This document shows positions 1 through 64,000 of a stretch of DNA of 64,000 bases, in pieces. Location: positions 124,001 through 188,000 of the forward strand of contig NZ_JAAMPF010000036.1 in assembly GCF_011074795.1 (NCBI RefSeq). The letters run 5' to 3'. The DNA comes from Marinobacter salicampi (GTDB lineage Bacteria > Pseudomonadota > Gammaproteobacteria > Pseudomonadales > Oleiphilaceae). Position 1 is the stretch's first letter, and the number at the start of each line of letters is the position of its first letter. A model generated the notes under the pieces. The model ran no database searches and was not told the DNA's origin. It saw only the letters and a program-made list of their open reading frames with translations. The position numbers and the translations under genes were made by a program.

Positions 1-580
1 CATAAATCAGGCAATAGATGGAAAACATCAGCAGGATCATCAGGCCTGGGCCGATACCGGCAATAAACAGCTCGGCAATGGAGGTCTCGGAAATGACCCC
101 GTAGATAATCATCCCGATGCTGGGCGGAATGAGAAACGCAATATCACTGGCGTTGATGATCAAGGCCAGAGTGAAGGAGTCCGAGTAACCTGCTTTGAGC
201 ATTTTTGGCCGAAGCGGAGAGCCTACGGCGACCACTGTTGCTTGGGTTGAGCCGGACACCGCGCCGAACAGGGTGCATGAGGTGGCGGTGCTGATGGCCA
301 AGCCTCCTTTTACATGGCCAATGAACGACATGACCATGTTGATCAGCCGGTCTGCCGACTGACCCCGGGTCATAATATCTGCGGCGAGTATGAACATGGG
401 TACGGCGATCAGGGAGGCGGGTCGAATACCCCCCATCATCTGCTGGATAAACGTGCCTGTCTGACCAAAGCCATCGAACATCATCACGAAGCCCACAAGG
501 GCAGCTGTAATGAGAGGGACCATCATCGGGAAGCCTAGCAGCAGCAGCCCGATCATGATGAGCATGAGAGTCGTCGCCAT
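1..580 (-). CDS. teaC: TRAP transporter large permease (DctM/TeaC type), partial at the window edge
   Basis: This is the N-terminal 193 residues of a TRAP large membrane subunit; the rest lies beyond position 1. It forms the substrate and sodium translocation channel in the inner membrane. The translation starts MATTLMLIMIGLLLLGFPMM and shows successive hydrophobic segments, with the family's conserved stretch AVSGSTQATVVAVGS and the later NASDIAFLIPPSIGMIIYG. The start at 580 has a good Shine-Dalgarno sequence (AGGAAGGA). The gene follows the small subunit by 34 nt in one operon. The ectoine assignment comes from the binding protein at 1297-2325, not from this subunit itself. Confidence 0.85.
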   Translation of the reverse strand, partial: MATTLMLIMIGLLLLGFPMMVPLITAALVGFVMMFDGFGQTGTFIQQMMGGIRPASLIAVPMFILAADIMTRGQSADRLINMVMSFIGHVKGGLAISTATSCTLFGAVSGSTQATVVAVGSPLRPKMLKAGYSDSFTLALIINASDIAFLIPPSIGMIIYGVISETSIAELFIAGIGPGLMILLMFSIYCLIY

Positions 581-614
581 GAATACGTCCTTCCTGTTTA
601 CTGGGGCTGAGCGT

Positions 615-1205
615 TCACACTTCTTTTTCTGTATCGGCGTAACCATCCACCACACCGGTGGAGAGGTATACATCCTTGGCCGTGAAATTCTTAATGGCTG
701 TCAGAAAATACTGGATACCGGTAACGGCGAAGCCTATCGGAACCCATACATAGATAGTCCAGATCGGGATTCCCAGGGCAGGCAGAATTCGGCCACGGCC
801 GTACAGGGTCTCTACGTAGGCATAAGACCAGTAGCAGAGGAAAAACATGATGCCGGCGGTAAAGAGCGCAATGAAAATCATCAGAATTTTTCGCCCCAGT
901 GCGGGCAATGCGTCATAAATGGCTGACATACGGATATGACGGCCGTGTCTGGCCGCGTAACCAATACCCGCGAAGGTAATCAGGATAATCAGGATGCGGT
1001 TGATTTCACCGGCAAAGAAAAAGCCTTCACCAAACACAAAACGAGCAACGACGTTGACGCAGGTATTGATCGCCATCGCCAGGACACCGGCGGCAAGCAT
1101 GACTGCCTCGATCTTGCTGATAACTACATCGATGGTACCCAGGATGCCGGGCAGGCCCGACTCGAAGGTTCCCGTATCGTCGTCGGTGGCGGGATTTTCA
1201 CTCAT
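615..1205 (-). CDS. teaB: TRAP transporter small permease (DctQ/TeaB type)
   Basis: The product is 196 residues with four predicted membrane segments, the standard size and layout of DctQ-type small TRAP subunits, which pair with the large permease in the inner membrane. The segments begin near residues 30, 65, 105 and 150, and the family-like stretch with an Arg-His-Gly-Arg-His pattern lies between helices two and three. A longer reading begins at 1229, but the ATG at 1205 has a GGAG Shine-Dalgarno sequence seven bases upstream and is preferred. It sits between the binding protein and the large permease in one operon. Confidence 0.85.
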   Translation of the reverse strand: MSENPATDDDTGTFESGLPGILGTIDVVISKIEAVMLAAGVLAMAINTCVNVVARFVFGEGFFFAGEINRILIILITFAGIGYAARHGRHIRMSAIYDALPALGRKILMIFIALFTAGIMFFLCYWSYAYVETLYGRGRILPALGIPIWTIYVWVPIGFAVTGIQYFLTAIKNFTAKDVYLSTGVVDGYADTEKEV

Positions 1206-1228
1206 GGATTCTGCTCCGTGGAATGGCA

Positions 1229-1281
1229 CCCGGCCGTCAGGTTACGGCCGGGCCCCGAAGCACCACTGGGCAAGCTGGTGC
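1229..1281 (-). promoter_or_regulatory. Paired intercistronic hairpins between teaA and teaB
   Basis: Two inverted repeats lie in the 91-nt gap. One has perfect 9-bp arms, CCCGGCCGT (1229-1237) and ACGGCCGGG (1244-1252). The other is GCACCA (1260-1265) with TGGTGC (1276-1281). No T-run follows on the minus strand, so full termination is unlikely. By analogy with other binding-protein operons they may stabilise or attenuate the message so that the binding protein is made in excess; this is inference. Confidence 0.5.
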
Positions 1282-1296
1282 CGGGGAATGCGCCGC

Positions 1297-2325
1297 TTAC
1301 TTGTCCTGAACTTCTTTCAGATCTTCCTTGAACTGGTTGAGAAGCTCCTTGCCGCTTTCACCAGTCATTTCGATGAACTTCTCTTCGACCTGAGGCGCGC
1401 GCTCCTTGAAGGCTTTGATCTGTTCTTCATCAAGACGGGTCACGGTGACTTCGTCGCTGGCTTCCTTGATCTTCTCAAGGGATTCGTCGGCCAGACCGTC
1501 GATATGATCGATGATTTCCTCAAAGGCGTAGTCGGCTGCGTCCTGGATCAGCTTCTGGTCTTCCTCAGACAGGCCGTCGTAGAAATCCTTGTTGGCCATG
1601 GAAGCGGTGGTGAACCAGCCATGACCGGTGAAAACCAGGTTCGGCGACACCTCGTAAAGACCGCCTGACTCGATCCAGAAGATCGGGTTTTCCTGGCCCT
1701 GGATCATGTTGGTCTGCAGAGCACCGTAGACCTCGCCCCAGGGCAGAGGGGTTGGGGTGGCACCAAAGGCACTGTAGGTTTCAGAAAGAAGCGGGTTGGT
1801 CATGACCCGTATCTTCTTGTTATTAAAGTCTTCAGGCTTGGTCACCTTCTCATCTACGGTTACAACCATTTCGCCTTCCGGATACATCTTCAGAAGCTCA
1901 AGCCCTGCTTCTGCATAGAGCTCGGGGAAATCTTCATTGATCGCTTCGCTCTCACGGAAGAACTCGATCACCGTGTCCATGTCCGTGGGCATCAGATAGG
2001 GAATGAAGAAGATCTGGGCTTCGGGAATCAGTGAGCCGGTGAAGCCGGGTGACTGATTGACGAACTGCAGGATCCCGGACTGGGTCTGCTCCATGATGTC
2101 ATCGGACTCGCCCAGCTGGCCAAAACGGTAGACTTCCAGCGTGTGGTCGGAATTTTCCTCGATGTATTCCTTGAATTTATAGGCGTACACATCCTGAACG
2201 TCGCCCTCGTATTCTTCGTGGGCATAGCGCCAGTTGGCAGCGTTAACGGAATTGGCAGCACTGACGGCTGCAAACGCAAACGCCGAAATCCCCGCGAGTT
2301 TCTTCAGTTTCGTTAGGTTACTCAT
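1297..2325 (-). CDS. teaA: TRAP substrate-binding protein, TeaA-like (ectoine/hydroxyectoine)
   Basis: A periplasmic DctP-family binding protein of 342 residues with a signal peptide ending near residue 29 (AVSAANSVNA). The mature N-terminus NWRYAHEEYEGDVQDV and long internal stretches (GQLGESDDIMEQTQ, NQSPGFTGSLIP, PLPWGEVYG, GQENPIFWIESGG) match, from memory, the Halomonas elongata ectoine-binding TeaA closely, including the aromatic and Arg/Asn-rich regions that line the ligand pocket. It would deliver the compatible solute to TeaBC for osmoadaptation or as a nutrient. It is the first gene of the operon. Ectoine specificity is inferred from similarity, not shown. Confidence 0.85.
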   Translation of the reverse strand: MSNLTKLKKLAGISAFAFAAVSAANSVNAANWRYAHEEYEGDVQDVYAYKFKEYIEENSDHTLEVYRFGQLGESDDIMEQTQSGILQFVNQSPGFTGSLIPEAQIFFIPYLMPTDMDTVIEFFRESEAINEDFPELYAEAGLELLKMYPEGEMVVTVDEKVTKPEDFNNKKIRVMTNPLLSETYSAFGATPTPLPWGEVYGALQTNMIQGQENPIFWIESGGLYEVSPNLVFTGHGWFTTASMANKDFYDGLSEEDQKLIQDAADYAFEEIIDHIDGLADESLEKIKEASDEVTVTRLDEEQIKAFKERAPQVEEKFIEMTGESGKELLNQFKEDLKEVQDK

Positions 2326-2583
2326 CTGATTTTTCTCCGCTGGTTATTAGTAAAGTTACCCCATACATTTGTTAAGAGTGGTAAAAAAATGACGTTTCCG
2401 CAAGAAAACTGTGAAATTCATTAACAGAACGTCAGACTTCGACTCATCAAAAATCCTGATTTCGGCTTTAACGTCCGGCTGCTGACCGACACCCATTCTC
2501 TGGCTGGCATTCACCAGGTAACTCGGCTTAAGCTAGGGCAGGGGCAGATCACAGCGTTCCTGTCTTACTCGACTCGCAAGCGG

Positions 2584-3159
2584 ATGTCGTCGACCATGAC
2601 CACCAATACGATCGAAATTAACCGGCTTCGCTACCCCATGGACGATGGCAAGCCGGTGTGGCTGTTCGGCTACGGGTCGCTGATTTTCAAAGCCGACTTT
2701 CCTTACCTGGAGCGCCGCGAAGCGCGCATTGAAGGCTGGTCCCGCCGCTTCTGGCAGGGCTCCTATGATCACAGGGGCACGCCAGAAGCCCCGGGCCGGG
2801 TAGTAACCCTGATTGAAGAAGAAGGCGCCTGCTGTCGTGGCATGGCCTACCGGGTATCGCCTGAAGTTTTCACTCATCTGGATTTTCGGGAAAAGAACGG
2901 TTATCTCCGCTTCATGGTTGCCATGCATTTTGCCGACAACCGACAGACCCAGGGCTTGCTTTATATTGCTGCCCCGGACAATGCGGCTTTTCTGGGCCAG
3001 GCCCATGAGAGCGAGATTGCGGCCCAGATTGCCCGCTCACGGGGGCCCAGCGGCCCCAATGACGAATATGTGCTGAAACTGGCTGAAGCCCTGCGGGAGC
3101 TGGGGGATCACGACTCCCATGTGTTCGAAATAGAGCGCCATCTGCTGGGTGAGGAGTAA
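2584..3159 (+). CDS. chaC: ChaC-like gamma-glutamylcyclotransferase
   Basis: A 191-residue cytoplasmic protein of the ChaC/GCT family, which cleaves glutathione to 5-oxoproline and Cys-Gly. The substrate-binding signature FGYGSLIFK lies near residue 29, followed by RRFWQGSYDHRGTPEAPGRV, typical of ChaC. The likely catalytic Glu falls in the later HLDFREKNGY segment. Start choice is uncertain: ATGs at 2584 and 2596 are both possible and neither has a strong Shine-Dalgarno sequence. It stands alone, divergent from teaA across about 260 nt in which I see no clear promoter. Confidence 0.85.
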   Translation: MSSTMTTNTIEINRLRYPMDDGKPVWLFGYGSLIFKADFPYLERREARIEGWSRRFWQGSYDHRGTPEAPGRVVTLIEEEGACCRGMAYRVSPEVFTHLDFREKNGYLRFMVAMHFADNRQTQGLLYIAAPDNAAFLGQAHESEIAAQIARSRGPSGPNDEYVLKLAEALRELGDHDSHVFEIERHLLGEE

Positions 3160-3182
3160 CTCTGGCTCTGGGTCGAAAAGTG

Positions 3183-3206
3183 GGTGCACCCCGGGCGCCT
3201 TTTTTC
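3183..3206 (+). terminator. Probable rho-independent terminator after chaC
   Basis: A short GC stem (GGTGC pairing with GCGCC through one G-U pair, loop ACCCCGG) is followed directly by six T residues, 24 nt after the chaC stop codon. The stem is weak but the T-run is clear. Confidence 0.5.
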
Positions 3207-3291
3207 GCTATGATCCATGGCTAAGAGCCGGATGCCCCCGAAACGGGCAGGGCCCTGAACATCTGAAACAAAACCCAAAACGGATGTCATC

Positions 3292-4371
3292 ATGAAACGC
3301 ATAACAACTCTGGCAATGCTCGGGGCCATGCTCTGGGCGACGGCAACCTTCAGTACCTCGGTGCTGGCACAAGAAACCTACACGCTGAAACTGGCTGAAA
3401 CCTGGGGACCGAATTACCCGATTCTGGGCGAGGCTTCGCGCAGTATGGCCCAGATGGCCGAAAAAATGTCCGGCGGCCGTTTGAAGATCCGGATTGATTC
3501 ATCCAACAAGCACAAGGCGCCTTTCGGTATTTTCGACATGGTGAAAGCCGGTCAATACGACATGGGGCATACCGCGTCCTATTACTACAAAGGCAAGATC
3601 CCCAACGCGATGTACTTCACTACCGTCCCCTTCGGGATGCTGGCCCAGGAACAATATGCCTGGTTCTACTATGGCGACGGCATGGACCTGATGCGCAAGG
3701 TCTACGAGCCCCATGGCATGCTGTCGTTTCCTGGTGGCAACACCGGCAATCAGATGGGCGGCTGGTTCCGTGAAGAAATCAAGGGCCTCGACGACCTCAA
3801 GGGCCTGAAAATGCGTACGCCCGGTTTTGCGGGCGAAGTCATGTCAGAACTGGGCGTGGCCGTGACCAATATACCCCCCGGCGAACTCTATACTGCCCTT
3901 GAGCGTGGCACCATCGATGCCCTCGAGTGGGTAGGTCCGGCGCTAGACCTGGATATGGGCTTCCATCAGATAGCCGACTACTATTATTCCGGCTGGCAGG
4001 AACCGGGTGCTGAGGTGCAATTCCTGATCAGCGAGAAGAGCTGGGCGAAGCTGCCGGAAGAGCTGCAGGAAATACTCCGGGTGGCCATGCGCACAGCTGC
4101 TTACGATATGTATGCCCAGAGCATGCACGTCAGTGGCCAGAACTGGAGCAAGATGCGGGAGGACTACCCTAGCGTCCAGGCCAAAACGTTCCCGCCCGAG
4201 GTGATTGATGCCCTGAGGGAAGCGACCGCGAAGCTGCTGGCGGAAGCAGCAGAAAAAGATCCTCTGGCCAAGGAAATCATCGACTCCCAGCGGGAGTATC
4301 TCCAGAGTATCCGCAAGTGGACCAATATCTCCGATCGCGCCTACCTGAACACCATCTCCATTATTGAATAG
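3292..4371 (+). CDS. TRAP substrate-binding protein, DctP family (TakP/lactate-like), without its own DctQM
   Basis: A 359-residue periplasmic binding protein with a signal peptide ending at about residue 26 (STSVLAQ). The stretches GGNTGNQMGGWFRE, DDLKGLKMRTPG and the later ALEWVGPALDLDMGFHQIADYYYSGWQEPG are characteristic of the DctP subgroup that includes TakP, whose characterised members bind 2-oxoacids or calcium lactate. Such proteins normally work with separate small and large permeases, yet no DctQ or DctM gene adjoins it. The next genes encode a TAXI binding protein and a fused permease. It may use the latter, a distant permease, or be a sensor-coupled receptor; the sequence does not decide. 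Confidence 0.85.
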   Translation: MKRITTLAMLGAMLWATATFSTSVLAQETYTLKLAETWGPNYPILGEASRSMAQMAEKMSGGRLKIRIDSSNKHKAPFGIFDMVKAGQYDMGHTASYYYKGKIPNAMYFTTVPFGMLAQEQYAWFYYGDGMDLMRKVYEPHGMLSFPGGNTGNQMGGWFREEIKGLDDLKGLKMRTPGFAGEVMSELGVAVTNIPPGELYTALERGTIDALEWVGPALDLDMGFHQIADYYYSGWQEPGAEVQFLISEKSWAKLPEELQEILRVAMRTAAYDMYAQSMHVSGQNWSKMREDYPSVQAKTFPPEVIDALREATAKLLAEAAEKDPLAKEIIDSQREYLQSIRKWTNISDRAYLNTISIIE

Positions 4372-4379
4372 CCCGGCCC

Positions 4380-4446
4380 GTTGCTTGACCTGAGCAACAG
4401 CTAAAGTCGGGCCTTCTCCACCCATTCCGGTTCTGGAATGGGTGGA
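4380..4446 (+). promoter_or_regulatory. Two inverted repeats upstream of a sigma-54 promoter (candidate enhancer or terminator)
   Basis: GTTGCT (4380-4385) and AGCAAC (4393-4398) form a palindrome with a 7-nt spacer. A second, perfect 11-bp repeat has CCACCCATTCC at 4418-4428 and GGAATGGGTGG at 4435-4445 around a 6-nt loop. They lie about 75-140 nt before the -24/-12 element, the usual distance for an activator site of a DctD/NtrC-type protein. The second could instead form a hairpin ending the upstream gene, though no T-run follows it. Confidence 0.45.
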
Positions 4447-4520
4447 ATTCTACCCATTTTCCCTCCCGGTCTGCCTGCCTCCCACGTCGGCCCCGTTGTC
4501 CTGTAAGGTTTTTTGGCATC

Positions 4521-4536
4521 TGGCCCAGCCATTGCT
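4521..4536 (+). promoter_or_regulatory. Sigma-54 (-24/-12) promoter for the TAXI TRAP operon
   Basis: TGGCCCAGCCATTGCT matches the consensus TGGCACG-N4-TTGCW at ten of twelve defined positions, with the invariant GG (4522-4523) and GC (4534-4535) separated by exactly ten bases. It lies 68 nt before the TAXI gene start. A gene for a sigma-54-dependent DctD-type activator (9797-11149) is in the same gene group. Confidence 0.7.
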
Positions 4537-4604
4537 TTGGTAGGGACACGAACGTCTCGTCGACGTCGGTTCATCCAAAACAATGACAATCTCTGGAGCC
4601 AGAT

Positions 4605-5585
4605 ATGAACAGGACCCTCGCCTTTACCACTGCTGCACTCGTAGCCTCTGTTACTACCTCCGGACTGGCTAACGCCCAGGACCGCTCCGGTTGGCCTGAT
4701 AATTTCACCGTTGGCACCGCTAGCCAGGGCGGAACCTATTTCGCCTATGGTTCAGGCTGGGCCAACTTCGTGGCCGAGAACCTGGATGTGTCCGGCGGCG
4801 CCGAGATAACCGGGGGCCCTGTGCAGAACATGGCATTGGTACACACCGGCGACGTGGGTTTTGGCCTGACCACCATGGGCCCGGCCCGGGAAGCCCTGGA
4901 GGGCAACAGCCCGCTGGCTCCGGGCATGAAAATGGACAATGTTTGCGCCATGTTCCCCATGTACCAGACCCCCTTCTCGGTAACGGCACTGAAGGACTCC
5001 GGCATTACCTCTATCTCTGAGATTCCGGATGGCTCGACCATTGGCTTCGGCCCGTCAGGGTCCACATCAGACAGTTACTTTCCCCGCATGATGGGCACCC
5101 TGGGTGTGGAATATGAACGCCGTAACGGCAGCTGGTCTGATCTGGGCGCCCAGTTGCAGGATGGCCTTATCGATGTGGTTGCCTTCGCCGCCGGCATTCC
5201 CATTCCCGCCGTCAGCCAGCTCGAGGTCCAGACGGACATCAACATCATCGAGTTCACCGAAGAGGAGATGGAGAAGATCACCGCTGAATTCCCGGTATCG
5301 GAATTCACTATACCTGCCAGTACCTACAGTTCGCTGGAAGAGCCGGCCCGTGCCGTCTCCATGTGGAACTTCGCCATTGCCAACTGTGATCTGCCGGAAA
5401 GCTTTGTCTATGAAGTCACCAAGCTGACCATGGAGAACAACGACAAGATGATGTCCATCCATAAAGCCGCGCGGTCGACGGTGCCAGAGAACGTGGACAA
5501 GAACACCGTGCTACCGTTTCACCCGGGCGCTGCCCGCTGGTTTAACGAGAATGGCCACGAAATCGAAGACAGCATGATCAAGTAA
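4605..5585 (+). CDS. TAXI-family TRAP substrate-binding protein
   Basis: A 326-residue periplasmic protein with a signal peptide cut near residue 24 (SGLANAQ). The segment FTVGTASQGGTYFAYGSGW is the hallmark N-terminus of the TAXI (TRAP-associated extracytoplasmic immunoreceptor-like) family, whose characterised members bind acidic ligands such as glutamate or dicarboxylates. A TGGAG Shine-Dalgarno sequence precedes the ATG. The fused permease follows 98 nt later, the standard TAXI arrangement. A sigma-54 promoter upstream and a DctB/DctD pair downstream suggest ligand-induced expression. Confidence 0.9.
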   Translation: MNRTLAFTTAALVASVTTSGLANAQDRSGWPDNFTVGTASQGGTYFAYGSGWANFVAENLDVSGGAEITGGPVQNMALVHTGDVGFGLTTMGPAREALEGNSPLAPGMKMDNVCAMFPMYQTPFSVTALKDSGITSISEIPDGSTIGFGPSGSTSDSYFPRMMGTLGVEYERRNGSWSDLGAQLQDGLIDVVAFAAGIPIPAVSQLEVQTDINIIEFTEEEMEKITAEFPVSEFTIPASTYSSLEEPARAVSMWNFAIANCDLPESFVYEVTKLTMENNDKMMSIHKAARSTVPENVDKNTVLPFHPGAARWFNENGHEIEDSMIK

Positions 5586-5683
5586 ATTCTTGGGCAAGTC
5601 ACGGGGCCACAGCGGTGGCCCCTGGATTTTATTCTGACCGGCAAAGACCGGTGAGCCGTCATTTCTGTCAAGCCAGGTGAGCC

Positions 5684-7861
5684 ATGACATCCGAAAAACA
5701 AGATCTGCCTCCAGCAGCCACCGCAGACGACCTGGTTATTGTGCAGGGGGTAGATGAAGAGCCAATAGAGCCCAACCGCCGCCTGTACAGTGGCTGGCAG
5801 CTCAAGGCGGTTGCCTTTCTGGCCATCGTCTATTCCTCGTTCCACCTGTACACGCTCAATGTGTCGCCCTTGGAGACCTGGTCGTTCCGGATCATCCACG
5901 TGTGCGGCGCCCTGATTCTCGGCTACATTCTGTTCTCCGGGGCGCGCTTCACCGAGGAGGGTGTGAAACGCCGCAATGCCTGGACCACCCCTGCCGGCCT
6001 GGTTCTGCTCCTGCCCGCACTCTATGCCCTGTGGCAGACGGGGGTCATGTACCGGATGATTCTGGAAGGCACCATGCGGCTGCCGCCAGAGCTTGAAACC
6101 TGGCATTTCGGCTGGCCCCTGCTGGCGGCTACGGGCCTCGGCATCATCGTGAGCTGGTTCCACCAGCGCGACCGTTCCCTGTTCAGCTACCCGGACCTGG
6201 TGCTGATCGTCTGCTCCATCGCAACCGCGGCCTATTTCCTGGTGGTGTATAACACCTCCATGCGCATGACCACCGGTACCTCCTTTGCGCCCATTGGTAT
6301 CTCCTTTGCAGCCATAGCTGGCACCGCCCTGATCATGGAGCTGACCCGGCGCCTGACCGGCCTTGCACTGGTAATTATATCCCTGGTGTTTCTGGTGTAT
6401 GTGTTCGCAGGCCCCTACCTTCCGGGCTTCCTGGGCTATCCGGGGCTGTCGGTGCAGCGCTTTTTCAGTCAGGTGTATACCGACGCCGGTGTCCTCGGGC
6501 CAACCACGGCGGTGTCCTCGACCTACATTATCCTGTTCATTATCTTTGCGGCGTTTCTGCAGGCATCGAAGGTGGGCGATTATTTCGTGAACTTTGCCTT
6601 TGCTACCGCGGGCCGCTCCCGGGGCGGGCCAGCCAAGGTCTCCATCTTTGCCTCCGGCCTGATGGGCATGATCAACGGCACCAGTGCCGGTAACGTGGTC
6701 TCAACCGGGTCCCTGACCATTCCGCTGATGAAAAAGGTGGGTTACAGCCGCAAGTCGGCAGGTGCTGTCGAGGCGGCAGCCTCCACCGGCGGGCAGATCA
6801 TGCCGCCGATTATGGGCGCGGGCGCGTTCATCATGGCGGAGATCACCGGCATTCCTTACACCGAGATTGCCATTGCCGCAATCATACCGGCGATACTCTA
6901 TTTCGCCTCGGTATACTTCATGGTGGACTTTGAGGCCGCCCGTACAGGGATGCGCGGCATGCGCAAGGACGAGTTGCCACAGCTGCGCAAGCTGATCAAA
7001 CAGGTGTACCTGTTCATCCCGATCATCATCCTGATCTACGCCCTGTTCCAGGGTTATTCAGTGATACGCGCCGGTACCCTGGCGACGGTTTCTGCTGCGG
7101 TGGTGAGCTGGCTGTCGCCCAACAAGATGGGCATAAGGGCCATTCTGCGCGCCCTTGATCTCGCCAGCATCATGGCGATCCAGATCATCGTGGTATGCGC
7201 GGCGGCCGGGGTGATCGTCGGCGTGATTTCACTGACTGGCGTGGGCGCCCGGTTCTCATCCCTCCTCCTGGGCGTGGCCGAAACCAGTCAGCTGCTGGCG
7301 CTGTTCTTCGCCATGTGCATTTCCATCCTGCTCGGCATGGGGATGCCAACCACAGCCGCATACGCGGTGGCAGCCTCGGTGGTGGCGCCCGGCCTGGTGC
7401 AGTTGGGGATTGATCCGCTGACCGCCCACTTCTTTGTGTTCTACTTTGCTGTGGTGTCTGCCATTACGCCCCCGGTGGCCCTGGCGTCCTACGCCGCAGC
7501 AGGGATATCCGGTGCCAATGCCATGGAAACCTCGGTGGCGTCGTTCCGGATCGGGCTGGCGGCGTTTATCGTGCCCTTCATGTTCTTCTACAACAGTGCG
7601 CTATTGATGGATGGCACCTTCATGGAAATCGCCCGGGCCCTGGTAACCGCCACTTTCGGAGTCTACCTGTTGTCCGGTGCGGTGCAGGCCTGGTTCATGA
7701 GCCAGCTTGCGGCCTGGTATACCCGTATCCTTCTGCTGGTCGCCGCCCTGCTCATGATTGAGGGCGGGCTGGTGACGGATCTGGTCGGCATCGGCGCCGC
7801 TGTTGCCGCGTTCCTGCTCCAGAAACAGCGAGGGAGGCAGCAGCCGCTTACCCAGGCATAG
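5684..7861 (+). CDS. Fused TRAP permease (4TM-12TM, TAXI type)
   Basis: A 725-residue inner-membrane protein joining a DctQ-like N-terminal part (residues about 35-200) to a DctM-like C-terminal part (about 230-700), the normal partner of TAXI binding proteins. Motifs typical of the large domain are GRSRGGPAKVSIFASGLMG, INGTSAGNVVSTGS, AAASTGGQIMPPIMGAGAFI and later GMGMPTTAAYAVAASV and SAITPPVALASYAAAG. The start at 5684 has an AGGTGAG Shine-Dalgarno sequence. A strong hairpin follows the stop, so this is probably the last gene of its transcript. Substrate unknown. Confidence 0.9.
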   Translation: MTSEKQDLPPAATADDLVIVQGVDEEPIEPNRRLYSGWQLKAVAFLAIVYSSFHLYTLNVSPLETWSFRIIHVCGALILGYILFSGARFTEEGVKRRNAWTTPAGLVLLLPALYALWQTGVMYRMILEGTMRLPPELETWHFGWPLLAATGLGIIVSWFHQRDRSLFSYPDLVLIVCSIATAAYFLVVYNTSMRMTTGTSFAPIGISFAAIAGTALIMELTRRLTGLALVIISLVFLVYVFAGPYLPGFLGYPGLSVQRFFSQVYTDAGVLGPTTAVSSTYIILFIIFAAFLQASKVGDYFVNFAFATAGRSRGGPAKVSIFASGLMGMINGTSAGNVVSTGSLTIPLMKKVGYSRKSAGAVEAAASTGGQIMPPIMGAGAFIMAEITGIPYTEIAIAAIIPAILYFASVYFMVDFEAARTGMRGMRKDELPQLRKLIKQVYLFIPIIILIYALFQGYSVIRAGTLATVSAAVVSWLSPNKMGIRAILRALDLASIMAIQIIVVCAAAGVIVGVISLTGVGARFSSLLLGVAETSQLLALFFAMCISILLGMGMPTTAAYAVAASVVAPGLVQLGIDPLTAHFFVFYFAVVSAITPPVALASYAAAGISGANAMETSVASFRIGLAAFIVPFMFFYNSALLMDGTFMEIARALVTATFGVYLLSGAVQAWFMSQLAAWYTRILLLVAALLMIEGGLVTDLVGIGAAVAAFLLQKQRGRQQPLTQA

Positions 7862-7868
7862 CAACAGA

Positions 7869-7895
7869 CTGCCTGCAGGTCAGCCCTGCAGGCAG
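7869..7895 (+). terminator. Strong hairpin after the TRAP permease
   Basis: Perfect 11-bp arms CTGCCTGCAGG (7869-7879) and CCTGCAGGCAG (7885-7895) enclose a 5-nt loop, 8 nt after the permease stop codon. There is no T-run, so it may be an mRNA-end stabiliser or an imperfect terminator rather than a classical rho-independent one. Confidence 0.55.
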
Positions 7896-7982
7896 GCTCC
7901 GCTACTGGTCGTGATGCCGCCCGCCTTGTGCCATATTTGCGCAGTGACTAGTCTATCGGCTGTTCCTGACCACTGAGCATTC

Positions 7983-9800
7983 ATGAACTATCGAATCTGG
8001 GCATTGCTTTTTTTGTGTCTTACTGCGGTGCTGGCCTGGCAGCTTGGGGCCTGGGTCGGCTACCGTCTGGTGGAGCAGGAGGCCCTGGAAGAATCTTTCC
8101 GCTACCGGCAACTGGTCGCCAACGAACTGAATCGTTACCGGCCAATGCCGGAACTGATGGCAGAACATCCGCTGTTGCAAAGGCTGCTGGAACGCCCGTC
8201 AGACCAGCGGCTGATCCTCCAGGCCAATGAAGAAATGAAGCGTATGGCAACCATCGTGGACAGTTCCGACGTTTACCTGATGGATCGGACGGGGCTCACC
8301 ATCGCGGCCCACAACTACGACCAGAGCAACAGTTTTATCGGCCGGCGTTTTGACTACCGTCCCTATTTCAGTGAGGCCATGGCGACCGGCGAGTCGGCCG
8401 TGTACTTTGCGCTTGGCGTAACCTCCGACCTCCGGGGGTTGTACTTCTCTCATCCGGTCAAGAACGACGCGGGGGAGATTCTCGGTGTGGTGGCGGTCAA
8501 GATCCAGGTGGATGAGCTTGAGTCCCAGTGGCTGCGTCCGGCCTCGTCGGCCAATGCCGAAATGGTGGTGCTGGACGGGGATGGCATCAGTTTCCTGGCA
8601 AGCCGGGCGGAGTGGCTCTACCGGGACTTCACCCCGGACACCTCCAGTGCCGATAATCCCGCCCTGCAGCAGCGTTACCCGGGCCGCGAGCTGACCAATA
8701 TGGACGTGCTTGAGGTGAACAGGAAGCTGACCATGACATCAGGAAGCTCCAGTCTGGTACTGCTCAATCTGGACGGGGTCAGGCGGGAATATCTGAGTAC
8801 CCAGACGCCGCTGCCCAGGCTGGACTGGAATCTGCGGGTCCTGATTGGTACCGGTCCGGTGCTCTGGACCCAGATTCAGTTCCTCACCGGCGGCCTGATG
8901 CTGTTCCTGGGTGGTTTCCTGACCTGGTTGTATGTTCGGGAGCGTTACCGCCGGGAAGCTGAACTCGCCCAGCGGGGCGAGCAGCTGGAGAAGCGGGTCA
9001 CAGAGCGTACGGCGGACCTGGAAGCCTCAAACAGGCGGCTGCTGGCCGAGATCCGTCAGCGGGAGGCGACCCAGAATGAGTTGAAGGCAACCCAGCAGGA
9101 GTTGATCCAGGCAGCCAAGCTGGCGGTGCTGGGGCAGATGTCCGCGGGCCTTAACCATGAAATGAACCAGCCCCTCACTGCCATCCAGGCGTACGCCCGC
9201 AACAGCCGGCGCTTCCTGGAAAGGGGCAATGCCGAGATGGTGGACGCCAACCTCGCTGAAATCGTCACCCTGTGCAATAAAATGGCGGAGCTTACCCGGC
9301 AGTTCAAGGTGTTCGCCCGCAAATCCGAAGGCCCGCCTGCCACCGTAGACCTGCGCCTGGCAGTGGATGCCGCACTCAAGATCATCACCGCCCAGGATAG
9401 CAGTGAGGGTGTCCGTATCCGCTGGCGCCGACCCGACCACGGGGTTATGTGCCACGGGGACCTGATACGGATAGAACAGGTATTGGTCAACCTGATGGCC
9501 AACGCCATCCAGGCGGTTGAAACCGTGCCGGAGCCAGGTATAACGATCAGCATCCACGACGGCGGCGACCACTGGCAGTGTTGTGTGGAAGATAACGGTT
9601 CGGGGTTGCCGGCAGACAGCGACCAGGTATTCGAGCCGTTCTTCACCACCAAATCCGTGAAGCAGGGCCTGGGCCTGGGTCTGTCGATATCCCGCCAGAT
9701 CGTGGACGCCCTGGGGGGCACACTCACCGGTCATAACCGCGCCGACGGACCCGGTGCAGTGTTTGTCCTGACGCTGGCCAAACCAAGGAAAACCCCATGA
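7983..9800 (+). CDS. dctB: DctB-type sensor histidine kinase
   Basis: A 605-residue inner-membrane kinase. A first membrane helix spans residues about 5-25 and a second about 300-322, flanking a periplasmic Cache-like sensor domain. A coiled linker (about 325-375) leads to the H-box LNHEMNQPLTAIQAYARNSRR, the DctB-type signature in which the His is phosphorylated, then the ATPase domain with VLVNLMANAIQAV (N-box), EDNGSGLP and GLGLGLSIS (G-box). It overlaps the response regulator by 4 nt. It lies next to a TAXI TRAP operon with a sigma-54 promoter, which is probably its target; the ligand is unknown. Confidence 0.9.
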   Translation: MNYRIWALLFLCLTAVLAWQLGAWVGYRLVEQEALEESFRYRQLVANELNRYRPMPELMAEHPLLQRLLERPSDQRLILQANEEMKRMATIVDSSDVYLMDRTGLTIAAHNYDQSNSFIGRRFDYRPYFSEAMATGESAVYFALGVTSDLRGLYFSHPVKNDAGEILGVVAVKIQVDELESQWLRPASSANAEMVVLDGDGISFLASRAEWLYRDFTPDTSSADNPALQQRYPGRELTNMDVLEVNRKLTMTSGSSSLVLLNLDGVRREYLSTQTPLPRLDWNLRVLIGTGPVLWTQIQFLTGGLMLFLGGFLTWLYVRERYRREAELAQRGEQLEKRVTERTADLEASNRRLLAEIRQREATQNELKATQQELIQAAKLAVLGQMSAGLNHEMNQPLTAIQAYARNSRRFLERGNAEMVDANLAEIVTLCNKMAELTRQFKVFARKSEGPPATVDLRLAVDAALKIITAQDSSEGVRIRWRRPDHGVMCHGDLIRIEQVLVNLMANAIQAVETVPEPGITISIHDGGDHWQCCVEDNGSGLPADSDQVFEPFFTTKSVKQGLGLGLSISRQIVDALGGTLTGHNRADGPGAVFVLTLAKPRKTP

Positions 9801-11149
9801 CACGAGCGACGGTAATTTTCATTGATGACGACCCCGACATCCGCCAGGTCATGGCCCAGACCCTTGCCCTGGAAGACCTGGCGGTGGCCTGTTATGCCGC
9901 AGGCGCCGATGCCCTGCCGGAGATCACAGCGGACTTTGAGGGCGTGGTGCTGTGCGACTACAACATGCCCGGTATGGACGGGCTGGCGGTTCTGGCGGCG
10001 GTACGCAGGGTGGACGACGCCATTCCGGTTATCATCCTCACCGGGCAGGGGGATATCAGCACCGCTGTGAATGCCATGCAGTCAGGGGCCTACGATTTCA
10101 TCGAGAAACCGTTCGAGCATGATGAGCTGATCGAACTGCTGGCCAGGGCCCGGGAAAAGCGCCAGCTGGCCCTGGAAAACCGACGCCTGAAAGCCCAGTT
10201 GCGCATGCTTGCCCGGCCTGGGCCACGGTTGTTGGGGGACTCGCCAGTCATGCGCAAGCTGATGGCGACCATAGATCCCCTGCTGGGCATTTCCGCAGAT
10301 ATCCTGCTGCGCGGGGAAACCGGCGTGGGCAAGGATGCCGTCGCCCGTTATATCCACGAAAACAGCCCGCGGCGGGATCATAACTTTGTCGCCATAAACT
10401 GCGGTGCAGTGCCGGAGAACCTGATCGAGAGTGAGCTTTTCGGCCATGAGCACGGAGCCTTTACCGGGGCGGACAAGCGCCGCATCGGCAAGTTCGAGCA
10501 CGCCCATAAAGGCACCCTGTTTCTGGATGAAGTCGAGAGTATGCCGATGCCCCTGCAGATCAAACTGCTAAGGGTAATTGAGGAACGCAAGGTCGAGCGC
10601 CTGGGCAGCAATACGCCGCTGGCGGTGGATGTGCGGATTCTGGCGGCCACCAAGACGGATCTGAAGATCCTGAGTGATGAGGGCGATTTCCGGGCTGACC
10701 TTTACTACCGGCTGAACGTGGTCCAGCTGGATATTCCGCCGTTACGGGAGCGCAAAGAGGACATTCCTGTCCTGTTTCACCACTTTGTGCTCATTGCCGC
10801 GGCCCGGTACGATCGTGAAAGCGTGCCTCTGAATGCCAGCCAGGCGGCCCGGCTGATGCAGCACAGCTGGCCGGGCAATGTCCGGGAGCTGCGTAACCTG
10901 GCTGAGCGTTACGTACTGCTGGGCCCTGCGGCGCTCATTGAAGACCAGAGGCTCCCGGCCCGGGATCTGACAGGCCTGCAGACCCTGGCGGAAATGACTG
11001 ACAGCTTCGAGCGTGCTGCCCTGATGAGTGCGCTGAACATCGCCCAGGGCAGCATCAAGGACACCATGCTGCAACTGGGCCTGGCCCGCAAAACCCTGTA
11101 CGACAAGATGAAAAAGCATGGTCTGGATAAAGCCGATTTCAAGGACTAA
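9797..11149 (+). CDS. dctD: DctD-type sigma-54-dependent response regulator
   Basis: A 450-residue NtrC-family activator. The receiver domain (1-120) carries the acidic cluster DDDPD and the phospho-acceptor Asp in LCDYNMPGMDG. The AAA+ domain (about 145-375) has Walker A GETGVGKD, the sigma-54 contact loop GAFTGA, Walker B TLFLDEVESM and an arginine-finger region near FRADLYYRLNV. A Fis-type helix-turn-helix ends the protein (IKDTMLQLGLARKTLYDKMKK). ATG overlaps the kinase stop (ATGA). It should act on enhancer sites upstream of sigma-54 promoters, such as the one at 4521-4536. Confidence 0.92.
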   Translation: MTRATVIFIDDDPDIRQVMAQTLALEDLAVACYAAGADALPEITADFEGVVLCDYNMPGMDGLAVLAAVRRVDDAIPVIILTGQGDISTAVNAMQSGAYDFIEKPFEHDELIELLARAREKRQLALENRRLKAQLRMLARPGPRLLGDSPVMRKLMATIDPLLGISADILLRGETGVGKDAVARYIHENSPRRDHNFVAINCGAVPENLIESELFGHEHGAFTGADKRRIGKFEHAHKGTLFLDEVESMPMPLQIKLLRVIEERKVERLGSNTPLAVDVRILAATKTDLKILSDEGDFRADLYYRLNVVQLDIPPLRERKEDIPVLFHHFVLIAAARYDRESVPLNASQAARLMQHSWPGNVRELRNLAERYVLLGPAALIEDQRLPARDLTGLQTLAEMTDSFERAALMSALNIAQGSIKDTMLQLGLARKTLYDKMKKHGLDKADFKD

Positions 11150-11151
11150 TA

Positions 11152-12324
11152 ATGACCGATTTCGATACGCCCCTGTCCCGGAACAATACCCAGGCGGTGA
11201 AATTTGATGCCCGCAAGGCGGTGTTCGGTACCGACGAGGTGATTCCCCTGTGGGTCGCCGATATGGACTTCCCCGCCCCGGCGGCGGTGACCGAAGCCCT
11301 GGTCAACCGGGCCCGGCACCCGGCTTACGGCTATACCCTGTTCCACGAAAGTCTCTATCAGTCGTTGATGGGCTGGTTCGAACACCGCCACAACTGGTCC
11401 ATAGACCGGAGCTGGCTGATGATGGCGCCGGGCGTGGTGCCGTCGCTGCATGCGGCGGCGCTGGCCTTTGCGCAACCCGGGGAGGGCGTAATCGTGCAAC
11501 CGCCGGTGTACTTCCCTTTCTTCTCGGCGGTGACCCAGACCGGGCGACGGGTGATTGAAAACCCCTTGCGCGAGCGTCCCGGCGGCGGCTATGAAATGGA
11601 TCTCGAGCATCTTGAGGTCTGTGCCCGGGACGGCGCTCGCGTGCTTTTCCTGTGTTCACCCCACAACCCGGTGGGCCGTGTCTGGACCAAAGACGAGCTC
11701 CAGTCTGTACTGGCAATCGCCCGACGCCATGGGCTGGTGGTCATTTCCGACGAAATTCACTGCGATCTGGTTTATCCGGACAAGCCCAGGCATACCGTTC
11801 TGGCCACTCTGGCGAGCGAGCAGGATCAGCTGATAACAACCGTTGCGCCCAGCAAGACTTTCAATATTCCCGGTCTGGGGCTGTCCAGCCTGGTGGCTCC
11901 AGACCCTGCCCACCGGGCGGCCCTTAAAAAGGTGTTTGACAGCCTGCACATAGGCCAGTGCAATCCGTTCAGTGTCGCCGGCTTCGAGGCCGCCTACCGG
12001 CAGGGCGAAGCCTGGCTGGACGAGCTGATGCACTACCTGAAAGGCAATCGTGACTTTGTGGCGGCGTTCGTTGCGGAGTATCTGCCGGATATCCGACTGG
12101 TGGAGCCTGAGGGGACCTATCTGCTCTGGCTCGACTGCCGCGCCCTGGGGTTAACCGATGACGGGCTCAAGGCCTTTTTTGTACACGACGCGGGGGTTGG
12201 CATGAACCCCGGGTTACAGTTCGGTACCGGTGGCTCGGGCCATATGAGGATGAACATCGGAGCACCGCAGGCCTTGCTTGAACAGGCGCTGGTTCAGATC
12301 AGGGAGGCCTATGGCAGGCTCTAG
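11152..12324 (+). CDS. PatB/MalY-like PLP-dependent C-S lyase/aminotransferase
   Basis: A 390-residue fold-type I PLP enzyme of the MalY/PatB branch, whose members cleave cystathionine or other cysteine-S-conjugates or act as aminotransferases. The N-terminal VIPLWVADMDFPAPAAV is diagnostic of the branch. SPHNPVGRVW, ISDEIHCDLVYP and the PLP lysine in VAPSKTFNIPGLGLS are all present. It starts 2 nt after dctD with an AAGGA Shine-Dalgarno sequence, so it is probably cotranscribed with the two-component genes, an unusual partnership that may hint at a sulfur-containing or amino-acid-derived substrate. That link is inference. Confidence 0.85.
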   Translation: MTDFDTPLSRNNTQAVKFDARKAVFGTDEVIPLWVADMDFPAPAAVTEALVNRARHPAYGYTLFHESLYQSLMGWFEHRHNWSIDRSWLMMAPGVVPSLHAAALAFAQPGEGVIVQPPVYFPFFSAVTQTGRRVIENPLRERPGGGYEMDLEHLEVCARDGARVLFLCSPHNPVGRVWTKDELQSVLAIARRHGLVVISDEIHCDLVYPDKPRHTVLATLASEQDQLITTVAPSKTFNIPGLGLSSLVAPDPAHRAALKKVFDSLHIGQCNPFSVAGFEAAYRQGEAWLDELMHYLKGNRDFVAAFVAEYLPDIRLVEPEGTYLLWLDCRALGLTDDGLKAFFVHDAGVGMNPGLQFGTGGSGHMRMNIGAPQALLEQALVQIREAYGRL

Positions 12325-12465
12325 GGCTCTACGGCTTGGCACGCCACTTAATCGCCCATGGGCTTCTGTAATGCATAAGGCCCGGCATCTGTACTGCCGT
12401 AATGCCGGTGATCTCTGGCATGATGGGCGGATGCCTACTCTACTCAATACTAGCGGACGAGACCT

Positions 12466-13398
12466 GTGACGCTGGCCAGCGATAGTATCTGGCTCAGGCT
12501 GATGCCGGTCACCTTTGTGCTGCTGTGGAGCACCGGCTTTATCGGTGCCAAGTTCGGCCTGCCTTATGCCGAGCCGTTTACCCTGTTGTTCTACCGCATG
12601 CTGCTGACGCTCACCTGTCTGGCAGTACTGATGGCATTTCTCAAACCGAGCTGGCCGGCAAGCCTGCGCCAGGCTCTTCACCTTGGGGTGACCGGGCTGC
12701 TGGTGCACGGGGTGTATCTCGGCGGCGTGTTTTCGGCCATTGAGGCCGGTATGCCCGCCGGACTGACGGCGCTGGTGGTTGGCCTGCAGCCTCTTCTTAC
12801 CGGCGTGCTGGCGGTGCTGGTGTTCCGGGAACAGATAGGCGCAAGAGTCTGGCTGGGTTTGTTGATGGGCCTTGCCGGTGTGGTCATGGTGCTCGGGGAA
12901 AAAGTGGCACCGGACTCCGCCGGCCTGTTTGATGGCTTCCCGTTATGGGCGGTATTCTTTGCCCTGGGGTCCCTGGTGGGTATCTCGGCGGGCACCCTTT
13001 ACCAGAAACGATATTGCGGCAATACCGATCTGATCACCGGCGCTTTTGTGCAGTACTGTGCGGCGGCCATGGCCTTCGGGCTGCTGGCGGTTACTCTGGA
13101 AACCATGGAAGTGCAATGGACTCCCCAGCTGTTTTTCGCCCTGGGCTGGCTGGTGCTGGTGCTGTCCCTGGGGGCCATCGGCCTGTTGCTGGCCCTGATT
13201 CGCCGCGGCGCTTCAGCCCAGGTGGCCAGTCTGTTCTATCTGGTCACGCCGGTTACGGCACTGGAAGCCTGGCTCCTGTTCGATGAACAGCTGGGCTGGC
13301 TGGCCCTGTTCGGCACAGCCATAACGGTGGCCGGCGTCTACCTGGTCATGACCCCCCGAGCATTGCCCCGGGCGGCATCGCCGGCGAAAACCGAATAG
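12466..13398 (+). CDS. EamA/DMT-superfamily transporter
   Basis: A 310-residue inner-membrane protein with ten predicted helices in two EamA repeats (residues about 10-140 and 155-295), the form of drug/metabolite exporters such as RhaT/YdcZ relatives. The N-terminal FVLLWSTGFIGAKFGLPYAEP is typical of the family. The start is GTG with no strong Shine-Dalgarno sequence; 141 nt separate it from the preceding lyase gene, so cotranscription is uncertain. Substrate unknown. Confidence 0.85.
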   Translation: MTLASDSIWLRLMPVTFVLLWSTGFIGAKFGLPYAEPFTLLFYRMLLTLTCLAVLMAFLKPSWPASLRQALHLGVTGLLVHGVYLGGVFSAIEAGMPAGLTALVVGLQPLLTGVLAVLVFREQIGARVWLGLLMGLAGVVMVLGEKVAPDSAGLFDGFPLWAVFFALGSLVGISAGTLYQKRYCGNTDLITGAFVQYCAAAMAFGLLAVTLETMEVQWTPQLFFALGWLVLVLSLGAIGLLLALIRRGASAQVASLFYLVTPVTALEAWLLFDEQLGWLALFGTAITVAGVYLVMTPRALPRAASPAKTE

Positions 13399-13421
13399 CC
13401 ACAACCTGGAAACAGGCCTGA

Positions 13422-13706
13422 TCAGGTCTCGGTATTTGACGAGGCTTCGTTCAGCAACTCCGGCTTCTTGAGGGCCCGGGCAAAAAGGTCTTTCTCTTCA
13501 GCAATGGCCAGAGCACATTGCTCGGCCAGTTCTTCGGACAGACCACTGACGCGTTTCTGCAAAAACACGGTCACTTCCTCCGACAGCTCCAGGATGCGGT
13601 CACGGGCATCGGCCTCGGCCTTGGAGGAAAACAGCATCTTGTCGGCATTTTTCAGCGCCATTTCCAGCCCGTCCCTTTCCGAGTAATAAAGTGCTTTAAC
13701 TGCCAT
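13422..13706 (-). CDS. yebG: YebG-family SOS protein
   Basis: A 94-residue cytoplasmic protein. The start MAVKALYYSERDG and the central pattern of an ADARDRILELSEEV-like helix followed by an acidic helix match the YebG family, a small protein induced by DNA damage in Escherichia coli whose molecular role is unclear. A longer reading starts at 13760, but the ATG at 13706 has a CCGGAG Shine-Dalgarno sequence and gives the family-typical N-terminus. A near-consensus LexA box lies 74 nt upstream, which fits the family's known SOS control. Confidence 0.85.
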   Translation of the reverse strand: MAVKALYYSERDGLEMALKNADKMLFSSKAEADARDRILELSEEVTVFLQKRVSGLSEELAEQCALAIAEEKDLFARALKKPELLNEASSNTET

Positions 13707-13779
13707 GCATTGAATCTCCGGTGGGTTACCGGACACAGGCGTGCCGGTAAGACAGTTCATTCAGGACGGCAGTGTATCA

Positions 13780-13799
13780 TACTGTTTTTATATACAGCA
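13780..13799 (-). promoter_or_regulatory. LexA box upstream of yebG
   Basis: TACTGTTTTTATATACAGCA (plus strand) fits the gammaproteobacterial SOS consensus TACTGT-N8-ACAGTA with only the last base positions imperfect; CTGT and ACAG are spaced by exactly eight bases. A TATGAT hexamer read on the minus strand abuts it, as expected for a LexA-repressed promoter. Confidence 0.85.
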
Positions 13800-13839
13800 T
13801 CCCCAGAACAAGCCTGAGCGAACTCAGGGCCCCCGGGGG

Positions 13840-15306
13840 TCACTCTGCCTGGCCACGCTCCGCCCCGGCCTTCTTCTTGAGTTTCTCTATACACTCGGCA
13901 AAGGTCCGGCTGATGCGGATCTGATCCCGAATCATGGGAATACGAGGCCAGGTGGCCTGTTCGCCCAGGCGGATGTACATGGCCAGATCCTCCATGCTCG
14001 GATTGGACAGGATCTTGCGGTACAGGGCAGGTCGAAACGGAAAGTGAATGTTGATGTCACCGAGGTAACTCTGGGTGGTCATGGCATGGGCCTGCTCCAG
14101 ATACGGCCTGACCAGGGTGGAGGACCAGGTATTGCGGGTCAGCTCCAGTGCGACCGATACCTGCGAATGGAGCAGCGACAGGCCTGCCTGTTTGAGTGAC
14201 GCCTTTACACCACGCTCATGGTGATGGCTGATAAACGGTACCACGTGGGGGTTGGCCTGGCTTACGATGGTCTTGTTGATATTGTGCAGTCGTGCCATGC
14301 GCATCAATGGCAGATCGCCATGGACGCTACCATCCATCCAGCGTTCTGTCGGCATGTAAGGGCGGACGGCGTCGCCGCCCTTGAGCCGGTCCCGGGCCTT
14401 GAGCATGACCGAGGGATAGATGCCCGGCACGGCACAGGACGCCAGCACGGCGGAGTCCACCAGCACTTCAGGCGATGCCAATTCGTTTAGCAGCCTGGGC
14501 TTTTGCCGGGTCCGAGTGGGAGAGACAGATATGTTAAGCGTACGTCCGCTTCGTTCCGAGGCCTCCCCGAAACTCCGGCTGCCCAGGTTGGTAAGGATAT
14601 GCTTATGAAGGTGCGACTGGTCCATGATCGCGCCTTTATTCCAGATCTTTCTCGGGGATAGCCAGTCAAAGGCATCCCGATGAAGCGTCTCGGGATCTTC
14701 GAAAAAGTCCTCGAGCTCGTCTTCGGTCCGGTTGCAGATGGCGCCTGCGATGATCGCTCCCATGCTGGAGCCGGCAATAACCCGCGGTAGCAGATCCTGG
14801 CGCCAGAGTGCCCGCGTGACTCCCAGGTGATAGATGCCGAACGCAGCGCCGCCGCTGAGCATCAGGGCCGGCCTGCCATACACTCGTTCAGCAGCGCGGA
14901 ACAGGCGGAGGCTTTGCTCTGAGGACATGCCTGGCATCGGGTTGTCGCAGATAAAGCGCATCGACCGTTCCACTTCCAACAGAAACTCGGTCGCCAGATA
15001 CTTGGTGCCGGTGCGGGCAACCGCGTAGAGGTCCGGATTGGACAGCTCGCCCAGGTGCCGGTACAGGCTCTCCTGCAGAACCCGGGTCAGGGTCCGGGTC
15101 TCGCCGTTTTTCCGGTGCCGCCGCATGGCCTTCATGTGATCACGGATGAGTTCTTCGTGAAGTAACTCGGTGCCAGTCTCCTCCCGCCAGGCGAGGTGCC
15201 CGTCCAGCTCATCCAGAGCCTCGGCGGCAAAGAACCATTCTTCATATGTCTGGGCGTCATCAAGCTGACGTTGAAGCCTTTTGTAGCGTTTATCTGTGTT
15301 AGCCAT
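13840..15306 (-). CDS. Patatin-like phospholipase with N-terminal DUF3336
   Basis: A 488-residue lipase-like protein. The N-terminal 130 residues resemble DUF3336, which precedes patatin domains in bacterial and yeast TGL-type lipases. The patatin domain holds the oxyanion loop GGAAFGIYHLGV (near residue 160), the nucleophile Ser in GSSMG and the Asp of the dyad in MDGSVHGD. It is probably a membrane-associated acyl hydrolase acting on phospholipids or neutral lipids such as storage wax esters or triacylglycerols; the substrate is not deducible. It ends 80 nt before the yebG promoter region on the same strand and looks monocistronic. Confidence 0.85.
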   Translation of the reverse strand: MANTDKRYKRLQRQLDDAQTYEEWFFAAEALDELDGHLAWREETGTELLHEELIRDHMKAMRRHRKNGETRTLTRVLQESLYRHLGELSNPDLYAVARTGTKYLATEFLLEVERSMRFICDNPMPGMSSEQSLRLFRAAERVYGRPALMLSGGAAFGIYHLGVTRALWRQDLLPRVIAGSSMGAIIAGAICNRTEDELEDFFEDPETLHRDAFDWLSPRKIWNKGAIMDQSHLHKHILTNLGSRSFGEASERSGRTLNISVSPTRTRQKPRLLNELASPEVLVDSAVLASCAVPGIYPSVMLKARDRLKGGDAVRPYMPTERWMDGSVHGDLPLMRMARLHNINKTIVSQANPHVVPFISHHHERGVKASLKQAGLSLLHSQVSVALELTRNTWSSTLVRPYLEQAHAMTTQSYLGDINIHFPFRPALYRKILSNPSMEDLAMYIRLGEQATWPRIPMIRDQIRISRTFAECIEKLKKKAGAERGQAE

Positions 15307-15451
15307 GACGCCACCTTAACCCACCAGGGTGTTGACTGGTATGTCGTCAAAAAGATCCTACCGCTGTGGCCCTGCCCGGGCTCCGACAACACCTGGTTAC
15401 CCGGAGTTAACACAAACCACACAGCGATTTCGGAACGCTTGTGCATAAAAT

Positions 15452-15459
15452 CCCGATAA
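15452..15459 (+). promoter_or_regulatory. Candidate sigma-28 (FliA) -10 element
   Basis: CCCGATAA lies 22 nt before the chemoreceptor start codon and differs by one base from the FliA -10 consensus GCCGATAA. The -35 region at the consensus spacing matches poorly, so this is tentative. Confidence 0.3.
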
Positions 15460-15481
15460 TTGTCCTTAAGGAGCATTATTA

Positions 15482-17158
15482 ATGAATTTTCTAAGCCGCC
15501 TGCGTATCCGGTCCCGGCTACTCCTCGGAGTCCTGGTCCCTGTTATTATTACAGCGGCAGCCCTGGCGTGGATCGCTGTTGCCCAGATTCAGGCCAATGG
15601 TCAGGCTGAGCTTGAGCGCCTAGGCAGTGAGTTGCTCGAAGCCCGCAAGGAAGGCCTGAAGAACGTGGTCGAAAGTGCCCGGGCGGTGGTCTATGACGCG
15701 ATAAACAACCCTTCGCTGACCGAGGCCGAGGCCAAAGAGGAAGTCCGTGACCGGATCCGGGCCATGACCTTTGGTGATGAAAACTATGTATTTGCCTATG
15801 ACCGGGAACTGATTAATCTAGCCTACCGGCCCAATCCGGCAGCGGAAGGCCCGACCACCAAGCCGGTGGTGCGCGACCTTGTCACCAATATCTTCGCCGC
15901 CGCGCGCAAGGACGGTTTCTACGGTTACAACTGGCCTAACCCCGGTTCCGGTGCAGAGGAGCCCAAGGTGTCCTATTCCATCGAAATCCCGGAATGGGAC
16001 TGGATGATGGGCGCAGGCATCTACACTACCGACATCGAGCGCGTTCTCGCTGTGGTGCAGGAAGATATCGATAATCAGACCGAGGCAGCTCTGGGCTTCT
16101 TTGTCATGGCAGCCCTGGTGATTGGCCTGGTTGCCATAGCGATTGGCGTTCTAGTGGGCCGCTCGGTCACGGTGCCGCTGAACAGGGTAAGTAACCTGAT
16201 GCAGGGGATAGCCGCAGGCGAAGGCGACCTGCGCCAGCGTCTGCCGGCTGAGGGCAATGACGAGCTTGCCGAGCTTGGCCGCCGCTTCAATGCCTTTGTG
16301 ATCAAGATCCAGGACACCATCCGCGAAGTGGGCGCCACCACCGAGCAGGTGGCTTCCGCGGCGGAAGAACTGAGCCGCGTGGCTACCGAAACCCGGCAGT
16401 CTGTTCAGGTGCAGGGATCGGAAACGGATCAGATTGCCGCTGCCATCAACGAGATGGCTGCCACTGTCCAGCAGATTGCCGCCAACGCCAACGAAGTGGA
16501 AGGCGCCGCCTCAGACGCGGACCGACTGGCACGGGAAGGCGGGGCAACCATCACCAACGCCCAGGCTTCGGTCAATAAACTGTCTGAGGAGATCGCCAGC
16601 ACTGCCAAGAGCATTGATGCCCTGGCGGCCAAATCCGATGATATTCAGCAGGTGCTGGACGTCATTCACGCGGTGACCGACCAGACCAACCTGCTGGCGC
16701 TGAACGCTGCCATCGAAGCGGCCCGCGCCGGGGAACATGGCAGGGGCTTCGCGGTGGTTGCCGATGAGGTGCGTCAACTGGCCCGTCGCAGCGCCGAGTC
16801 GGCCACCCAGATCCGCGACATGATCGATGGCTTTGTCACCGAAACCCGCAGCGCCGTTGAGCGAATGAAAGGGTCCAGAAGCCGGTCTGACGAAACCGTG
16901 GAGCGTATCAATCACGCTACCGACGCCTTGCGTACTATAGAGCGCTCTGTCGGCACCATTCACGAGCAAGTGACCCAGATAGCCACGGCTGCCGAGCAGC
17001 AGGGCCAGGTAAGTGAAGAGATCAACCAGAGCGTAGTGCGCATTGTGGATGCAGGCCAGCAGAGCGATACCGGTGTCACCCAGACCAACGATGCCAGTCT
17101 GGAACTGGCTCGCCTGGGCGAGAACCTGCGCCATCTGGTCACCCGCTTCAAGGTTTAA
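15482..17158 (+). CDS. Methyl-accepting chemotaxis protein with single Cache domain
   Basis: A 558-residue transmembrane chemoreceptor. Helix 1 spans residues 12-34; a periplasmic sCache_2-like domain follows (about 60-185, with GDENYVFAYDRE and SYSIEIPEWDWMMGAGIYT); helix 2 is at about 198-222; then HAMP, and a signalling domain whose tip [32 protein letters not shown] contacts CheA/CheW. Family members with this sensor often detect small organic acids. Its AAGGAG Shine-Dalgarno sequence is good. It has no C-terminal CheR-binding pentapeptide. Confidence 0.92.
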   Translation: MNFLSRLRIRSRLLLGVLVPVIITAAALAWIAVAQIQANGQAELERLGSELLEARKEGLKNVVESARAVVYDAINNPSLTEAEAKEEVRDRIRAMTFGDENYVFAYDRELINLAYRPNPAAEGPTTKPVVRDLVTNIFAAARKDGFYGYNWPNPGSGAEEPKVSYSIEIPEWDWMMGAGIYTTDIERVLAVVQEDIDNQTEAALGFFVMAALVIGLVAIAIGVLVGRSVTVPLNRVSNLMQGIAAGEGDLRQRLPAEGNDELAELGRRFNAFVIKIQDTIREVGATTEQVASAAEELSRVATETRQSVQVQGSETDQIAAAINEMAATVQQIAANANEVEGAASDADRLAREGGATITNAQASVNKLSEEIASTAKSIDALAAKSDDIQQVLDVIHAVTDQTNLLALNAAIEAARAGEHGRGFAVVADEVRQLARRSAESATQIRDMIDGFVTETRSAVERMKGSRSRSDETVERINHATDALRTIERSVGTIHEQVTQIATAAEQQGQVSEEINQSVVRIVDAGQQSDTGVTQTNDASLELARLGENLRHLVTRFKV

Positions 17159-17171
17159 AGATACCGTGGGA

Positions 17172-17202
17172 GAGCGGGCCAGAGTCGTCTCTGGCCCGGC
17201 TC
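17172..17202. terminator. Convergent-gene hairpin
   Basis: GGGCCAGAG (17176-17184) and CTCTGGCCC (17189-17197) pair perfectly around TCGT, extended by GAGC/GCTC. It lies between the convergent chemoreceptor and phosphoesterase genes and overlaps the latter's stop. No T-run follows on either strand. Confidence 0.5.
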
Positions 17203-17830
17203 AAAAATCGATTACGACGGGTGGGTTCAGGGGCTTTAAACTGGCCAGACAGGTGCTGGCGTTGATAAAAGCCGTGGCCTCTGTCTCATGGCGGCCATAG
17301 CCTTCGTGAATATGGCCGAAGACATGCAGTCTCGGTCTTACCCGCTCAACAGCTGCAAGCAGGTCGGCGCAGCCAACGCTCTCGTCGTGGCTGCCGTTTG
17401 AAACCTTGTCCAGGATGCCCGCGGGCGGCCCGTGGGTGATCAGTACCTCGGTATCGTCCGGTATCCGGGCCCAACGTTCGGCCAGGGCATCGCCCCGCTC
17501 AAGGTTGAAGGCCCAATCAAAGAATACCGGTGTCCACGGGCTGCCCCAGAGTTTCAGACCTTCAATGGTTGTGCCGCTGTCTTCCAGGTAGACCGCCTCG
17601 GTCAAACGTTGCCTGGCGGCTTCGGGATCCGTCTGGAAACACCAGTCATGGTTGCCGGCAATCACCACTTTGTGGCGGTGGGGTAGCGTCCCGAGCCAGT
17701 CATTCAGATCCTCCACTTCTTCCAGTGTGCCCACGCCCAGGCAGTCGCCGGCGTGAATGAGCAGATCGCCATCAGGCACCTTCACTTGCCGGTGCATGCT
17801 ATGGGTGTCGGAGATCATGACAATTCTCAT
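17201..17830 (-). CDS. Calcineurin-like metallophosphoesterase
   Basis: A 209-residue enzyme with the complete dinuclear metal site of the family: DTH at residue 8, HAGD near 26, GNHDW near 60, THGPP near 133 and FGHIH near 170. It resembles the metallophosphodomain-containing (MPPED/Rv0805-related) phosphodiesterases, but its substrate cannot be told. The reading frame continues far upstream into the NosR-like gene on the other strand; the ATG at 17830 has a GAGGTA Shine-Dalgarno sequence and starts directly at the first beta strand, so that start is chosen. It is divergent from the NosR-like gene. Confidence 0.88.
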   Translation of the reverse strand: MRIVMISDTHSMHRQVKVPDGDLLIHAGDCLGVGTLEEVEDLNDWLGTLPHRHKVVIAGNHDWCFQTDPEAARQRLTEAVYLEDSGTTIEGLKLWGSPWTPVFFDWAFNLERGDALAERWARIPDDTEVLITHGPPAGILDKVSNGSHDESVGCADLLAAVERVRPRLHVFGHIHEGYGRHETEATAFINASTCLASLKPLNPPVVIDF

Positions 17831-17925
17831 GAGTACCTCATGTCGCACAATCATGGGTTCAGGTTGATCTGTGAGTCTATCATCCCCGGCTAAGGCTCTT
17901 AAGTGGCCAACTGCTACCGGAGTAG

Positions 17926-17939
17926 GGGGTAAATACCCC
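17926..17939. promoter_or_regulatory. Palindrome in the NosR-like gene upstream region
   Basis: GGGGTA-AA-TACCCC is a perfect palindrome 75 nt before the NosR-like gene start and about 95 nt before the divergent phosphoesterase. Its half-site resembles the TACYYMT heptamer bound by NarL-type regulators, though the orientation differs from the classical 7-2-7 arrangement. The binding protein is unknown. Confidence 0.35.
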
Positions 17940-18013
17940 GGAAGTAGCGTTGTGAGTCGCTCGGGGGGTGTTGAGACTGAAAGGCGAAAAGAATAAAAGC
18001 CTGGAGCCTGGCC

Positions 18014-20119
18014 GTGCACCTCTCTAACCTGAACGCCCTGTTGATTATGGTGCTGATCGCGCTCCTGGGCATGCCTGCCAGTGCCGAAGTGCCTGACGGG
18101 CAGCAGGCTCTGATCATGGAGCTGTTCCCCAAGGCTACCCGCATCGATCCCAGGCGGGACGATTACCCCGTATATCCTGTCTATCAGCTCAACGAATTGC
18201 TGGGCTATGCCTATGAGTCCCGGGATGTCACCAATCTGGCCGGCTACTCCGGCAAGCCCATCAACCTGTTGATCGGCATCAGTGTGGATGGGCTGTTCGC
18301 CGGTGTGCATGTGCTGAACCATCATGAGCCGGTGTTCCTCCACGGCCTGGGCGAGGAGCCCCTGTTTGGTTTTGTGGATCAGTACACTGGCCGGTCTCTT
18401 ACCGAGCACATTGTGGTCAACAGCAAAAAAGCCGGCACCGACGCAGCAGGGGAAGGCGGCGTGGTCTACTTCGATGGTGTCACTTCGGCGACCATCTCCG
18501 TCATTATCATCAACGATACCATTCTGTCCTCGGCTCTCAAGGTGGCCCGCAACACCCTGGAGGCTTTCGCCCAGGCACCTGCTGCCCGCCCCAAAGCAGA
18601 CCTGTATGAGAAGCTGAGCTGGCAGGAGTTGCTCGACCGCCATTACATCGGTCACTGGCGGCTATCTGTCGAGGAGGCGGAAGATAGTATCGGCAGCGGG
18701 CTGGACCGATACCCGGCTGTGCCACAGCCAGAGCCGGGCGAGCCATTTACCGAGATCTTTTTCGGCTACGCCAACGCCCCCATGGTGGGGCGTAACCTGC
18801 TGGGGGATGAAGCCTATGGGCGCCTGATGGCTGATCTGAAGCCCGGTGAGCAGATGCTGGCCGTGATGTCCCGCGGGCTGTTTACCCATGTGCCTGACGA
18901 CTTCCAGCCTGGCACCTCGGCCGGACGTCTGTTTCTGGAGCAGGGCCAGCTGGTGGTAGAGCTTCGGGACATGAACCGGCTCGACAGTGATACCCGCTTT
19001 CAGGCCGGCGGCATGCCCGCTTTTGACAAGGCTCACCTGTTCAAGATGGGCGGCAGCGGCGGGTTCAACCCCGGCGCTGAGGCCTCCCTTGTGCTGAGCC
19101 TGGCCTTGCCCCGGAACCACCTGGTGGTTGACCGGGCCTCGTTCCGAACTGGGCTTGACTTGCCCCAGGAGCTGTTCGAGCCGGTTGAGGCCACCCCAGA
19201 GGTGGTGCGTCAGGCGGCCTGGGTGGGCCTGTGGCAGGACCGTTGGGTCCAGATAACCATCCTGGTGGTCAGCCTGGTGGTACTGACCGTGTTTTTTGCG
19301 CGCCAGCAGTATTTCAGCCGCTATCCCAGGCTTCTTCACCGGTTCCGCTGGGCCTTCCTGTTTTTCACCCTGTTCTTCATCGGTTTCTACGCCCAGGGCC
19401 AGCTGTCCGTGGTCAATATATTCACGCTCTTCCTGTCGATCTACGATGGTTTTGACATTGGCGTGTTCCTGCTGGACCCGGTCATTTTCCTGTTGTGGAT
19501 CTACACCTTTGTTACCCTGTTTATTTGGGGCCGAGGCCTGTTCTGTGGCTGGCTTTGTCCCTTTGGAGCCCTTCAGGAAATGGCCTCCTGGCTGGGCAAG
19601 AAGCTGTCCATCCGGCAACGACGGGTGCCGGAACGCTGGCATCGGCGACTGATCGGCCTCAAATATCTGATCCTCATAGGTCTGGTCGGCACCTCTTTCT
19701 ATTCCCTGACACTGGCAGAGCAGCTGGCGGAAGTGGAACCCTTCAAAACCAGCATCACACTCTTTTTCTGGCGCTACTGGCCCTTCGTGCTCTACGCAGT
19801 GGGGCTCTTGGTGGTGGGGATGTTCGTGCACAAGTTCTTCTGTCGCTATTTGTGTCCGCTGGGTGCGGGCCTGGCGGTGCTGGGCCGGTTACGCCTGTTC
19901 AGCTGGCTGGAACGGGTGGACCTGTGCGGGTCGCCCTGTCAGATGTGCAAGCGCAAATGCGAAATCAACGCCATCCGCAGCGATGGCCGGATTGACTACG
20001 ATGAGTGCATTCAATGCCTCGAATGCGTGGTTATTCTGCGTGATGACACCCAGTGCGTGGACAGCCTGCTCAAGGCCAAGCAGCAGCGGCCCCGGATCCA
20101 GGCCGTAAACGTTGGCTGA
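18014..20119 (+). CDS. NosR/NirI-family membrane flavo-iron-sulfur protein (orphan)
   Basis: A 701-residue protein with the NosR layout. After a signal peptide (residues 1-24) comes a periplasmic FMN-binding domain with the flavin-attachment region DGVTSATIS near residue 157. Membrane helices begin near 415, with CGWLCPFGAL and CRYLCPLGAG motifs. The C-terminal ferredoxin part carries CGSPCQMCKRKC and CIQCLECVV cysteines for 4Fe-4S clusters. NosR supplies electrons and supports expression or maturation of nitrous oxide reductase, and NirI does likewise for nitrite reductase. No nosZ, nosDFY or nirS is nearby. The start is GTG with a GGAG seven bases upstream. Confidence 0.85.
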   Translation: MHLSNLNALLIMVLIALLGMPASAEVPDGQQALIMELFPKATRIDPRRDDYPVYPVYQLNELLGYAYESRDVTNLAGYSGKPINLLIGISVDGLFAGVHVLNHHEPVFLHGLGEEPLFGFVDQYTGRSLTEHIVVNSKKAGTDAAGEGGVVYFDGVTSATISVIIINDTILSSALKVARNTLEAFAQAPAARPKADLYEKLSWQELLDRHYIGHWRLSVEEAEDSIGSGLDRYPAVPQPEPGEPFTEIFFGYANAPMVGRNLLGDEAYGRLMADLKPGEQMLAVMSRGLFTHVPDDFQPGTSAGRLFLEQGQLVVELRDMNRLDSDTRFQAGGMPAFDKAHLFKMGGSGGFNPGAEASLVLSLALPRNHLVVDRASFRTGLDLPQELFEPVEATPEVVRQAAWVGLWQDRWVQITILVVSLVVLTVFFARQQYFSRYPRLLHRFRWAFLFFTLFFIGFYAQGQLSVVNIFTLFLSIYDGFDIGVFLLDPVIFLLWIYTFVTLFIWGRGLFCGWLCPFGALQEMASWLGKKLSIRQRRVPERWHRRLIGLKYLILIGLVGTSFYSLTLAEQLAEVEPFKTSITLFFWRYWPFVLYAVGLLVVGMFVHKFFCRYLCPLGAGLAVLGRLRLFSWLERVDLCGSPCQMCKRKCEINAIRSDGRIDYDECIQCLECVVILRDDTQCVDSLLKAKQQRPRIQAVNVG

Positions 20120-20150
20120 GCCGGGCCAACGCAAAGAGCCAAACGTCGCG

Positions 20151-20894
20151 CTAGAAAAACAGGCCTTTCACCACCAGGCCTGCGCCGGACACAAGTAACA
20201 GCACACGGCAGATCCGGGTAAAGGTGGCACCGTCTACCCGGCCCTGAATGCTGTGCCCCAGCTTTACCCCGACCCAGGCTGCCGGCAGCAGCAACAGTGA
20301 GATGAACAGCAGGCGCCACTGCCAGAAGCCGTTGAGGCTGTAAGGCACGATTTTCACCAGGTTCATCACCCCGAACAGAACGGCCGCTGTTCCCAGCCAC
20401 GCTAGTTTCGGCAATTGCCTGCCCAGAAAATAGACGTTGATGGGGGGCCCGCCTGCGTGTATTAAGGTACTGGTGAGGCCGGATACCGTGCCCCAGAACC
20501 AGCCGGCTTGCTGAAAGCGCTGCAGGGAGCTGGAAATGCTCTGCCAGCTGGCGAACAGGATGGAAATAACCCCGGTGATCAGCTCCAGAGCCGACGTCGC
20601 CAGAACGCCCATGGCCAGGCCACCTAGCACGATGCCCACAAGCGCCGCCGGCACAATGCGTTTGAGTGTTTCCAGGCTGGCATGCCGACGGTACAGCTGT
20701 ATGGTTTTGGCATCCATGAACAACAGCACCGGCAGCATGATGACCGTCGCCATGGGCAGGGGAATGACCAGCGCCAGCAGCGGCACAGCCAGTACCCCGG
20801 CTCCGCCGGCGAATCCGGATTTGGATATGCCGGTAAGAATGACGCCCACCACTGCCAGCAGCCAGAATAGGAGGGTATCGAAGGGAGCGGGCAT
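20151..20894 (-). CDS. TauE/SafE-family anion exporter
   Basis: A 247-residue inner-membrane protein with seven to eight predicted helices, of the TauE/SafE family linked to export of sulfite, sulfonates or related anions. The N-terminal ISKSGFAGGAGVLAVPLLAL and the mid-protein IHAGGPPINVYFLGRQL are the two conserved repeat motifs. The start at 20894 has a GAGGT Shine-Dalgarno sequence. It is convergent with the NosR-like gene, 31 nt away, with no recognisable terminator between them. Confidence 0.88.
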   Translation of the reverse strand: MPAPFDTLLFWLLAVVGVILTGISKSGFAGGAGVLAVPLLALVIPLPMATVIMLPVLLFMDAKTIQLYRRHASLETLKRIVPAALVGIVLGGLAMGVLATSALELITGVISILFASWQSISSSLQRFQQAGWFWGTVSGLTSTLIHAGGPPINVYFLGRQLPKLAWLGTAAVLFGVMNLVKIVPYSLNGFWQWRLLFISLLLLPAAWVGVKLGHSIQGRVDGATFTRICRVLLLVSGAGLVVKGLFF

Positions 20895-21014
20895 GTCGAC
20901 AACCTCGTGGCATTTTCGAAAGAGGGCTGGTCAAGCGCCTATACTGATAGTTAGCCTGCAACCTGTCCAGGCGAACACTCCCGCCTGCCCGTAGAGATTG
21001 AGCCAGGAGGTTGA

Positions 21015-21257
21015 ATGAATACGTCGAAATCACTGTTTGAGGCGACGATGAAAAATCCGATGATCAGGAATCTGCTGTGCGTACTGGCGGGCTGTATTGC
21101 GGCGGCGGTGGCCTACTGGATCATTTCGCGTCCGGCCTTTGCTGAGCTATTGCCCTCTGCGGCACCCTGGATGGCGGCAGCCCTGCACTTTGTCCTTGGC
21201 ATTCTCTGGGCCCACCAGAAACTGTCCCCCCCGGTTGAAGAAAAGCATCAGACCTGA
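21015..21257 (+). CDS. Small membrane protein of unknown function
   Basis: An 80-residue protein not recognised as a family. Two hydrophobic segments lie at residues about 18-38 and 50-66, separated by a short loop, with a charged C-terminus (EEKHQT). The AGGAGG Shine-Dalgarno sequence seven bases before the ATG is excellent, which supports it as a real gene. It is divergent from the TauE gene and followed by a sugar dehydrogenase gene about 100 nt downstream. No function is proposed. Confidence 0.65.
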   Translation: MNTSKSLFEATMKNPMIRNLLCVLAGCIAAAVAYWIISRPAFAELLPSAAPWMAAALHFVLGILWAHQKLSPPVEEKHQT

Positions 21258-21366
21258 AAAAGCCTGCTTTCGATTGGACGCTTGCGCTCCGGCTATTCTA
21301 GGATAGCAGGACGTTGGTGGGATTCTGCAGTTACCACTGTAACTCCACGTGAACAGGATGATCACG

Positions 21367-22671
21367 ATGCCGACAAATCATATTGCCCATGAGTTTTCCA
21401 ACCAGCCCCGAAAAACCTGCCTTGCCACGTTGATACTTGGTATCTCATTAGCCGTATCTGCCCCCGTCCAGGCCCAGTCTGAAGACAAAGAGCCACCTAA
21501 CGAGGTGGGTATGCAGGGGGGCACTATCGAAATCGAGGAACTTGCGACCCTGGAATTTCCCTGGGGCATGGCGATACTGCCCGGTAACCGGATGCTGATT
21601 ACCGAGAAACCCGGGAACCTGAGGGTATGGAGCGATGGCGAGTTGTCCGACCCGGTCAAGGGCGTTCCAGAGGTGCACTACGAGGGCTCCGGGGACCAGG
21701 GCGGCCTGCTGGATGTGATTCTGGATCCGGAGTTCGACAGCAATAACCGAATCTACCTCTCTTACACTGAAGCGGCCGACAAACAGCCTGAGGACCTTCG
21801 GGATACCAAAGACGTGCGGTTTGCTGATTACATCGACACCTCCCGGTCCACCCTTCGCGGCGGTGCGGTTGCCCGGGCCACGCTTGACGGCAACCAGCTG
21901 AAGGATGTTGAGGTGATCTGGCGCCAGGAGCCCAAGACCATCGGCCGTGGTCACTTTGGCCATCGCATGGTGTTCGGACCCGATGACAAGCTCTTCATCA
22001 TGTCCGGTGATCGCATGCGATTTGAACCGGCACAGAATCTGAACACCAACCTTGGCAAGGTCATACGGATCAACCGGGACGGCTCGAACCCGGAGGACAA
22101 TCCCTCCTTTGATGAAGAAGACGCCCGGGGTGATATCTGGTCCTATGGCCATCGAAACATATTGGCGGCCGCCTTTGACCCGGAGACAGACAAGCTCTGG
22201 ACATTCGAGATGGGACCGCTCGGCGGCGACGAGGTCAACCTGATAGAAAAGGGCAAGAATTACGGCTGGCCAACGGTCAGTAATGGCGCCCAGTACAACC
22301 GCGACCCCATTCCGGGCCATCCTGGCACCGATGAGTTTGAAGATCCGATACGCACCTGGACACCGGTGGTTTCGCCCTCTGGTGCCATGTTCTACGACGG
22401 CACGCTGATTCCCGAATGGCAGGGCAGCCTCTTAGTGGGAGGTCTGTCGTCCAAGTCTATTGTCCGTTTGGAACTGGACGACGAGCGCATCGCAGTTGAG
22501 GAACGCATCGACATGCAACGCCGGATACGGGATCTGAAGCAGGCCCCCGATGGCTCCATCTATGCGCTTGTGGACGCAGAAGAAGGCAAGCTGCTGCGGC
22601 TTATCCCGGAGCGGACCGATGCCGGTCGCCCGGTAGCGGCTCCTGAAGCTGAAGAAGACGCGCAAAACTGA
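21367..22671 (+). CDS. PQQ-dependent aldose/sorbosone dehydrogenase-like secreted protein
   Basis: A 434-residue periplasmic beta-propeller protein of the soluble glucose/sorbosone dehydrogenase family (Asd/YliI type), which oxidises aldoses with PQQ. A signal peptide ends at about residue 34 (VSAPVQAQ). FPWGMAILPGNRMLITEKPG, GSGDQGGLLDV, GRGHFGHRMVF and the C-terminal GGLSSKSIVRLEL are family hallmarks. Starts are possible at 21349 (GTG), 21358 and 21367; AGGA eight bases before 21367 favours that one. No PQQ biosynthesis genes are in the window. A clear terminator follows. Confidence 0.85.
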   Translation: MPTNHIAHEFSNQPRKTCLATLILGISLAVSAPVQAQSEDKEPPNEVGMQGGTIEIEELATLEFPWGMAILPGNRMLITEKPGNLRVWSDGELSDPVKGVPEVHYEGSGDQGGLLDVILDPEFDSNNRIYLSYTEAADKQPEDLRDTKDVRFADYIDTSRSTLRGGAVARATLDGNQLKDVEVIWRQEPKTIGRGHFGHRMVFGPDDKLFIMSGDRMRFEPAQNLNTNLGKVIRINRDGSNPEDNPSFDEEDARGDIWSYGHRNILAAAFDPETDKLWTFEMGPLGGDEVNLIEKGKNYGWPTVSNGAQYNRDPIPGHPGTDEFEDPIRTWTPVVSPSGAMFYDGTLIPEWQGSLLVGGLSSKSIVRLELDDERIAVEERIDMQRRIRDLKQAPDGSIYALVDAEEGKLLRLIPERTDAGRPVAAPEAEEDAQN

Positions 22672-22712
22672 AGACCAGAGGTGTAACCGACTAAAGGGCT
22701 GTGTAAACAGCC

Positions 22713-22739
22713 AAGCCCACTTCCACAGTGGGCTTTTTT
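22713..22739 (+). terminator. Rho-independent terminator after the sugar dehydrogenase
   Basis: An 8-bp stem AAGCCCAC/GTGGGCTT with loop TTCCACA runs into six T residues, ending at the stop codon of the convergent GMC oxidoreductase gene. Confidence 0.85.
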
Positions 22740-24393
22740 ACGACTTCTCTTCGGAAAGCATCCAGCCAGCAGCCTTCTCGGCAATCATCAGGGTGGGTGA
22801 GTTGGTGTTGCCACTGGTAATGGTGGGCATGATGCTGGCATCGGCCACCCGCAAGCCGGTGACACCGTGAACCCGAAGGTGCGAGTCCACGACCGCCAGC
22901 GGGTCGTCCTCCCTGCCCATCTTTGCCGTACCGACCGGGTGGAAGATCGTTGTGCCAATGTCCCCGGCCAGCCGCCAGAGATCTGCGTCGGTCTGATACT
23001 GAACCCCGGGTTTGATCTCCTCCGGCTCGTAGCGGGCAAAAGCCGGCTGCTGGGCGATGCGGCGGGTCAGGCGGAGGGAATCTGCAGCGACCTGCCGGTC
23101 TTCATCGGTACTCAGGTAATTGGGTGAGATGGCCGGTGCCTGGGTCGGGTCGGCGCTCCGGATCCGCACATGGCCGCGACTGGTCGGGTTGAGATTGCAC
23201 ACGCTAGCGGTGATGGCCGGGTAGTCGTGCAGGGGCTGGCCAAAGGCTTCCAGGCTCAGGGGCTGGACGTGGTATTCCACGTTGGGAAACTCGTGCTCGG
23301 GCGAGCTGCGGGTGAAGGCACCCAGTTGCGACGGTGCCATGCTCATGGGCCCGGTTCGCCTGGCGAGATACTCCAGGCCGATGCCCAGCTTGCCCCACAG
23401 GGTAGACACCATGGTGTTAAGGGTCTTGGCATTGCTCACTTTATAGACTGACCGTATCTGCAGATGATCCTGCAGGTTTTCGCCCACCCCGGGCAGTAGG
23501 TTCACCGGCTCGATGCCATGCTGGCGAAGGAGCTCTTCCGGTCCGATACCCGAGAGCTGGAGCAACTGGGGTGTACCGATGGCCCCGGCGCTGAGCACGG
23601 TTTCCCGGGTTGCCGACACCCTCAGGGTTTCACCTTGGTGAACGAGCTCGAGACCAGTGCAGCGTGGTTTCTGGCCTTCAGAGTGACTGAACAGGAGCCG
23701 CCGTACTGGAGTGCTGTGCCACAGGGTGAGGTTGGGGCGCGAGTTGAGCACCGGCCGCAGGAAAGCCTTGGCGGTATTCCAGCGCCAGCCACTGCGCTGG
23801 TTCACATCGAAATAGGCCACGCCTTCATTACTGCCGCGATTGAAATCGTCAGTGGCCGGAATACCCTCCTGCTGGGCCGCTTTGGCGAAATCATCGAGCA
23901 CCGCCCACTTCAGCCGCTGGCGCTCGACCCGCCATTCACCGCCATGACCATGGAAGGGCTCGAAATCTTTCGAGGTGGTCGGGTCGTCCAGCCGGTAATG
24001 GTCTTCGTGACGAATAAAATCCGGCAGGCAGTTCTGCCAGCGCCACGCCTCGTCGCCGCACATCTCAGCCCAGTGGTCATAGTCCCGGGCCTGGCCGCGC
24101 ATGTAGATCATGCCATTAATGCTTGAGCAGCCACCGAGGACCTTGCCCCGGGGGTAGATCAGCGATCGGCCGTTGAGTCCGGGTTCCGGCTCGGTCTTGT
24201 AGAGCCAGTCGGTGCGGGGGTTGTTGATGCAGTAGAGGTAACCTACAGGAACATGGATCCAGTAGTAGTTGTCCCGGCCGCCGGCTTCCACGAGCAACAC
24301 CCGGTTGGCGGGGTTCTCGCTCAAGCGGTTGGCGAGCAGGCAGCCCGCGGTACCCGCGCCAACGACGATGTAGTCAAACTCATGCTCGGGCAT
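22738..24393 (-). CDS. GMC-family FAD oxidoreductase (choline/alcohol dehydrogenase-like)
   Basis: A 551-residue flavoprotein of the glucose-methanol-choline family. The FAD-binding DYIVVGAGTAGCLLANRLSE opens the protein, RGKVLGGCSSINGMIYMRG lies near residue 85, GAIGTPQLLQLSGIGP near 270, and the C-terminal FHPVGTAKMGRE with a later SGNTNSPTLMIAEKAA includes the active-site His/Asn region. Members oxidise choline, alkanols or other alcohols; in a hydrocarbon-utilising genus an alcohol dehydrogenase role is plausible, but substrate is not decided by sequence. It stands alone and convergent with the sugar dehydrogenase. Confidence 0.85.
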   Translation of the reverse strand: MPEHEFDYIVVGAGTAGCLLANRLSENPANRVLLVEAGGRDNYYWIHVPVGYLYCINNPRTDWLYKTEPEPGLNGRSLIYPRGKVLGGCSSINGMIYMRGQARDYDHWAEMCGDEAWRWQNCLPDFIRHEDHYRLDDPTTSKDFEPFHGHGGEWRVERQRLKWAVLDDFAKAAQQEGIPATDDFNRGSNEGVAYFDVNQRSGWRWNTAKAFLRPVLNSRPNLTLWHSTPVRRLLFSHSEGQKPRCTGLELVHQGETLRVSATRETVLSAGAIGTPQLLQLSGIGPEELLRQHGIEPVNLLPGVGENLQDHLQIRSVYKVSNAKTLNTMVSTLWGKLGIGLEYLARRTGPMSMAPSQLGAFTRSSPEHEFPNVEYHVQPLSLEAFGQPLHDYPAITASVCNLNPTSRGHVRIRSADPTQAPAISPNYLSTDEDRQVAADSLRLTRRIAQQPAFARYEPEEIKPGVQYQTDADLWRLAGDIGTTIFHPVGTAKMGREDDPLAVVDSHLRVHGVTGLRVADASIMPTITSGNTNSPTLMIAEKAAGWMLSEEKS

Positions 24394-24547
24394 TGTTACC
24401 GGGTCTCGCTTGTTCTGGCGTTATTGTCTTGTTGTGCAATTCTCGTTTGGTTCAGTCTAGCGGAATGCAGTCACGGATGCTGAACTCCCGACCGATACAT
24501 TAGTTGGAAGGCCGCGCCCTTGACCACCCGTACCCACTCAGCCAGAC

Positions 24548-24567
24548 TACTGTCTAAATATACAGTT
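24548..24567 (+). promoter_or_regulatory. LexA box upstream of the HExxH protein gene
   Basis: TACTGTCTAAATATACAGTT matches the SOS box consensus TACTGT-N8-ACAGTA, with CTGT and ACAG spaced by exactly eight bases and an AT-rich centre. It ends 3 nt before the ATG at 24571. Confidence 0.8.
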
Positions 24568-24570
24568 TTC

Positions 24571-25329
24571 ATGAGCAGCATGCCCCAGGTCCAGCCCATC
24601 AGTTTTATCACCATCAGGCGCCGGTTTGACTTTCGCAGTATAGAAATCGGGCGCTGGGTAACGGAGCCCGAACGTGACCGGGCTGCGGTCCTGTTCTACC
24701 AGGCCCTGTGTGATCTGATGGGTCTGCTGCAGGCACCGGAAAAACTGATTTCGTTACGGCAGAACCTGGGGCTGCAATATGGTATTGGCGGCAGGCCAGG
24801 GGTCTCAGCTCACTATATCCCCGCGACAAGGCAACTGGCGCTGGCCAAGAACGCCGGGGCCGGAAGCCTGGCCCACGAATGGTTCCACGGATTTGACCAT
24901 TATATCGCCGGCAAGGCTTTCCCCGGCAGCCCTGGCCAGACCTTTGCCAGCAAGGCCTGGATAAACAGCCGGACCATGAGTCCACACCCCCTGAACACCT
25001 TGTTGGCGGAGTGCTTCAAGGCGATCCTCCTGAATAAAAAGGGCACCGACCCCAGCGAGCTTTTCCTGTGCTCGCGACAGGCGGACCGGGCCTGTGGGGT
25101 GCTCTACTACGCCAGGCCGGAAGAGCTGGCGGCCAGGGCTTTTGAAGCCTTTGTGGAGGATGCCCTGCCACATAACCGGTTTCTGGTCTCGGGAAGCCGG
25201 TTTTCCCGGGAAGCGAAGGAGGGGCTTTACCCACAGGGAGAGCAGCGTGGGCGAATCAATGGCGCCTTTGGCCGATACTTCGCAACGCTGGGAGCCGCAC
25301 TTTATCGACAGCAGGGCAAAGCCGGGTAA
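24571..25329 (+). CDS. Predicted HExxH metallopeptidase-like protein (CLCA_X/LPD1-like), LexA-controlled
   Basis: A 252-residue cytoplasmic protein with no signal peptide. The zinc-protease motif HEWFH at residues 102-106 is followed by GFDHY, and ELAARAFEAFVEDAL near 190 supplies a candidate third ligand and helix; this pattern recalls the LPD1/CLCA_X metallopeptidase-like families. The reading frame extends to a TTG at 24520, but a LexA box at 24548-24567 would then lie inside the gene, so the true start is probably at 24571 or the next ATG at 24580. The very short leader is odd. SOS control suggests a role after DNA damage. Substrate unknown. Confidence 0.65.
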   Translation: MSSMPQVQPISFITIRRRFDFRSIEIGRWVTEPERDRAAVLFYQALCDLMGLLQAPEKLISLRQNLGLQYGIGGRPGVSAHYIPATRQLALAKNAGAGSLAHEWFHGFDHYIAGKAFPGSPGQTFASKAWINSRTMSPHPLNTLLAECFKAILLNKKGTDPSELFLCSRQADRACGVLYYARPEELAARAFEAFVEDALPHNRFLVSGSRFSREAKEGLYPQGEQRGRINGAFGRYFATLGAALYRQQGKAG

Positions 25330-25383
25330 GGTTTCAGGGTATGATTGGGCACGTGTTCGGCCCGCTCATGATTGGAACCGGTT

Positions 25384-26073
25384 ATGAATCGCAGACAGAA
25401 ACTCGCCCAGTGCCTCGGATGCTTCCTGGTACTCTTCCTTATACTCCCGTCTGCTCAGGCCCGGGAGAGCAGTGACCGGTGGCACGATCTGCGTTCCGCC
25501 TTTGAACGCGGGGCCAGCCATGGCACTGCCTGGAGCGTCGGCTGGGGCTCGGTCTATGGTATTTCCCTGGCCCACAGTGTCTATGTAATCCAGGATCCCT
25601 CGGATTCTGAAGCACGGCTGGACGCCCAGGTGGCCGGAGTCAAATCCGCTCTGGCCTTGGCAGAGACATTTCTGAGTCCACAACCCCATGCAGAGGCTCT
25701 TGAACGGTTTAACCGGCTGGCTGACGAAGGCGACCCGGAGGCGCTGAAGCAGGCAGAGCAGCTAAGGGCTGAGGTGGCAGCAGAAGAGCGCCGGCTTCGC
25801 AGCCTGGATGCCCGCATTCGCCCGCTGGTGGTCAACCTGCTCGGCGGCCTGGTCATTGCCATCGGAGATGACCGCCCGGGCGACGGCGCGATCAGTTTCG
25901 CCACCGGCATGCTGGTCAACGAACTCACCCTCTGGAGCCAGCCCAGGTCGCTTTCCCGCCTGGGAGCCGCACCCGGAGGCGAGCTGAGCCTGCAGATGGG
26001 CAGGGGCCGGCTTGACGTGCAGTACAGCTGGTACGTCAGCCCACAGCAGGCGGGTTTGCAGGTCAGGTTCTAG
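25384..26073 (+). CDS. Secreted or membrane-anchored protein of unknown function
   Basis: A 229-residue protein I do not recognise. A signal peptide or anchor spans residues 1-27 (CLGCFLVLFLILPSAQA). A conserved-looking GTAWSVGWGSVYGISLAHSV segment follows, then a charged alpha-helical, coiled-coil-like stretch (about 95-140, rich in Glu, Arg and Ala), then a Gly-rich hydrophobic segment near 145-175 and a beta-like C-terminus ending in Phe. The terminal QVRF could suggest an outer-membrane-associated protein. It follows the LexA-linked gene by 54 nt and could be cotranscribed with it. Confidence 0.6.
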   Translation: MNRRQKLAQCLGCFLVLFLILPSAQARESSDRWHDLRSAFERGASHGTAWSVGWGSVYGISLAHSVYVIQDPSDSEARLDAQVAGVKSALALAETFLSPQPHAEALERFNRLADEGDPEALKQAEQLRAEVAAEERRLRSLDARIRPLVVNLLGGLVIAIGDDRPGDGAISFATGMLVNELTLWSQPRSLSRLGAAPGGELSLQMGRGRLDVQYSWYVSPQQAGLQVRF

Positions 26074-26128
26074 CAGCGCCATTGCTTACCGGCGGCTCTT
26101 CGTGACCAAAGCAGCCTACCTCTGGTGC

Positions 26129-26653
26129 TCAGAACTGAAATCTCGGGTAAAGAACATCCTGCTCCAGGTGAACCTGGGTGGTGAGGCTGAGGTCCAGATC
26201 CTGGAGTCCATTAAACAGGCGCTGCCAGGACCGGCATGCCCCTTCCGGAGCTCGATAGCCATCGGTGAGCGCTCGGATTTCATCCAGTATTCCGTTCAGG
26301 ACTTCGTGCTCTGTGATCATCTGGCTGATCGGCGTGCTTGGCTGAGGTGGCTGGTCTCCGGCCATCTTGGCGAATACGTGTTCCCGCTCCCGTTCCAGGT
26401 GTTCCAGATATTCCTGCTCGAAACGTTTAATCAAACGGGTCAGGCCATGGGGCGCATCAGCGTGTTCGCGGTGTACCACTTCAACTTTTCGAGCCAGTCT
26501 GTGTAGCTCCTCAAGCTGTTCAGTGTGCTTGGCATGGTACTCATCTGTAATTAAACCAAGAAGCGAGTCCGTGTCCAGCTTGGCCATGGCGTGGTCATCG
26601 ATGCTGGTGGAGGTTGTCTCAGGGCCATTCTGTGAAGCTGTCCGGTCTGTCAT
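26129..26653 (-). CDS. Hemerythrin-domain protein (YtfE/RIC-like)
   Basis: A 174-residue cytoplasmic protein with a four-helix hemerythrin domain. Candidate di-iron ligands are the His in LITDEYHAKH and VVHREHADAP, the HLERE helix, ITEHEVL and the C-terminal VHLEQDVLYPRF, which ends almost exactly like YtfE/ScdA proteins. Such proteins repair or protect iron centres under nitric oxide stress. A longer reading starts at 26746, but the ATG at 26653 has a GAGGAC Shine-Dalgarno sequence. It is divergent from the nor genes about 600 nt away, which supports a nitric-oxide link. Confidence 0.8.
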   Translation of the reverse strand: MTDRTASQNGPETTSTSIDDHAMAKLDTDSLLGLITDEYHAKHTEQLEELHRLARKVEVVHREHADAPHGLTRLIKRFEQEYLEHLEREREHVFAKMAGDQPPQPSTPISQMITEHEVLNGILDEIRALTDGYRAPEGACRSWQRLFNGLQDLDLSLTTQVHLEQDVLYPRFQF

Positions 26654-26773
26654 AGCTGCGTCCTCATGTCGTCTTCGTACAAAGATATATTTAGCATGAA
26701 TCTTAATGAGCGGCAAGCGGGCTTTGCTGGATCTGCGGGGAAACATGATATAGCTGGTGCCGAAACAGCGACG

Positions 26774-26989
26774 CTAGCTGTCGACCTTGCTCAAGGCGCT
26801 GTCCTTGTGCATCGCGATATGATCGGTTTTATCACTCTTGATCTCGTATTGCGGTTCGTCTTCGCTGGCTCGCCTGTTGTGGCCTTTGTATTCCGTATCA
26901 CTGGTGTGAACACGAATGATCCGTCCACTGACGTGGCCGGCTTCGGAATTCCAGGTGACGTGGTCGCCCACTTTGAAGCGTTGTGCCAT
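26774..26989 (-). CDS. DUF2945/HVA1-type TUDOR-like small protein
   Basis: A 71-residue basic protein starting MAQRFKVGDHVTWNSEAGHV, the signature of the DUF2945 (hypervirulence-associated TUDOR-like) family, with the usual RIIRVHTSDTEYKGHNRRA and a closing segment DHIAMHKDSAL. Function is unknown; the fold is a small beta barrel. The ATG at 26989 is preferred over one six codons upstream. It is followed by the hemerythrin gene 120 nt downstream on the same strand. Confidence 0.8.
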   Translation of the reverse strand: MAQRFKVGDHVTWNSEAGHVSGRIIRVHTSDTEYKGHNRRASEDEPQYEIKSDKTDHIAMHKDSALSKVDS

Positions 26990-27265
26990 GGCTTGCCCCT
27001 TGCACATGATAGCTTTCCGGTATCGTTTCCTTATGACCTTACAGCGCTCGCTTACAACTGGTCAAGGTTACGTTCTCAAATCTCCTTGTCTTGAGCAATG
27101 GACCAAAACCCGACCATCATCAGCCGAACCATTAAAGTTGTGATGGCGTTATTTGCCTATCGACAGTTCCTGGTCTAAACATACATGTCAGGGTTTGGTT
27201 AACAGCATGGGCCGTCTGAGCCAGCTGCTTGAAAAATAAAAAGTCCACATTTGACAGGAGGTCGG

Positions 27266-27391
27266 ATGCAACAGAAAAAATTCTACGGACCGCTACGGAT
27301 AGTCAGCTATCTGGTTCTGCTCCTGATGGGGTCGGGCATTGTCTACGCTGCCTCCATTTCAATTATGCATTGGACCGGCATCACCGTTTAG
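27266..27391 (+). CDS. 41-residue single-span membrane protein preceding norC
   Basis: A short open frame, MQQKKFYGPLRIVSYLVLLL and onward, encodes 41 residues with a basic N-terminus and one hydrophobic helix at about residues 12-36, ending HWTGITV. The Shine-Dalgarno sequence ACAGGAGG is excellent. It ends 14 nt before norC and is in the same direction, so it is almost certainly the first gene of the nor operon. I do not recognise it; a small assembly or stability subunit of the reductase is possible but unproven. Confidence 0.7.
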   Translation: MQQKKFYGPLRIVSYLVLLLMGSGIVYAASISIMHWTGITV

Positions 27392-27405
27392 GGTGAGGGA
27401 TAGCC

Positions 27406-28236
27406 ATGACTAACCGACAGGCCCGGATTTTCGCGATTGCCTCTACCGCCATAGCAGCACTGGCGTTTCTCGTGCTGACCCTCGACAGTCACCGCCAGTT
27501 CGGTGAGCTGACGAATGCCGACGCGATTACGCCGGAAGTGACCCACGGCAAGGATGTCTGGCACAAATACAACTGCATCAACTGTCATACCCTGTTTGGT
27601 GAAGGCGCTTACTATGCACCTGATCTGACCAAGATCACGCAGCATCGTGGTGATGCCTACCTTACCGCCTACATGCGTGACCCCTCGAAATTCTATGACG
27701 AGAAAATCCATCGTCGTCTCATGCCGACCCAGGATCTGAGTGAGAAAGAGATAGCGGACCTGATCAAGTTTCTTGACTGGGTTGCGAATGTGGACAACCA
27801 GGGGTGGCCTCCACGCCCCATTACGGTCACGGGCAGTGGTATGTCATCGGGTGTGGTTGCGCAGCGCCAGCCCGAGGGCACCACACCGGTGGACGCGGAA
27901 GACGACCCGCGGGCCAAGGGCGAGCAGATATTCCGTACCGCCCAGCCGGGCTGTACTTCCTGCCATTCCATTGAACCGGGTGTCGATATGGCCGGCCCGT
28001 CGCTGGCAGGTATGGCGACCCGTGCTGAGGAAACCCTCAATTCACCGGAGTATGAGGGTGACGCAACGGACATTGAAGGGTACATCCGTGAGTCCATTGT
28101 GGCCCCCAGTGCACATCTGGTTCCGGGCGAGATGTACTCTTCAGGCGGCACCTCCTTCATGCCCACCGGTTACGACGAGAGCCTCTCCGAGGATGAGCTC
28201 AGCCAACTGACCGCCTATCTGGCAACGCTTAAATAA
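27406..28236 (+). CDS. norC: Nitric oxide reductase cytochrome c subunit, diheme variant
   Basis: A 276-residue protein, far longer than the usual NorC of about 146. Residues 1-130 are a normal NorC: an N-terminal membrane anchor (about 8-26), heme site CINCH at 57-61 and axial Met at 106 in RLMPTQDLS. A linker (130-165) then joins a second class I cytochrome c domain with CTSCH at 183-187 and axial Met near 252 in FMPTGYDESLSEDELSQL. NorC passes electrons from periplasmic carriers to NorB; the extra domain could act as a built-in donor. norB follows 61 nt later. Confidence 0.88.
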   Translation: MTNRQARIFAIASTAIAALAFLVLTLDSHRQFGELTNADAITPEVTHGKDVWHKYNCINCHTLFGEGAYYAPDLTKITQHRGDAYLTAYMRDPSKFYDEKIHRRLMPTQDLSEKEIADLIKFLDWVANVDNQGWPPRPITVTGSGMSSGVVAQRQPEGTTPVDAEDDPRAKGEQIFRTAQPGCTSCHSIEPGVDMAGPSLAGMATRAEETLNSPEYEGDATDIEGYIRESIVAPSAHLVPGEMYSSGGTSFMPTGYDESLSEDELSQLTAYLATLK

Positions 28237-28297
28237 CGCTTCACCGTATCTCGTCAACATACGAGGCAGGAAGCCAGAAACTTCAAGGAGAATAAGA

Positions 28298-29662
28298 ATG
28301 CGGTACAAATCGCAATCCGTCGCCTACTGGTACTTTGCGGTCGCCATGGTGCTGTTCGGGCTCCAGCTGGTATTTGGCCTGTTGTCAGCCGCAAAATATC
28401 TGGGCCCGGATCCGCTACTCTATATTCTGCCGTTTGACGTCACCAAGGTGATTCATACCAACTTGCTGATTGTCTGGGTGCTGACAGGCTTTATGGGCGC
28501 CACCTACTGGTTGATTCCGGATGAGTCGCGGACTGAACTGCACAGCGTCAAGCTCGCCTACCTACAGCTGATTCTGTGGACCGGCATGGGTGTGACTGCG
28601 ATCATCGGCTATCTGTTCCGCTACGGCACCGGCAACAAACTGCTGGAACAGCCATTGCCTCACAAGATCGTGATCGTTATCTGCATGCTGATCTTTCTCT
28701 ACAACATCAGCATGACCATCAAAAAGTCAGGCCGTTTCACCACCACAGAAGGTGTTCTGCTGATCGGGCTGTTCAGCTCGGCCGTGCTGTTCTTCCCGGC
28801 TTTGCTGCACTACGAGAACTATACCGTCTCTATCTTTTACCGCTGGTGGACTATCCACCTCTGGGTGGAGGGCGTCTGGATGATGATCATGGGCTCGTTC
28901 CTGGCCTATCTTCTGATCAGGCTGTCGGGGGCGGACAGGGAAGTGATGGAAAAGTGGCTCTACGTCATTGTCGGGCTGGTGTTCATCGCCGGCATACTCG
29001 GTACAGCTCACCACTATTACTGGGTTGGTGTCCCCCAGTACTGGCTGCCCATCGGCGGGCTGTTCAGTGCTCTTGAACCTGCGGCCCTGGCGGGTATGGC
29101 GGCCTTTGCCTACGCTGCCATGCGTCGGTCAGGTCTGGCGCACCCCAACACCCTGGCTCTGCACTGGACCATCGGAAGCGCCGTCTTCGCGCTCTTTGGT
29201 GCCGGCCTGTTAGGCTTGGCCCATACTTGGCCCGCGGTGAACAAGTGGACCCATGGCACCCTGATAACGGCCATGCACGGTCATGCGGCGTTTTATGGCG
29301 CCTATGCCATGATCGTGCTGGCGATGATCACTTATGTGCTGCCGAAGATGACCAACCGTGCGGAGAACGGCACCACGCTTGGCTACTGGGCGTTCTGGCT
29401 GCAACTGGCCGGTATGTTCGGCATGACTCTGTCGTTCGCGACTGCAGGCCTTGGCCAGGTCTATCTTGAGCGAATCATGGGCATGGGGTATCTGGATGCC
29501 CAACTGAAGATCCAGGTTCATTTCCTGATGCTGATCGCTACGGCCTCGGTGTTCACGGTGGGCGTGGCATTGTTTATCTATGATTTTTTCCGGTACCGGC
29601 CTCACTTTGAGACTTCTGAGGAGACGCTTGTGACGACCACCGGTCACGAGCGAACGGCGTGA
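28298..29662 (+). CDS. norB: Nitric oxide reductase catalytic subunit
   Basis: A 454-residue, twelve-helix heme-copper-superfamily protein that reduces 2 NO to N2O. By my count, the low-spin heme ligands are His53 (HTNLLIVW) and one of the pair in MHGH (327, 329), the other binding heme b3. FeB ligands are His187, His238 and His239 (AHHYYW) and Glu191 (HLWVEGVW); Glu260 corresponds to the second conserved Glu. The residue four after Glu191, a conserved Glu in characterised cNORs, is Met195. A GGAG Shine-Dalgarno sequence precedes the ATG. It overlaps norQ by 4 nt. Confidence 0.9.
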   Translation: MRYKSQSVAYWYFAVAMVLFGLQLVFGLLSAAKYLGPDPLLYILPFDVTKVIHTNLLIVWVLTGFMGATYWLIPDESRTELHSVKLAYLQLILWTGMGVTAIIGYLFRYGTGNKLLEQPLPHKIVIVICMLIFLYNISMTIKKSGRFTTTEGVLLIGLFSSAVLFFPALLHYENYTVSIFYRWWTIHLWVEGVWMMIMGSFLAYLLIRLSGADREVMEKWLYVIVGLVFIAGILGTAHHYYWVGVPQYWLPIGGLFSALEPAALAGMAAFAYAAMRRSGLAHPNTLALHWTIGSAVFALFGAGLLGLAHTWPAVNKWTHGTLITAMHGHAAFYGAYAMIVLAMITYVLPKMTNRAENGTTLGYWAFWLQLAGMFGMTLSFATAGLGQVYLERIMGMGYLDAQLKIQVHFLMLIATASVFTVGVALFIYDFFRYRPHFETSEETLVTTTGHERTA

Positions 29663-30483
29663 TCGTTTCTACCGAAACGCTGCATAAAATCCGTGACAAG
29701 AGTCCGGGCGCAGAGCCTTTCTACCTGCCAACCGGTAATGAAATCGAGATATTTGAGCAGTGCCATGCCCAAAATCTCGCTGTCATGCTCAAAGGTCCCA
29801 CCGGGTGCGGCAAGACCCGCCTGGTGGAGCATATGGCCTGGCGGCTGGGGCGGCCGCTGGTCACCATTCCCTGCCACGACGATCTGGCTGCCAGCGATCT
29901 GATCGGTCGCTTCCTGATCCGCCATGACGGCACTCACTGGCATGACGGACCCCTTACCAGGGCCGTCCGGGAAGGCGCCATCTGTTACCTGGACGAGGTG
30001 GTTGAAGCACGCCAGGACACCATCGTTATTCTCCATGCACTGACGGATCACCGGCGGATATTGCCAATCGACAAGACCGGTGAAACCGTTAAGGCGGCGC
30101 CGGGGTTCCAGTTGGTCGTTTCCTATAACCCAGGTTACCAGCGCATGCTGAAAGATCTTAAACCCTCGACACGCCAGCGTTTCGTCGCGATGGATCTGGA
30201 CTTCCCTGTGGCCGAGCGGGAGCTTGCCATAATCAGGGAGGAAAGCGGGGCAGACCATGCCACTGCCCACGCCCTGGTGTCGCTGGCCCATCGGATCCGC
30301 GTCCTGCGGGACCGAGGTCTGGCAGAAGTCCCGAGTACCCGCCTGTTGATAGCGACCGCGTTGCTGGCAGCGAAAGGTATACCCATCCGCGAAGCCTGCT
30401 ATGCAGGACTTATCTCTCCGTTATCTGATGACGAATCGCTGGTAGGAGCCATGCGTGATCTGGTTGACGCGACCTTTGTCTAG
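29659..30483 (+). CDS. norQ: NorQ/CbbQ-type MoxR AAA+ ATPase
   Basis: A 274-residue AAA+ chaperone that works with NorD to activate the reductase, probably by inserting the FeB iron. Walker A is GPTGCGKTR near residue 46, Walker B is AICYLDEVVEAR near 110, and the sensor region FQLVVSYNPGYQ and the Arg-rich RQRFVAMDLDF follow. The GTG start overlaps the norB stop (GTGA), showing translational coupling. The gene order norC-norB-norQ-norD matches many denitrifiers. Confidence 0.9.
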   Translation: MIVSTETLHKIRDKSPGAEPFYLPTGNEIEIFEQCHAQNLAVMLKGPTGCGKTRLVEHMAWRLGRPLVTIPCHDDLAASDLIGRFLIRHDGTHWHDGPLTRAVREGAICYLDEVVEARQDTIVILHALTDHRRILPIDKTGETVKAAPGFQLVVSYNPGYQRMLKDLKPSTRQRFVAMDLDFPVAERELAIIREESGADHATAHALVSLAHRIRVLRDRGLAEVPSTRLLIATALLAAKGIPIREACYAGLISPLSDDESLVGAMRDLVDATFV

Positions 30484-30518
30484 CCTGTCCCGGAGCAGGC
30501 ACGCCCTGGTGGCAAACC

Positions 30519-32570
30519 ATGGCTGAAGCCGAGGAAGTCGTCAGTGACGCGGCCCGGTATGCTACGGTATATGCTCAGAAACTCTGGCGTAAACACAGGC
30601 GTCCGCCGGACCAGCCACAGACCGTGATGCTGGTTGATGTAGCTTCCCGGCTGGATCTTCTAATTACAGCCGTGTTTGACCGCAGCTACACCCTGCGCGC
30701 GGCACAGCTGCCTGCCCGGGCCACCCTGCTTGCCATGCTGTTCCGTTACCACCGCCGGCCCCGGCGACAAGGTGCCATCCCCGCCACAAACGGCGACTCT
30801 CTATGGTTACCGCCTGATTCCGGCATAGTGGATACTGCCTTCGGCGCCGAGCTATACCGGGCAATGGCCTTGCAGCAGATAGTGCGGGCGCGCCGGGGCG
30901 GGGCTGAGGTGCCGGTCACCCAGCTGAGCCCATTATTGGCGGATGTCTACCTTCTGCTTGAGGCCTACGCGGCTGACGAGCAACTGGCAGAACTGCTGCC
31001 GGGGCTGAAACATTCGGTAGACACCCTGCGCCGGTACGCACTGAAAGCGCGACCGGCACTCGACCAGTTCCCTGACTCCCGAAAGCCTCTTGAGCTGTTC
31101 CTGCGCAGGCTTCTTGGCAGTGAATGCGGCGCGCCGGACAGCGCCATTCCCATTGCATCTGAACCGCAGGAGTCTTTGGTCAACGCCCGTCGGGTGATAG
31201 AAGACTTTCACCTGCTACCCACCGGCATCACTGAACACCAGCTCGGACCGCTGCCGCTGGTGAAGGATTGGTGGACCGGGGAGTTACGTCCGCCACCTGG
31301 CACTGTTGAAACACTGCCAGTGGCCGGCGGAAACGATCAGGCAGCTGAGCCGGAAGACAGTGCCCCCAGGTCCGCCCGGCTTGCACGACGGCCGGATGAG
31401 CGCGAGGCCACCGAAGAGGAAAAGGAAGAGAACCCGGAGCCCGGCATCTGGATGGTGCAGGCGGACGAACCTCATCAGCATGCTGAAGACCCCTTTGGTC
31501 TCCAGCGCCCGACAGATCGGGACCAGGAAACCAGCGCTGATGAATTTGGCGATATGGTGTCTGAGCTGTCCAACGCGCGTCTGGTATCGACACCGGGCCG
31601 ACCCAAGGAAGTGCTTTTGTCCGATGACCCGCCCGACGCCCGTGCCCGCCAGGAACTCAAGGCTGCCATAGCCGAGGGTAAGGGGTTCAGCTATCCGGAA
31701 TGGGACTGCCGTAGGCGTATCTACCGTGAGCCCGGTTCGACCGTTCGGCTGCTCTCGTCACAGGCAGGCTCACAGAAATGGGTGGACACAACCCTCGCGG
31801 CTCATGAGTCCATGCTGACCGCCATTCGCAAACGTTTCGAGATGCTCCAGGCGCGGCGGGTAACTCGGCGGAAACAGCTCGACGGAGACCATATCGATCT
31901 CGATGCCTATATCGACAGCTACGCGGATTTTCGCGCTGGCAAATACATGGCGGAGGGCCTGTACCAGACCCGGCGCACGGCTGAACGCAACATGGCGATC
32001 ACCCTCCTTATCGACATCAGCGGTTCCACGGACAGCTGGGTATCGGCCAACCGACGGGTCATCGATGTCGAGCGGGAAGCACTTCTGCTGGTATGTGCTG
32101 CGCTGGAGGGTCTGGGCGAACCCTATTCGGTGCAGGCCTTTTCCGGTGAAGGACCTGATGCTGTCACCGTGCGCCAGATAAAGGACTTTGGGGAGCACTA
32201 CAGCAACGAAGTAGCGCTAAGGATCAGCGCACTGGAGCCCCAGCACTACACCCGGGCGGGCGCTGCCATACGCCATGCCACCGCCGGCCTGATGCGCCAG
32301 CCTGCAGCCCATCGTCTGCTGCTACTGATATCGGATGGCAAGCCCAGCGATAAAGACGATTATGAAGGTCGGTATGGGGTGGAGGACATGCGCCAATCGG
32401 TTACCGAATCCGGCCTGCAGGGCATTCACTGTTTCTGTCTGACCATTGATCGCCAGGCCGCAAACTATCTTCCCAGGGTTTTCGGGGCGCATGGCTACGC
32501 CTTGCTGACCCGACCTGAGTTATTGTCCTCGGCTTTGCTGAACTGGATGAAACGGCTGGTGACAGCTTAG
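30519..32570 (+). CDS. norD: NorD-type von Willebrand A domain protein
   Basis: A 683-residue cytoplasmic protein. The N-terminal 220 residues are helical, an acidic low-complexity linker (about 265-320, rich in Glu and Pro) follows, and the C-terminal VWA domain (about 480-680) carries the metal-ion site DISGSTDSW and the later SDGKPSDKDDYEGRYG. NorD partners with NorQ in maturing NorCB. The start ATG at 30519 has only a weak Shine-Dalgarno sequence, 35 nt after norQ. An imperfect inverted repeat just after the stop may end the transcript. Confidence 0.88.
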   Translation: MAEAEEVVSDAARYATVYAQKLWRKHRRPPDQPQTVMLVDVASRLDLLITAVFDRSYTLRAAQLPARATLLAMLFRYHRRPRRQGAIPATNGDSLWLPPDSGIVDTAFGAELYRAMALQQIVRARRGGAEVPVTQLSPLLADVYLLLEAYAADEQLAELLPGLKHSVDTLRRYALKARPALDQFPDSRKPLELFLRRLLGSECGAPDSAIPIASEPQESLVNARRVIEDFHLLPTGITEHQLGPLPLVKDWWTGELRPPPGTVETLPVAGGNDQAAEPEDSAPRSARLARRPDEREATEEEKEENPEPGIWMVQADEPHQHAEDPFGLQRPTDRDQETSADEFGDMVSELSNARLVSTPGRPKEVLLSDDPPDARARQELKAAIAEGKGFSYPEWDCRRRIYREPGSTVRLLSSQAGSQKWVDTTLAAHESMLTAIRKRFEMLQARRVTRRKQLDGDHIDLDAYIDSYADFRAGKYMAEGLYQTRRTAERNMAITLLIDISGSTDSWVSANRRVIDVEREALLLVCAALEGLGEPYSVQAFSGEGPDAVTVRQIKDFGEHYSNEVALRISALEPQHYTRAGAAIRHATAGLMRQPAAHRLLLLISDGKPSDKDDYEGRYGVEDMRQSVTESGLQGIHCFCLTIDRQAANYLPRVFGAHGYALLTRPELLSSALLNWMKRLVTA

Positions 32571-32763
32571 CGCCAGGGCTTCCCTACCTGGCCACGCTCT
32601 ATCCGCACCCTGCTCTTAGAGAGAGCTGATTCTTAACAGGATATTACAATCGCCACGGAACCGGTCGGCTTCCGGCTGCGTATCTTCTATTTCACCCTGG
32701 AAGAGCGATACTCAAAGCGATGGGTTCGGTACATGAGGTATCAAATAATTGCTTTGTCTAATG

Positions 32764-32790
32764 TTCAGGCTGGCCTGAAGCGGCCGATAA
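32764..32790 (+). promoter_or_regulatory. Candidate sigma-28 promoter with embedded palindrome
   Basis: GCCGATAA (32783-32790) is an exact match to the FliA -10 element, 30 nt before the chemoreceptor start. Just upstream TTCAGGC-TG-GCCTGAA (32764-32779) is a perfect palindrome lying where the -35 would be, so an added repressor or activator may bind there. A TAATGTTC just before it resembles the -35 but at 16-nt spacing rather than 11. Confidence 0.4.
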
Positions 32791-32820
32791 CCAAATATAT
32801 CCATATTTTTGGTGTTCAGT

Positions 32821-34350
32821 ATGCAGCAAGACCTCAGTTCCAACGATGCCTCCACACTGACTGAAATACGCCAGCAAGCTGACTGGCACATGCTGTTGCT
32901 TCTGCTTGCCCATATCCCCGTGGTGGCTGGTCTGATCCCGATCGGCTACGGCACCTTCGGTTTTGCCCTAGTCAGCAGCGTGCTGGTAGGGCTTGCCTCG
33001 ACAGCTGTTTATGCGCTCTGCCGTGGAACCCGCCTGGCGGGGGTACTGAATGGCTGTCTGCTGATGGTCTATTCCGCCATCATGATTCAGAGCCAGCTCG
33101 GCGTGACGGAGATGCACTTTCATATCTTTGCCGCCCTGGCCCTTGTGATTGTCTACCGGGACTGGCTGCCGGTAGTCGCTGCAGCTGGCCTGATCGCGGT
33201 TCACCACCTGTTGTTCACCGCCATGCACATGGGCGGGGTTACCCTCGGAGACATGCCCATCGTCATCTATGACCATGCCCCAAGCTGGGGAATGACCTTT
33301 GTCCACGCCGCCTTTGTGGTCTTCGAAGCAGTCATCCTGATCCTGATTGCACACCGGATCGGTGCCGAGCAGGCCCGCTCCATGGCCATGGTGGATATTG
33401 TCAACCGCTTCGCCCTGGACCATGACCTGCGGGGTCGCCTGCCTGGGAACCCGAACGACCGGGCAGCGCTCTCCTTCAATGCCATGATGGACCAGTTTTC
33501 AGCCGTGGTGGGTGAACTGGCTGGCCTTTCCGAAAAGCTCCGTTCGAGCTCCGGTCAGCTGAGTGTTATCAGCAGCCAGACCGGTGAGGCTGCCGATGAG
33601 CAGCGGGCCCAGACCGACCAGGCCGCCACCGCAACCGATGAAATGGTGGCAAGCATTCAGGAAGTGGCCGCCAACGCCCAGTCGGCCTCCCAGGCCGCGG
33701 GGAATTCCTACAAGGCTGCGACCAGTGGCGACGAGTCCATGGGATCGGCCGTGACACTGATGGATTCCCTCAATGCTTCCCTCGACCAGACCATCGGCGC
33801 GGTGAAATTGTTGGCTGAAAATGTTGAGGAGATTGCGTCTGTATCGAGCTCCATCAATGCCATTTCTGAGCAGACCAATCTGCTTGCCCTGAACGCGGCT
33901 ATTGAAGCGGCCCGGGCCGGGGAGCACGGGCGCGGCTTTGCCGTGGTGGCAGATGAAGTGAGGCAGTTGTCAAAACGGACCCAGTCATTTACTGATCAGA
34001 TCCGCAAGACCACCGAACGTTTGCAGGAAATGTCCGGCAAGACCCTGGCGTCCATGGAAGAAGGCAAGGCACGTTCGGGCGAGACCACCGCCGTCATCAC
34101 CTCTGCCAAAGAAGTGATTTCAGGCATATTTACATCTGCCGGAACGGTGCGGGATATGAATGACCAGATCGCCGCCGCGGCCGAACAGCAGGCTGCCACT
34201 TCCCAGGAAATCAACCAGAACATCCACATCATTCTGGCCAAGAGCCAGGTCGTCATCGACGGCGCAGAAGGCGCCCGCCGGATGGCCGGAGAGATGAATG
34301 CCAGCATCGAGACCATCGACGGGATTGTGAATCGGTATAAGGTCGGGTAA
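32821..34350 (+). CDS. Methyl-accepting chemotaxis protein with histidine-rich membrane sensor
   Basis: A 509-residue receptor with no large periplasmic domain. Residues 20-180 form about six membrane helices rich in histidine (positions 23, 31, 99, 101, 128, 129, 136, 152 and 162), including [19 protein letters not shown] and IAVHHLLF. The same membrane module occurs, from memory, in other bacterial receptors of unknown ligand. The signalling domain has the canonical tip [20 protein letters not shown]. Heme, metal or gas sensing is possible given the His content and the nor operon upstream, but this is inference. ATG 32821 is chosen over an in-frame TTG. Confidence 0.85.
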
Positions 34351-34380
34351 TCGTCCCTTGGCTATGTCGGACAGCGTACG

Positions 34381-35421
34381 CTATTCATCAACTGGCGCAG
34401 GACCCTGGTGCTCCTGCTCTTTTTGAAAGAACTGATAGCTGTTACGTCCGTGGTTCTTGCTGATGTACATGGCGGAATCTGCGGCAGCCATTAGGGCGTC
34501 TCCATCGAGGCTGTCGTCCGGGTAGATGGCGATGCCTACGCTCATGGTTATGCTTAGCTCATGACCATCAATAAGCCGGGGAGACGCAAATTGTGCCAGC
34601 ACTTTTTCAGCGACCTTGGCGGCATCCTGTTTCTCTTCGATTTCTGAGAGCAGGACGACGAACTCGTCACCGCCGTGGCGACTCACGGTGTCGGTTGCCC
34701 GCACACATTCTCCAATCTCCGCGGCAATTGCCTGCAACAGGTGGTCGCCCACACTGTGGCCGAATGAGTCATTGATCTGTTTGAAGTAGTCCAGGTCGAC
34801 GAACAGCAGGGCGATCTTTTTGCTGTGGCGGTCGGCCATGCCGATGGCCTGGGTAAGGCGTTCCGTCAGCAGCATTCGATTGGGCAGGCCGGTGAGGAAG
34901 TCGTGCTGGGCCTGGTGACTCATCCGTTTGATTTCGGGTTCTGACTGGCGGGCGTCATGGAAAACGATCACCGCGCCGGCGGTTCTGCCCTGGCGATTAT
35001 GGATGGGCGCAGCGGAATCCTCGATTGCCAGGTCCGCACCGTCCCGGCGAATAAGCACGCTTCCCACCGCCAGTTCCACGATCCGGTTTTCATCAATTGC
35101 CCGCTGGGAGGGACTCTGGGCCCGCTCCCGGGTGACCCCGTCAAAAATGAAAAACACCTGTTCAATCGGGCGCCCGAGCGCCTCTTCCCGCGGCCAGCCG
35201 GTCATGGTCTCGGCCACCTTATTGAGGTAGATCACCTTATCTCGCGGGTCCACCACCAACACGGCATCGCCAATGGCATCAAGGGTAATCAATGCCATAT
35301 CCTCGAACGACATGCTCTCAAGGGATGCCAGGGGAGGTCGGTTTATACCACTACCACGACGGCGGCCCGACCCCGTGTAAGAGGCGGAGCGGTGGTCATC
35401 GGTCGGGGTGGTCATCGGCAT
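34381..35421 (-). CDS. PAS-GGDEF diguanylate cyclase
   Basis: A 346-residue cytoplasmic protein. A PAS domain (about 45-165, ALITLDAIGDAVLVVDPRD) is followed by a GGDEF domain (about 185-340) with the intact active site RHGGDEFVVLL and the I-site-adjacent GECVRATDTVSRH, so it should make cyclic di-GMP. The RxxD inhibitory site appears as RATD, eight residues before GGDEF. No EAL domain is present. Start is uncertain among ATGs at 35421 and 35415 and a TTG further out. It is convergent with the chemoreceptor gene. Confidence 0.88.
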   Translation of the reverse strand: MPMTTPTDDHRSASYTGSGRRRGSGINRPPLASLESMSFEDMALITLDAIGDAVLVVDPRDKVIYLNKVAETMTGWPREEALGRPIEQVFFIFDGVTRERAQSPSQRAIDENRIVELAVGSVLIRRDGADLAIEDSAAPIHNRQGRTAGAVIVFHDARQSEPEIKRMSHQAQHDFLTGLPNRMLLTERLTQAIGMADRHSKKIALLFVDLDYFKQINDSFGHSVGDHLLQAIAAEIGECVRATDTVSRHGGDEFVVLLSEIEEKQDAAKVAEKVLAQFASPRLIDGHELSITMSVGIAIYPDDSLDGDALMAAADSAMYISKNHGRNSYQFFQKEQEHQGPAPVDE

Positions 35422-35534
35422 GTGTCCATGAAAAGGCCATACCTGCAAAACTAAACTTACCCTTCAGCCAGGTCTGTGCGGAAGCGCACACTTGTGATGC
35501 AGAGAAACGGGATGGGTTTCGGGAAGTGCGAGCT

Positions 35535-36269
35535 TCAGGCGGGCTGTCCGGTTGGGGAAAAGCCCGGTTTTAGCAGGCGGTCCGTCTCTTTCTTGACCAC
35601 GGCGTAGCATTCGCAGCTCATTTGTTCGAGGCGGGGACGATCCATTACCTCGATGTGCCCGCGGCGGTATTCGATCACCCCAAGTTTCTGCAGCTTGCCC
35701 GCCGCCTCTGCTACCCCTTCCCGCCGTACGCCGAGCATATTGGCAATCAGCTCCTGGGTCATGACCAGGTGGTTGGAGTCCAGCCGGTCCAGAGAGAGCA
35801 ACAGCCAGCGGCACAACTGCTGGTCAATGGAATGGTGGCGGTTGCAGACCGCGGTCTGGGCCATTTGGGTGATCAGTGCCTGGGTGTAGCGCAGGACCAG
35901 CGACATCAGTTCGCCGTGGCGGTTGAACTCATCGACCAGACGTTGGCCCAGTAACCGGTAACCGGTGCCCCCGCTCTGGACAAGGGCGCGGCTTGAGGTA
36001 CTTTCGCCGCCCATGAATAACGAAATGCCCACCAGGCCTTCATTACCCACCACGGAGATTTCAGCCGAGGCGCCACTCTCCATGACATAGAGCAACGACA
36101 CAATGCAGTCGGTGGGAAAGTATACATGGCGCATTTTATCGCCGGGCTCGTAGAGTACCTTGCCCAGGGGCATGGGTGTTTCTTCGAGATGGGGGAAGAG
36201 CCTCTCCTGGACACCCTCAGTCAGGGCCGCGAGGAGAGTGTTCTGCGCCGGGTTTGGGGCCAGGGACAT
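35535..36269 (-). CDS. Crp/Fnr-family transcription regulator
   Basis: A 244-residue regulator with an N-terminal cyclic-nucleotide-binding-like barrel (about 20-130, GKVLYEPGDKMRHVYFPTDC), a dimerisation helix (QMAQTAVCNRHHSIDQQLCRWLLL) and a C-terminal winged helix (about 165-225, TQELIANMLGVRREGVAEA). The four N-terminal cysteines of FNR are absent, so it does not carry an FNR-type iron-sulfur cluster. The effector is unknown. Its position 3-8 kb from the nor genes makes a nitric-oxide or redox role possible but not shown. Confidence 0.85.
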   Translation of the reverse strand: MSLAPNPAQNTLLAALTEGVQERLFPHLEETPMPLGKVLYEPGDKMRHVYFPTDCIVSLLYVMESGASAEISVVGNEGLVGISLFMGGESTSSRALVQSGGTGYRLLGQRLVDEFNRHGELMSLVLRYTQALITQMAQTAVCNRHHSIDQQLCRWLLLSLDRLDSNHLVMTQELIANMLGVRREGVAEAAGKLQKLGVIEYRRGHIEVMDRPRLEQMSCECYAVVKKETDRLLKPGFSPTGQPA

Positions 36270-36538
36270 GGTAATGCCTTCCTTTGGTGTGCAACGTATC
36301 CTGCTTCTACTGTACCTGACTTACGCCTGCTAATGTGCGAAACCGTACTTAGGTCTTATTGGCGAAAAGCAACAGACCCTGGAGATCGCCAAGCGGACAC
36401 GTAAAAGTTCCCGTTACGAGTAATGCGTTTGATGCACAAGGCTGGAGGCGAAGCTTGAAGGCAGGGTCAGTCGTTTATCAGGTAATGGATTATCAGTTTA
36501 CCGGGCACACCTGGCGGATGACGGGTGCTTTTCCAGAC

Positions 36539-37264
36539 TCAGGGAAACATGCTGTTGTAATGATCAATACTTGCCCTGTAGCAACCGCAGGAGGCTGCCT
36601 CCAGGCCCGGGCGATCAATTACGGAGATCTTGCCTCGCCGATAGCGGATGATGCCTGTCCTCTGCAATCTGATGGCGGCAATGGTGACGGCGCCCCGCTG
36701 AACACCGAGCCTATCCGCGAGCAGCAGGTGGGTCAGCGGTAGTTTGTCAGTGCCTGCGCGATCGTGAGCCAGTAATAATCCCCGAGCCAGGCGCTTGCCG
36801 GCATCATGAAACCGGAGGCAGCCGGCAGATTGCAAGAGTTCCGCGACCACCACGTAGAGATAGCGCTGCAGGATAGGCAGCAATGCGGGGTAATCGATCA
36901 GCGCTGCCTGCAGGTCCCCGGCGCCTATCCGCAGGGCCTGACAGGGGGTCTGGACAATGCCCTGCTGGGACGCCCGGTTGATATCCAGTATCAGCGCCAG
37001 GCCAAGCATGCCTTCGCTGCCGATGCTTTCGGTCTCAAACGGCTGGTGGTCATCGAAGGCGTTGACCAGAGAAATATTTCCGTTAACGGGAAAATACGCG
37101 TACTCGAAGGGCAGCCCTGCCTCGCAGAGCACTGAGTCAAACGCAAGTTCAACACGGTCGCAGCGGGCCAGAACATCAATGCGTTGCCTGGCCGGCAAGC
37201 CGTTGATCAGGCGGTTTCCCTCTGGCGGAATGCCAGCAGTGTCCGCTTTTTCTTTCGGCGACAT
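36539..37264 (-). CDS. Second Crp/Fnr-family transcription regulator
   Basis: A 241-residue paralogue-like regulator with the same plan: barrel domain (about 25-130, containing FEYAYFPVNGNISLV), linker helix near CLRFHDAGKRLARGLLL and a winged helix (about 165-220, LADRLGVQRGAVTIAAIRL). It lacks FNR cysteines at the N-terminus; two Cys sit at the C-terminus (ASCGCY), matching SCECY in the adjacent regulator. It lies 269 nt upstream of the first regulator on the same strand, an intergenic stretch in which I see nothing recognisable, so the two are probably separately transcribed. Confidence 0.82.
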   Translation of the reverse strand: MSPKEKADTAGIPPEGNRLINGLPARQRIDVLARCDRVELAFDSVLCEAGLPFEYAYFPVNGNISLVNAFDDHQPFETESIGSEGMLGLALILDINRASQQGIVQTPCQALRIGAGDLQAALIDYPALLPILQRYLYVVVAELLQSAGCLRFHDAGKRLARGLLLAHDRAGTDKLPLTHLLLADRLGVQRGAVTIAAIRLQRTGIIRYRRGKISVIDRPGLEAASCGCYRASIDHYNSMFP

Positions 37265-37586
37265 AGGGTCCTCCCTGGCATGAATTGCCGGGCATGCACA
37301 GAAGGTGACATGACCGGTCCACAGGCCAATGTCTATTAATAGAAGTACTTCCTCTGTGCGTTACACCGCTAACTCATTACATAACGCTGCTTTAGCTTTT
37401 ATCCGAGACGGTCTGATGCTTATGGGTTCCTCTATAAAATGTAACGTTGGTGCATGTTTAAAGCGCGGTAGCGTACATACCAGGGTGTTTTCTGAGCACA
37501 CAATGCTCGATGACGGCACAGACATTTGCGTATGTGAGTTTCCGTCTCATGTAAACGCGCTGGCGACGGCGCCACAGGAGAAAGCA
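37265..37586. other. Intergenic region between a Crp/Fnr gene and csbD-like gene
   Basis: A divergent 322-nt region. It must hold promoters for both neighbours. I see AT-rich stretches near 37320-37340 and a TATAAAAT near 37433, but no well-matched promoter, repeat or RNA gene. Confidence 0.4.
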
Positions 37587-37790
37587 ATGAATAAGGACAT
37601 TATTGAAGGCAACTGGAAAGAGCTCAAAGGCAAGGTAAAAGTCCAGTGGGGAAAGCTCACCGACGACCGCCTGGATGTGATGGATGGCAAGCGCGATCAG
37701 CTCAGCGGCGAAATTCAGCAGGCTTACGGCATTACCAAAGACGAAGCCGAAAAGCAGCTCAAGGCTTTCGAAGATTCCAACAGAGTCTGA
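37587..37790 (+). CDS. CsbD-family stress protein
   Basis: A 67-residue acidic protein starting MNKDIIEGNWKELKGKVKVQ, the signature of the CsbD family (YjbJ type), abundant in stationary phase or stress in many bacteria; molecular function is unknown. The conserved WGKLTDDRLDVMDGKRDQLSG and YGITKDEAEKQL are all present. The start has an ACAGGAGAAAG Shine-Dalgarno sequence; the frame is open further upstream but that part lacks family similarity. Confidence 0.9.
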   Translation: MNKDIIEGNWKELKGKVKVQWGKLTDDRLDVMDGKRDQLSGEIQQAYGITKDEAEKQLKAFEDSNRV

Positions 37791-38073
37791 TCATCACGAT
37801 TTGCAGAGCCTGATTGTAATGCCTGCGGTTTGACGCTGCAGGCAGTCAACCCATCCCTTCTTTGTGGGCGTGTAGGACCGCCCACGACCAGGGCAAGCAC
37901 CAGGCTGAACTGCATGTTCACTGTCAGGCCGGTTTTCAGGTTTGCAAGAACTGAGATGCCGCCCAACAGTGCCCCGAACACATTACCGTCGCCCGCTCGC
38001 TAGCCTACCGAAGCAGCGCCCGTCCGGCGTCACAGTTGCACTGACGAAGTCAGGCTTCAGAAGGACCCTTGAC

Positions 38074-38475
38074 ATGAACCAGCCAAATCACCGTTATTTC
38101 ACCCGCCGCGTCTCAAGTGCCTTGAGCCTGGCAGTGGCCGTTGTCCTTTTAAGTGCATGCAGCTCGGCCCCGCTGCCGCCGACCAACGCCTTGACTGAGG
38201 CCCGAGACGCTATCGACAGCGCCGAGCAGGAAGGTGCCCGCCAACACGCAGGCGCTGAACTCGACGACGCCCAGCAGAAACTGGAAATGGCGGAAAAATC
38301 CATCAGTAAAGAACAGATGGTTGAGGCCGAGCGTCTCGCCCGGGAATCGGCCATCGTGGCAAAGCTTGCCTCGGCGCGCACCGAATCCGCCAAAGCCGCA
38401 GCCATCAACAGGGAAATGGGCCGTGGCGCTGACGCCCTGACCGAAGAAATGCAGCGCACAGGAGATCAGCAATGA
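38074..38475 (+). CDS. DUF4398-domain lipoprotein
   Basis: A 133-residue lipoprotein. The signal peptide ends in a lipobox with the modified Cys in LLSACSS at residue 29. The rest is helical, with a DUF4398-like repeat (ALTEARDAIDSAEQEGA...LDDAQQKLEMAE). It overlaps the next gene by 4 nt (ATGA), a DUF4398-OmpA lipoprotein, and the pair occurs together in other gammaproteobacteria. Probably a periplasmic envelope protein; function is unknown. Confidence 0.85.
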   Translation: MNQPNHRYFTRRVSSALSLAVAVVLLSACSSAPLPPTNALTEARDAIDSAEQEGARQHAGAELDDAQQKLEMAEKSISKEQMVEAERLARESAIVAKLASARTESAKAAAINREMGRGADALTEEMQRTGDQQ

Positions 38476-39371
38476 AAACGTCCCTAATGCAACCTCGCAA
38501 ACGTGTAAAGCAGGCTACTGCCCTGACCGGGCTGCTGTTGTCCTCGCTGGTACTGGTGTCCTGTGCTTCTGCCCCGGGTGCGCCACAGGGCTCCGAACAG
38601 GTACGTGGCAAACTGACAACCCTGCAGGGCGACCCCAACCTGGCCGAGCGGGCCCGGGTCGAATTCAGGGAGGCTGAAGCGGCTGTTCGTATTGCAGAGC
38701 AGCCATTGCCCGAAGCCGATGCAGACCTGGGCAAACACCGGGTCTTCATGGCAGACCAGGCTGTTGCAATTGCCGAAGCCAAAGCAACCACCCGCTACGC
38801 GGAAGATCAGCGCCTGCGCCTGGGCGAGGAGCGTGACGCGGAGCGGTTGAGGGCGCGGACACTCGAAGTGAGCAATGCCCGTGACGATGCCACCGAGGCA
38901 CGAGACGCAGCGGATGCAGCAGAGAGTTCGCAAGAGCAGGCGGCCGCCGGAGCAGCGCTGAAGGCAGAAGAGTATCAGCGCCAGATCGACGCCCTGGAAG
39001 CTGAGATCACCGACCGTGGCGTGGTCCTGACGCTGGGCGATGTGCTGTTCGCGACCGGAAGTGCGGAGCTTCAGGGTGGCGCCAACGGCAATCTCAACAA
39101 GCTGGTGAGTTTCCTGAACCAGTATCCCGACCGGCGTGTGCAGATTGAAGGACACACCGATAACGTCGGCAGTGCCTCACTCAACCAGGGACTGTCCCAA
39201 CGTCGCGCCGACTCGGTTATGTCTTATCTGACTCAACAGGGCATAGCCTACCAACGACTGACCTCGGCAGGTATCGGCATGGACCGGCCGGTGGCAAACA
39301 ATGACACCGCCAATGGGCGCCAGCAGAACCGTCGGGTAGAGATAATTGTAGAGAACCCTCCGCGGTCCTAG
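38472..39371 (+). CDS. OmpA-family lipoprotein with DUF4398-like helical domain
   Basis: A 299-residue outer-membrane lipoprotein. The lipobox VLVSCAS places the lipidated Cys at residue 31. Residues about 45-180 are a long Ala/Glu-rich helical segment resembling the product of the preceding gene; residues about 185-295 form an OmpA C-terminal peptidoglycan-binding domain (LFATGSAELQ, IEGHTDNVGSASLNQGLSQRRADSV, NRRVEIIVENP). It probably links the outer membrane to the cell wall. Translation is coupled to the upstream gene. A terminator lies 70 nt after the stop. Confidence 0.88.
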   Translation: MKTSLMQPRKRVKQATALTGLLLSSLVLVSCASAPGAPQGSEQVRGKLTTLQGDPNLAERARVEFREAEAAVRIAEQPLPEADADLGKHRVFMADQAVAIAEAKATTRYAEDQRLRLGEERDAERLRARTLEVSNARDDATEARDAADAAESSQEQAAAGAALKAEEYQRQIDALEAEITDRGVVLTLGDVLFATGSAELQGGANGNLNKLVSFLNQYPDRRVQIEGHTDNVGSASLNQGLSQRRADSVMSYLTQQGIAYQRLTSAGIGMDRPVANNDTANGRQQNRRVEIIVENPPRS

Positions 39372-39439
39372 TGGGATGTCAGGGTCTGACCCAGGCATCC
39401 GGGGACAGGTTCTGTAGGATAAGAATGGTTGGAGTGTCA

Positions 39440-39471
39440 GGGCTTACGTTGATTGCGTAGGCCCTTTTTTA
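39440..39471 (+). terminator. Rho-independent terminator after the OmpA-family gene
   Basis: GGGCTTACG (39440-39448) pairs with CGTAGGCCC (39456-39464) through one G-U pair around loop TTGATTG, followed by six T residues. Confidence 0.85.
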
Positions 39472-39650
39472 TATGGCACCAGCGAGTTTTTGGGATCAGT
39501 GAGTTTATGAGGTAGACCGGTGAGTATTGCTTAGCCCTGCTGTGCACGGCAAAAAAATACGACGGAAAGCCGATACACCGGAGCTTTCGCGTCGCATTTT
39601 CTGCCGGCCCCGATGAGCGGGTGCCGGCCTGCTGCTGCGATTGCCAGCAG

Positions 39651-39959
39651 TTAACGGCCACCGCTGTGGCTGTTTTGCCCGCCTTTCTTGCCGGCCTTGC
39701 GGGCTTCTTCCGAGTCGAACTCGTGGGCATTGCCGCTTTCGTGGGCAGCCTTGCCAGCTTTGCGAGCCTCTTCGGAATCAAACTCGTGGGCATTGCCGCT
39801 TTCGTGGGCGGCCTTGCCAGCCTTGCGGGCTTCCTCGGAATCAAACTCATGGGCGTTGCCGCTTTCATGAGCTGCTTTGCCGCCTTTCCGGGCAATCTCT
39901 TCCTGCTTGTCCTTGTCCATTGAGGCGAATCCGCGGTTGTCAGTCCGGTTGTTAGCCAT
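39651..39959 (-). CDS. KGG/Con-10-type stress protein with tandem repeats
   Basis: A 102-residue hydrophilic protein of the KGG (YciG/con-10) family. After MANNRTDNRGFASMDKDKQ comes the KGG-containing helix, then three consecutive 21-residue units KAAHESGNAHEFDSEEARKAG (residues about 28-48, 49-69 and 70-90), ending KKGGQNSHSGGR. Usual family members have two to three shorter motifs; here the middle units are identical. Such proteins accumulate in stress or stationary phase, function unknown. The start has an AAAAGGAGAG Shine-Dalgarno sequence. An unusual triplet of direct repeats lies upstream. Confidence 0.88.
   Translation of the reverse strand: MANNRTDNRGFASMDKDKQEEIARKGGKAAHESGNAHEFDSEEARKAGKAAHESGNAHEFDSEEARKAGKAAHESGNAHEFDSEEARKAGKKGGQNSHSGGR
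39690..39878 (-). repeat. Three tandem 63-bp in-frame repeats
   Basis: Three consecutive 63-bp units inside the KGG-family gene encode the same 21 residues. The DNA copies differ mainly at synonymous sites, so the protein repeat is under selection rather than newly made. Confidence 0.85.
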
Positions 39960-40323
39960 ATGAGCTCTCCTTTTCTCTTGCGTCCAGTAACTATTGACGT
40001 AGTAACTGAGTTTGACGTAGTAACTGAGTTGTCACAGTAGCTTGGTGCCGGGTGCTGTCTTTTCTCTGGTTGAGCGGACATAAGCTGAAAAGCAAAAACA
40101 CTTCTTTGCTCCCGACAGGTAAAAACTAACAACGACTCGGGCATCAGATCAATTACAATTAATTAAGTAAAAATGCAATTAAATCAATTACATACTAAAG
40201 CTCTTCCATAAAAGGCGATGTCACGACTGAGAGAAAGCTGTCATCATCGGAGGTGTAGGCTGGAGAATCCGAGGAGTGGCTTGCTAAGGTTTTGGCAACG
40301 GCCCAAGCATAGAGGAGTCGTCC
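39960..40323. other. AT-rich divergent intergenic region
   Basis: This 364-nt region separates the KGG-repeat gene from the SRAP-domain gene. It contains the direct repeats at 39985-40034 and, at about 40145-40195, a strongly AT-rich stretch in which ATCAATTACA occurs twice 27 bp apart. The second half (40200-40323) holds no clear feature. No LexA box was found here. Confidence 0.5.
39994..40029 (-). repeat. Tandem 18-bp direct repeat upstream of the KGG gene
   Basis: TTGACGTAGTAACTGAGT occurs twice without a gap (39994-40011 and 40012-40029), with a partial third copy, AGTAACTATTGACG, just before it. The array lies 35-70 nt upstream of the KGG gene start, where a promoter or operator is expected. 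Confidence 0.75.
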
Positions 40324-41049
40324 ATGTGCGGATATATCCGCCGCGTCACAGACAGCCCTGAAGTGGGAAATCTTCTGGAAGAAATCGGCCTTGGGGATCT
40401 GGTTCCGCCACTTTTCCGCCAGGCCCCCGGGGAAATGGAACACTTCTACCCGGCATTCGGCGGCAACGCAGAGCGCCGGATTCGTGGGCTGATCATCGCG
40501 GATGAAGGGCGGCCACGCCTGGTGGACGCAACCTGGTGGTTTGATTGTGTGGCCAGGGACGACCGGCTCGAAGTGGGCAAGCGGACGACCTTCAACGCCA
40601 GGAACCTCGATTCGCCCTTCTGGCGGGAACCCCTTCGCCATCACCGCGGCATTGTGGTGGCGACCGGTATTGGCGAATCCAAAAAAATTGGAGGGCGAAA
40701 GCACCAGTACCTGATGGAAGGGACCCGGCCCTTCCTTCTTGGTGCGTTATATTGCCCTTTCCCGAATGGGCAGTTCAGCTGCGCGGTTATAACCCGTGAT
40801 GCCCACCTCAAGTTCGAGTCCTACCATGACAAGGCCTTTCCGCTGTTTCTGCCACCGACGCCGGAGTTCGTGGACCTGTGGCTGGACGAGACGATTACCC
40901 AGGCCCGGGAAATCGACCAGCTGCTTGAGCATCCCAGGCTATATGCGAATCTGGAAGTCGAGGAAGTGAAAACCTTTAAGAACGGCACAGTTTCACCCGT
41001 CGCCACTTTGCTTGAGGCTGATGAAGAAGGGGATCTTGCCCACCCATAA
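40324..41049 (+). CDS. Divergent SRAP/HMCES-like DNA-protein crosslink protein
   Basis: A 241-residue protein of the SOS-response-associated peptidase family (YedK/HMCES), which shields abasic sites by bonding Cys2 to DNA. It starts MCG, giving the required Cys2 after Met removal. TTFNARN supplies the Asn of the NAR motif, GIGESKK aligns with GFYEWK and keeps the Glu, and SYHDKAFPLFL keeps the catalytic His, though flanking residues differ from E. coli YedK. It is a diverged, possibly functional paralogue. It stands alone downstream of an AT-rich region. Confidence 0.78.
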   Translation: MCGYIRRVTDSPEVGNLLEEIGLGDLVPPLFRQAPGEMEHFYPAFGGNAERRIRGLIIADEGRPRLVDATWWFDCVARDDRLEVGKRTTFNARNLDSPFWREPLRHHRGIVVATGIGESKKIGGRKHQYLMEGTRPFLLGALYCPFPNGQFSCAVITRDAHLKFESYHDKAFPLFLPPTPEFVDLWLDETITQAREIDQLLEHPRLYANLEVEEVKTFKNGTVSPVATLLEADEEGDLAHP

Positions 41050-41171
41050 CCCATAACCCCACGCCAGACGGTTGCTTTGTAGCTACAATTTGCCCGAGCC
41101 GGCCGGCACTGCGAATAGGGAGGCCTGTTCAGCTTCGGGGTTATGACCGACTGACCTGTTGCCATGGGCAT

Positions 41172-41199
41172 AAAAAAGGAGGCTCGAAAGCCTCCCTTA
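41172..41199 (-). terminator. Rho-independent terminator of the second TAXI TRAP operon
   Basis: Read on the minus strand, GGAGGCT-TTCG-AGCCTCC is followed by six T residues, 33 nt after the permease stop codon. The opposite strand has only a poor T-run. Confidence 0.85.
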
Positions 41200-41227
41200 T
41201 TTACGCATGCTCGGCTAAATGCGGCGC

Positions 41228-43216
41228 TTAGGTCGCAGCGTGCTTCTCCTGCCGGTTAGACCACCATACCAGCGCCAGGGCTGGCGCAAGCAGAACCGCA
41301 CTGATCATCGACAGCTCCAGGTTGGTGAAGGGCACTGGCCCGCCACCGGGTATCGCCAGAAGCATACCGCCGGCAATCAGCGCCAGACGTATTGGCCATT
41401 GAAGCACACGGTAAAGCGACAGATTGCCAACACCCAGCAGGTACCCCTGCATGCCGCCGGCAATCAATGCAACGCCGACAATGGCCTGGGACAACACCAC
41501 CAGAATCTCGTCCCAGGCACCCTGGAGGATCAGTGCCGGGTTCAATACGAACAGGAACGGGATGAAGTAGATCACGCTGCCGAGCTTCATGGCCTGGAAC
41601 CCTGTCTCCATTGCCCGCGCACCCGCTACTGATGCAGCAGCAAAGGCGCCCAGTGCCACCGGCGGCGTGATGAAACTCAGCATGCCCCAGTACAGGATGA
41701 ACAGGTGGACAGCCAGCGGGTCCATACCGCCGCCGTTGATCAAGGCTGGTGCCAGAGCCACCGCCAGGAAAATATAGGCGGCCGTAACGGTCATGCCGAT
41801 GCCCAGAATAAAGCTGGTTGCCGCGCCCATGAACAGCAGCACCAGCGTATTGCCGCCAGCAAGGAAAATCAGGTCATTGGCAATGGTGCCTGACATGCCG
41901 GTCACAGACAGCGCCCCGACCAGCAGCCCCACGCCCGCCAGGATCGCAATAAGTTCTGCGAACAGCTTGCCCGAACTGGAGAAAAACCCTTTCACTTCGT
42001 TCCAGCCCCAACGCTGGTAAGGCAGTATCTGGTTAATCACCAGCAACAAAGCAGTGGCGTAGAAAGGCGCAATTGCTTCCCGCCGAAGGAAGAACAGCAG
42101 CCAGATCAGCAGCACGAAAACGAAGATGAAGTACCAGCCTTCTTTCAGGGTCTGGCGCAGGGAAGGCAGCTCATCTGCGGGCAAACCCTTGAGTTCGTGA
42201 CGGGCGGCGTAGGCATCGATCTGGATGAACAGCCCCATGAAGTACAGGAATGAAGGCACCACCGCCGCCAGCGCAATCGTACCGTAGGGAATATTCAGAA
42301 AGCTGGCCATGATAAACGCCGTTGCACCCATGACCGGCGGCATCAGTACGCCACCGGTGGAGGCACAGGCTTCAACACCGGCTGCGTATGAGCGTCCGAA
42401 GCCGACCCTGCGCATCGCCGGGATAGACAGCACACCGGTGGTGAGCACGTTGGTGATGACGCTGCCGCTCATGGAGCCCATCAGGCCGGAGGAGAATACA
42501 GCCACCTTGGCAGGACCACCCCTGACATGGCCCAGCAGGGCAAACGCCAGGTTAATGAAAAACTTGCCGCCGCCGGTCTGCTGAAGAGCCACACCGAAGA
42601 GCAGAAAGCCGATGACCAGATTGGCAAAGGCCTGCAGCGGAATGCCCATAACGCTTTCACGACTCATGGCGTGGTAGATGGCGGTCTGGGAGGGTGAGGA
42701 TGGGAAACCCTGGATCGGCCCCGGCATCACATCAGCGAAGATCGGATACAGGCTTGCGAACCCGACAATGATCCCGATCGGCCAGCCACCGGCGCGTCGG
42801 GCTGTCTCAAGGACGACGCCCCAGAACAGAAAGCTCATCACAAGGGCGTACTCCGGGGCTTCGTATTCCCAGCCGCTGTCGAGAATACGCTCGGCATTGA
42901 ACACGAAGAAGCCGCACACGGAGGTAGCAAACAAATACAGGATAATGTCGTACCAGGGCACACGGGTATGGGAAGCCTTGCGAGAGGCTGGCCAGAGTAC
43001 AAAAACCAGCGGCAGCATCAGTGCTACCACGGTATAGAAGAATTGGCTTTCCACCTCGGTTACGAAAGTAAAAAGCCCCAGGTTGAACAGGTAGTCAATC
43101 GCCAGCAGGGTCAGAGCCAGGGTCGCGACCCTGGGCACCCAGAGCCAGAACCCATCGAGCTGGCGGATACCGGATATTTTAGCCGGACTAACGGGTTGTG
43201 CCTTGGGCAAACTCAT
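41228..43216 (-). CDS. Fused TRAP permease (TAXI type), second system
   Basis: A 662-residue inner-membrane protein with a DctQ-like N-terminal part (about 30-170) and DctM-like C-terminal part (about 195-640). GHVRGGPAKVAVFSSGLMGSMSG, ACASTGGVLMPPVMGATAFIM, GIGMTVTAAYIFLAVALAPAL and SFITPPVALGAFAAASVAG are the family motifs. It is shorter than the 725-residue paralogue at 5684. It lies 93 nt after its TAXI binding-protein gene and ends at a strong terminator. Substrate unknown. Confidence 0.9.
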   Translation of the reverse strand: MSLPKAQPVSPAKISGIRQLDGFWLWVPRVATLALTLLAIDYLFNLGLFTFVTEVESQFFYTVVALMLPLVFVLWPASRKASHTRVPWYDIILYLFATSVCGFFVFNAERILDSGWEYEAPEYALVMSFLFWGVVLETARRAGGWPIGIIVGFASLYPIFADVMPGPIQGFPSSPSQTAIYHAMSRESVMGIPLQAFANLVIGFLLFGVALQQTGGGKFFINLAFALLGHVRGGPAKVAVFSSGLMGSMSGSVITNVLTTGVLSIPAMRRVGFGRSYAAGVEACASTGGVLMPPVMGATAFIMASFLNIPYGTIALAAVVPSFLYFMGLFIQIDAYAARHELKGLPADELPSLRQTLKEGWYFIFVFVLLIWLLFFLRREAIAPFYATALLLVINQILPYQRWGWNEVKGFFSSSGKLFAELIAILAGVGLLVGALSVTGMSGTIANDLIFLAGGNTLVLLFMGAATSFILGIGMTVTAAYIFLAVALAPALINGGGMDPLAVHLFILYWGMLSFITPPVALGAFAAASVAGARAMETGFQAMKLGSVIYFIPFLFVLNPALILQGAWDEILVVLSQAIVGVALIAGGMQGYLLGVGNLSLYRVLQWPIRLALIAGGMLLAIPGGGPVPFTNLELSMISAVLLAPALALVWWSNRQEKHAAT

Positions 43217-43309
43217 GTGATCAGAGGCTCCGGAGAATATTTGAGGGTGACAACTGAAACGCCGGAGTATCGAAGCCTGAGCCCCGGTACCCCGGCGTAG
43301 CGGGAGGTC

Positions 43310-44470
43310 TTAGCGGAAAACCGGTTCCATTCCCTCGGCTTCAAGAGCTTTGGCACGGGCTTCCATCCAGCTGCTACGGAATTCGTCTTCGTCTTCCGGC
43401 GGGTTGGAGTCCATGAAGTCTTTCCAGGTGCTCTGCAGGACTTCCTGGCGTTTAACCAGCTTATCCTGATGCGCCTGCATGTCCTCGGTCCAGTGATCGA
43501 TTTCCTTGTAATACTCCACAACCGCTTCGTGATAAGGGATTACCCACTGCATGTTCTGGTTTTCCAGCGAGTAACCGGCGTTACCGGGGGCAGCGTCCTT
43601 GTACTTGTCGTGATCCTCAATCAGCACCCGGATCAGGCTGCCTGCGGTTTTGTCGTCCAGGTCCTCATTGCCGACCAGTATCGGGTACGGATAGCTCGCG
43701 CCGATCCACGGGTCGTCCTTACCATAGCCCTCGCCAGCGGCAGCCGTGACCTTGTGAGGCTGGAAATACGGCGCTACATTCCGGAGACGCTCCCAACCTT
43801 CTTCGTTATCCGGGTCGAGTTTCGGCCATACGATACCCCTTGGGCTGGCAGCCAGCTGCTGGGCTGGCGGTGCCACACTCATGGTGAACGCAGCGTCAGC
43901 CTGATTGGCCACGATGCCCTCGAACGACCGGCCGTAACCGGGGAATTCAACCCGCTCAACGTCATCCCAGGTCAGATCGCCGAAAGCCAGGAAGGCCTCA
44001 GTGCCGACATTCAAGGCGTCATCACCGCGGATATAGGCCACCCGCTTGCCTTTGAGATCTTCCGGGGTTTCGACGTCGATATCACCGGCAACCGCGACAC
44101 CCAGGCCAAAACTGGCAGTTGAGGTGGCAATCAGGCGGATCGGCTGTGGTCCCCATTGCGGGTCGGCGAAGAGGAGTACACCTTCGGCCCCGTAATAGCT
44201 GGCTATACCGCAAGCGCAGAGCGGCACTCGCCCGGTTCGCAGCGGAGTCATCCGGGAAACGTCATTCTCACCGGGCAGGATACGCAGGGAGGTACCGTAT
44301 TCGTTCTTCAGGAGGTTGCCAATGGAAACCATTTGAGTGTAACCGGCCGACCCGGTCCCGTACGCCGTCATTGCGAGGGTGTCGGGCAGTTCGACATTGT
44401 CGGCACTGTGGGCGAACAGCGGTGTGGCACTTAGTACACCGACGAGCAGACTTTTGTTGATTTTATGCAT
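43310..44470 (-). CDS. TAXI-family TRAP substrate-binding protein, second system
   Basis: A 386-residue periplasmic protein with a signal peptide ending near residue 24 (FAHSADN). The TAXI N-terminus LAMTAYGTGSAGYTQMVSIGN and DVSRMTPLRTGRVPLCACG are present; it is longer than the 326-residue paralogue at 4605, mainly by a charged C-terminal helical extension (about 315-386). It begins the operon with the fused permease. I find no sigma-54 element upstream, so control differs from the first TAXI system. Ligand unknown. Confidence 0.88.
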   Translation of the reverse strand: MHKINKSLLVGVLSATPLFAHSADNVELPDTLAMTAYGTGSAGYTQMVSIGNLLKNEYGTSLRILPGENDVSRMTPLRTGRVPLCACGIASYYGAEGVLLFADPQWGPQPIRLIATSTASFGLGVAVAGDIDVETPEDLKGKRVAYIRGDDALNVGTEAFLAFGDLTWDDVERVEFPGYGRSFEGIVANQADAAFTMSVAPPAQQLAASPRGIVWPKLDPDNEEGWERLRNVAPYFQPHKVTAAAGEGYGKDDPWIGASYPYPILVGNEDLDDKTAGSLIRVLIEDHDKYKDAAPGNAGYSLENQNMQWVIPYHEAVVEYYKEIDHWTEDMQAHQDKLVKRQEVLQSTWKDFMDSNPPEDEDEFRSSWMEARAKALEAEGMEPVFR

Positions 44471-45028
44471 CGTACTTTGTCCTGTGTGGTTGTCCGGATC
44501 TCCGGCCTGTGACCAGAAATGGCACTGGGGCCAGTTGCCGGATCAAAACGTTTGTCAGAGCAAATTCAGTATAGTCAACCTGTGGCATTGTCCTAAAAAC
44601 CTGCTCTTTTTAATCACCCGGGTGTGGTGGCCCGGTTGAATCGACGACTCCGGCACCGCGGGCGCTGGATGACGCTACAAAATTCAGCCAGGTGGTTTCG
44701 GATAACCTACCTGTTTTGCATTGCGGTACTAAATATTGTCCAGTTTCGCCATGCAATACTGATTTTTGTAATTTGAGAGTAAACAAAGTCCGATCCGACA
44801 ACAACCCGTTCAGGAAAATTCGGAAATCAATTCTACGCAACAGCGCAACGGGGACCAAAAACGCTGCGAATAGAATGAGTAAATGCGGGATAGGCTGTAA
44901 GTCAGGTGAATTAGCGGTAATACTCGCCCGGCAGGGAAGCTTCAGAACCAGGCCTCTAGCTGCGGCCGGACTGCCGCCAACCAGTTTGTATTTCTGCGCG
45001 AATTGTTTCGCACAGCGGAACCTGTCTC
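44471..45028. other. Long intergenic region with no recognisable gene
   Basis: This 558-nt region upstream of the second TAXI gene has short spurious frames only. It should hold that operon's promoter, but I see no strong -35/-10 pair, repeat or RNA structure. Its right edge meets the displaced methyltransferase fragment, so some of it may be decayed sequence. Confidence 0.5.
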
Positions 45029-45099
45029 CGGTTCAGCTCATAGACCACCATATTGACCGCAGACGCCAGGTTCAGACATTCAATCGCGGCGTCGGCGGG
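45029..45099 (-). pseudogene. Displaced 3' fragment of a TrmH-family methyltransferase gene
   Basis: Read on the minus strand the segment encodes AAIECLNLASAVNMVVYELNR, almost the same as the C-terminus of the complete methyltransferase at 46250-46978 (TVESLNLASAVNMAVYELNR). By my count 50 of 62 bases match between 45029-45090 and 46257-46318. Nothing upstream of the fragment continues the gene; the MDR reductase gene begins instead. It has no start and is clearly a remnant. Confidence 0.8.
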
Positions 45100-45114
45100 A
45101 TACGGTCACTGTAA

Positions 45115-46164
45115 TCAATGTTTAGAAAGTGACGGTCTCAAGGTCGGATCATCGCTCACCCTTACCAGTAACTTGCCACGATTTGCACCTTGCAGAAGTC
45201 CCTGAAAGGCACTGATAGCATTGTCGAAACCGTCGATGATGTCTTCCTGGTAGCGGATCTTGCCTTGCTGAATCCACCGGCTCATGTCTCTCCGGAAATC
45301 CGGCAGCCGATCATGATGATCTGACTGTATAAAGCCGCGTAGCATCAGGCGTTTGACCAGCACCTTGCCCATAAACGGAATGAGCCGGTCCCGCCCTTCG
45401 GGTAGCGATGTCATGTTGTAATGGGCGATGCGGCCACAAACCGGGATGCGGGCGAAGTCGTTGACCAGTTCCATGACCGCATCAAACACCCGACCACCCA
45501 CGTTTTCGAAATAAACATCGATGCCCTTCGGACAAGCCGCCATCAGCTGGGCCTCGAAGTCGTCGTCTTTATAATTTATACAGGCATCAAAGCCGTATTC
45601 TTTGACCACGTACTCGCATTTGTCAGGTGCTCCTGCAACACCAACCACATAGCAGCCTTTCATCTTCGCCAACTGGCCCACCACCTGGCCGACTGCGCCG
45701 GCTGCGGCGGAGACCACGACGGTTTCACCCGCTTTCGGCTGGGCCAGATCCAGCAAGCCGACATACGCAGTAAAACCAGGCATTCCCATAATTCCGACGG
45801 CAGTGCTGATCGGCATCTCTTCGGGATTGAGCTTGACCAGCCCCTCGGCCGGCGCCACGGCGTAGCGCTGCCAGCCGTTATCGCTGAGGACAATGTCGCC
45901 GGGTGCCAATGAGGAACTGTTGCTGGTCATGACCTCGCTGACGGTACGCCCGGTCATCACGTCGCCCAGATTCACGCTGCGGGCATAGGAGGCGCCCGCA
46001 TTCATCCGGCCCCGCATGTAAGGATCCAACGACAGATAAATGGTTTTCAGCAGTACTTCTCCATAACCCGGGGTCGGTAGAGGCGCTTCAGTAAACACCA
46101 GGTGGGTGTCGTCAGGCATACCTTTGGGCCGTTCGGTCAAAATGTACTGTTGGTTCTTATCCAT
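45115..46164 (-). CDS. NADP-dependent MDR-family oxidoreductase (CurA/LTB4DH-like)
   Basis: A 349-residue zinc-free medium-chain reductase of the YncB/CurA/leukotriene-B4-dehydrogenase group, which reduces enones or alkenals with NADPH. The motif LSLDPYMRGRMN near residue 45 is diagnostic, and the NADP-binding VVSAAAGAVGQVVGQLAKMKGC lies near 150. The ATG at 46164 with an AGAGGAT Shine-Dalgarno sequence is chosen over one 39 nt upstream. It lies between a full TrmH-type methyltransferase gene and a displaced copy of that gene's 3' end, which suggests the reductase arrived by recombination at this locus. Confidence 0.88.
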   Translation of the reverse strand: MDKNQQYILTERPKGMPDDTHLVFTEAPLPTPGYGEVLLKTIYLSLDPYMRGRMNAGASYARSVNLGDVMTGRTVSEVMTSNSSSLAPGDIVLSDNGWQRYAVAPAEGLVKLNPEEMPISTAVGIMGMPGFTAYVGLLDLAQPKAGETVVVSAAAGAVGQVVGQLAKMKGCYVVGVAGAPDKCEYVVKEYGFDACINYKDDDFEAQLMAACPKGIDVYFENVGGRVFDAVMELVNDFARIPVCGRIAHYNMTSLPEGRDRLIPFMGKVLVKRLMLRGFIQSDHHDRLPDFRRDMSRWIQQGKIRYQEDIIDGFDNAISAFQGLLQGANRGKLLVRVSDDPTLRPSLSKH

Positions 46165-46249
46165 TGTTCGATCCTCTGTGTTTGGTCTTGAGATTAGAGC
46201 CAAATAAACTTTTGGGGGCAGATTGTTCCCGTATTGTCTGTCAGGATCT

Positions 46250-46978
46250 TTATGCCCGATTCAGCTCATACACCGCCATGTTAACGGCCGACGCCAGGTT
46301 CAGGGATTCAACCGTCGCAGCGCCTGGGATAGTGAATCGGTGGGCGTTGAGCCTGGCCAGCGCTTCGCCAGGTATGCCACGGGCTTCATTGCCAAACAGG
46401 TAGCAGTCGTGGGCCATGAAACCAGGGCTGGTGATCGCTTCACCGCCAATGTCCAGGGAGGCGACCCGAGGGTAGCGTCTGGCTAGTGTTTCAGGACTGA
46501 TTTCAAATTCCACCGGCACATGGAAAATGCCCCCCATGCTCGCACGCACGACTTTCGGGTTGTAGGGGTCGACACTGCCGGGGCTGAGCAGGCAGCGAAA
46601 GCCACCAAACCAGGCTAGCGTGCGCAGGATGGTCCCAAGGTTGCCCGGGTCCTGAACCTCATGCAGGTAGACGGCCTTTTCGACCTCCGCCGGGGCGTTA
46701 CTGGCCAGAGGCGGAAGGCGCGCGACCGCTAACAGGCCCTGGGGAGTTTTGGTGTCTGTCAGTTGCGCCATTTGCCGTTCGGTAACCAGGTGCCGGGGCC
46801 AGGGGCTGGGCCAGTTCTCATAAGTACTGGTGACAAACAGTTCGGCCTGCTGCCAGTGGGCATTGGCCCCTGCCGCTTTCTCCAGTTCCAGCACCAGATG
46901 CTCGCCTTCTACCAGGAAGTGTCCGAGAGCCTGACGATATTTCTTCTGGTGCAGTTTCCTGACGTCCCCTAGTTTCAC
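46250..46978 (-). CDS. TrmH/SpoU-family RNA 2'-O-methyltransferase
   Basis: A 242-residue SPOUT methyltransferase. The N-terminal substrate-binding segment has KLHQKKYRQALGHFLVEGEHLV; the SpoU knot carries LHEVQDPGNLGTILRTLAWFGG (motif 1, with the catalytic-region Asn and Arg), LFGNEARGIPGEAL (motif 2) and IPGAATVESLNLASAVNMAVYEL (motif 3). It should methylate a ribose in rRNA or tRNA; which base is not decided. It overlaps the COG2509 flavoprotein gene by 4 nt (ATGA). A second copy of its 3' end lies at 45029-45099. Confidence 0.88.
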   Translation of the reverse strand: MKLGDVRKLHQKKYRQALGHFLVEGEHLVLELEKAAGANAHWQQAELFVTSTYENWPSPWPRHLVTERQMAQLTDTKTPQGLLAVARLPPLASNAPAEVEKAVYLHEVQDPGNLGTILRTLAWFGGFRCLLSPGSVDPYNPKVVRASMGGIFHVPVEFEISPETLARRYPRVASLDIGGEAITSPGFMAHDCYLFGNEARGIPGEALARLNAHRFTIPGAATVESLNLASAVNMAVYELNRA

Positions 46979-48636
46979 GGTCTGGTTTCCGCCTGGGTTG
47001 CTGTTCGGTTTTCTGAGCCGGCTCCAAGGTCCGCCATCATCGCTTTGGCGACGGCTTCCGCCACCTTTATGCCATCCACACCGGCTGAGAGTATGCCGCC
47101 TGCGTAGCCCGCGCCCTCACCGGCAGGGTAAAGCCCTCTGGTGTTCAGGCTTTGCAGGCTCTCCCGGTCACGGGTAATACGAACCGGCGACGAGGTGCGG
47201 GTTTCAACGCCGGTCAGCAGTGCATCTGCCCGGTCAAAGCCCCGGATCTGCCGGCCGAACGCGGGCAGGGCTTCACGGATGGCTTCGATGGCGTAATGGG
47301 GCAGGGAAGGTGCAAGATCACCCAGTCGGATGCCGGGCTTGTAGGAAGGTTCCACTTCGCCCAGTTGCTCTGACGGTCTGCCCGCAATAAAGTCCCCCAC
47401 CAGCTGGGCGGGGGCGCAATAGTCGCGGCCCCCGAGATCATAGGCCGTGGCTTCCAGCTGTTCCTGAAGCTCTACCCCTGCCAGCGGGTCGCCGGGAAAG
47501 TCCTTGGCCGGCTCAATGTTCACCACGATGCCGGAGTTGGCATTACGTTCGTTACGGGAGTACTGGCTCATGCCGTTGGTGACCACCCGCCCGGGCTCGG
47601 AGGTCGCAGCCACCACGGTACCGCCCGGGCACATGCAGAAGCTGTACACCGCGCGACCGTTCTTTGCGTGGTACACCAGCTTGTAGTCAGCGGCGCCCAG
47701 GGCCGGGTGGCCGGCGTACTTGCCCAGCCGGGCATGGTCGATCAGGCCCTGGGGGTGTTCGATGCGGAAACCGATGGCAAACGGCTTGGCTTCCAGGAAG
47801 ACATCGCGCCTGTGCAACATGCGAAAGGTTTCCCGGGCGCTGTGGCCCAGCGCCATCACCACATGGCGGCTCTTGATCTGTTCGCCGCTGGCCAGCGCTA
47901 TGCCCTGGACCTCTCCATTTTCCACCAGCAGGTCGGTGACCTTGTGTTCGAAGCGGATGTCGCCTCCAAGGCTGATGATCTCCTCCCGCATCCGGGACAC
48001 CACGCCGGTCAGCCGAAAGGTGCCGATATGGGGTTTGCTGACAAACAGGATTTCCTCCGGGGCCCCCGCCTTGACGAACTCGGCCATAACCTTGCGGCCA
48101 TAGAACTTCGGGTCCTTGATCTGACTGTAGAGCTTGCCGTCCGAGAACAGCCCGGCACCGCCCTCGCCAAACTGGACGTTGGACTCCGGCGACAGCTGTT
48201 TTTTGCGCCATAGGGCCCAGGTGTCCTTGGTGCGACGGCGCACATCCTTGCCCCGCTCCAGCACGATTGGCCGGAAGCCCATCTGGGCCAGCAGCAGGGC
48301 GGCGAACAGCCCGCAAGGCCCCAGCCCCACCACGACCGGCCGCTCCGTTAATCCGGCAGGAGCCTGAGCGACAGGATAGTAGGCGGTATCCGGCGCCAGG
48401 CGAACGTGGGCGTCTTCCGAAAAACGTGCCAGCACCGCCGCTTCGTCCCGCACAGCCAGATCAACGATGTAAACGAACTTGATCTCGCTGTTTTTTTTGC
48501 GGGCGTCGTAGCTCCGCTTGAAGACGGTAAAGTGCATCAGATCAGCATCACGAAGCTGCAGGCGCTGCAGAACAGCCGCACGCAGTGCTTCGTCCGGGTG
48601 ATCAAGGGGTAAAGCCAGTTCGGTAACGCGAATCAT
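46975..48636 (-). CDS. COG2509-type FAD-dependent oxidoreductase
   Basis: A 553-residue flavoprotein of the widespread but uncharacterised COG2509 family. The N-terminal 90 residues form a small alpha/beta domain ([19 protein letters not shown]). The FAD-binding [20 protein letters not shown] follows near residue 102, then [15 protein letters not shown] and, at the C-terminus, [22 protein letters not shown]. The physiological substrate is unknown. It leads the minus-strand group COG2509-trmH-like, coupled by a 4-nt overlap. Confidence 0.88.
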
Positions 48637-48797
48637 GGTATTTCCTGGCCGCCGGCGTGTTGCCGACAGGTTGCGGTTGGAAAAGTGGGCCCATTGTACT
48701 GCCGGCCAAGGGGCTTGTCAGGCGCCGGGCCACTTTTGCGGTAGGTGTCGCGGCGGCGTACACTAGCGGCTTTCCCGCAGTGAACAGAAGACACCCC

Positions 48798-49421
48798 ATG
48801 GCCCGTTCCAAAAGCAGTAACCGCTGGCTCGAAGAGCACGTCAACGATCCCTTTGTGAAGCAGGCTCAGGTGGACGGCTACCGCTCCCGTGCCAGCTACA
48901 AACTCCTTGAGATCAATGACAAGGACCGCCTGATTCAGCCCAACGCGCTGGTGGTGGATCTGGGTTCTGCTCCCGGTGGCTGGTCCCAGGTGGCTGCCAC
49001 GCTGGTCGGACACAAGGGCCGGGTGGTGGCGTCGGACATCCTGGCCATGGAGGCCATTGCCGGAGTTGAATTCATCCAGGGGGACTTCACCGAACAGGAG
49101 GTGTTCGACCAGATCATGGCCACCCTGGAGGGCGCTCTCGCGGATGTGGTTATTTCCGATATGTCGCCCAACATCAGCGGCGTCAATGTAGCCGACCAGG
49201 CTGCTTCCATGTATCTGGTGGAGCTTGCGCTGGACATGGCCTGCCAGGTGCTCAAGCCCAAAGGCAGCTTTGTCGCCAAGGTATTCCATGGCGAGGGCTA
49301 CGATGAGTTTGTCAAAGCCGTGCGTGAGGTCTTTGACAAGGTGTCCATTCGCAAGCCGGATTCCTCAAGGTCGCGCTCTCGGGAAGTGTATCTGGTGGCC
49401 AAGGGGTTCAGGAGCAGGTGA
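48798..49421 (+). CDS. rlmE: 23S rRNA 2'-O-ribose uridine methyltransferase RlmE (FtsJ/RrmJ)
   Basis: A 207-residue enzyme that methylates U2552 in the A loop of 23S rRNA on the assembled 50S subunit, close to the usual 209 residues. The K-D-K-E tetrad is complete: Lys in [11 protein letters not shown], Asp in VVISDMSPN, Lys in SFVAKVFHG and Glu in [10 protein letters not shown]. The SAM-binding [16 protein letters not shown] is near residue 55. In many gammaproteobacteria ftsH follows; here it does not, at least in this window. The start ATG is at 48798; the open frame upstream lacks similarity. Confidence 0.93.
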
Positions 49422-49491
49422 GATTACGGAGTTCCTTTCGGTTCTGACAGGCGTTGAGATTACCCGCGATAAAACACTAACGACCTGCCCG

Positions 49492-49517
49492 GCCCAGAGC
49501 CCTTTGTAAACCTGGGC
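49492..49517 (+). terminator. Possible weak hairpin after rlmE
   Basis: GCCCAG (49492-49497) can pair with CTGGGC (49512-49517) around a 14-nt loop, 71 nt after the rlmE stop. No T-run follows; it is marginal. Confidence 0.25.
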
Positions 49518-49606
49518 TTATGGAACACCTATGGGTGAGTGCATGTCCTATGCCGAACCTTTATATATTAGCTGTAGCTCGCGCTCATCCTGTGACTCAA
49601 TGGTAT

Positions 49607-50605
49607 TCACTCGTCAGCAAGCAGATTGAGAGGCTTGTTGGACGTACTGATTTCTTTCGGGTCGAACAACAGTTTGCCCTTCCAGGTTCCCGCACCTACC
49701 TGCTCCGCCACCTGCTGCATGATGATCTCTGCCAGTTTCAGTGTAGCCACTGAAGAGGGCAGGTCTGTGGGGGTGACGATGGAAAGTGTTCTTTTCAGTT
49801 CAGGGGAAGTGATGGGGATGGCAATGACCTCCTTGCGGGTGGTCATTTCGTGCACCGCAGCGGATGACAAAATGGTGTAGCCCAGCCCCCTGCGAACCAT
49901 GTCCGTCAGCATCGGCCAGGCACTGACTTCAAGCGCCAGGTTCAGTGATACGTTGCGCTCCGCCGCTTCTTTTTCCATGGCCACCCGAAGCCCATGCTTT
50001 TCTTCCGGCATGACCAGGGGAAGTTCAAGCACCTCATCCAGCGTTATCTCTGACCGGTTGGACACTTTCGTATTGGTCGGAGAAATCAGGTAAAGACGCT
50101 CCTCGAGCAAGGGGCGGTAGCGCAGATTCTTGTGATTACTCTGGCTGTAGGAAATGGCGAGGTTCAGCCGATGCTGCATAACCATTTGCTGAAGCGTGCC
50201 GCTCATGGCTGATTTGACCGCCAGGTTTACCTGCGGAAATCGTTTGCGGTACTCCTCGATGATGGCCCCTGAGAAGGTGTGCGCGACCGTGGGCAGCAGT
50301 CCGAGTACCACTTGCCCGGTCACTTCCCCTGCCACTGCGGTGACATCGGCCTGGGTTCGCTCAAGGCTTTGCAGCAGGCTTCGCGCGCGCTCGTATAACA
50401 GCTCGCCGGCGGCCGTCAGCACCACTCCCCGACCGTGGCGTACAAACACATCAACGTTCAATGCTTCTTCCAGCATTCTGATCTGACGGCTCAGTGCCGG
50501 CTGAGCTACAAAGAGCTTCTCGGAAGCGCGGCTGAAACTGCCGGTGTCTGCGACCGTCAGGAAAGTGTTCAGCTGGCGCAAGTCGACGTTAAGATTGAAG
50601 GGCAT
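49607..50605 (-). CDS. LysR-family transcription regulator, divergent from the acyl-CoA operon
   Basis: A 332-residue LTTR. The N-terminal winged helix (FLTVADTGSFSRASEKLFVAQPALSRQIRMLEEAL) is followed by a co-inducer-binding domain (about 95-305) with GQVVLGLLPTVAHTF. It is of the NAC/CbbR-like length. It is transcribed away from the acyl-CoA operon across 238 nt, the classic arrangement for an LTTR controlling the adjacent genes, probably in response to an acyl-CoA or organic-acid intermediate. Confidence 0.88.
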   Translation of the reverse strand: MPFNLNVDLRQLNTFLTVADTGSFSRASEKLFVAQPALSRQIRMLEEALNVDVFVRHGRGVVLTAAGELLYERARSLLQSLERTQADVTAVAGEVTGQVVLGLLPTVAHTFSGAIIEEYRKRFPQVNLAVKSAMSGTLQQMVMQHRLNLAISYSQSNHKNLRYRPLLEERLYLISPTNTKVSNRSEITLDEVLELPLVMPEEKHGLRVAMEKEAAERNVSLNLALEVSAWPMLTDMVRRGLGYTILSSAAVHEMTTRKEVIAIPITSPELKRTLSIVTPTDLPSSVATLKLAEIIMQQVAEQVGAGTWKGKLLFDPKEISTSNKPLNLLADE

Positions 50606-50617
50606 GGGTTCTCACCT

Positions 50618-50632
50618 ATAACTTCGAAGTAT
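50618..50632. promoter_or_regulatory. Candidate LysR operator
   Basis: ATAACTTCGAAGTAT contains the perfect palindrome ACTTCGAAGT (50621-50630) and fits the T-N11-A style of LTTR sites. It lies 13 nt before the LysR gene start, a place for autoregulation. The region up to 50760 is AT-rich, with a TATAAT at 50728-50733 as a possible -10 for the acyl-CoA operon. Confidence 0.4.
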
Positions 50633-50843
50633 GCAATTTTTTCACTATATACCATTTACGTTATTGGCAAACGGCCGCTTGCTTGCACTTGAGGTATGCC
50701 ATAAAAAGATGGTTGATATAAAAACTATATAATTGTTGTAGATTTTTCTTGCTGCTACGGTTGGCCCATAACCGGGAGCCAACCGATCCCTCACTCTTCT
50801 TCAACGATGTCCTCCAGTGTCAGGAACGACAAGGGTAAACAGC

Positions 50844-51983
50844 ATGCAGAGCAGAGCCATCTATAGCAGCGAACACGAACTCTTCCGCGAGAATGTCCGT
50901 CGTTTTTTTCGTACCGAGCTGGAGCCCAAAATAGAGCAGTGGGAAGAGGAAAGTGTGGTGCCTCGGTCATTCTGGAAAAAGGCCGCGGAAAACGGTTTTC
51001 TGTGTTGCGGCGTGCCTGAAGAATACGGCGGCCCGGGCGCAGACTTTCTTTACAACATGGTGCTGTCTGAGGAAACCGGCTATGCCATAGGTGGTGCCAG
51101 CGTCGGCTTTTCCGTTCAGGCGGACATCGTAGCGTACTACCTGATGAACGCGGGCACTGAGGAACAGAAGCAGTACTGGCTGCCGAAGATGGTGACTGCC
51201 GAGAAAATTGCTGCCATAGGCATGACCGAGCCAGGTGCCGGTAGCGACCTCAAGGCCATCCGTACCTCCGCCGTCCGAGATGGAGATGAGTACGTTATTA
51301 ACGGGCAGAAGACCTACATCACCAACGGCCAGAATGCCGACTTTGTGTTGCTAGCCTGTGTGACGGGACCTGGAAAGGGCGCCCATGGCATCAGCATGAT
51401 CATAGTGGAAGCGGAGCGTGCCGGTTTCGAGCGCGGCCGAAACCTGGCCAAGATCGGCCAGAAAGCGGCCGATACCTCCGAAATGTTCTTCCAGGACGTG
51501 CGCGTGCCAGTTACCAACCTGGTGGGTCAGGAAGGTGAGGGCTTTGCCATGATGATGCGGGAACTTCCGCGCGAACGCATCACCATCGCCTGCCGTGCCC
51601 AGGCGGAAGCCCAGCGTGCTTTTGACCTGACCGTGGCGTACACCAAGGAGCGTAAAGCATTTGGCAAGGCGGTGGCTGACTTTCAGAACACCCAGTTTGC
51701 GCTGGCCGATATGAAAACCAGTCTGGAAGTCGGCTGGGCCTATCTGGACCAGTGCATCAAGAAATGTGATGCGGGCACCCTGACCGCCGAAGAGGGCGCC
51801 ATGGCCAAACTCTGGACTACGGAGAACGAGGGCAGGGTCGTAGACCAGTGTCTGCAGCTCTTTGGCGGTTATGGTTACATGTGCGAATACCCCATTTCCC
51901 GTATCTATGTTGACGCACGGGTACGCCGGATCTACGGCGGCACATCGGAAATCATGAAGCTGGTGATCAGTCGCTCCCTCTAA
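50844..51983 (+). CDS. Acyl-CoA dehydrogenase, LCAD/IVD-like
   Basis: A 379-residue FAD enzyme making the first, alpha-beta dehydrogenation of an acyl-CoA. AIGMTEPGAGSDLKAI and YITNGQNADFVLL are the family signatures. In place of the usual C-terminal YEGT catalytic Glu it has RIYGGTSEIMK; a Glu is instead present in RELPRERITIA, the position used by long-chain and isovaleryl-CoA dehydrogenases. That points to long or branched acyl-CoAs. ATG 50844 is chosen because it begins the family fold, and an AAGGG lies upstream. It is the first gene of the operon. Confidence 0.9.
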   Translation: MQSRAIYSSEHELFRENVRRFFRTELEPKIEQWEEESVVPRSFWKKAAENGFLCCGVPEEYGGPGADFLYNMVLSEETGYAIGGASVGFSVQADIVAYYLMNAGTEEQKQYWLPKMVTAEKIAAIGMTEPGAGSDLKAIRTSAVRDGDEYVINGQKTYITNGQNADFVLLACVTGPGKGAHGISMIIVEAERAGFERGRNLAKIGQKAADTSEMFFQDVRVPVTNLVGQEGEGFAMMMRELPRERITIACRAQAEAQRAFDLTVAYTKERKAFGKAVADFQNTQFALADMKTSLEVGWAYLDQCIKKCDAGTLTAEEGAMAKLWTTENEGRVVDQCLQLFGGYGYMCEYPISRIYVDARVRRIYGGTSEIMKLVISRSL

Positions 51984-52020
51984 GTAACACCGATAAGCAA
52001 TACAAAAGGAAGGAGTTCAC

Positions 52021-53469
52021 ATGTTTGGTATTACCGCATACGGCGCCTACATACCGAGAAGCAGGCTCTCCAGAACCGCCATAGCCGACGCCAACGACTG
52101 GTTTGATGCCAGTCTCCGCGGCCTCGCGAAAGGCGAGCGCAGCACCTGCAACTGGGACGAAGATACCATCACCATGGCGGTGGAAGCCGGACAGGACTGT
52201 CTCTCCGTTCTCGACGCCGATTCCGTGGATACGCTGTATCTGGCTTCTACCACGCTGCCGTTTCTTGATCGCCAGAATTCAGTCGTGGTCAGCCAGGCGC
52301 TGAACCTGGGTGATCGTCTGCGCACCATGGACGTCAGCGCTTCCCAGCGGGCAGCGACCTCGGCCCTGATTGCAATGCTTGAGGCGGGCCACTCCGATAA
52401 AAGGACCGCCATGCTGGTGGCATCCGAACACCGGCGCACCAGGTGTGGGTCTCGGGCGGAAATGCTCTGGGGCGACGGGGCAGCCGCCCTGGGTGTCGGC
52501 AACGAGAATGTGATTGCGGAATACCTGGGCAGCGAGACCTATGTGAACGACTTTGTCGATCACTACAGGGGTGAGGATTCCACCCTGGATTACGAGTGGG
52601 AAGAACGCTGGATCCGTGATGAGGGTTACCTCAAGAGTGTGCCGCAGGCCGCCTCACGGCTGCTGGAGAAGGTCGGCGTGAAAGCTGGTGATATTGCCCA
52701 CTTCGTGTTGGCGTCTGACCAGGCCAAGACACCTCTGGCCGTTGCGAAGAAGCTGGAAATTCCGGCACAGGCCGTGGTGGACAACCGCATCGCTTCAATG
52801 GGTGTCGCCGGGGCTGCCCATCCGATTGTCTTGCTGACCGCAGCGCTCGAAACCGCAAGACCCGGTGAGCTGATCCTGCTGGCGGGTTTTGGCCAGGGCA
52901 CGGATGTGGTGCTGTTCAAAGCCACTGACCAGATCGGCAAGCGGCGTCCGAAAACCGGGTTTGCCGGAGCGCTCGAGCGCCGGCGGCCGGATGACAACTA
53001 CAACCGCTTCCTCAGCTTCAACAACCTGGTTGAGCGCGAAACCGGCAAGCGCGGCGAACTGGACAAGCAGAGTTACCTGGCCGCGATGTATCGCAGAAAG
53101 GATCTTTTGACCGCTTTTATAGGCGGCAAATGCCGCGAATGCGGCACGGTGCAGATCCCGCGGGACAACTACTGCGTGAATCCGGAGTGCGGCGCCCTCG
53201 ACAGTCAGGACGATTACCCCATGTCCACCATACCCGGCCGGGTAAAAACCTGGACTGCCGACCGACTGACCTTTGACTGGAACCCACCGGCCTATTTCGG
53301 ACTCGTGGAGTTTGAAGGGGGTGGTCGACTGATGATGGATTTCACGGAAGTCGAGGAAGGCAGTATTGAAGCCGGTGTCGCCGTCAGTCTGCATTTTCGC
53401 ATCCGGCAGTTCGATAACCAGCGGGGCTTCCGCAAGTATTTCTGGAAAGCCACGCCCTCCGGGCAATAA
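52021..53469 (+). CDS. HMG-CoA-synthase-like protein fused to a DUF35 zinc-ribbon/OB domain
   Basis: A 482-residue protein. Residues 1-305 have the thiolase fold of HMG-CoA synthase or KAS III; residues about 355-475 are a DUF35 module with zinc ligands Cys371, Cys374, Cys385 and Cys390, then an OB fold. In archaea DUF35 bridges thiolase and HMG-CoA synthase, and here a thiolase gene follows 31 nt downstream. By my alignment the expected nucleophilic Cys region reads MDVSASQRAATSAL, with Gln109 or Ser108 instead, and the expected His segment (LASDQAKTPLAVAKK) has no His. It may be a scaffold or use different chemistry. Confidence 0.8.
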   Translation: MFGITAYGAYIPRSRLSRTAIADANDWFDASLRGLAKGERSTCNWDEDTITMAVEAGQDCLSVLDADSVDTLYLASTTLPFLDRQNSVVVSQALNLGDRLRTMDVSASQRAATSALIAMLEAGHSDKRTAMLVASEHRRTRCGSRAEMLWGDGAAALGVGNENVIAEYLGSETYVNDFVDHYRGEDSTLDYEWEERWIRDEGYLKSVPQAASRLLEKVGVKAGDIAHFVLASDQAKTPLAVAKKLEIPAQAVVDNRIASMGVAGAAHPIVLLTAALETARPGELILLAGFGQGTDVVLFKATDQIGKRRPKTGFAGALERRRPDDNYNRFLSFNNLVERETGKRGELDKQSYLAAMYRRKDLLTAFIGGKCRECGTVQIPRDNYCVNPECGALDSQDDYPMSTIPGRVKTWTADRLTFDWNPPAYFGLVEFEGGGRLMMDFTEVEEGSIEAGVAVSLHFRIRQFDNQRGFRKYFWKATPSGQ

Positions 53470-53500
53470 ATCGCGCAGCTGACAACACAGGTGATTGAAT

Positions 53501-54700
53501 ATGGCTAGTGGAATCAAGGACAAGGTAGTGATCCTGGGCATGGGTTGCAGCAAGTTCGGTGAGCGCTGGGATGCAAGCCCTGCCGACCTTATGGTGGAAG
53601 CGTTCGAGGAGTGTATTGCTGATGCCGGTATCGAGAAGAAAGACATTGAAATGGGTTGGTTTGGTGCCGGTATTGATGCCTACAACGTAGGCGCCAGCGC
53701 GCTGCCTCTTTCCCTTGCCCTGCGGTTGTCGAATATTCCGGTTACCAAAGTCGAGAACATGTGTGCTACCGGTACCGAAGCGTTTCGCGGTGCGGTTTAT
53801 GCTGTTGCCTCAGGGGCCTGTGACATTGCCCTGGCGCTGGGTGTGGAAAAGCTGAAAGACGTCGGTTACGGCGGCCTGCCCCAGCGTACCCGTGGCGTGG
53901 AAAACGATATGTTCTGGCCCAACCTGTCGGCGCCCGGCTCCTTTGCCCAGCTGGCCAGTGGCTATCGGGCCAAGCATGGTCTGGACAAGGCCGAGCTCAA
54001 ACGTGCCATGGCCCATGTGTCAGTAAAAAGCCACGCCAATGGCGCCAAGAATCCAAAGGCCCATCTTCGCCGGGAAATCACCGAAGAACAGGCCATCAAC
54101 GCCCCTTATATTGCAGAACCGATTGGTCTGTACGATTGTTGCGGTGTCAGCGATGGCTCTGCCTGCGCCATTGTCACTACGCCTGAAATCGCCCGGCGCC
54201 TGGGCAAAACCGATCTGGTGTCGGTCAAGGCCTTGCAACTGGCGGTTTCCAATGGTGATGAGGCCAGCTTCAGTGACTGGGACGGCTCCTACCTGAAGAC
54301 CACCCGGATTGCTGCCCAACGCGCCTATAACGAAGCGGGTATCAGGAAGCCCCGGGAAGAGATCAGCATGACGGAAGTGCATGACTGTTTCTCCATTACC
54401 GAACTGGTGACCATGGAAGACCTGCAGCTCTCTGATGAAGGCCAGGCCGTCCGAGACGTTCTCAACGGCGATTTCGATGCCGATGGCCGGATCCCCTGCC
54501 AGATTGATGGCGGACTGAAATGCTTTGGCCATCCCATCGGCGCCTCGGGTCTGCGCATGATCTATGAAAACTATCTGCAGTTTCAGGGGCGCGCGGGCGA
54601 CCGACAGCTTTCAGACCCCCGCCTGGCGCTGAATCACAACCTGGGGGGCTTCCCGCACCAGAACATCTGTAGCATCTCGATTATCGGACGCTACGAGTGA
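53501..54700 (+). CDS. SCP2-type thiolase
   Basis: A 399-residue thiolase of the sterol-carrier-protein-x/acetyl-CoA acetyltransferase branch. The nucleophile is Cys88 (ENMCATGTEAFRGA); EVHDCFSITE supplies the active-site His, and GGLKCFGHPIGASG supplies the C-terminal Cys/His pair. All are intact, so it should carry out thiolytic or retro-aldol cleavage. Members of this branch act with DUF35 partners, for example Ltp2-ChsH2 in steroid catabolism and the archaeal HMG-CoA synthase complex. ATG 53501 is preferred over an in-frame TTG two codons upstream. It follows the HMGS-DUF35 gene by 31 nt. Confidence 0.88.
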   Translation: MASGIKDKVVILGMGCSKFGERWDASPADLMVEAFEECIADAGIEKKDIEMGWFGAGIDAYNVGASALPLSLALRLSNIPVTKVENMCATGTEAFRGAVYAVASGACDIALALGVEKLKDVGYGGLPQRTRGVENDMFWPNLSAPGSFAQLASGYRAKHGLDKAELKRAMAHVSVKSHANGAKNPKAHLRREITEEQAINAPYIAEPIGLYDCCGVSDGSACAIVTTPEIARRLGKTDLVSVKALQLAVSNGDEASFSDWDGSYLKTTRIAAQRAYNEAGIRKPREEISMTEVHDCFSITELVTMEDLQLSDEGQAVRDVLNGDFDADGRIPCQIDGGLKCFGHPIGASGLRMIYENYLQFQGRAGDRQLSDPRLALNHNLGGFPHQNICSISIIGRYE

Positions 54701-54723
54701 ATGTCGAAGGAACAGGTGACCTG

Positions 54724-56427
54724 ATGAGCCAGACACAGAAAGCTACTGCTATGTCCCCGGCGTCCCCGGCCAGCAACGACGAATCACTGGCCGTGGCCCG
54801 GCGCAGTCTCGATAAGGTCCGGCAGCAACTGGACCTGGCCCTTAGGAACCTCAAGAACTTTTGCACCATCGACGGTCGCCTAAATTCGGATTTACTTGAT
54901 CGTCACCAGCTGAGCTGTTACGAGGTGGCCTTCTGCGCAGCAGAACTGTCGGCGTGTGATGCCGTCTGTCATTACGCAGCAGAGACCTGCGCGCAGGATG
55001 AACTTGCCCGGGAGGTGGCGCTGGCGTTCTGCGCGGAAGCGGTGCCCTCGGCCATTCAGCGCATATTGGCCCGGGCTGGAGATACCGGCCTTGATCGTGC
55101 CTCGGTCGTGGGTTTGTATAACGACAGGGATATCCAGAAGCTGATTGAAGCGTTTGGATCCAGCGACTTCCTGGCGGCTATCGGAGCAACCGTGGCGGAG
55201 CGTGGCAGCACCCGTCTGCCTTCCACTCTTGGTGAAGAGAAGGAAATGGTGCGGGACATGTTTGCCCGCTTCGCGGCCGATGTCGTGGTGCCGCTCGCCG
55301 GGGAAATCCACCGCCACGACCTGGATATTCCTGACGAGATTCTGAAGCCTGCTGCGGAGCTGGGCTGTTTCGGTATCAGCATTCCCGAACGTTTTGGCGG
55401 CCTGCTACCCGATGATAAACCCGACAGCCTTGGCATGATTGTGGTGACCGAAGAGCTCTCCCGGGCTTCACTGGGGGCAGCGGGCAGTCTGATTACCCGC
55501 CCGGAAATAGCTGCCAAGGCCCTGCTGCAAGGTGGCACCGAGCAACAGCAGCAGGAATGGCTACCGCGGATTGCCTCAGGTGAAACCCTGTGTGCCATCG
55601 CCATCACCGAGCCCGATTACGGGTCTGACGTGGCCTCGCTCGGTTTGAAGGCGACGCAGGTCGAAGGCGGCTGGCTACTCAATGGCAGCAAGACCTGGTG
55701 CACCTTCGCGGGCAAGGCCGGGATGTTGCTGGCCATGGCCCGCAGTGAACCGGACCCGTCCCTGGGCCATCGCGGGCTGAGTCTGTTCCTGGTCGAAAAA
55801 CCCCCCGCTCCGGGCCATGAGTTCCACCATCAGCAGCCTGGCGGTGGCGTTATTTCCGGCAAGGCGATAGCCACCCTGGGCTACCGGGGCATGCACTCCT
55901 ACGACGTTTTCTTCGAGGACTATTTTGTTCCTGCCGAGGGTCTGATTGGCGGTGAGAAAGGCAGAGGCCAAGGGTTTTATTTCACCATGGCTGGCTTTGC
56001 CGGCGGACGAATCCAGACCGCCGCCCGGGCAACCGGTGTGATGCAGGCAGCCTTCGAAAAGGCACTCAGTTACGCCAAAGACCGCAAAGTTTTCGGTAAG
56101 GCGGTGGGTGATTACCAGCTTACCCAGGTAAAGCTGGGCCGGATGATGTCCACCCTGACTGCCTCCCGCCAGTTCAGCTACGCGGTCGCCCGCCTGATGG
56201 ACGAAGGCGGCGGTCAGGTTGAGGCCAGCCTGGTGAAGCTGTTTACCTGCCGTGCCGCAGAGTGGGTCACCCGGGAGGCCATGCAGATACACGGGGGCAT
56301 GGGCTATGCCGAAGAAACCGACGTCAGCCGCTACTTTGTTGATGCGCGGGTGCTGCCTATTTTTGAGGGCGCGGAAGAAACCCTCGCTCTGAAAGTCATT
56401 GCCAGGAATCTGGTTGCCCAGGCTTGA
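54724..56427 (+). CDS. Acyl-CoA dehydrogenase with long N-terminal extension
   Basis: A 567-residue protein. The first 160 or so residues are a helical extension rich in Cys and Ala (LSCYEVAFCAAELSACDAVCH) that standard acyl-CoA dehydrogenases lack; a complete dehydrogenase follows (about 165-567) with AIAITEPDYGSDVASLG and the C-terminal YEG-like LPIFEGAEETLALKV, keeping the catalytic Glu missing from the first dehydrogenase of the operon. The gene follows the thiolase closely. A GTG overlapping the thiolase stop (54697) is an alternative; ATG 54724 has AGGTGA four bases upstream. Confidence 0.85.
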   Translation: MSQTQKATAMSPASPASNDESLAVARRSLDKVRQQLDLALRNLKNFCTIDGRLNSDLLDRHQLSCYEVAFCAAELSACDAVCHYAAETCAQDELAREVALAFCAEAVPSAIQRILARAGDTGLDRASVVGLYNDRDIQKLIEAFGSSDFLAAIGATVAERGSTRLPSTLGEEKEMVRDMFARFAADVVVPLAGEIHRHDLDIPDEILKPAAELGCFGISIPERFGGLLPDDKPDSLGMIVVTEELSRASLGAAGSLITRPEIAAKALLQGGTEQQQQEWLPRIASGETLCAIAITEPDYGSDVASLGLKATQVEGGWLLNGSKTWCTFAGKAGMLLAMARSEPDPSLGHRGLSLFLVEKPPAPGHEFHHQQPGGGVISGKAIATLGYRGMHSYDVFFEDYFVPAEGLIGGEKGRGQGFYFTMAGFAGGRIQTAARATGVMQAAFEKALSYAKDRKVFGKAVGDYQLTQVKLGRMMSTLTASRQFSYAVARLMDEGGGQVEASLVKLFTCRAAEWVTREAMQIHGGMGYAEETDVSRYFVDARVLPIFEGAEETLALKVIARNLVAQA

Positions 56428-56464
56428 GACAGGAAACTACACGAGAACTTCTAAGGAGAACGCT

Positions 56465-57385
56465 GTGAGCGACAAGAAAATGCTTGATGGAAAAGTCATC
56501 GTTGTGACCGGTGGTGGTCGTGGTATCGGGCGCGCAACCTGCCTGATGCTCGCGGAGCACGGCGCCAGAGTGGTGGTTAACGATATTGGTGGCGGAGCGG
56601 ATGGCGCAGGTAACGACCAGGCCCCTGCTGACGAAGTTGTATCCGCGGTCAAGGAAGCCGGCGGCGAGGCGGTGGCGAGCTTTGACAGCGTAACGGAGTG
56701 GGAAGGAGGTCAGGCCATCATCCAGACGGCTATTGATACCTTCGGTCAGATTGACTGCGTGGTGAACAATGCCGGTAACCTTCGGGATGGCATTTTCCAC
56801 AAGATGTCGGAGCAGGACTTCGAGTCTGTTCTGTCCGTGCACCTCAAGGGGACCTTTAATGTATCCCGGGCGGCGGCGCCGCACTTCCGGCAGCAGGGCA
56901 GTGGCACTTTTGTAAATATGACGTCCACCTCCGGCCTGATCGGTAACTTTGGCCAGGCTAACTACTCGGCCGCCAAGATGGGCATCGTGGGCCTGTCCAA
57001 ATCCATGGCGCTGGACATGGAGCGGTTCGGAGTTACCTCGAACTGTATTGCGCCGTTCGCCTGGAGCCGTCTGATCGGCAGTATTCCGACCGATGATGAG
57101 GCCCAGAGAGAGCGTGTCGCGAAGATCCAGAAGATGACACCGGACAAGATTTCCAGCCTGGTGGTCTCCCTTTGCAGTGACCAGGCTAAACATGTGACGG
57201 GGCAGATCTTTGGCGTACGCAACAACGAGATTTTCCTGTTCAGCCAGCCGCGCCCGATCCGTTCTGCTCACACATCCGATGGCTGGACCCCGGAAACCAT
57301 TCTGAGCCGGGTCATGCCCGCCTTTGAAGCGGACTTCTACCCGCTGAGCCGTTCCGCTGACATCTTCAGCTGGGACCCGTTCTGA
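56465..57385 (+). CDS. SDR-family 3-hydroxyacyl-CoA dehydrogenase (MFE-2-like)
   Basis: A 306-residue short-chain dehydrogenase. The NAD motif TGGGRGIG near residue 14, the catalytic Ser in TSTSGLIG and the YSAAKMG Tyr/Lys pair are present, as is VVNDIGGGADG, typical of the dehydrogenase part of peroxisomal multifunctional enzyme 2 (HSD17B4), which oxidises (R)-3-hydroxyacyl-CoA. The next gene encodes the matching hydratase, so the eukaryotic fusion's two activities sit side by side. The start is GTG with an AAGGAGAA Shine-Dalgarno sequence. Confidence 0.88.
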   Translation: MSDKKMLDGKVIVVTGGGRGIGRATCLMLAEHGARVVVNDIGGGADGAGNDQAPADEVVSAVKEAGGEAVASFDSVTEWEGGQAIIQTAIDTFGQIDCVVNNAGNLRDGIFHKMSEQDFESVLSVHLKGTFNVSRAAAPHFRQQGSGTFVNMTSTSGLIGNFGQANYSAAKMGIVGLSKSMALDMERFGVTSNCIAPFAWSRLIGSIPTDDEAQRERVAKIQKMTPDKISSLVVSLCSDQAKHVTGQIFGVRNNEIFLFSQPRPIRSAHTSDGWTPETILSRVMPAFEADFYPLSRSADIFSWDPF

Positions 57386-57448
57386 TCGATCTGGGCAGCC
57401 GCTATCCGGAGTCTCCCGGATAGCGCCATCTGGCACAGGAGGATGCAA

Positions 57449-58306
57449 GTGGCCATCAGCTACGAGAAGCTGCTGAACCGCAGGTTCGAGCGTATCGACC
57501 ATCAGTTCACCGAGAAAGACACCATTCTCCACGCACTCGGCGTAGGGATGGGAATCGACCCCCTGGACAGGGACTGCCTGCCCTTCGTTTACGAGAAAGG
57601 CCTGAAGGCGCTGCCCAGCATGGCCGTAGTGATGGCCTACCCGGGGTTTTGGACGAAGGAGCCGGACACCGGGATCGATTGGGTGAAGGTGCTCCATGCC
57701 GGTCAGGAAGTGATCATGCACAAGCCATTGCCAGCCTCGGGTCACGTGTACGCCACCACCCGGGTCACAGACGTGATCGACAAGGGCGAAGGCAAGGGTG
57801 CCCTGATTCTTTCCGAACGTACCGTGAGGGATGCCGCGACCGATGAAGCCCTGTGCACCCTGTCCATGACCACCATGGCCCGGGGCGATGGTGGTTTTGG
57901 CGGGGCCGGTACCCAACCTCCAAAGCCGGACCCACTCCCTGAAAGGGCGCCGGACCTGGCGTGCGAGCTGCCTACGCTGCCCCAGCAGGCTCTGATTTAC
58001 CGGCTTTCCGGGGATTACAATCCGCTTCACGCCGACCCGGACGTAGCAAAAGACGCCGGCTTTGAAGCCCCGATCCTGCACGGTCTGTGTACCTTCGGGG
58101 TCGCCTGCCATGCGCTTCTGAAAACCCTGTGTGACTACGACCCGGCCCGCTTCCACCGGATGCGTGTGCGTTTCTCGGCACCGGTCTATCCTGGTGAAAC
58201 CATCCGTACCGAAATCTGGCGTGAGGGCGATTCGGTGGCTTTTCGTTGTCGCTCGGTGGAACGGGACCTGGTCGTCATCAACAACGGCTATGCCGAGGTG
58301 AGCTGA
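57449..58306 (+). CDS. MaoC-family (R)-enoyl-CoA hydratase (hydratase 2, MFE-2-like)
   Basis: A 285-residue double hot-dog protein corresponding to the hydratase-2 domain of MFE-2. The catalytic motif YRLSGDYNPLHADPDVAKDAGF near residue 185 carries the Asp/His pair, and APILHGLCTFG follows. With the preceding SDR it would hydrate 2-enoyl-CoA to the (R)-3-hydroxy form and oxidise it. An ATG at 57443 abuts the AGGAGG Shine-Dalgarno sequence and is too close; the GTG at 57449, six bases away, is chosen. It is followed 1 nt later by the next gene. Confidence 0.88.
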   Translation: MAISYEKLLNRRFERIDHQFTEKDTILHALGVGMGIDPLDRDCLPFVYEKGLKALPSMAVVMAYPGFWTKEPDTGIDWVKVLHAGQEVIMHKPLPASGHVYATTRVTDVIDKGEGKGALILSERTVRDAATDEALCTLSMTTMARGDGGFGGAGTQPPKPDPLPERAPDLACELPTLPQQALIYRLSGDYNPLHADPDVAKDAGFEAPILHGLCTFGVACHALLKTLCDYDPARFHRMRVRFSAPVYPGETIRTEIWREGDSVAFRCRSVERDLVVINNGYAEVS

Positions 58307-58307
58307 A

Positions 58308-59534
58308 ATGCAGAATATTCTTTCCGGACTCCGGGTGATTGAAGGCAGTGCCTTCGTGGCGGCCCCCTCGGGGGGCATGACTCTGGCACAGTTGGGGGCC
58401 GATGTGATCCGGTTCGACCCCATCGGCGGCGGTATCGACTATCGCCGGTGGCCGGTCAACAGTGATAACCAGAGTCTGTACTGGCACAGCCTCAACAAGG
58501 GCAAGCGATCCATTGCGGTGGACATACGCCGGCCCGAAGGCCAGGAGATTCTTTCCCGGTTGATCACCTTGCCGGGGGACGACTGCGGTATGTTTCTGAC
58601 CAATTTTCCGGCCAAAGGCTGGTTGTCCTATGAGCGCCTGAAAGAGCTCCGGGAAGACCTGATCTATATGAACCTCACCGGTGATCGTCACGGTAAAAGT
58701 GCGCTGGACTACACCGTCAACTGCAAGGTCGGCTTTCCTTCCATCACCGGTGTCGGCAAGGCAGATGAAATCCCGCCATTGAACAATCCGATGCCCGCCT
58801 GGGATGTCATCACCGGACAGCAGATTGCTCTGGGCCTGCTGGCTGCCGAGCGTCATCGCTCCCGTACCGGGGAAGGCCAGCTGGTGAAAATCGCCCTGGC
58901 CGACGTAGCCCTCGCCACCCTGGGAAATCTGGGCTACATCGCGGAAGCCATGATCAACGACGCTGACCGGGAGGCCATAGGCAACGATATTTTTGGTACC
59001 TATGGTCATGATTTCGAATGCAGCGACGGCGAGCGGGTCATGGTTGTCGGGGTCAGTCCGAACCAGTGGCAGGCCCTGGTGTCGGTAACCGGTACTGAAA
59101 GCCAGATCCACGAACTCCAGGAGCGAATGGGCCTGGACTTCCGTAAGGAAGGGGACCGTTACAAGGGGCGTGCGGAAATCAGCGCCATTTTCCAGCCCTG
59201 GTTCAATCAGCGCCCTTACAGCCAGGTCAGTGCTGAACTTGATAAAACCGGGGTCTGCTGGGGCAAGTACCAGACCATAAGGGAAACGGTGACGTCAGAC
59301 ATTGACTGCTCCACTGACAACCCCCTGTTCCAGATGGTGGAACAACCGGGCATTGGGGAATACCTGATGCCGGATCACCCCCTTCGGTTCACCGCCATGA
59401 ACCGTGAACCGGTTCTGCGTGCCCCGAAACTTGGCGAGCACACCGAGGAAATCCTGGCCCAGACACTGGGCTTGTCCAGCGGGGAGATTGGCAAACTGTT
59501 TGACGACAAGGTGGTAGCCAGCAGCGAGCAATAA
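58308..59534 (+). CDS. Class III CoA-transferase, 2-methylfumaryl-CoA isomerase (Mct)-like
   Basis: A 408-residue CaiB/BaiF-family protein. The N-terminal RVIEGSAFVAAPSGGMTLAQ and ADVIRFDPIGGGIDYRRWPV, the LDYTVN segment with the candidate catalytic Asp, and CSTDNPLFQMVEQPGIGEYL closely resemble, from memory, the mesaconyl-CoA C1-C4 CoA transferase (2-methylfumaryl-CoA isomerase) of the 3-hydroxypropionate bicycle. It would move CoA between carboxyl groups of a dicarboxylic acid. No other bicycle gene is nearby, so its substrate here may be a different branched dicarboxylate. It starts 1 nt after the MaoC stop. Confidence 0.78.
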   Translation: MQNILSGLRVIEGSAFVAAPSGGMTLAQLGADVIRFDPIGGGIDYRRWPVNSDNQSLYWHSLNKGKRSIAVDIRRPEGQEILSRLITLPGDDCGMFLTNFPAKGWLSYERLKELREDLIYMNLTGDRHGKSALDYTVNCKVGFPSITGVGKADEIPPLNNPMPAWDVITGQQIALGLLAAERHRSRTGEGQLVKIALADVALATLGNLGYIAEAMINDADREAIGNDIFGTYGHDFECSDGERVMVVGVSPNQWQALVSVTGTESQIHELQERMGLDFRKEGDRYKGRAEISAIFQPWFNQRPYSQVSAELDKTGVCWGKYQTIRETVTSDIDCSTDNPLFQMVEQPGIGEYLMPDHPLRFTAMNREPVLRAPKLGEHTEEILAQTLGLSSGEIGKLFDDKVVASSEQ

Positions 59535-59625
59535 AGCGGCGGGGACCTGTGCAACGAATCCCCGCAGGGCGCCTGAACAACAAATACAAGACGCCGGACC
59601 ATGGCACCGGTAACAGGAGAGCAGG

Positions 59626-60756
59626 ATGGGACCGTTGAAAGGCATACGGATTATTGAGCTCGCCGGCATTGGCCCGGGGCCATTCTGCGGAATGGTTCTG
59701 GCTGACCTTGGAGCCGAAGTGATCAGCGTAGAGCGGGTCGGAGCGCGGGCCCCCAAGCCGAAGCTGGATTGCAGTCGCCGGGGCAAGCGCTCCATTGCCC
59801 TGAACCTGAAAAGTGAGGACGGAGTCGAGGCCCTGCTTAAACTGGTGGAAACGGCGGATGCCCTGTTTGAAGGCTTTCGCCCCGGGGTCACGGAAAAACT
59901 TGGCATCGGGCCAGAGCCGTGCATGCAGCGCAATCCCCGTCTCGTTTACGGCCGGATGACCGGCTGGGGCCAGCACGGCCCCCTGTCCAGAGTCGCTGGT
60001 CACGACATCAACTATATCTCGCTGACCGGGGTCCTCAGCGCCATTGGCCGCGCTGGCGAAAAGCCGGTGCCTCCCCTTAATCTGGTGGGTGATTTCGGTG
60101 GCGGTGGCATGTTCCTGGCGCTGGGCATCGTTTCAGCGTTGCTGGAAACCGCAAAGTCCGGGCAGGGACAGGTTATTGATGCCGCCATGACCGACGGCTC
60201 CGCCGTGCTCATGTCGATGTTCCATTCGGCCTATGAAATGGGCCTGAACTCTCTGGAACGGGGCACCAATCGCCTGGACACCGGGGCCCACTTTTATAAC
60301 TGCTACGAGACGAGTGATGGCAAATACGTTTCCATCGGTTCGATAGAGCCTCAGTTCTATGACCAGCTGATGAGCGTGGCAGGCCTTTCCCGGGATGAAT
60401 TCGGTGATCAGCTGGACAAGAGCCGCTGGCCGGAGCTGAAACAGTCCCTCGAGCAGGTGTTCAGACAGAAAACCCGGGACCAGTGGTGTGAATTAATGGA
60501 AGGCACGGATATCTGCTTCGCACCGGTACTGGATATCAAGGAGGCCCAGTCCCACCCCCACAACCAGGCCCGGCACACCTATATAGATGTTGAGGGCATG
60601 CAGCAGCCGGCCCCGGCCCCCCGCTTCAGTCGTACCGAGCTTGGTATCCGCTTCGCTGCCCGTCAATACGGTGCGGATACCGACGAGGTTCTGGGTGAGT
60701 TGGGTTTCAGGCCGGAACAACTCGCCGCCATGCGCTCCGCAAAAGCCTGCGGCTAA
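59626..60756 (+). CDS. Alpha-methylacyl-CoA racemase-like protein
   Basis: A 376-residue CaiB-fold protein with the AMACR pattern: GMVLADLGAEVISVER at the N-terminus, RLVYGRMTGWGQHGPLS, then AGHDINYISLTG (catalytic His) and NLVGDFGGGGMFLALG (catalytic Asp). AMACR inverts the (R)-2-methyl group of branched acyl-CoAs to (S) so that beta-oxidation can go on, as for pristanoyl- and bile-acid CoAs. This is the best clue that the operon handles methyl-branched chains. It lies 91 nt after the Mct-like gene. Confidence 0.87.
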   Translation: MGPLKGIRIIELAGIGPGPFCGMVLADLGAEVISVERVGARAPKPKLDCSRRGKRSIALNLKSEDGVEALLKLVETADALFEGFRPGVTEKLGIGPEPCMQRNPRLVYGRMTGWGQHGPLSRVAGHDINYISLTGVLSAIGRAGEKPVPPLNLVGDFGGGGMFLALGIVSALLETAKSGQGQVIDAAMTDGSAVLMSMFHSAYEMGLNSLERGTNRLDTGAHFYNCYETSDGKYVSIGSIEPQFYDQLMSVAGLSRDEFGDQLDKSRWPELKQSLEQVFRQKTRDQWCELMEGTDICFAPVLDIKEAQSHPHNQARHTYIDVEGMQQPAPAPRFSRTELGIRFAARQYGADTDEVLGELGFRPEQLAAMRSAKACG

Positions 60757-60792
60757 AGACCGCCCGCTATTCAACAGACAGGATCAGACGCC

Positions 60793-61587
60793 ATGAGTGA
60801 GTTGAATTTTGAAATTGATGGCCGGGTCGCCTACCTGACCATGAACCGCCCGGAAGCCCGCAATGCGCTGTCACTGGACATGCGCGCCGAGATCCGCGAC
60901 AGGCTGCAGGAGGCCGAGCTCAACGATGACATCCGGTGCATCGTCTTGCGGGGTGCTGGTGAGCACTTTCTGGCGGGGGGTGACGTCAAGTCCTTCATGG
61001 CATTTACCAAGCTGCCACCGGAAGAGCGCCGCCTCACGTTTATCAACCGCATTCACGGTCTCAATACCATCATGTTCGCCATGCGGCGGTTGAACAAACC
61101 GGTCATTGCCAGTGTCCGTGGTGCCGCGGCCGGTGCCGGCGTGAGCCTTGCGCTGTGCTGCGACATGGTGGTGGCATCCGAGGATGCCTTCTTTACCCTG
61201 GCCTATTCCAAAATTGCCAGCAGTCCGGATGGTGGAGCCTCCTATTATCTACCGCGACTGGTGGGCACCAAGCGGGCCATGGAAATTGCCCTTCTGGGGG
61301 ATCGTTTCACTGCGCAGGAAGCCCTGGGAATGGGCCTGATCAACCGCGTGGTACCGACAGAAGAGCTTGAGGCCAGCACCAAGGAGTTGGCCGACCGCCT
61401 CGCGGCCGGCCCCACCCGGGCCTATGGCAACATCAAGAAACTGATACTGGCCGCTTCCGATAATTCCCTGGAAGAGCAACTGCAGGCCGAGGCTGAAACC
61501 TTTGGGGATACCGTCATGGCCGATGACTGGATCGAGGGTGTGGTGGCGTTCAACGAGAAACGCAAGCCGGACTTTAAAGGGCACTGA
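60793..61587 (+). CDS. Enoyl-CoA hydratase/isomerase (crotonase family, PaaG-like)
   Basis: A 264-residue crotonase. The oxyanion loop is GEHFLAGGDVKSF near residue 58; AAAGAGVSLALCCDMVVAS follows. Where classical hydratases have the second catalytic Glu, it reads SSPDGGASYYLPRLVG with an Asp, as in PaaG-type isomerases, so double-bond isomerisation or a modified hydration is likelier than classical hydratase activity. It sits 36 nt after the racemase gene, with a second hydratase (MaoC type) already in the operon. Confidence 0.87.
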   Translation: MSELNFEIDGRVAYLTMNRPEARNALSLDMRAEIRDRLQEAELNDDIRCIVLRGAGEHFLAGGDVKSFMAFTKLPPEERRLTFINRIHGLNTIMFAMRRLNKPVIASVRGAAAGAGVSLALCCDMVVASEDAFFTLAYSKIASSPDGGASYYLPRLVGTKRAMEIALLGDRFTAQEALGMGLINRVVPTEELEASTKELADRLAAGPTRAYGNIKKLILAASDNSLEEQLQAEAETFGDTVMADDWIEGVVAFNEKRKPDFKGH

Positions 61588-61625
61588 GTGCTTCAGACCG
61601 TGCCCGGTTTCAAGGAGAGGTTGCA

Positions 61626-63179
61626 GTGACAGAGACCACAATCGACAAGACAACGTTCAAAGGCATTGCTTGCGGTACCCGGCATCTCACCCATGAAGAG
61701 TTCCAGCATGATGTAAAACGCGCGGCCAGCGCGTTCAGCAACCTGGGGATAGGCGCCGGCGAGTGTGTGGGCATCTTCATGCGGAATGATATCCACTTCA
61801 TGACCGCCAATCATGCTGCCAACTATGTCGGAGCCTATGCGGTACCCATCAACTGGCACCTGGCTGGTGAAGAGCTGACCTACATACTGAACGATTCCGG
61901 GGCGCAAGTTCTGGTCATTCATGCGGATCTGTTCCGGAAAATAAGAGATGCCATTCCGGCAGGCGTCAGATGTCTTGTGGTGGCAACCCATGAAGACATT
62001 CGCAAGCCCTTCGGTGTGCCCGTGGACCAGTGCTCGGTACCGGAAGGGGAAACTGACTGGCAGCAGTTGCTGGACTCGGAACAGCCAATTCAGAACCCGC
62101 CCGTGCAGGGTCCGTCTTCCATGCTCTATACCTCAGGCACCACCGGACATCCGAAAGGCGTTCGCCGCATCCCCCTGGATGCCGAAGGCGCCGCCAGTAT
62201 TCGCGACTTCCGTACCCGGGTATATGGCTGTGGACCGGGGGCTCGCTGTGCCGTGCCGGGGCCGATTTATCACAGCGCCCCCAACGGCTATGCCATGCAG
62301 GCGTCGAAAATCAGCGACCTGCTGCTGATCATTCCCAAGTTCGATTCGGAAGAGTTTCTTGCCTTGATTGATGAATACCGACTGACGGCCGCAATCATGG
62401 TGCCCATCATGTTTATCCGGCTGCTCAAGTTACCGGAAGACGTCCGCAATAAATTCGATCTGTCGAGCCTGGAATTCATTATTCATGCAGCCGCACCGTG
62501 CCCGGCGGATGTCAAACGCCGGATGATCGAATGGTTCGGTCCGGTGATCAACGAGTTCTATGGCTCGACCGAATCCAGCGCCGTCAGTGCCTGCAATTCC
62601 GAACAGGCACTGGCCAAGCCCGGCAGCGTTGGCAAAGCGGTGCCGGAGGCTGATATCCGCATACTCGATGAAAACGGGAATATTCTGCCCCCGGGCCAGA
62701 TCGGCGAAATCTATTCCCGATTTCCGCTGATGGATTTCACCTACAACCGCAAACCGGAAGCCCGTGCTGCCATGGAGAAGGACGGCTACGTCACCTCCGG
62801 AGACATGGGTTACCTGGATGAAGACGGCTTTCTCTTTATTGCCGACCGGGTAAAGGACATGGTGATCTCCGGTGGTGTGAACATTTATCCCGCCGAGATC
62901 GAAGCGGTGCTGCACAACTATCCCGGCCTCAAGGACTGCGTCATCTTCGGTATCCCGGATGACGAGTTCGGCGAATCGCTGATGGCTGTGGTGGAAGCAC
63001 AGGACAACGTCGAGCTGGATACCAACCACATAAAAAGCTACCTGCGGGAGCATCTCGCTGGCTTCAAGGTTCCCAGGCAGATAGAGATCGGCATGGACCT
63101 GCCCAGGGAGGATTCGGGCAAGATCTTCAAGCGCAAGCTGCGGGACAAATACTGGCAGCAGGCGGGTCGGGCGATCTGA
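61626..63179 (+). CDS. Acyl-CoA synthetase (AMP-forming)
   Basis: A 517-residue adenylating enzyme that activates a carboxylic acid to its CoA thioester with ATP. The phosphate-binding motif SSMLYTSGTTGHPKGV lies near residue 165, YGSTESSAVSA near 310, TSGDMGYLDEDGFLFIADRVKD near 385, and the catalytic Lys in DSGKIFKRKLRD near 500. Acid specificity is unknown; it probably activates the substrate of this operon. The start is GTG with a GGAGAGG Shine-Dalgarno sequence, 38 nt after the crotonase gene. Confidence 0.9.
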   Translation: MTETTIDKTTFKGIACGTRHLTHEEFQHDVKRAASAFSNLGIGAGECVGIFMRNDIHFMTANHAANYVGAYAVPINWHLAGEELTYILNDSGAQVLVIHADLFRKIRDAIPAGVRCLVVATHEDIRKPFGVPVDQCSVPEGETDWQQLLDSEQPIQNPPVQGPSSMLYTSGTTGHPKGVRRIPLDAEGAASIRDFRTRVYGCGPGARCAVPGPIYHSAPNGYAMQASKISDLLLIIPKFDSEEFLALIDEYRLTAAIMVPIMFIRLLKLPEDVRNKFDLSSLEFIIHAAAPCPADVKRRMIEWFGPVINEFYGSTESSAVSACNSEQALAKPGSVGKAVPEADIRILDENGNILPPGQIGEIYSRFPLMDFTYNRKPEARAAMEKDGYVTSGDMGYLDEDGFLFIADRVKDMVISGGVNIYPAEIEAVLHNYPGLKDCVIFGIPDDEFGESLMAVVEAQDNVELDTNHIKSYLREHLAGFKVPRQIEIGMDLPREDSGKIFKRKLRDKYWQQAGRAI

Positions 63180-63309
63180 CTGTCTGGGTGCCAGCGAACT
63201 TCTGACAGATAGGTCTGATGAGCATGGTTCAGGATAGATATATAACGCCTCTATCATACCAACCACGGCTGGTGGACAGCCTGGTCAATTCATTCGGGAA
63301 GGCAGGACG

Positions 63310-63783
63310 ATGCCGCAAAACGACAGAAATCTAGACGAGAGCAGCGCCGACAGCGGTAACTTCGAGGCCGAGTCCGGCAACATGGAAGGTTTCCGGGCTG
63401 CGCTTGGGTTTACTGTGGCGGAATGGCGAAAGGACGTCTGTGTGCTGACGGTCCCCCTGAGCAAACAGCACCTGAACCGCAATGGTTTTGTCCATGGCGG
63501 GGTTTTCATGTCGCTGCTGGATTCCGCCGGTGGCCTCTGCGGCACCTGGTGCCCGGTCCCAGGCCATGTCCGTCGCTGTATTACAGTGTCCATGAATACC
63601 CACTTCATGAACCCGGCCCGGGACGGGTTGATACGGGTAGAAGCTCACCTCATCAGCCGGGGCCGCAAGATGTTCTTTGTGGAAGCGCGCGTTACCCGGG
63701 AGGATCAGCTGATCGCCACGGGTGCGGGCACCTTCCGGTACGTACTGGGCGGGGAGAATGAAGACGGCGCCCCTCCGGTTTAG
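63310..63783 (+). CDS. PaaI-type hot-dog thioesterase
   Basis: A 157-residue single hot-dog protein. The motif NGFVHGGVFMSLLDSAGG near residue 57 is the PaaI-family signature with its catalytic Asp, and ITVSMNTHFMNPAR follows. It hydrolyses acyl- or aryl-CoA esters, perhaps to release CoA from dead-end intermediates. It is 130 nt after the ligase gene, so it may have its own promoter within the operon. An N-terminal extension of about 25 polar residues precedes the fold. Confidence 0.87.
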   Translation: MPQNDRNLDESSADSGNFEAESGNMEGFRAALGFTVAEWRKDVCVLTVPLSKQHLNRNGFVHGGVFMSLLDSAGGLCGTWCPVPGHVRRCITVSMNTHFMNPARDGLIRVEAHLISRGRKMFFVEARVTREDQLIATGAGTFRYVLGGENEDGAPPV

Positions 63784-63891
63784 GCCAGCGCCCGAGCTTT
63801 CCCCGATCATTTCGCCATTACTGCCCATGCCATGTCTTGGCCATGGGAAACACTATTAAATGACGTATAGAAAAGAAGGACGGGGGGCCGA

Positions 63892-64000
63892 ATGTCAGTA
63901 ACAGGTGGAAGAGCACAGACACCGGAAATATCCGCAATGGCCTGGCTGGAAAAGGCGGCCGATTGCTGGCCTAACAAGCCCTCGGTTTCCTGGCAGGGAA
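63892..64000 (+). CDS. Second AMP-forming acyl-CoA ligase, N-terminal part only
   Basis: Only 36 codons are inside the window. MSVTGGRAQTPEISAMAWLE followed by a KAADCWPNKPSVSWQG segment matches the opening helix and strand of class I adenylating enzymes such as fatty-acyl-CoA or 3-methylmercaptopropionyl-CoA ligases. A GGAC/GGGGGG-rich stretch upstream gives a poor Shine-Dalgarno sequence. Identity beyond the superfamily cannot be told from this fragment. Confidence 0.6.
   Translation, partial: MSVTGGRAQTPEISAMAWLEKAADCWPNKPSVSWQG

Follow-up and report, generated by a model that had tools for sequence, protein, structure and literature searches.

The stretch of DNA analysed here, referred to hereafter as the window, comprises 64,000 nucleotides of Marinobacter salicampi (contig NZ_JAAMPF010000036.1, positions 124,001 to 188,000). 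A LexA box, TACTGTCTAAATATACAGTT, occupies positions 24548-24567 of its plus strand and agrees with the E. coli consensus at 17 of 20 positions. Three bases separate the end of the box from the ATG of a plus-strand gene (24571-25329, ATG to stop) that encodes a gluzincin-like protein of 252 aa matching the NCBIfam model NF041907 (CLCA_X; 331.3 bits against a cut-off of 260, model positions 12-249 of 250). The active-site helix segment HEWFHGFD (residues 102-109, encoded at 24874-24897, plus strand), containing H102, E103, H106 and D109, was defined by residue conservation. The glutamate-helix segment EELAARAFEA (residues 184-193, 25120-25149, plus strand), with E185xxA188, was defined by conservation and a model helix, and an LPD1 domain (PF18796; 81.4 bits, cut-off 27) spans residues 172-243 (25084-25299, plus strand). 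An earlier note on this DNA had claimed a near-perfect LexA box directly before the gene and a protein with HEWFH and an ARAFEAF helix; the box was confirmed, and both motifs are present in the translation (residues 102-106 and 188-194).

Because the box ends so close to the ATG at 24571, translation may instead begin at the ATG at 24580; the family-conserved part of the protein starts at about residue 10. Judged by eye from the N-terminus, the protein may be cytoplasmic. The gene directly downstream (25387-26073, plus strand), which may be co-transcribed with the CLCA_X gene, encodes a protein of 228 aa that, judged by eye, starts like a signal peptide and that has no Pfam or NCBIfam match. 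A promoter scan of 24400-26100 returned no sigma-70-like site on the plus strand, and no inverted repeats were found at 24400-24620 at the search settings used.

The sole other site in the window that scores 17/20 lies at 13780-13799, upstream of yebG (13422-13760, minus strand; PF07130, 72.7 bits). The gene yebG is a known SOS gene, and its site provides an internal positive control. When the window was shuffled 20 times (mononucleotide), the best scores reached 13-14 of 20, compared to 17 in the real sequence. The loose pattern CTGT-N8-ACAG occurred twice versus 0.83 expected, which is within chance, and it was rejected as evidence. An SRAP-family gene lies at about 40507-40974 on the plus strand (PF02586, 50.7 bits, cut-off 27.1), so that both yebG and SRAP are in the window as previously reported; the window scan found no LexA-like site of at least 14/20 near the SRAP gene. 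A regular expression for SRAP (MCGR/MCGM) had no match while the Pfam profile found the gene, which makes the expression a poor test.

Across the 4.35-Mb genome, the strict pattern ACTGT-N8-ACAGT occurred at 4 places, compared to 1 for the backward control. The four sites precede umuDC (UmuD 144.9 bits, cut-off 110; UmuC 518.5 bits, cut-off 431), imuA (222.3 bits, cut-off 150), a PA0069-family radical SAM gene (477.8 bits, cut-off 360) and the CLCA_X gene. The radical SAM gene, behind the site at 347146-347163 of contig C10, is a hypothetical equivalog without a named function. In M. salicampi umuDC is on contig C8 and the window on contig C30; the CLCA_X gene stands alone, apart from umuDC, and is not a member of that operon. 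RecA-driven self-cleavage of LexA frees LexA-repressed promoters. It is very probable, from the sequence, that LexA binds the box before the CLCA_X gene and that the gene is induced by damage.

Family, active site and predicted fold

The CLCA_X family was described in 2013 by Lenart et al. as predicted zincin-like and common in phages and plasmids, and its founding sequence was a Marinobacter protein of 260 aa (PMC3650047, in the part available to us). The earlier note had called the family functionally undescribed. The family and the prediction of its zincin nature are already in print under this name, and the view of the family as undescribed is not supported; no functional assay was found in the available part of the paper, the main text of which contains no mention of LexA or SOS. 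D109 lies three residues past the second His of HExxH, which is the HExxH-then-Asp arrangement of CLCA_X, although the motif as printed in the available part of PMC3650047 has the Asp one residue later.

Conservation was read from an alignment of 70 rows, hand-picked for spread, that consists of the window protein, 35 of the best 80 genome loci and 34 of the best 80 viral loci and leaves out L076 and L119 (a stop codon in the stretch) as well as L141. All 70 rows had H102, E103, H106, D109, E185, A188 and R189, and 69 of them had E192. The same residues, E192 included, were invariant in the 60 branch copies of the genus sample described below, and residue 110 was His in just 39 of the 70 rows. 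The His and Glu residues of the site are thus conserved throughout the family, and the metallopeptidase-type pattern noticed earlier is supported by HExxH in every row and by the Pfam LPD1 and NCBIfam CLCA_X matches, LPD1 being matched in 70 of 70 rows (E up to 0.1).

Gluzincins combine HExxH with a glutamate-helix of the form (E,H)xx(A,F,T,S,G), and Spartan has a third His instead of the Glu (PMC7213743, the ArdC paper, in the part available). E185xxA188 matches the glutamate-helix motif in 70 of 70 rows. Glu185 is likely the third metal ligand, and we call the protein gluzincin-like because this likely ligand is the Glu of an ExxA motif. It stands at the start of the ARAFEAF-bearing helix that was singled out earlier and not within ARAFEAF.

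In the AlphaFold2 model, a confident one (pLDDT 89.7, pTM 0.89), the HExxH helix comprises residues 100-116 and the second helix residues 183-197. The closest solved fold among the best 50 entries of the VIA search was that of the protease domain of anthrax lethal factor (Z 9.4, about 180 residues, rmsd 4.2-8.0), a modest margin because a Z of 7-8 is usual for models that match nothing clearly; PPEP-2 was matched at Z 8.4 (147 residues, rmsd 3.5). Foldseek gave a best E of 0.02 and nothing at E 0.001, and the family profile had no match at E 1 to the sequences of solved structures. Lethal factor and PPEP, the best solved-fold neighbours, are gluzincins of about 11-17% identity to the CLCA_X protein. 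They are secreted, whereas CLCA_X has no toxin-like delivery part; the likeness is one of fold alone, and nothing points to CLCA_X being a secreted toxin. No separate DNA-binding domain was found in the protein, which is basic (net charge +10, pI 9.66; the branch median is +4 and the lowest value -3). Metal-dependent proteolytic activity is probable.

The likeness to Spartan/SprT and Wss1 is in the damage context and the HExxH, and Foldseek listed Wss1 with weak matches (5xbv, E 0.88; 5xbn, E 1.3). Unlike Spartan, CLCA_X has the invariant Glu185, the presumed ligand, in place of the third His. This replacement, together with the absence of PF10263 from the window protein (E up to 1) and from the 70 rows (E up to 0.1), led us to reject membership of the SprT/Spartan family, in agreement with the earlier view that the two differ. 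SprT/Spartan was also absent from the best 50 VIA entries, an absence that excludes nothing.

A stand-alone CLCA_X protein scored over the cut-off in 3 of 369 sampled genomes of the class, the M. salicampi genome included, and in 26 of 58 near relatives, all 26 of them within the genus. Among 120 Marinobacter genomes (a sample that overlaps the named-organism set used below and is not independent of it) there were 95 full-score matches; 84 genomes held a full-score copy and 36 were without one. No DNA match was found in E. coli genomes, and matches occurred in 278 plasmid records. On the viral side, 191 stretches were confirmed as relatives, of which the best 80 span 26-46% identity, and the relatives include a DdrB-like phage gene. 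The relatives from phages lie within very large proteins (PHROGs profiles of 1028-2900 positions), which agrees with the polyvalent proteins described by Iyer et al. in 2017, in which such proteases are predicted to process the polypeptide (PMC5512222, in the part available). LPD1 and HExxH with the Glu helix are common to CLCA_X and the polyvalent-protein zincins of that paper, that of phage P1 DdrB included, and the window protein is 30-39% identical to the 34 aligned viral rows. Unlike those zincins, CLCA_X is here a stand-alone cellular protein of 252 aa that has a LexA box and lacks other domains on which it could act in cis. Four genomes of the genus (G012, G031, G470 and G484) carry a match inside frames of 1821-4042 aa. 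Mutual exclusion of phage-type and cellular copies was considered and rejected, as three of these four genomes also hold a full cellular copy. The protein thus appears to be a gluzincin of mobile-element type that Marinobacter-like bacteria have brought under SOS control.

Box retention and gene neighborhoods in relatives

A strict box was defined as CTG-N10-CAG with at least 14/20 agreement to the consensus. The full-score matches of the genus sample were divided by bit score, in a hand count, into a branch of 60 matches (at most 352 bits) and a sister branch of 35 (at least 362). A tree of 80 named rows (79 of the best 80 loci plus the window; L076, which has no open frame, was left out) separated the branch (60 rows) from the sister branch (20 rows) with an SH-aLRT of 99 in a quick search, and the score split agrees with the tree for the named loci.

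LexA control of the gene was supported at the sequence level by a box upstream of 52 of the 60 branch copies in the genus sample. In 40 of these the box was directly upstream (-14 to -125), and in the other 12 it lay before the preceding umuD, about 463 bases up, so that the box of these 12 copies is that of a umuD, as in UmuDC (Pol V) operons. In contrast, the box was present at 0 of 29 readable copies of the sister branch (31 of its 35 matches examined, 2 unreadable). Of the eight boxless branch copies, two have a contig end inside umuD (L289, L308), one is a broken CLCA_X copy in two fragments (L348) and one has an IS1595-type element inserted inside the box (L292). L344, L290 and L319 have no more than a degenerate site (14, 13 and 12 of 20, respectively), and L312 has no site (best 11/20). 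A truncated copy of 157 aa in G034 (L059), below the family cut-off and entering no count, still has an 18/20 LexA box.

The named-organism set consisted of the best 80 of 447 relatives plus the window. A strict box was found within -600 to +30 at 35 of these 81 loci, compared to an expectation of 0.55 based on how often the box occurs in the remainder of these sequences. In a narrower count, 22 of 80 CLCA_X loci (the best 80 of 447) had a box versus 15 of 594 other ORFs, and 6 of those 15 belonged to one neighbor family that is divergent from CLCA_X and shares its upstream region. The 35 boxed loci were 31 from Marinobacter and one each from an Oleiphilaceae MAG, Marinomonas spartinae and Pseudomaricurvus, plus the window; the Pseudomaricurvus box is at -296 and its locus is outside the branch. 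Eight Marinobacter loci were boxless (two with a contig end, one with an insertion, one degenerate, one bare and three from the sister branch), as were 19 Marinomonas loci (in one, an insertion interrupts the box) and a further 19 loci from Halomonas, Vreelandella, Halovibrio, Zobellella, Oceanisphaera, Marinobacterium, Marinospirillum and Halopseudomonas. Among the plasmid records, the four copies read (one Marinobacter, three Vibrio) had no box. Conservation of the box in orthologues, which the earlier note had regarded as decisive, thus holds for close relatives and fails for the sister branch and for most copies of other genera. Because these copies are without a box, SOS control is, on present sequences, a trait recruited, or kept, mainly in the Marinobacter lineage, and it therefore says little about the ancestral job of the family.

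CLCA_X was directly upstream of umuC at 11 of the 37 UmuC places that scored over the cut-off in the 120 genomes (the one in G030 is cut by a contig end). Unlike standard UmuDC operons, those around 10 of the 60 branch copies have CLCA_X embedded as a third gene between umuD and umuC. All 9 downstream junctions examined read GGATGA, in which CLCA_X and umuC overlap by ATGA, and by coordinates the upstream junction with umuD is an ATGA overlap as well. Seven of the 60 branch copies precede an Mre11-like and then a Rad50-like gene within about 50 bases; SbcD-type and Rad50-type profiles match this pair below their cut-offs. SRAP, a protein that crosslinks to abasic sites, is encoded at most 0.6 kb after umuC at both M. 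segnicrescens copies and at L058, and 2.2 kb after umuC in M. litoralis (PF02586, 116.2 bits). Several loci have lost part of this arrangement. L336 has kept umuD and CLCA_X with umuC reduced to its first codons, L300, L309 and L337 have kept umuD and CLCA_X with no detectable umuC, L333 has kept CLCA_X and the box with a umuC remnant, and in L319 umuC is broken. That the gene outlasts its partners in decayed loci argues, at the level of sequence, that CLCA_X is not merely an accessory of UmuC or UmuD.

Two other neighbors were observed. A small protein with an HExxH (HFHELVH) and no Pfam match adjoins umuD-CLCA_X-umuC at L047 (8025-8513, minus strand; G013). At three sister-branch loci (L032, L034 and L036) CLCA_X adjoins an integron integrase, identified in L032 by TIGR02249 (408.7 bits, cut-off 265) and in the other two by clustering with the L032 protein; a LexA box lies before the integrase, and not before CLCA_X, in L032 and L036.

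Proposed function and alternatives

We propose that LexA represses the CLCA_X gene as part of the SOS regulon and that the product of the gene would be a stand-alone metalloprotease of gluzincin type, derived by domestication from the protease part of phage and plasmid polyvalent proteins. RecA-driven cleavage of LexA would free the box, and CLCA_X would be made with, or at the same time as, UmuDC/Pol V and ImuA, and in some relatives alongside the Mre11/Rad50-like pair. The enzyme would then cut proteins that obstruct damaged DNA, whether crosslinked or tightly bound, at stalled forks or ends, and removal of the obstacle would allow lesion bypass by Pol V or end processing by nucleases to proceed. 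This full chain, in which a LexA-repressed domesticated gluzincin removes proteins that obstruct damaged DNA, is the most probable single function, with a probability of roughly 0.38. Its target class, proteins stuck on damaged DNA, is suggested by the company that the gene keeps; that CLCA_X acts on DNA-associated proteins in damage tolerance is a tentative proposal that we place somewhat below even odds. Against obstacle clearing, the nearest solved folds are secreted peptide-cutting enzymes and not DNA-dependent proteases, the fold matches are modest, no separate DNA-binding domain was found, the family is rare and mostly boxless outside the branch, the gene stands apart from umuDC in M. 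salicampi, and this genome has its own SprT-like gene, elsewhere than CLCA_X. A narrower version, in which an SOS-induced, non-SprT protease for DNA-protein crosslinks came from phage polyvalent proteins and was wired into umuD-X-umuC or Mre11/Rad50-like operons, is doubtful; if true, it would be a bacterial counterpart of the coupling between Spartan crosslink proteolysis and translesion synthesis.

The position of the gene between umuD and umuC, with overlapping stop and start codons that suggest coupled synthesis, would also suit a regulatory SOS protease that sets the timing of mutagenic synthesis by trimming or degrading UmuD, UmuC, LexA, RecA or a subunit of the replisome. Such a role has a precedent in IrrE/PprI of Deinococcus, a gluzincin that acts on its damage-response repressor (PMC7213743, in the part available). 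However, umuDC is on another contig without CLCA_X in M. salicampi, CLCA_X survives at loci without an intact umuC or umuD (L300, L309, L333, L336 and L337), and a box of its own lies directly before the gene in 40 of 60 copies; by analogy with IrrE the regulatory role is conceivable, but we consider it unlikely. The homologous domains within large phage and plasmid proteins point in a different direction, to genome conflict: a domesticated protease, made as SOS wakes prophages, might cut phage polyvalent proteins or host restriction enzymes, the latter amounting to restriction alleviation at the time of SOS. Polyvalent proteins are thought to counter host defenses (PMC5512222, in the part available), and 3 of 10 sister-branch loci have the gene next to an integron integrase. 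Yet an unsystematic look at the neighbors noticed no restriction or defense genes adjoining CLCA_X, none of the PADLOC families matched the protein at E 0.01, phage-type and cellular copies coexist without exclusion, and ArdC does not need its protease site for antirestriction (PMC7213743, in the part available), leaving genome conflict a rather unlikely account.

The patchy presence of the gene (3 of 369 class genomes, 84 of 120 genus genomes), the intermixing of umuDC-linked and solo copies on the tree and the tendency of umuDC loci themselves to decay and multiply would all be expected of a passenger that came to lie behind strong SOS promoters and is induced with no part in damage tolerance. 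Two observations make this improbable: the catalytic residues are intact in 60 of 60 branch copies, and the box is kept in 52 of 60 across diverse neighborhoods, including copies without their former umu partners. That the box is a chance match, or belongs to a neighboring gene, is very improbable. A divergent gene does share the intergenic region in some relatives (the one family that accounts for 6 of the 15 boxed control ORFs), but the gene across the box varies between loci and the frequency of the box is far above expectation in the genome, the genus sample and the named loci.

Prior literature and an insertion element in the box

CLCA_X proteins have been named since 2013, and no job for them was found in the literature searched. 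Among the matches listed, mostly outside subscription journals, no link of CLCA_X to SOS or umuDC was found, and its SOS membership and placement in umu operons appear to be new. An RNA-seq study of Marinobacter atlanticus used a RegPrecise-based set of 44 predicted LexA genes (PMC8233155, in the part available), and the SOS membership of CLCA_X may already be listed there. The place of the gene in the SOS regulon, and in the Pol V operon of some species, is a strong functional lead. If CLCA_X cuts proteins on damaged DNA, bacteria would have put a dedicated protease under LexA beside their translesion polymerases, and phage polyvalent proteins would have been the source of a LexA-controlled protease.

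A minor observation concerns the box itself. An IS1595-type element lies inside the CLCA_X LexA box in two genera, at about 4900-5955 of L105 (Marinomonas spartinae; PF12762) and at about 4907-5987 of L110 (Marinobacter sp. ELB17), whose transposase clusters with that of L105. Possibly the element prefers LexA boxes. Part of the box is repeated on both sides of the insertion in L105 and L110, and in a second M. spartinae strain (L111) the box is intact.
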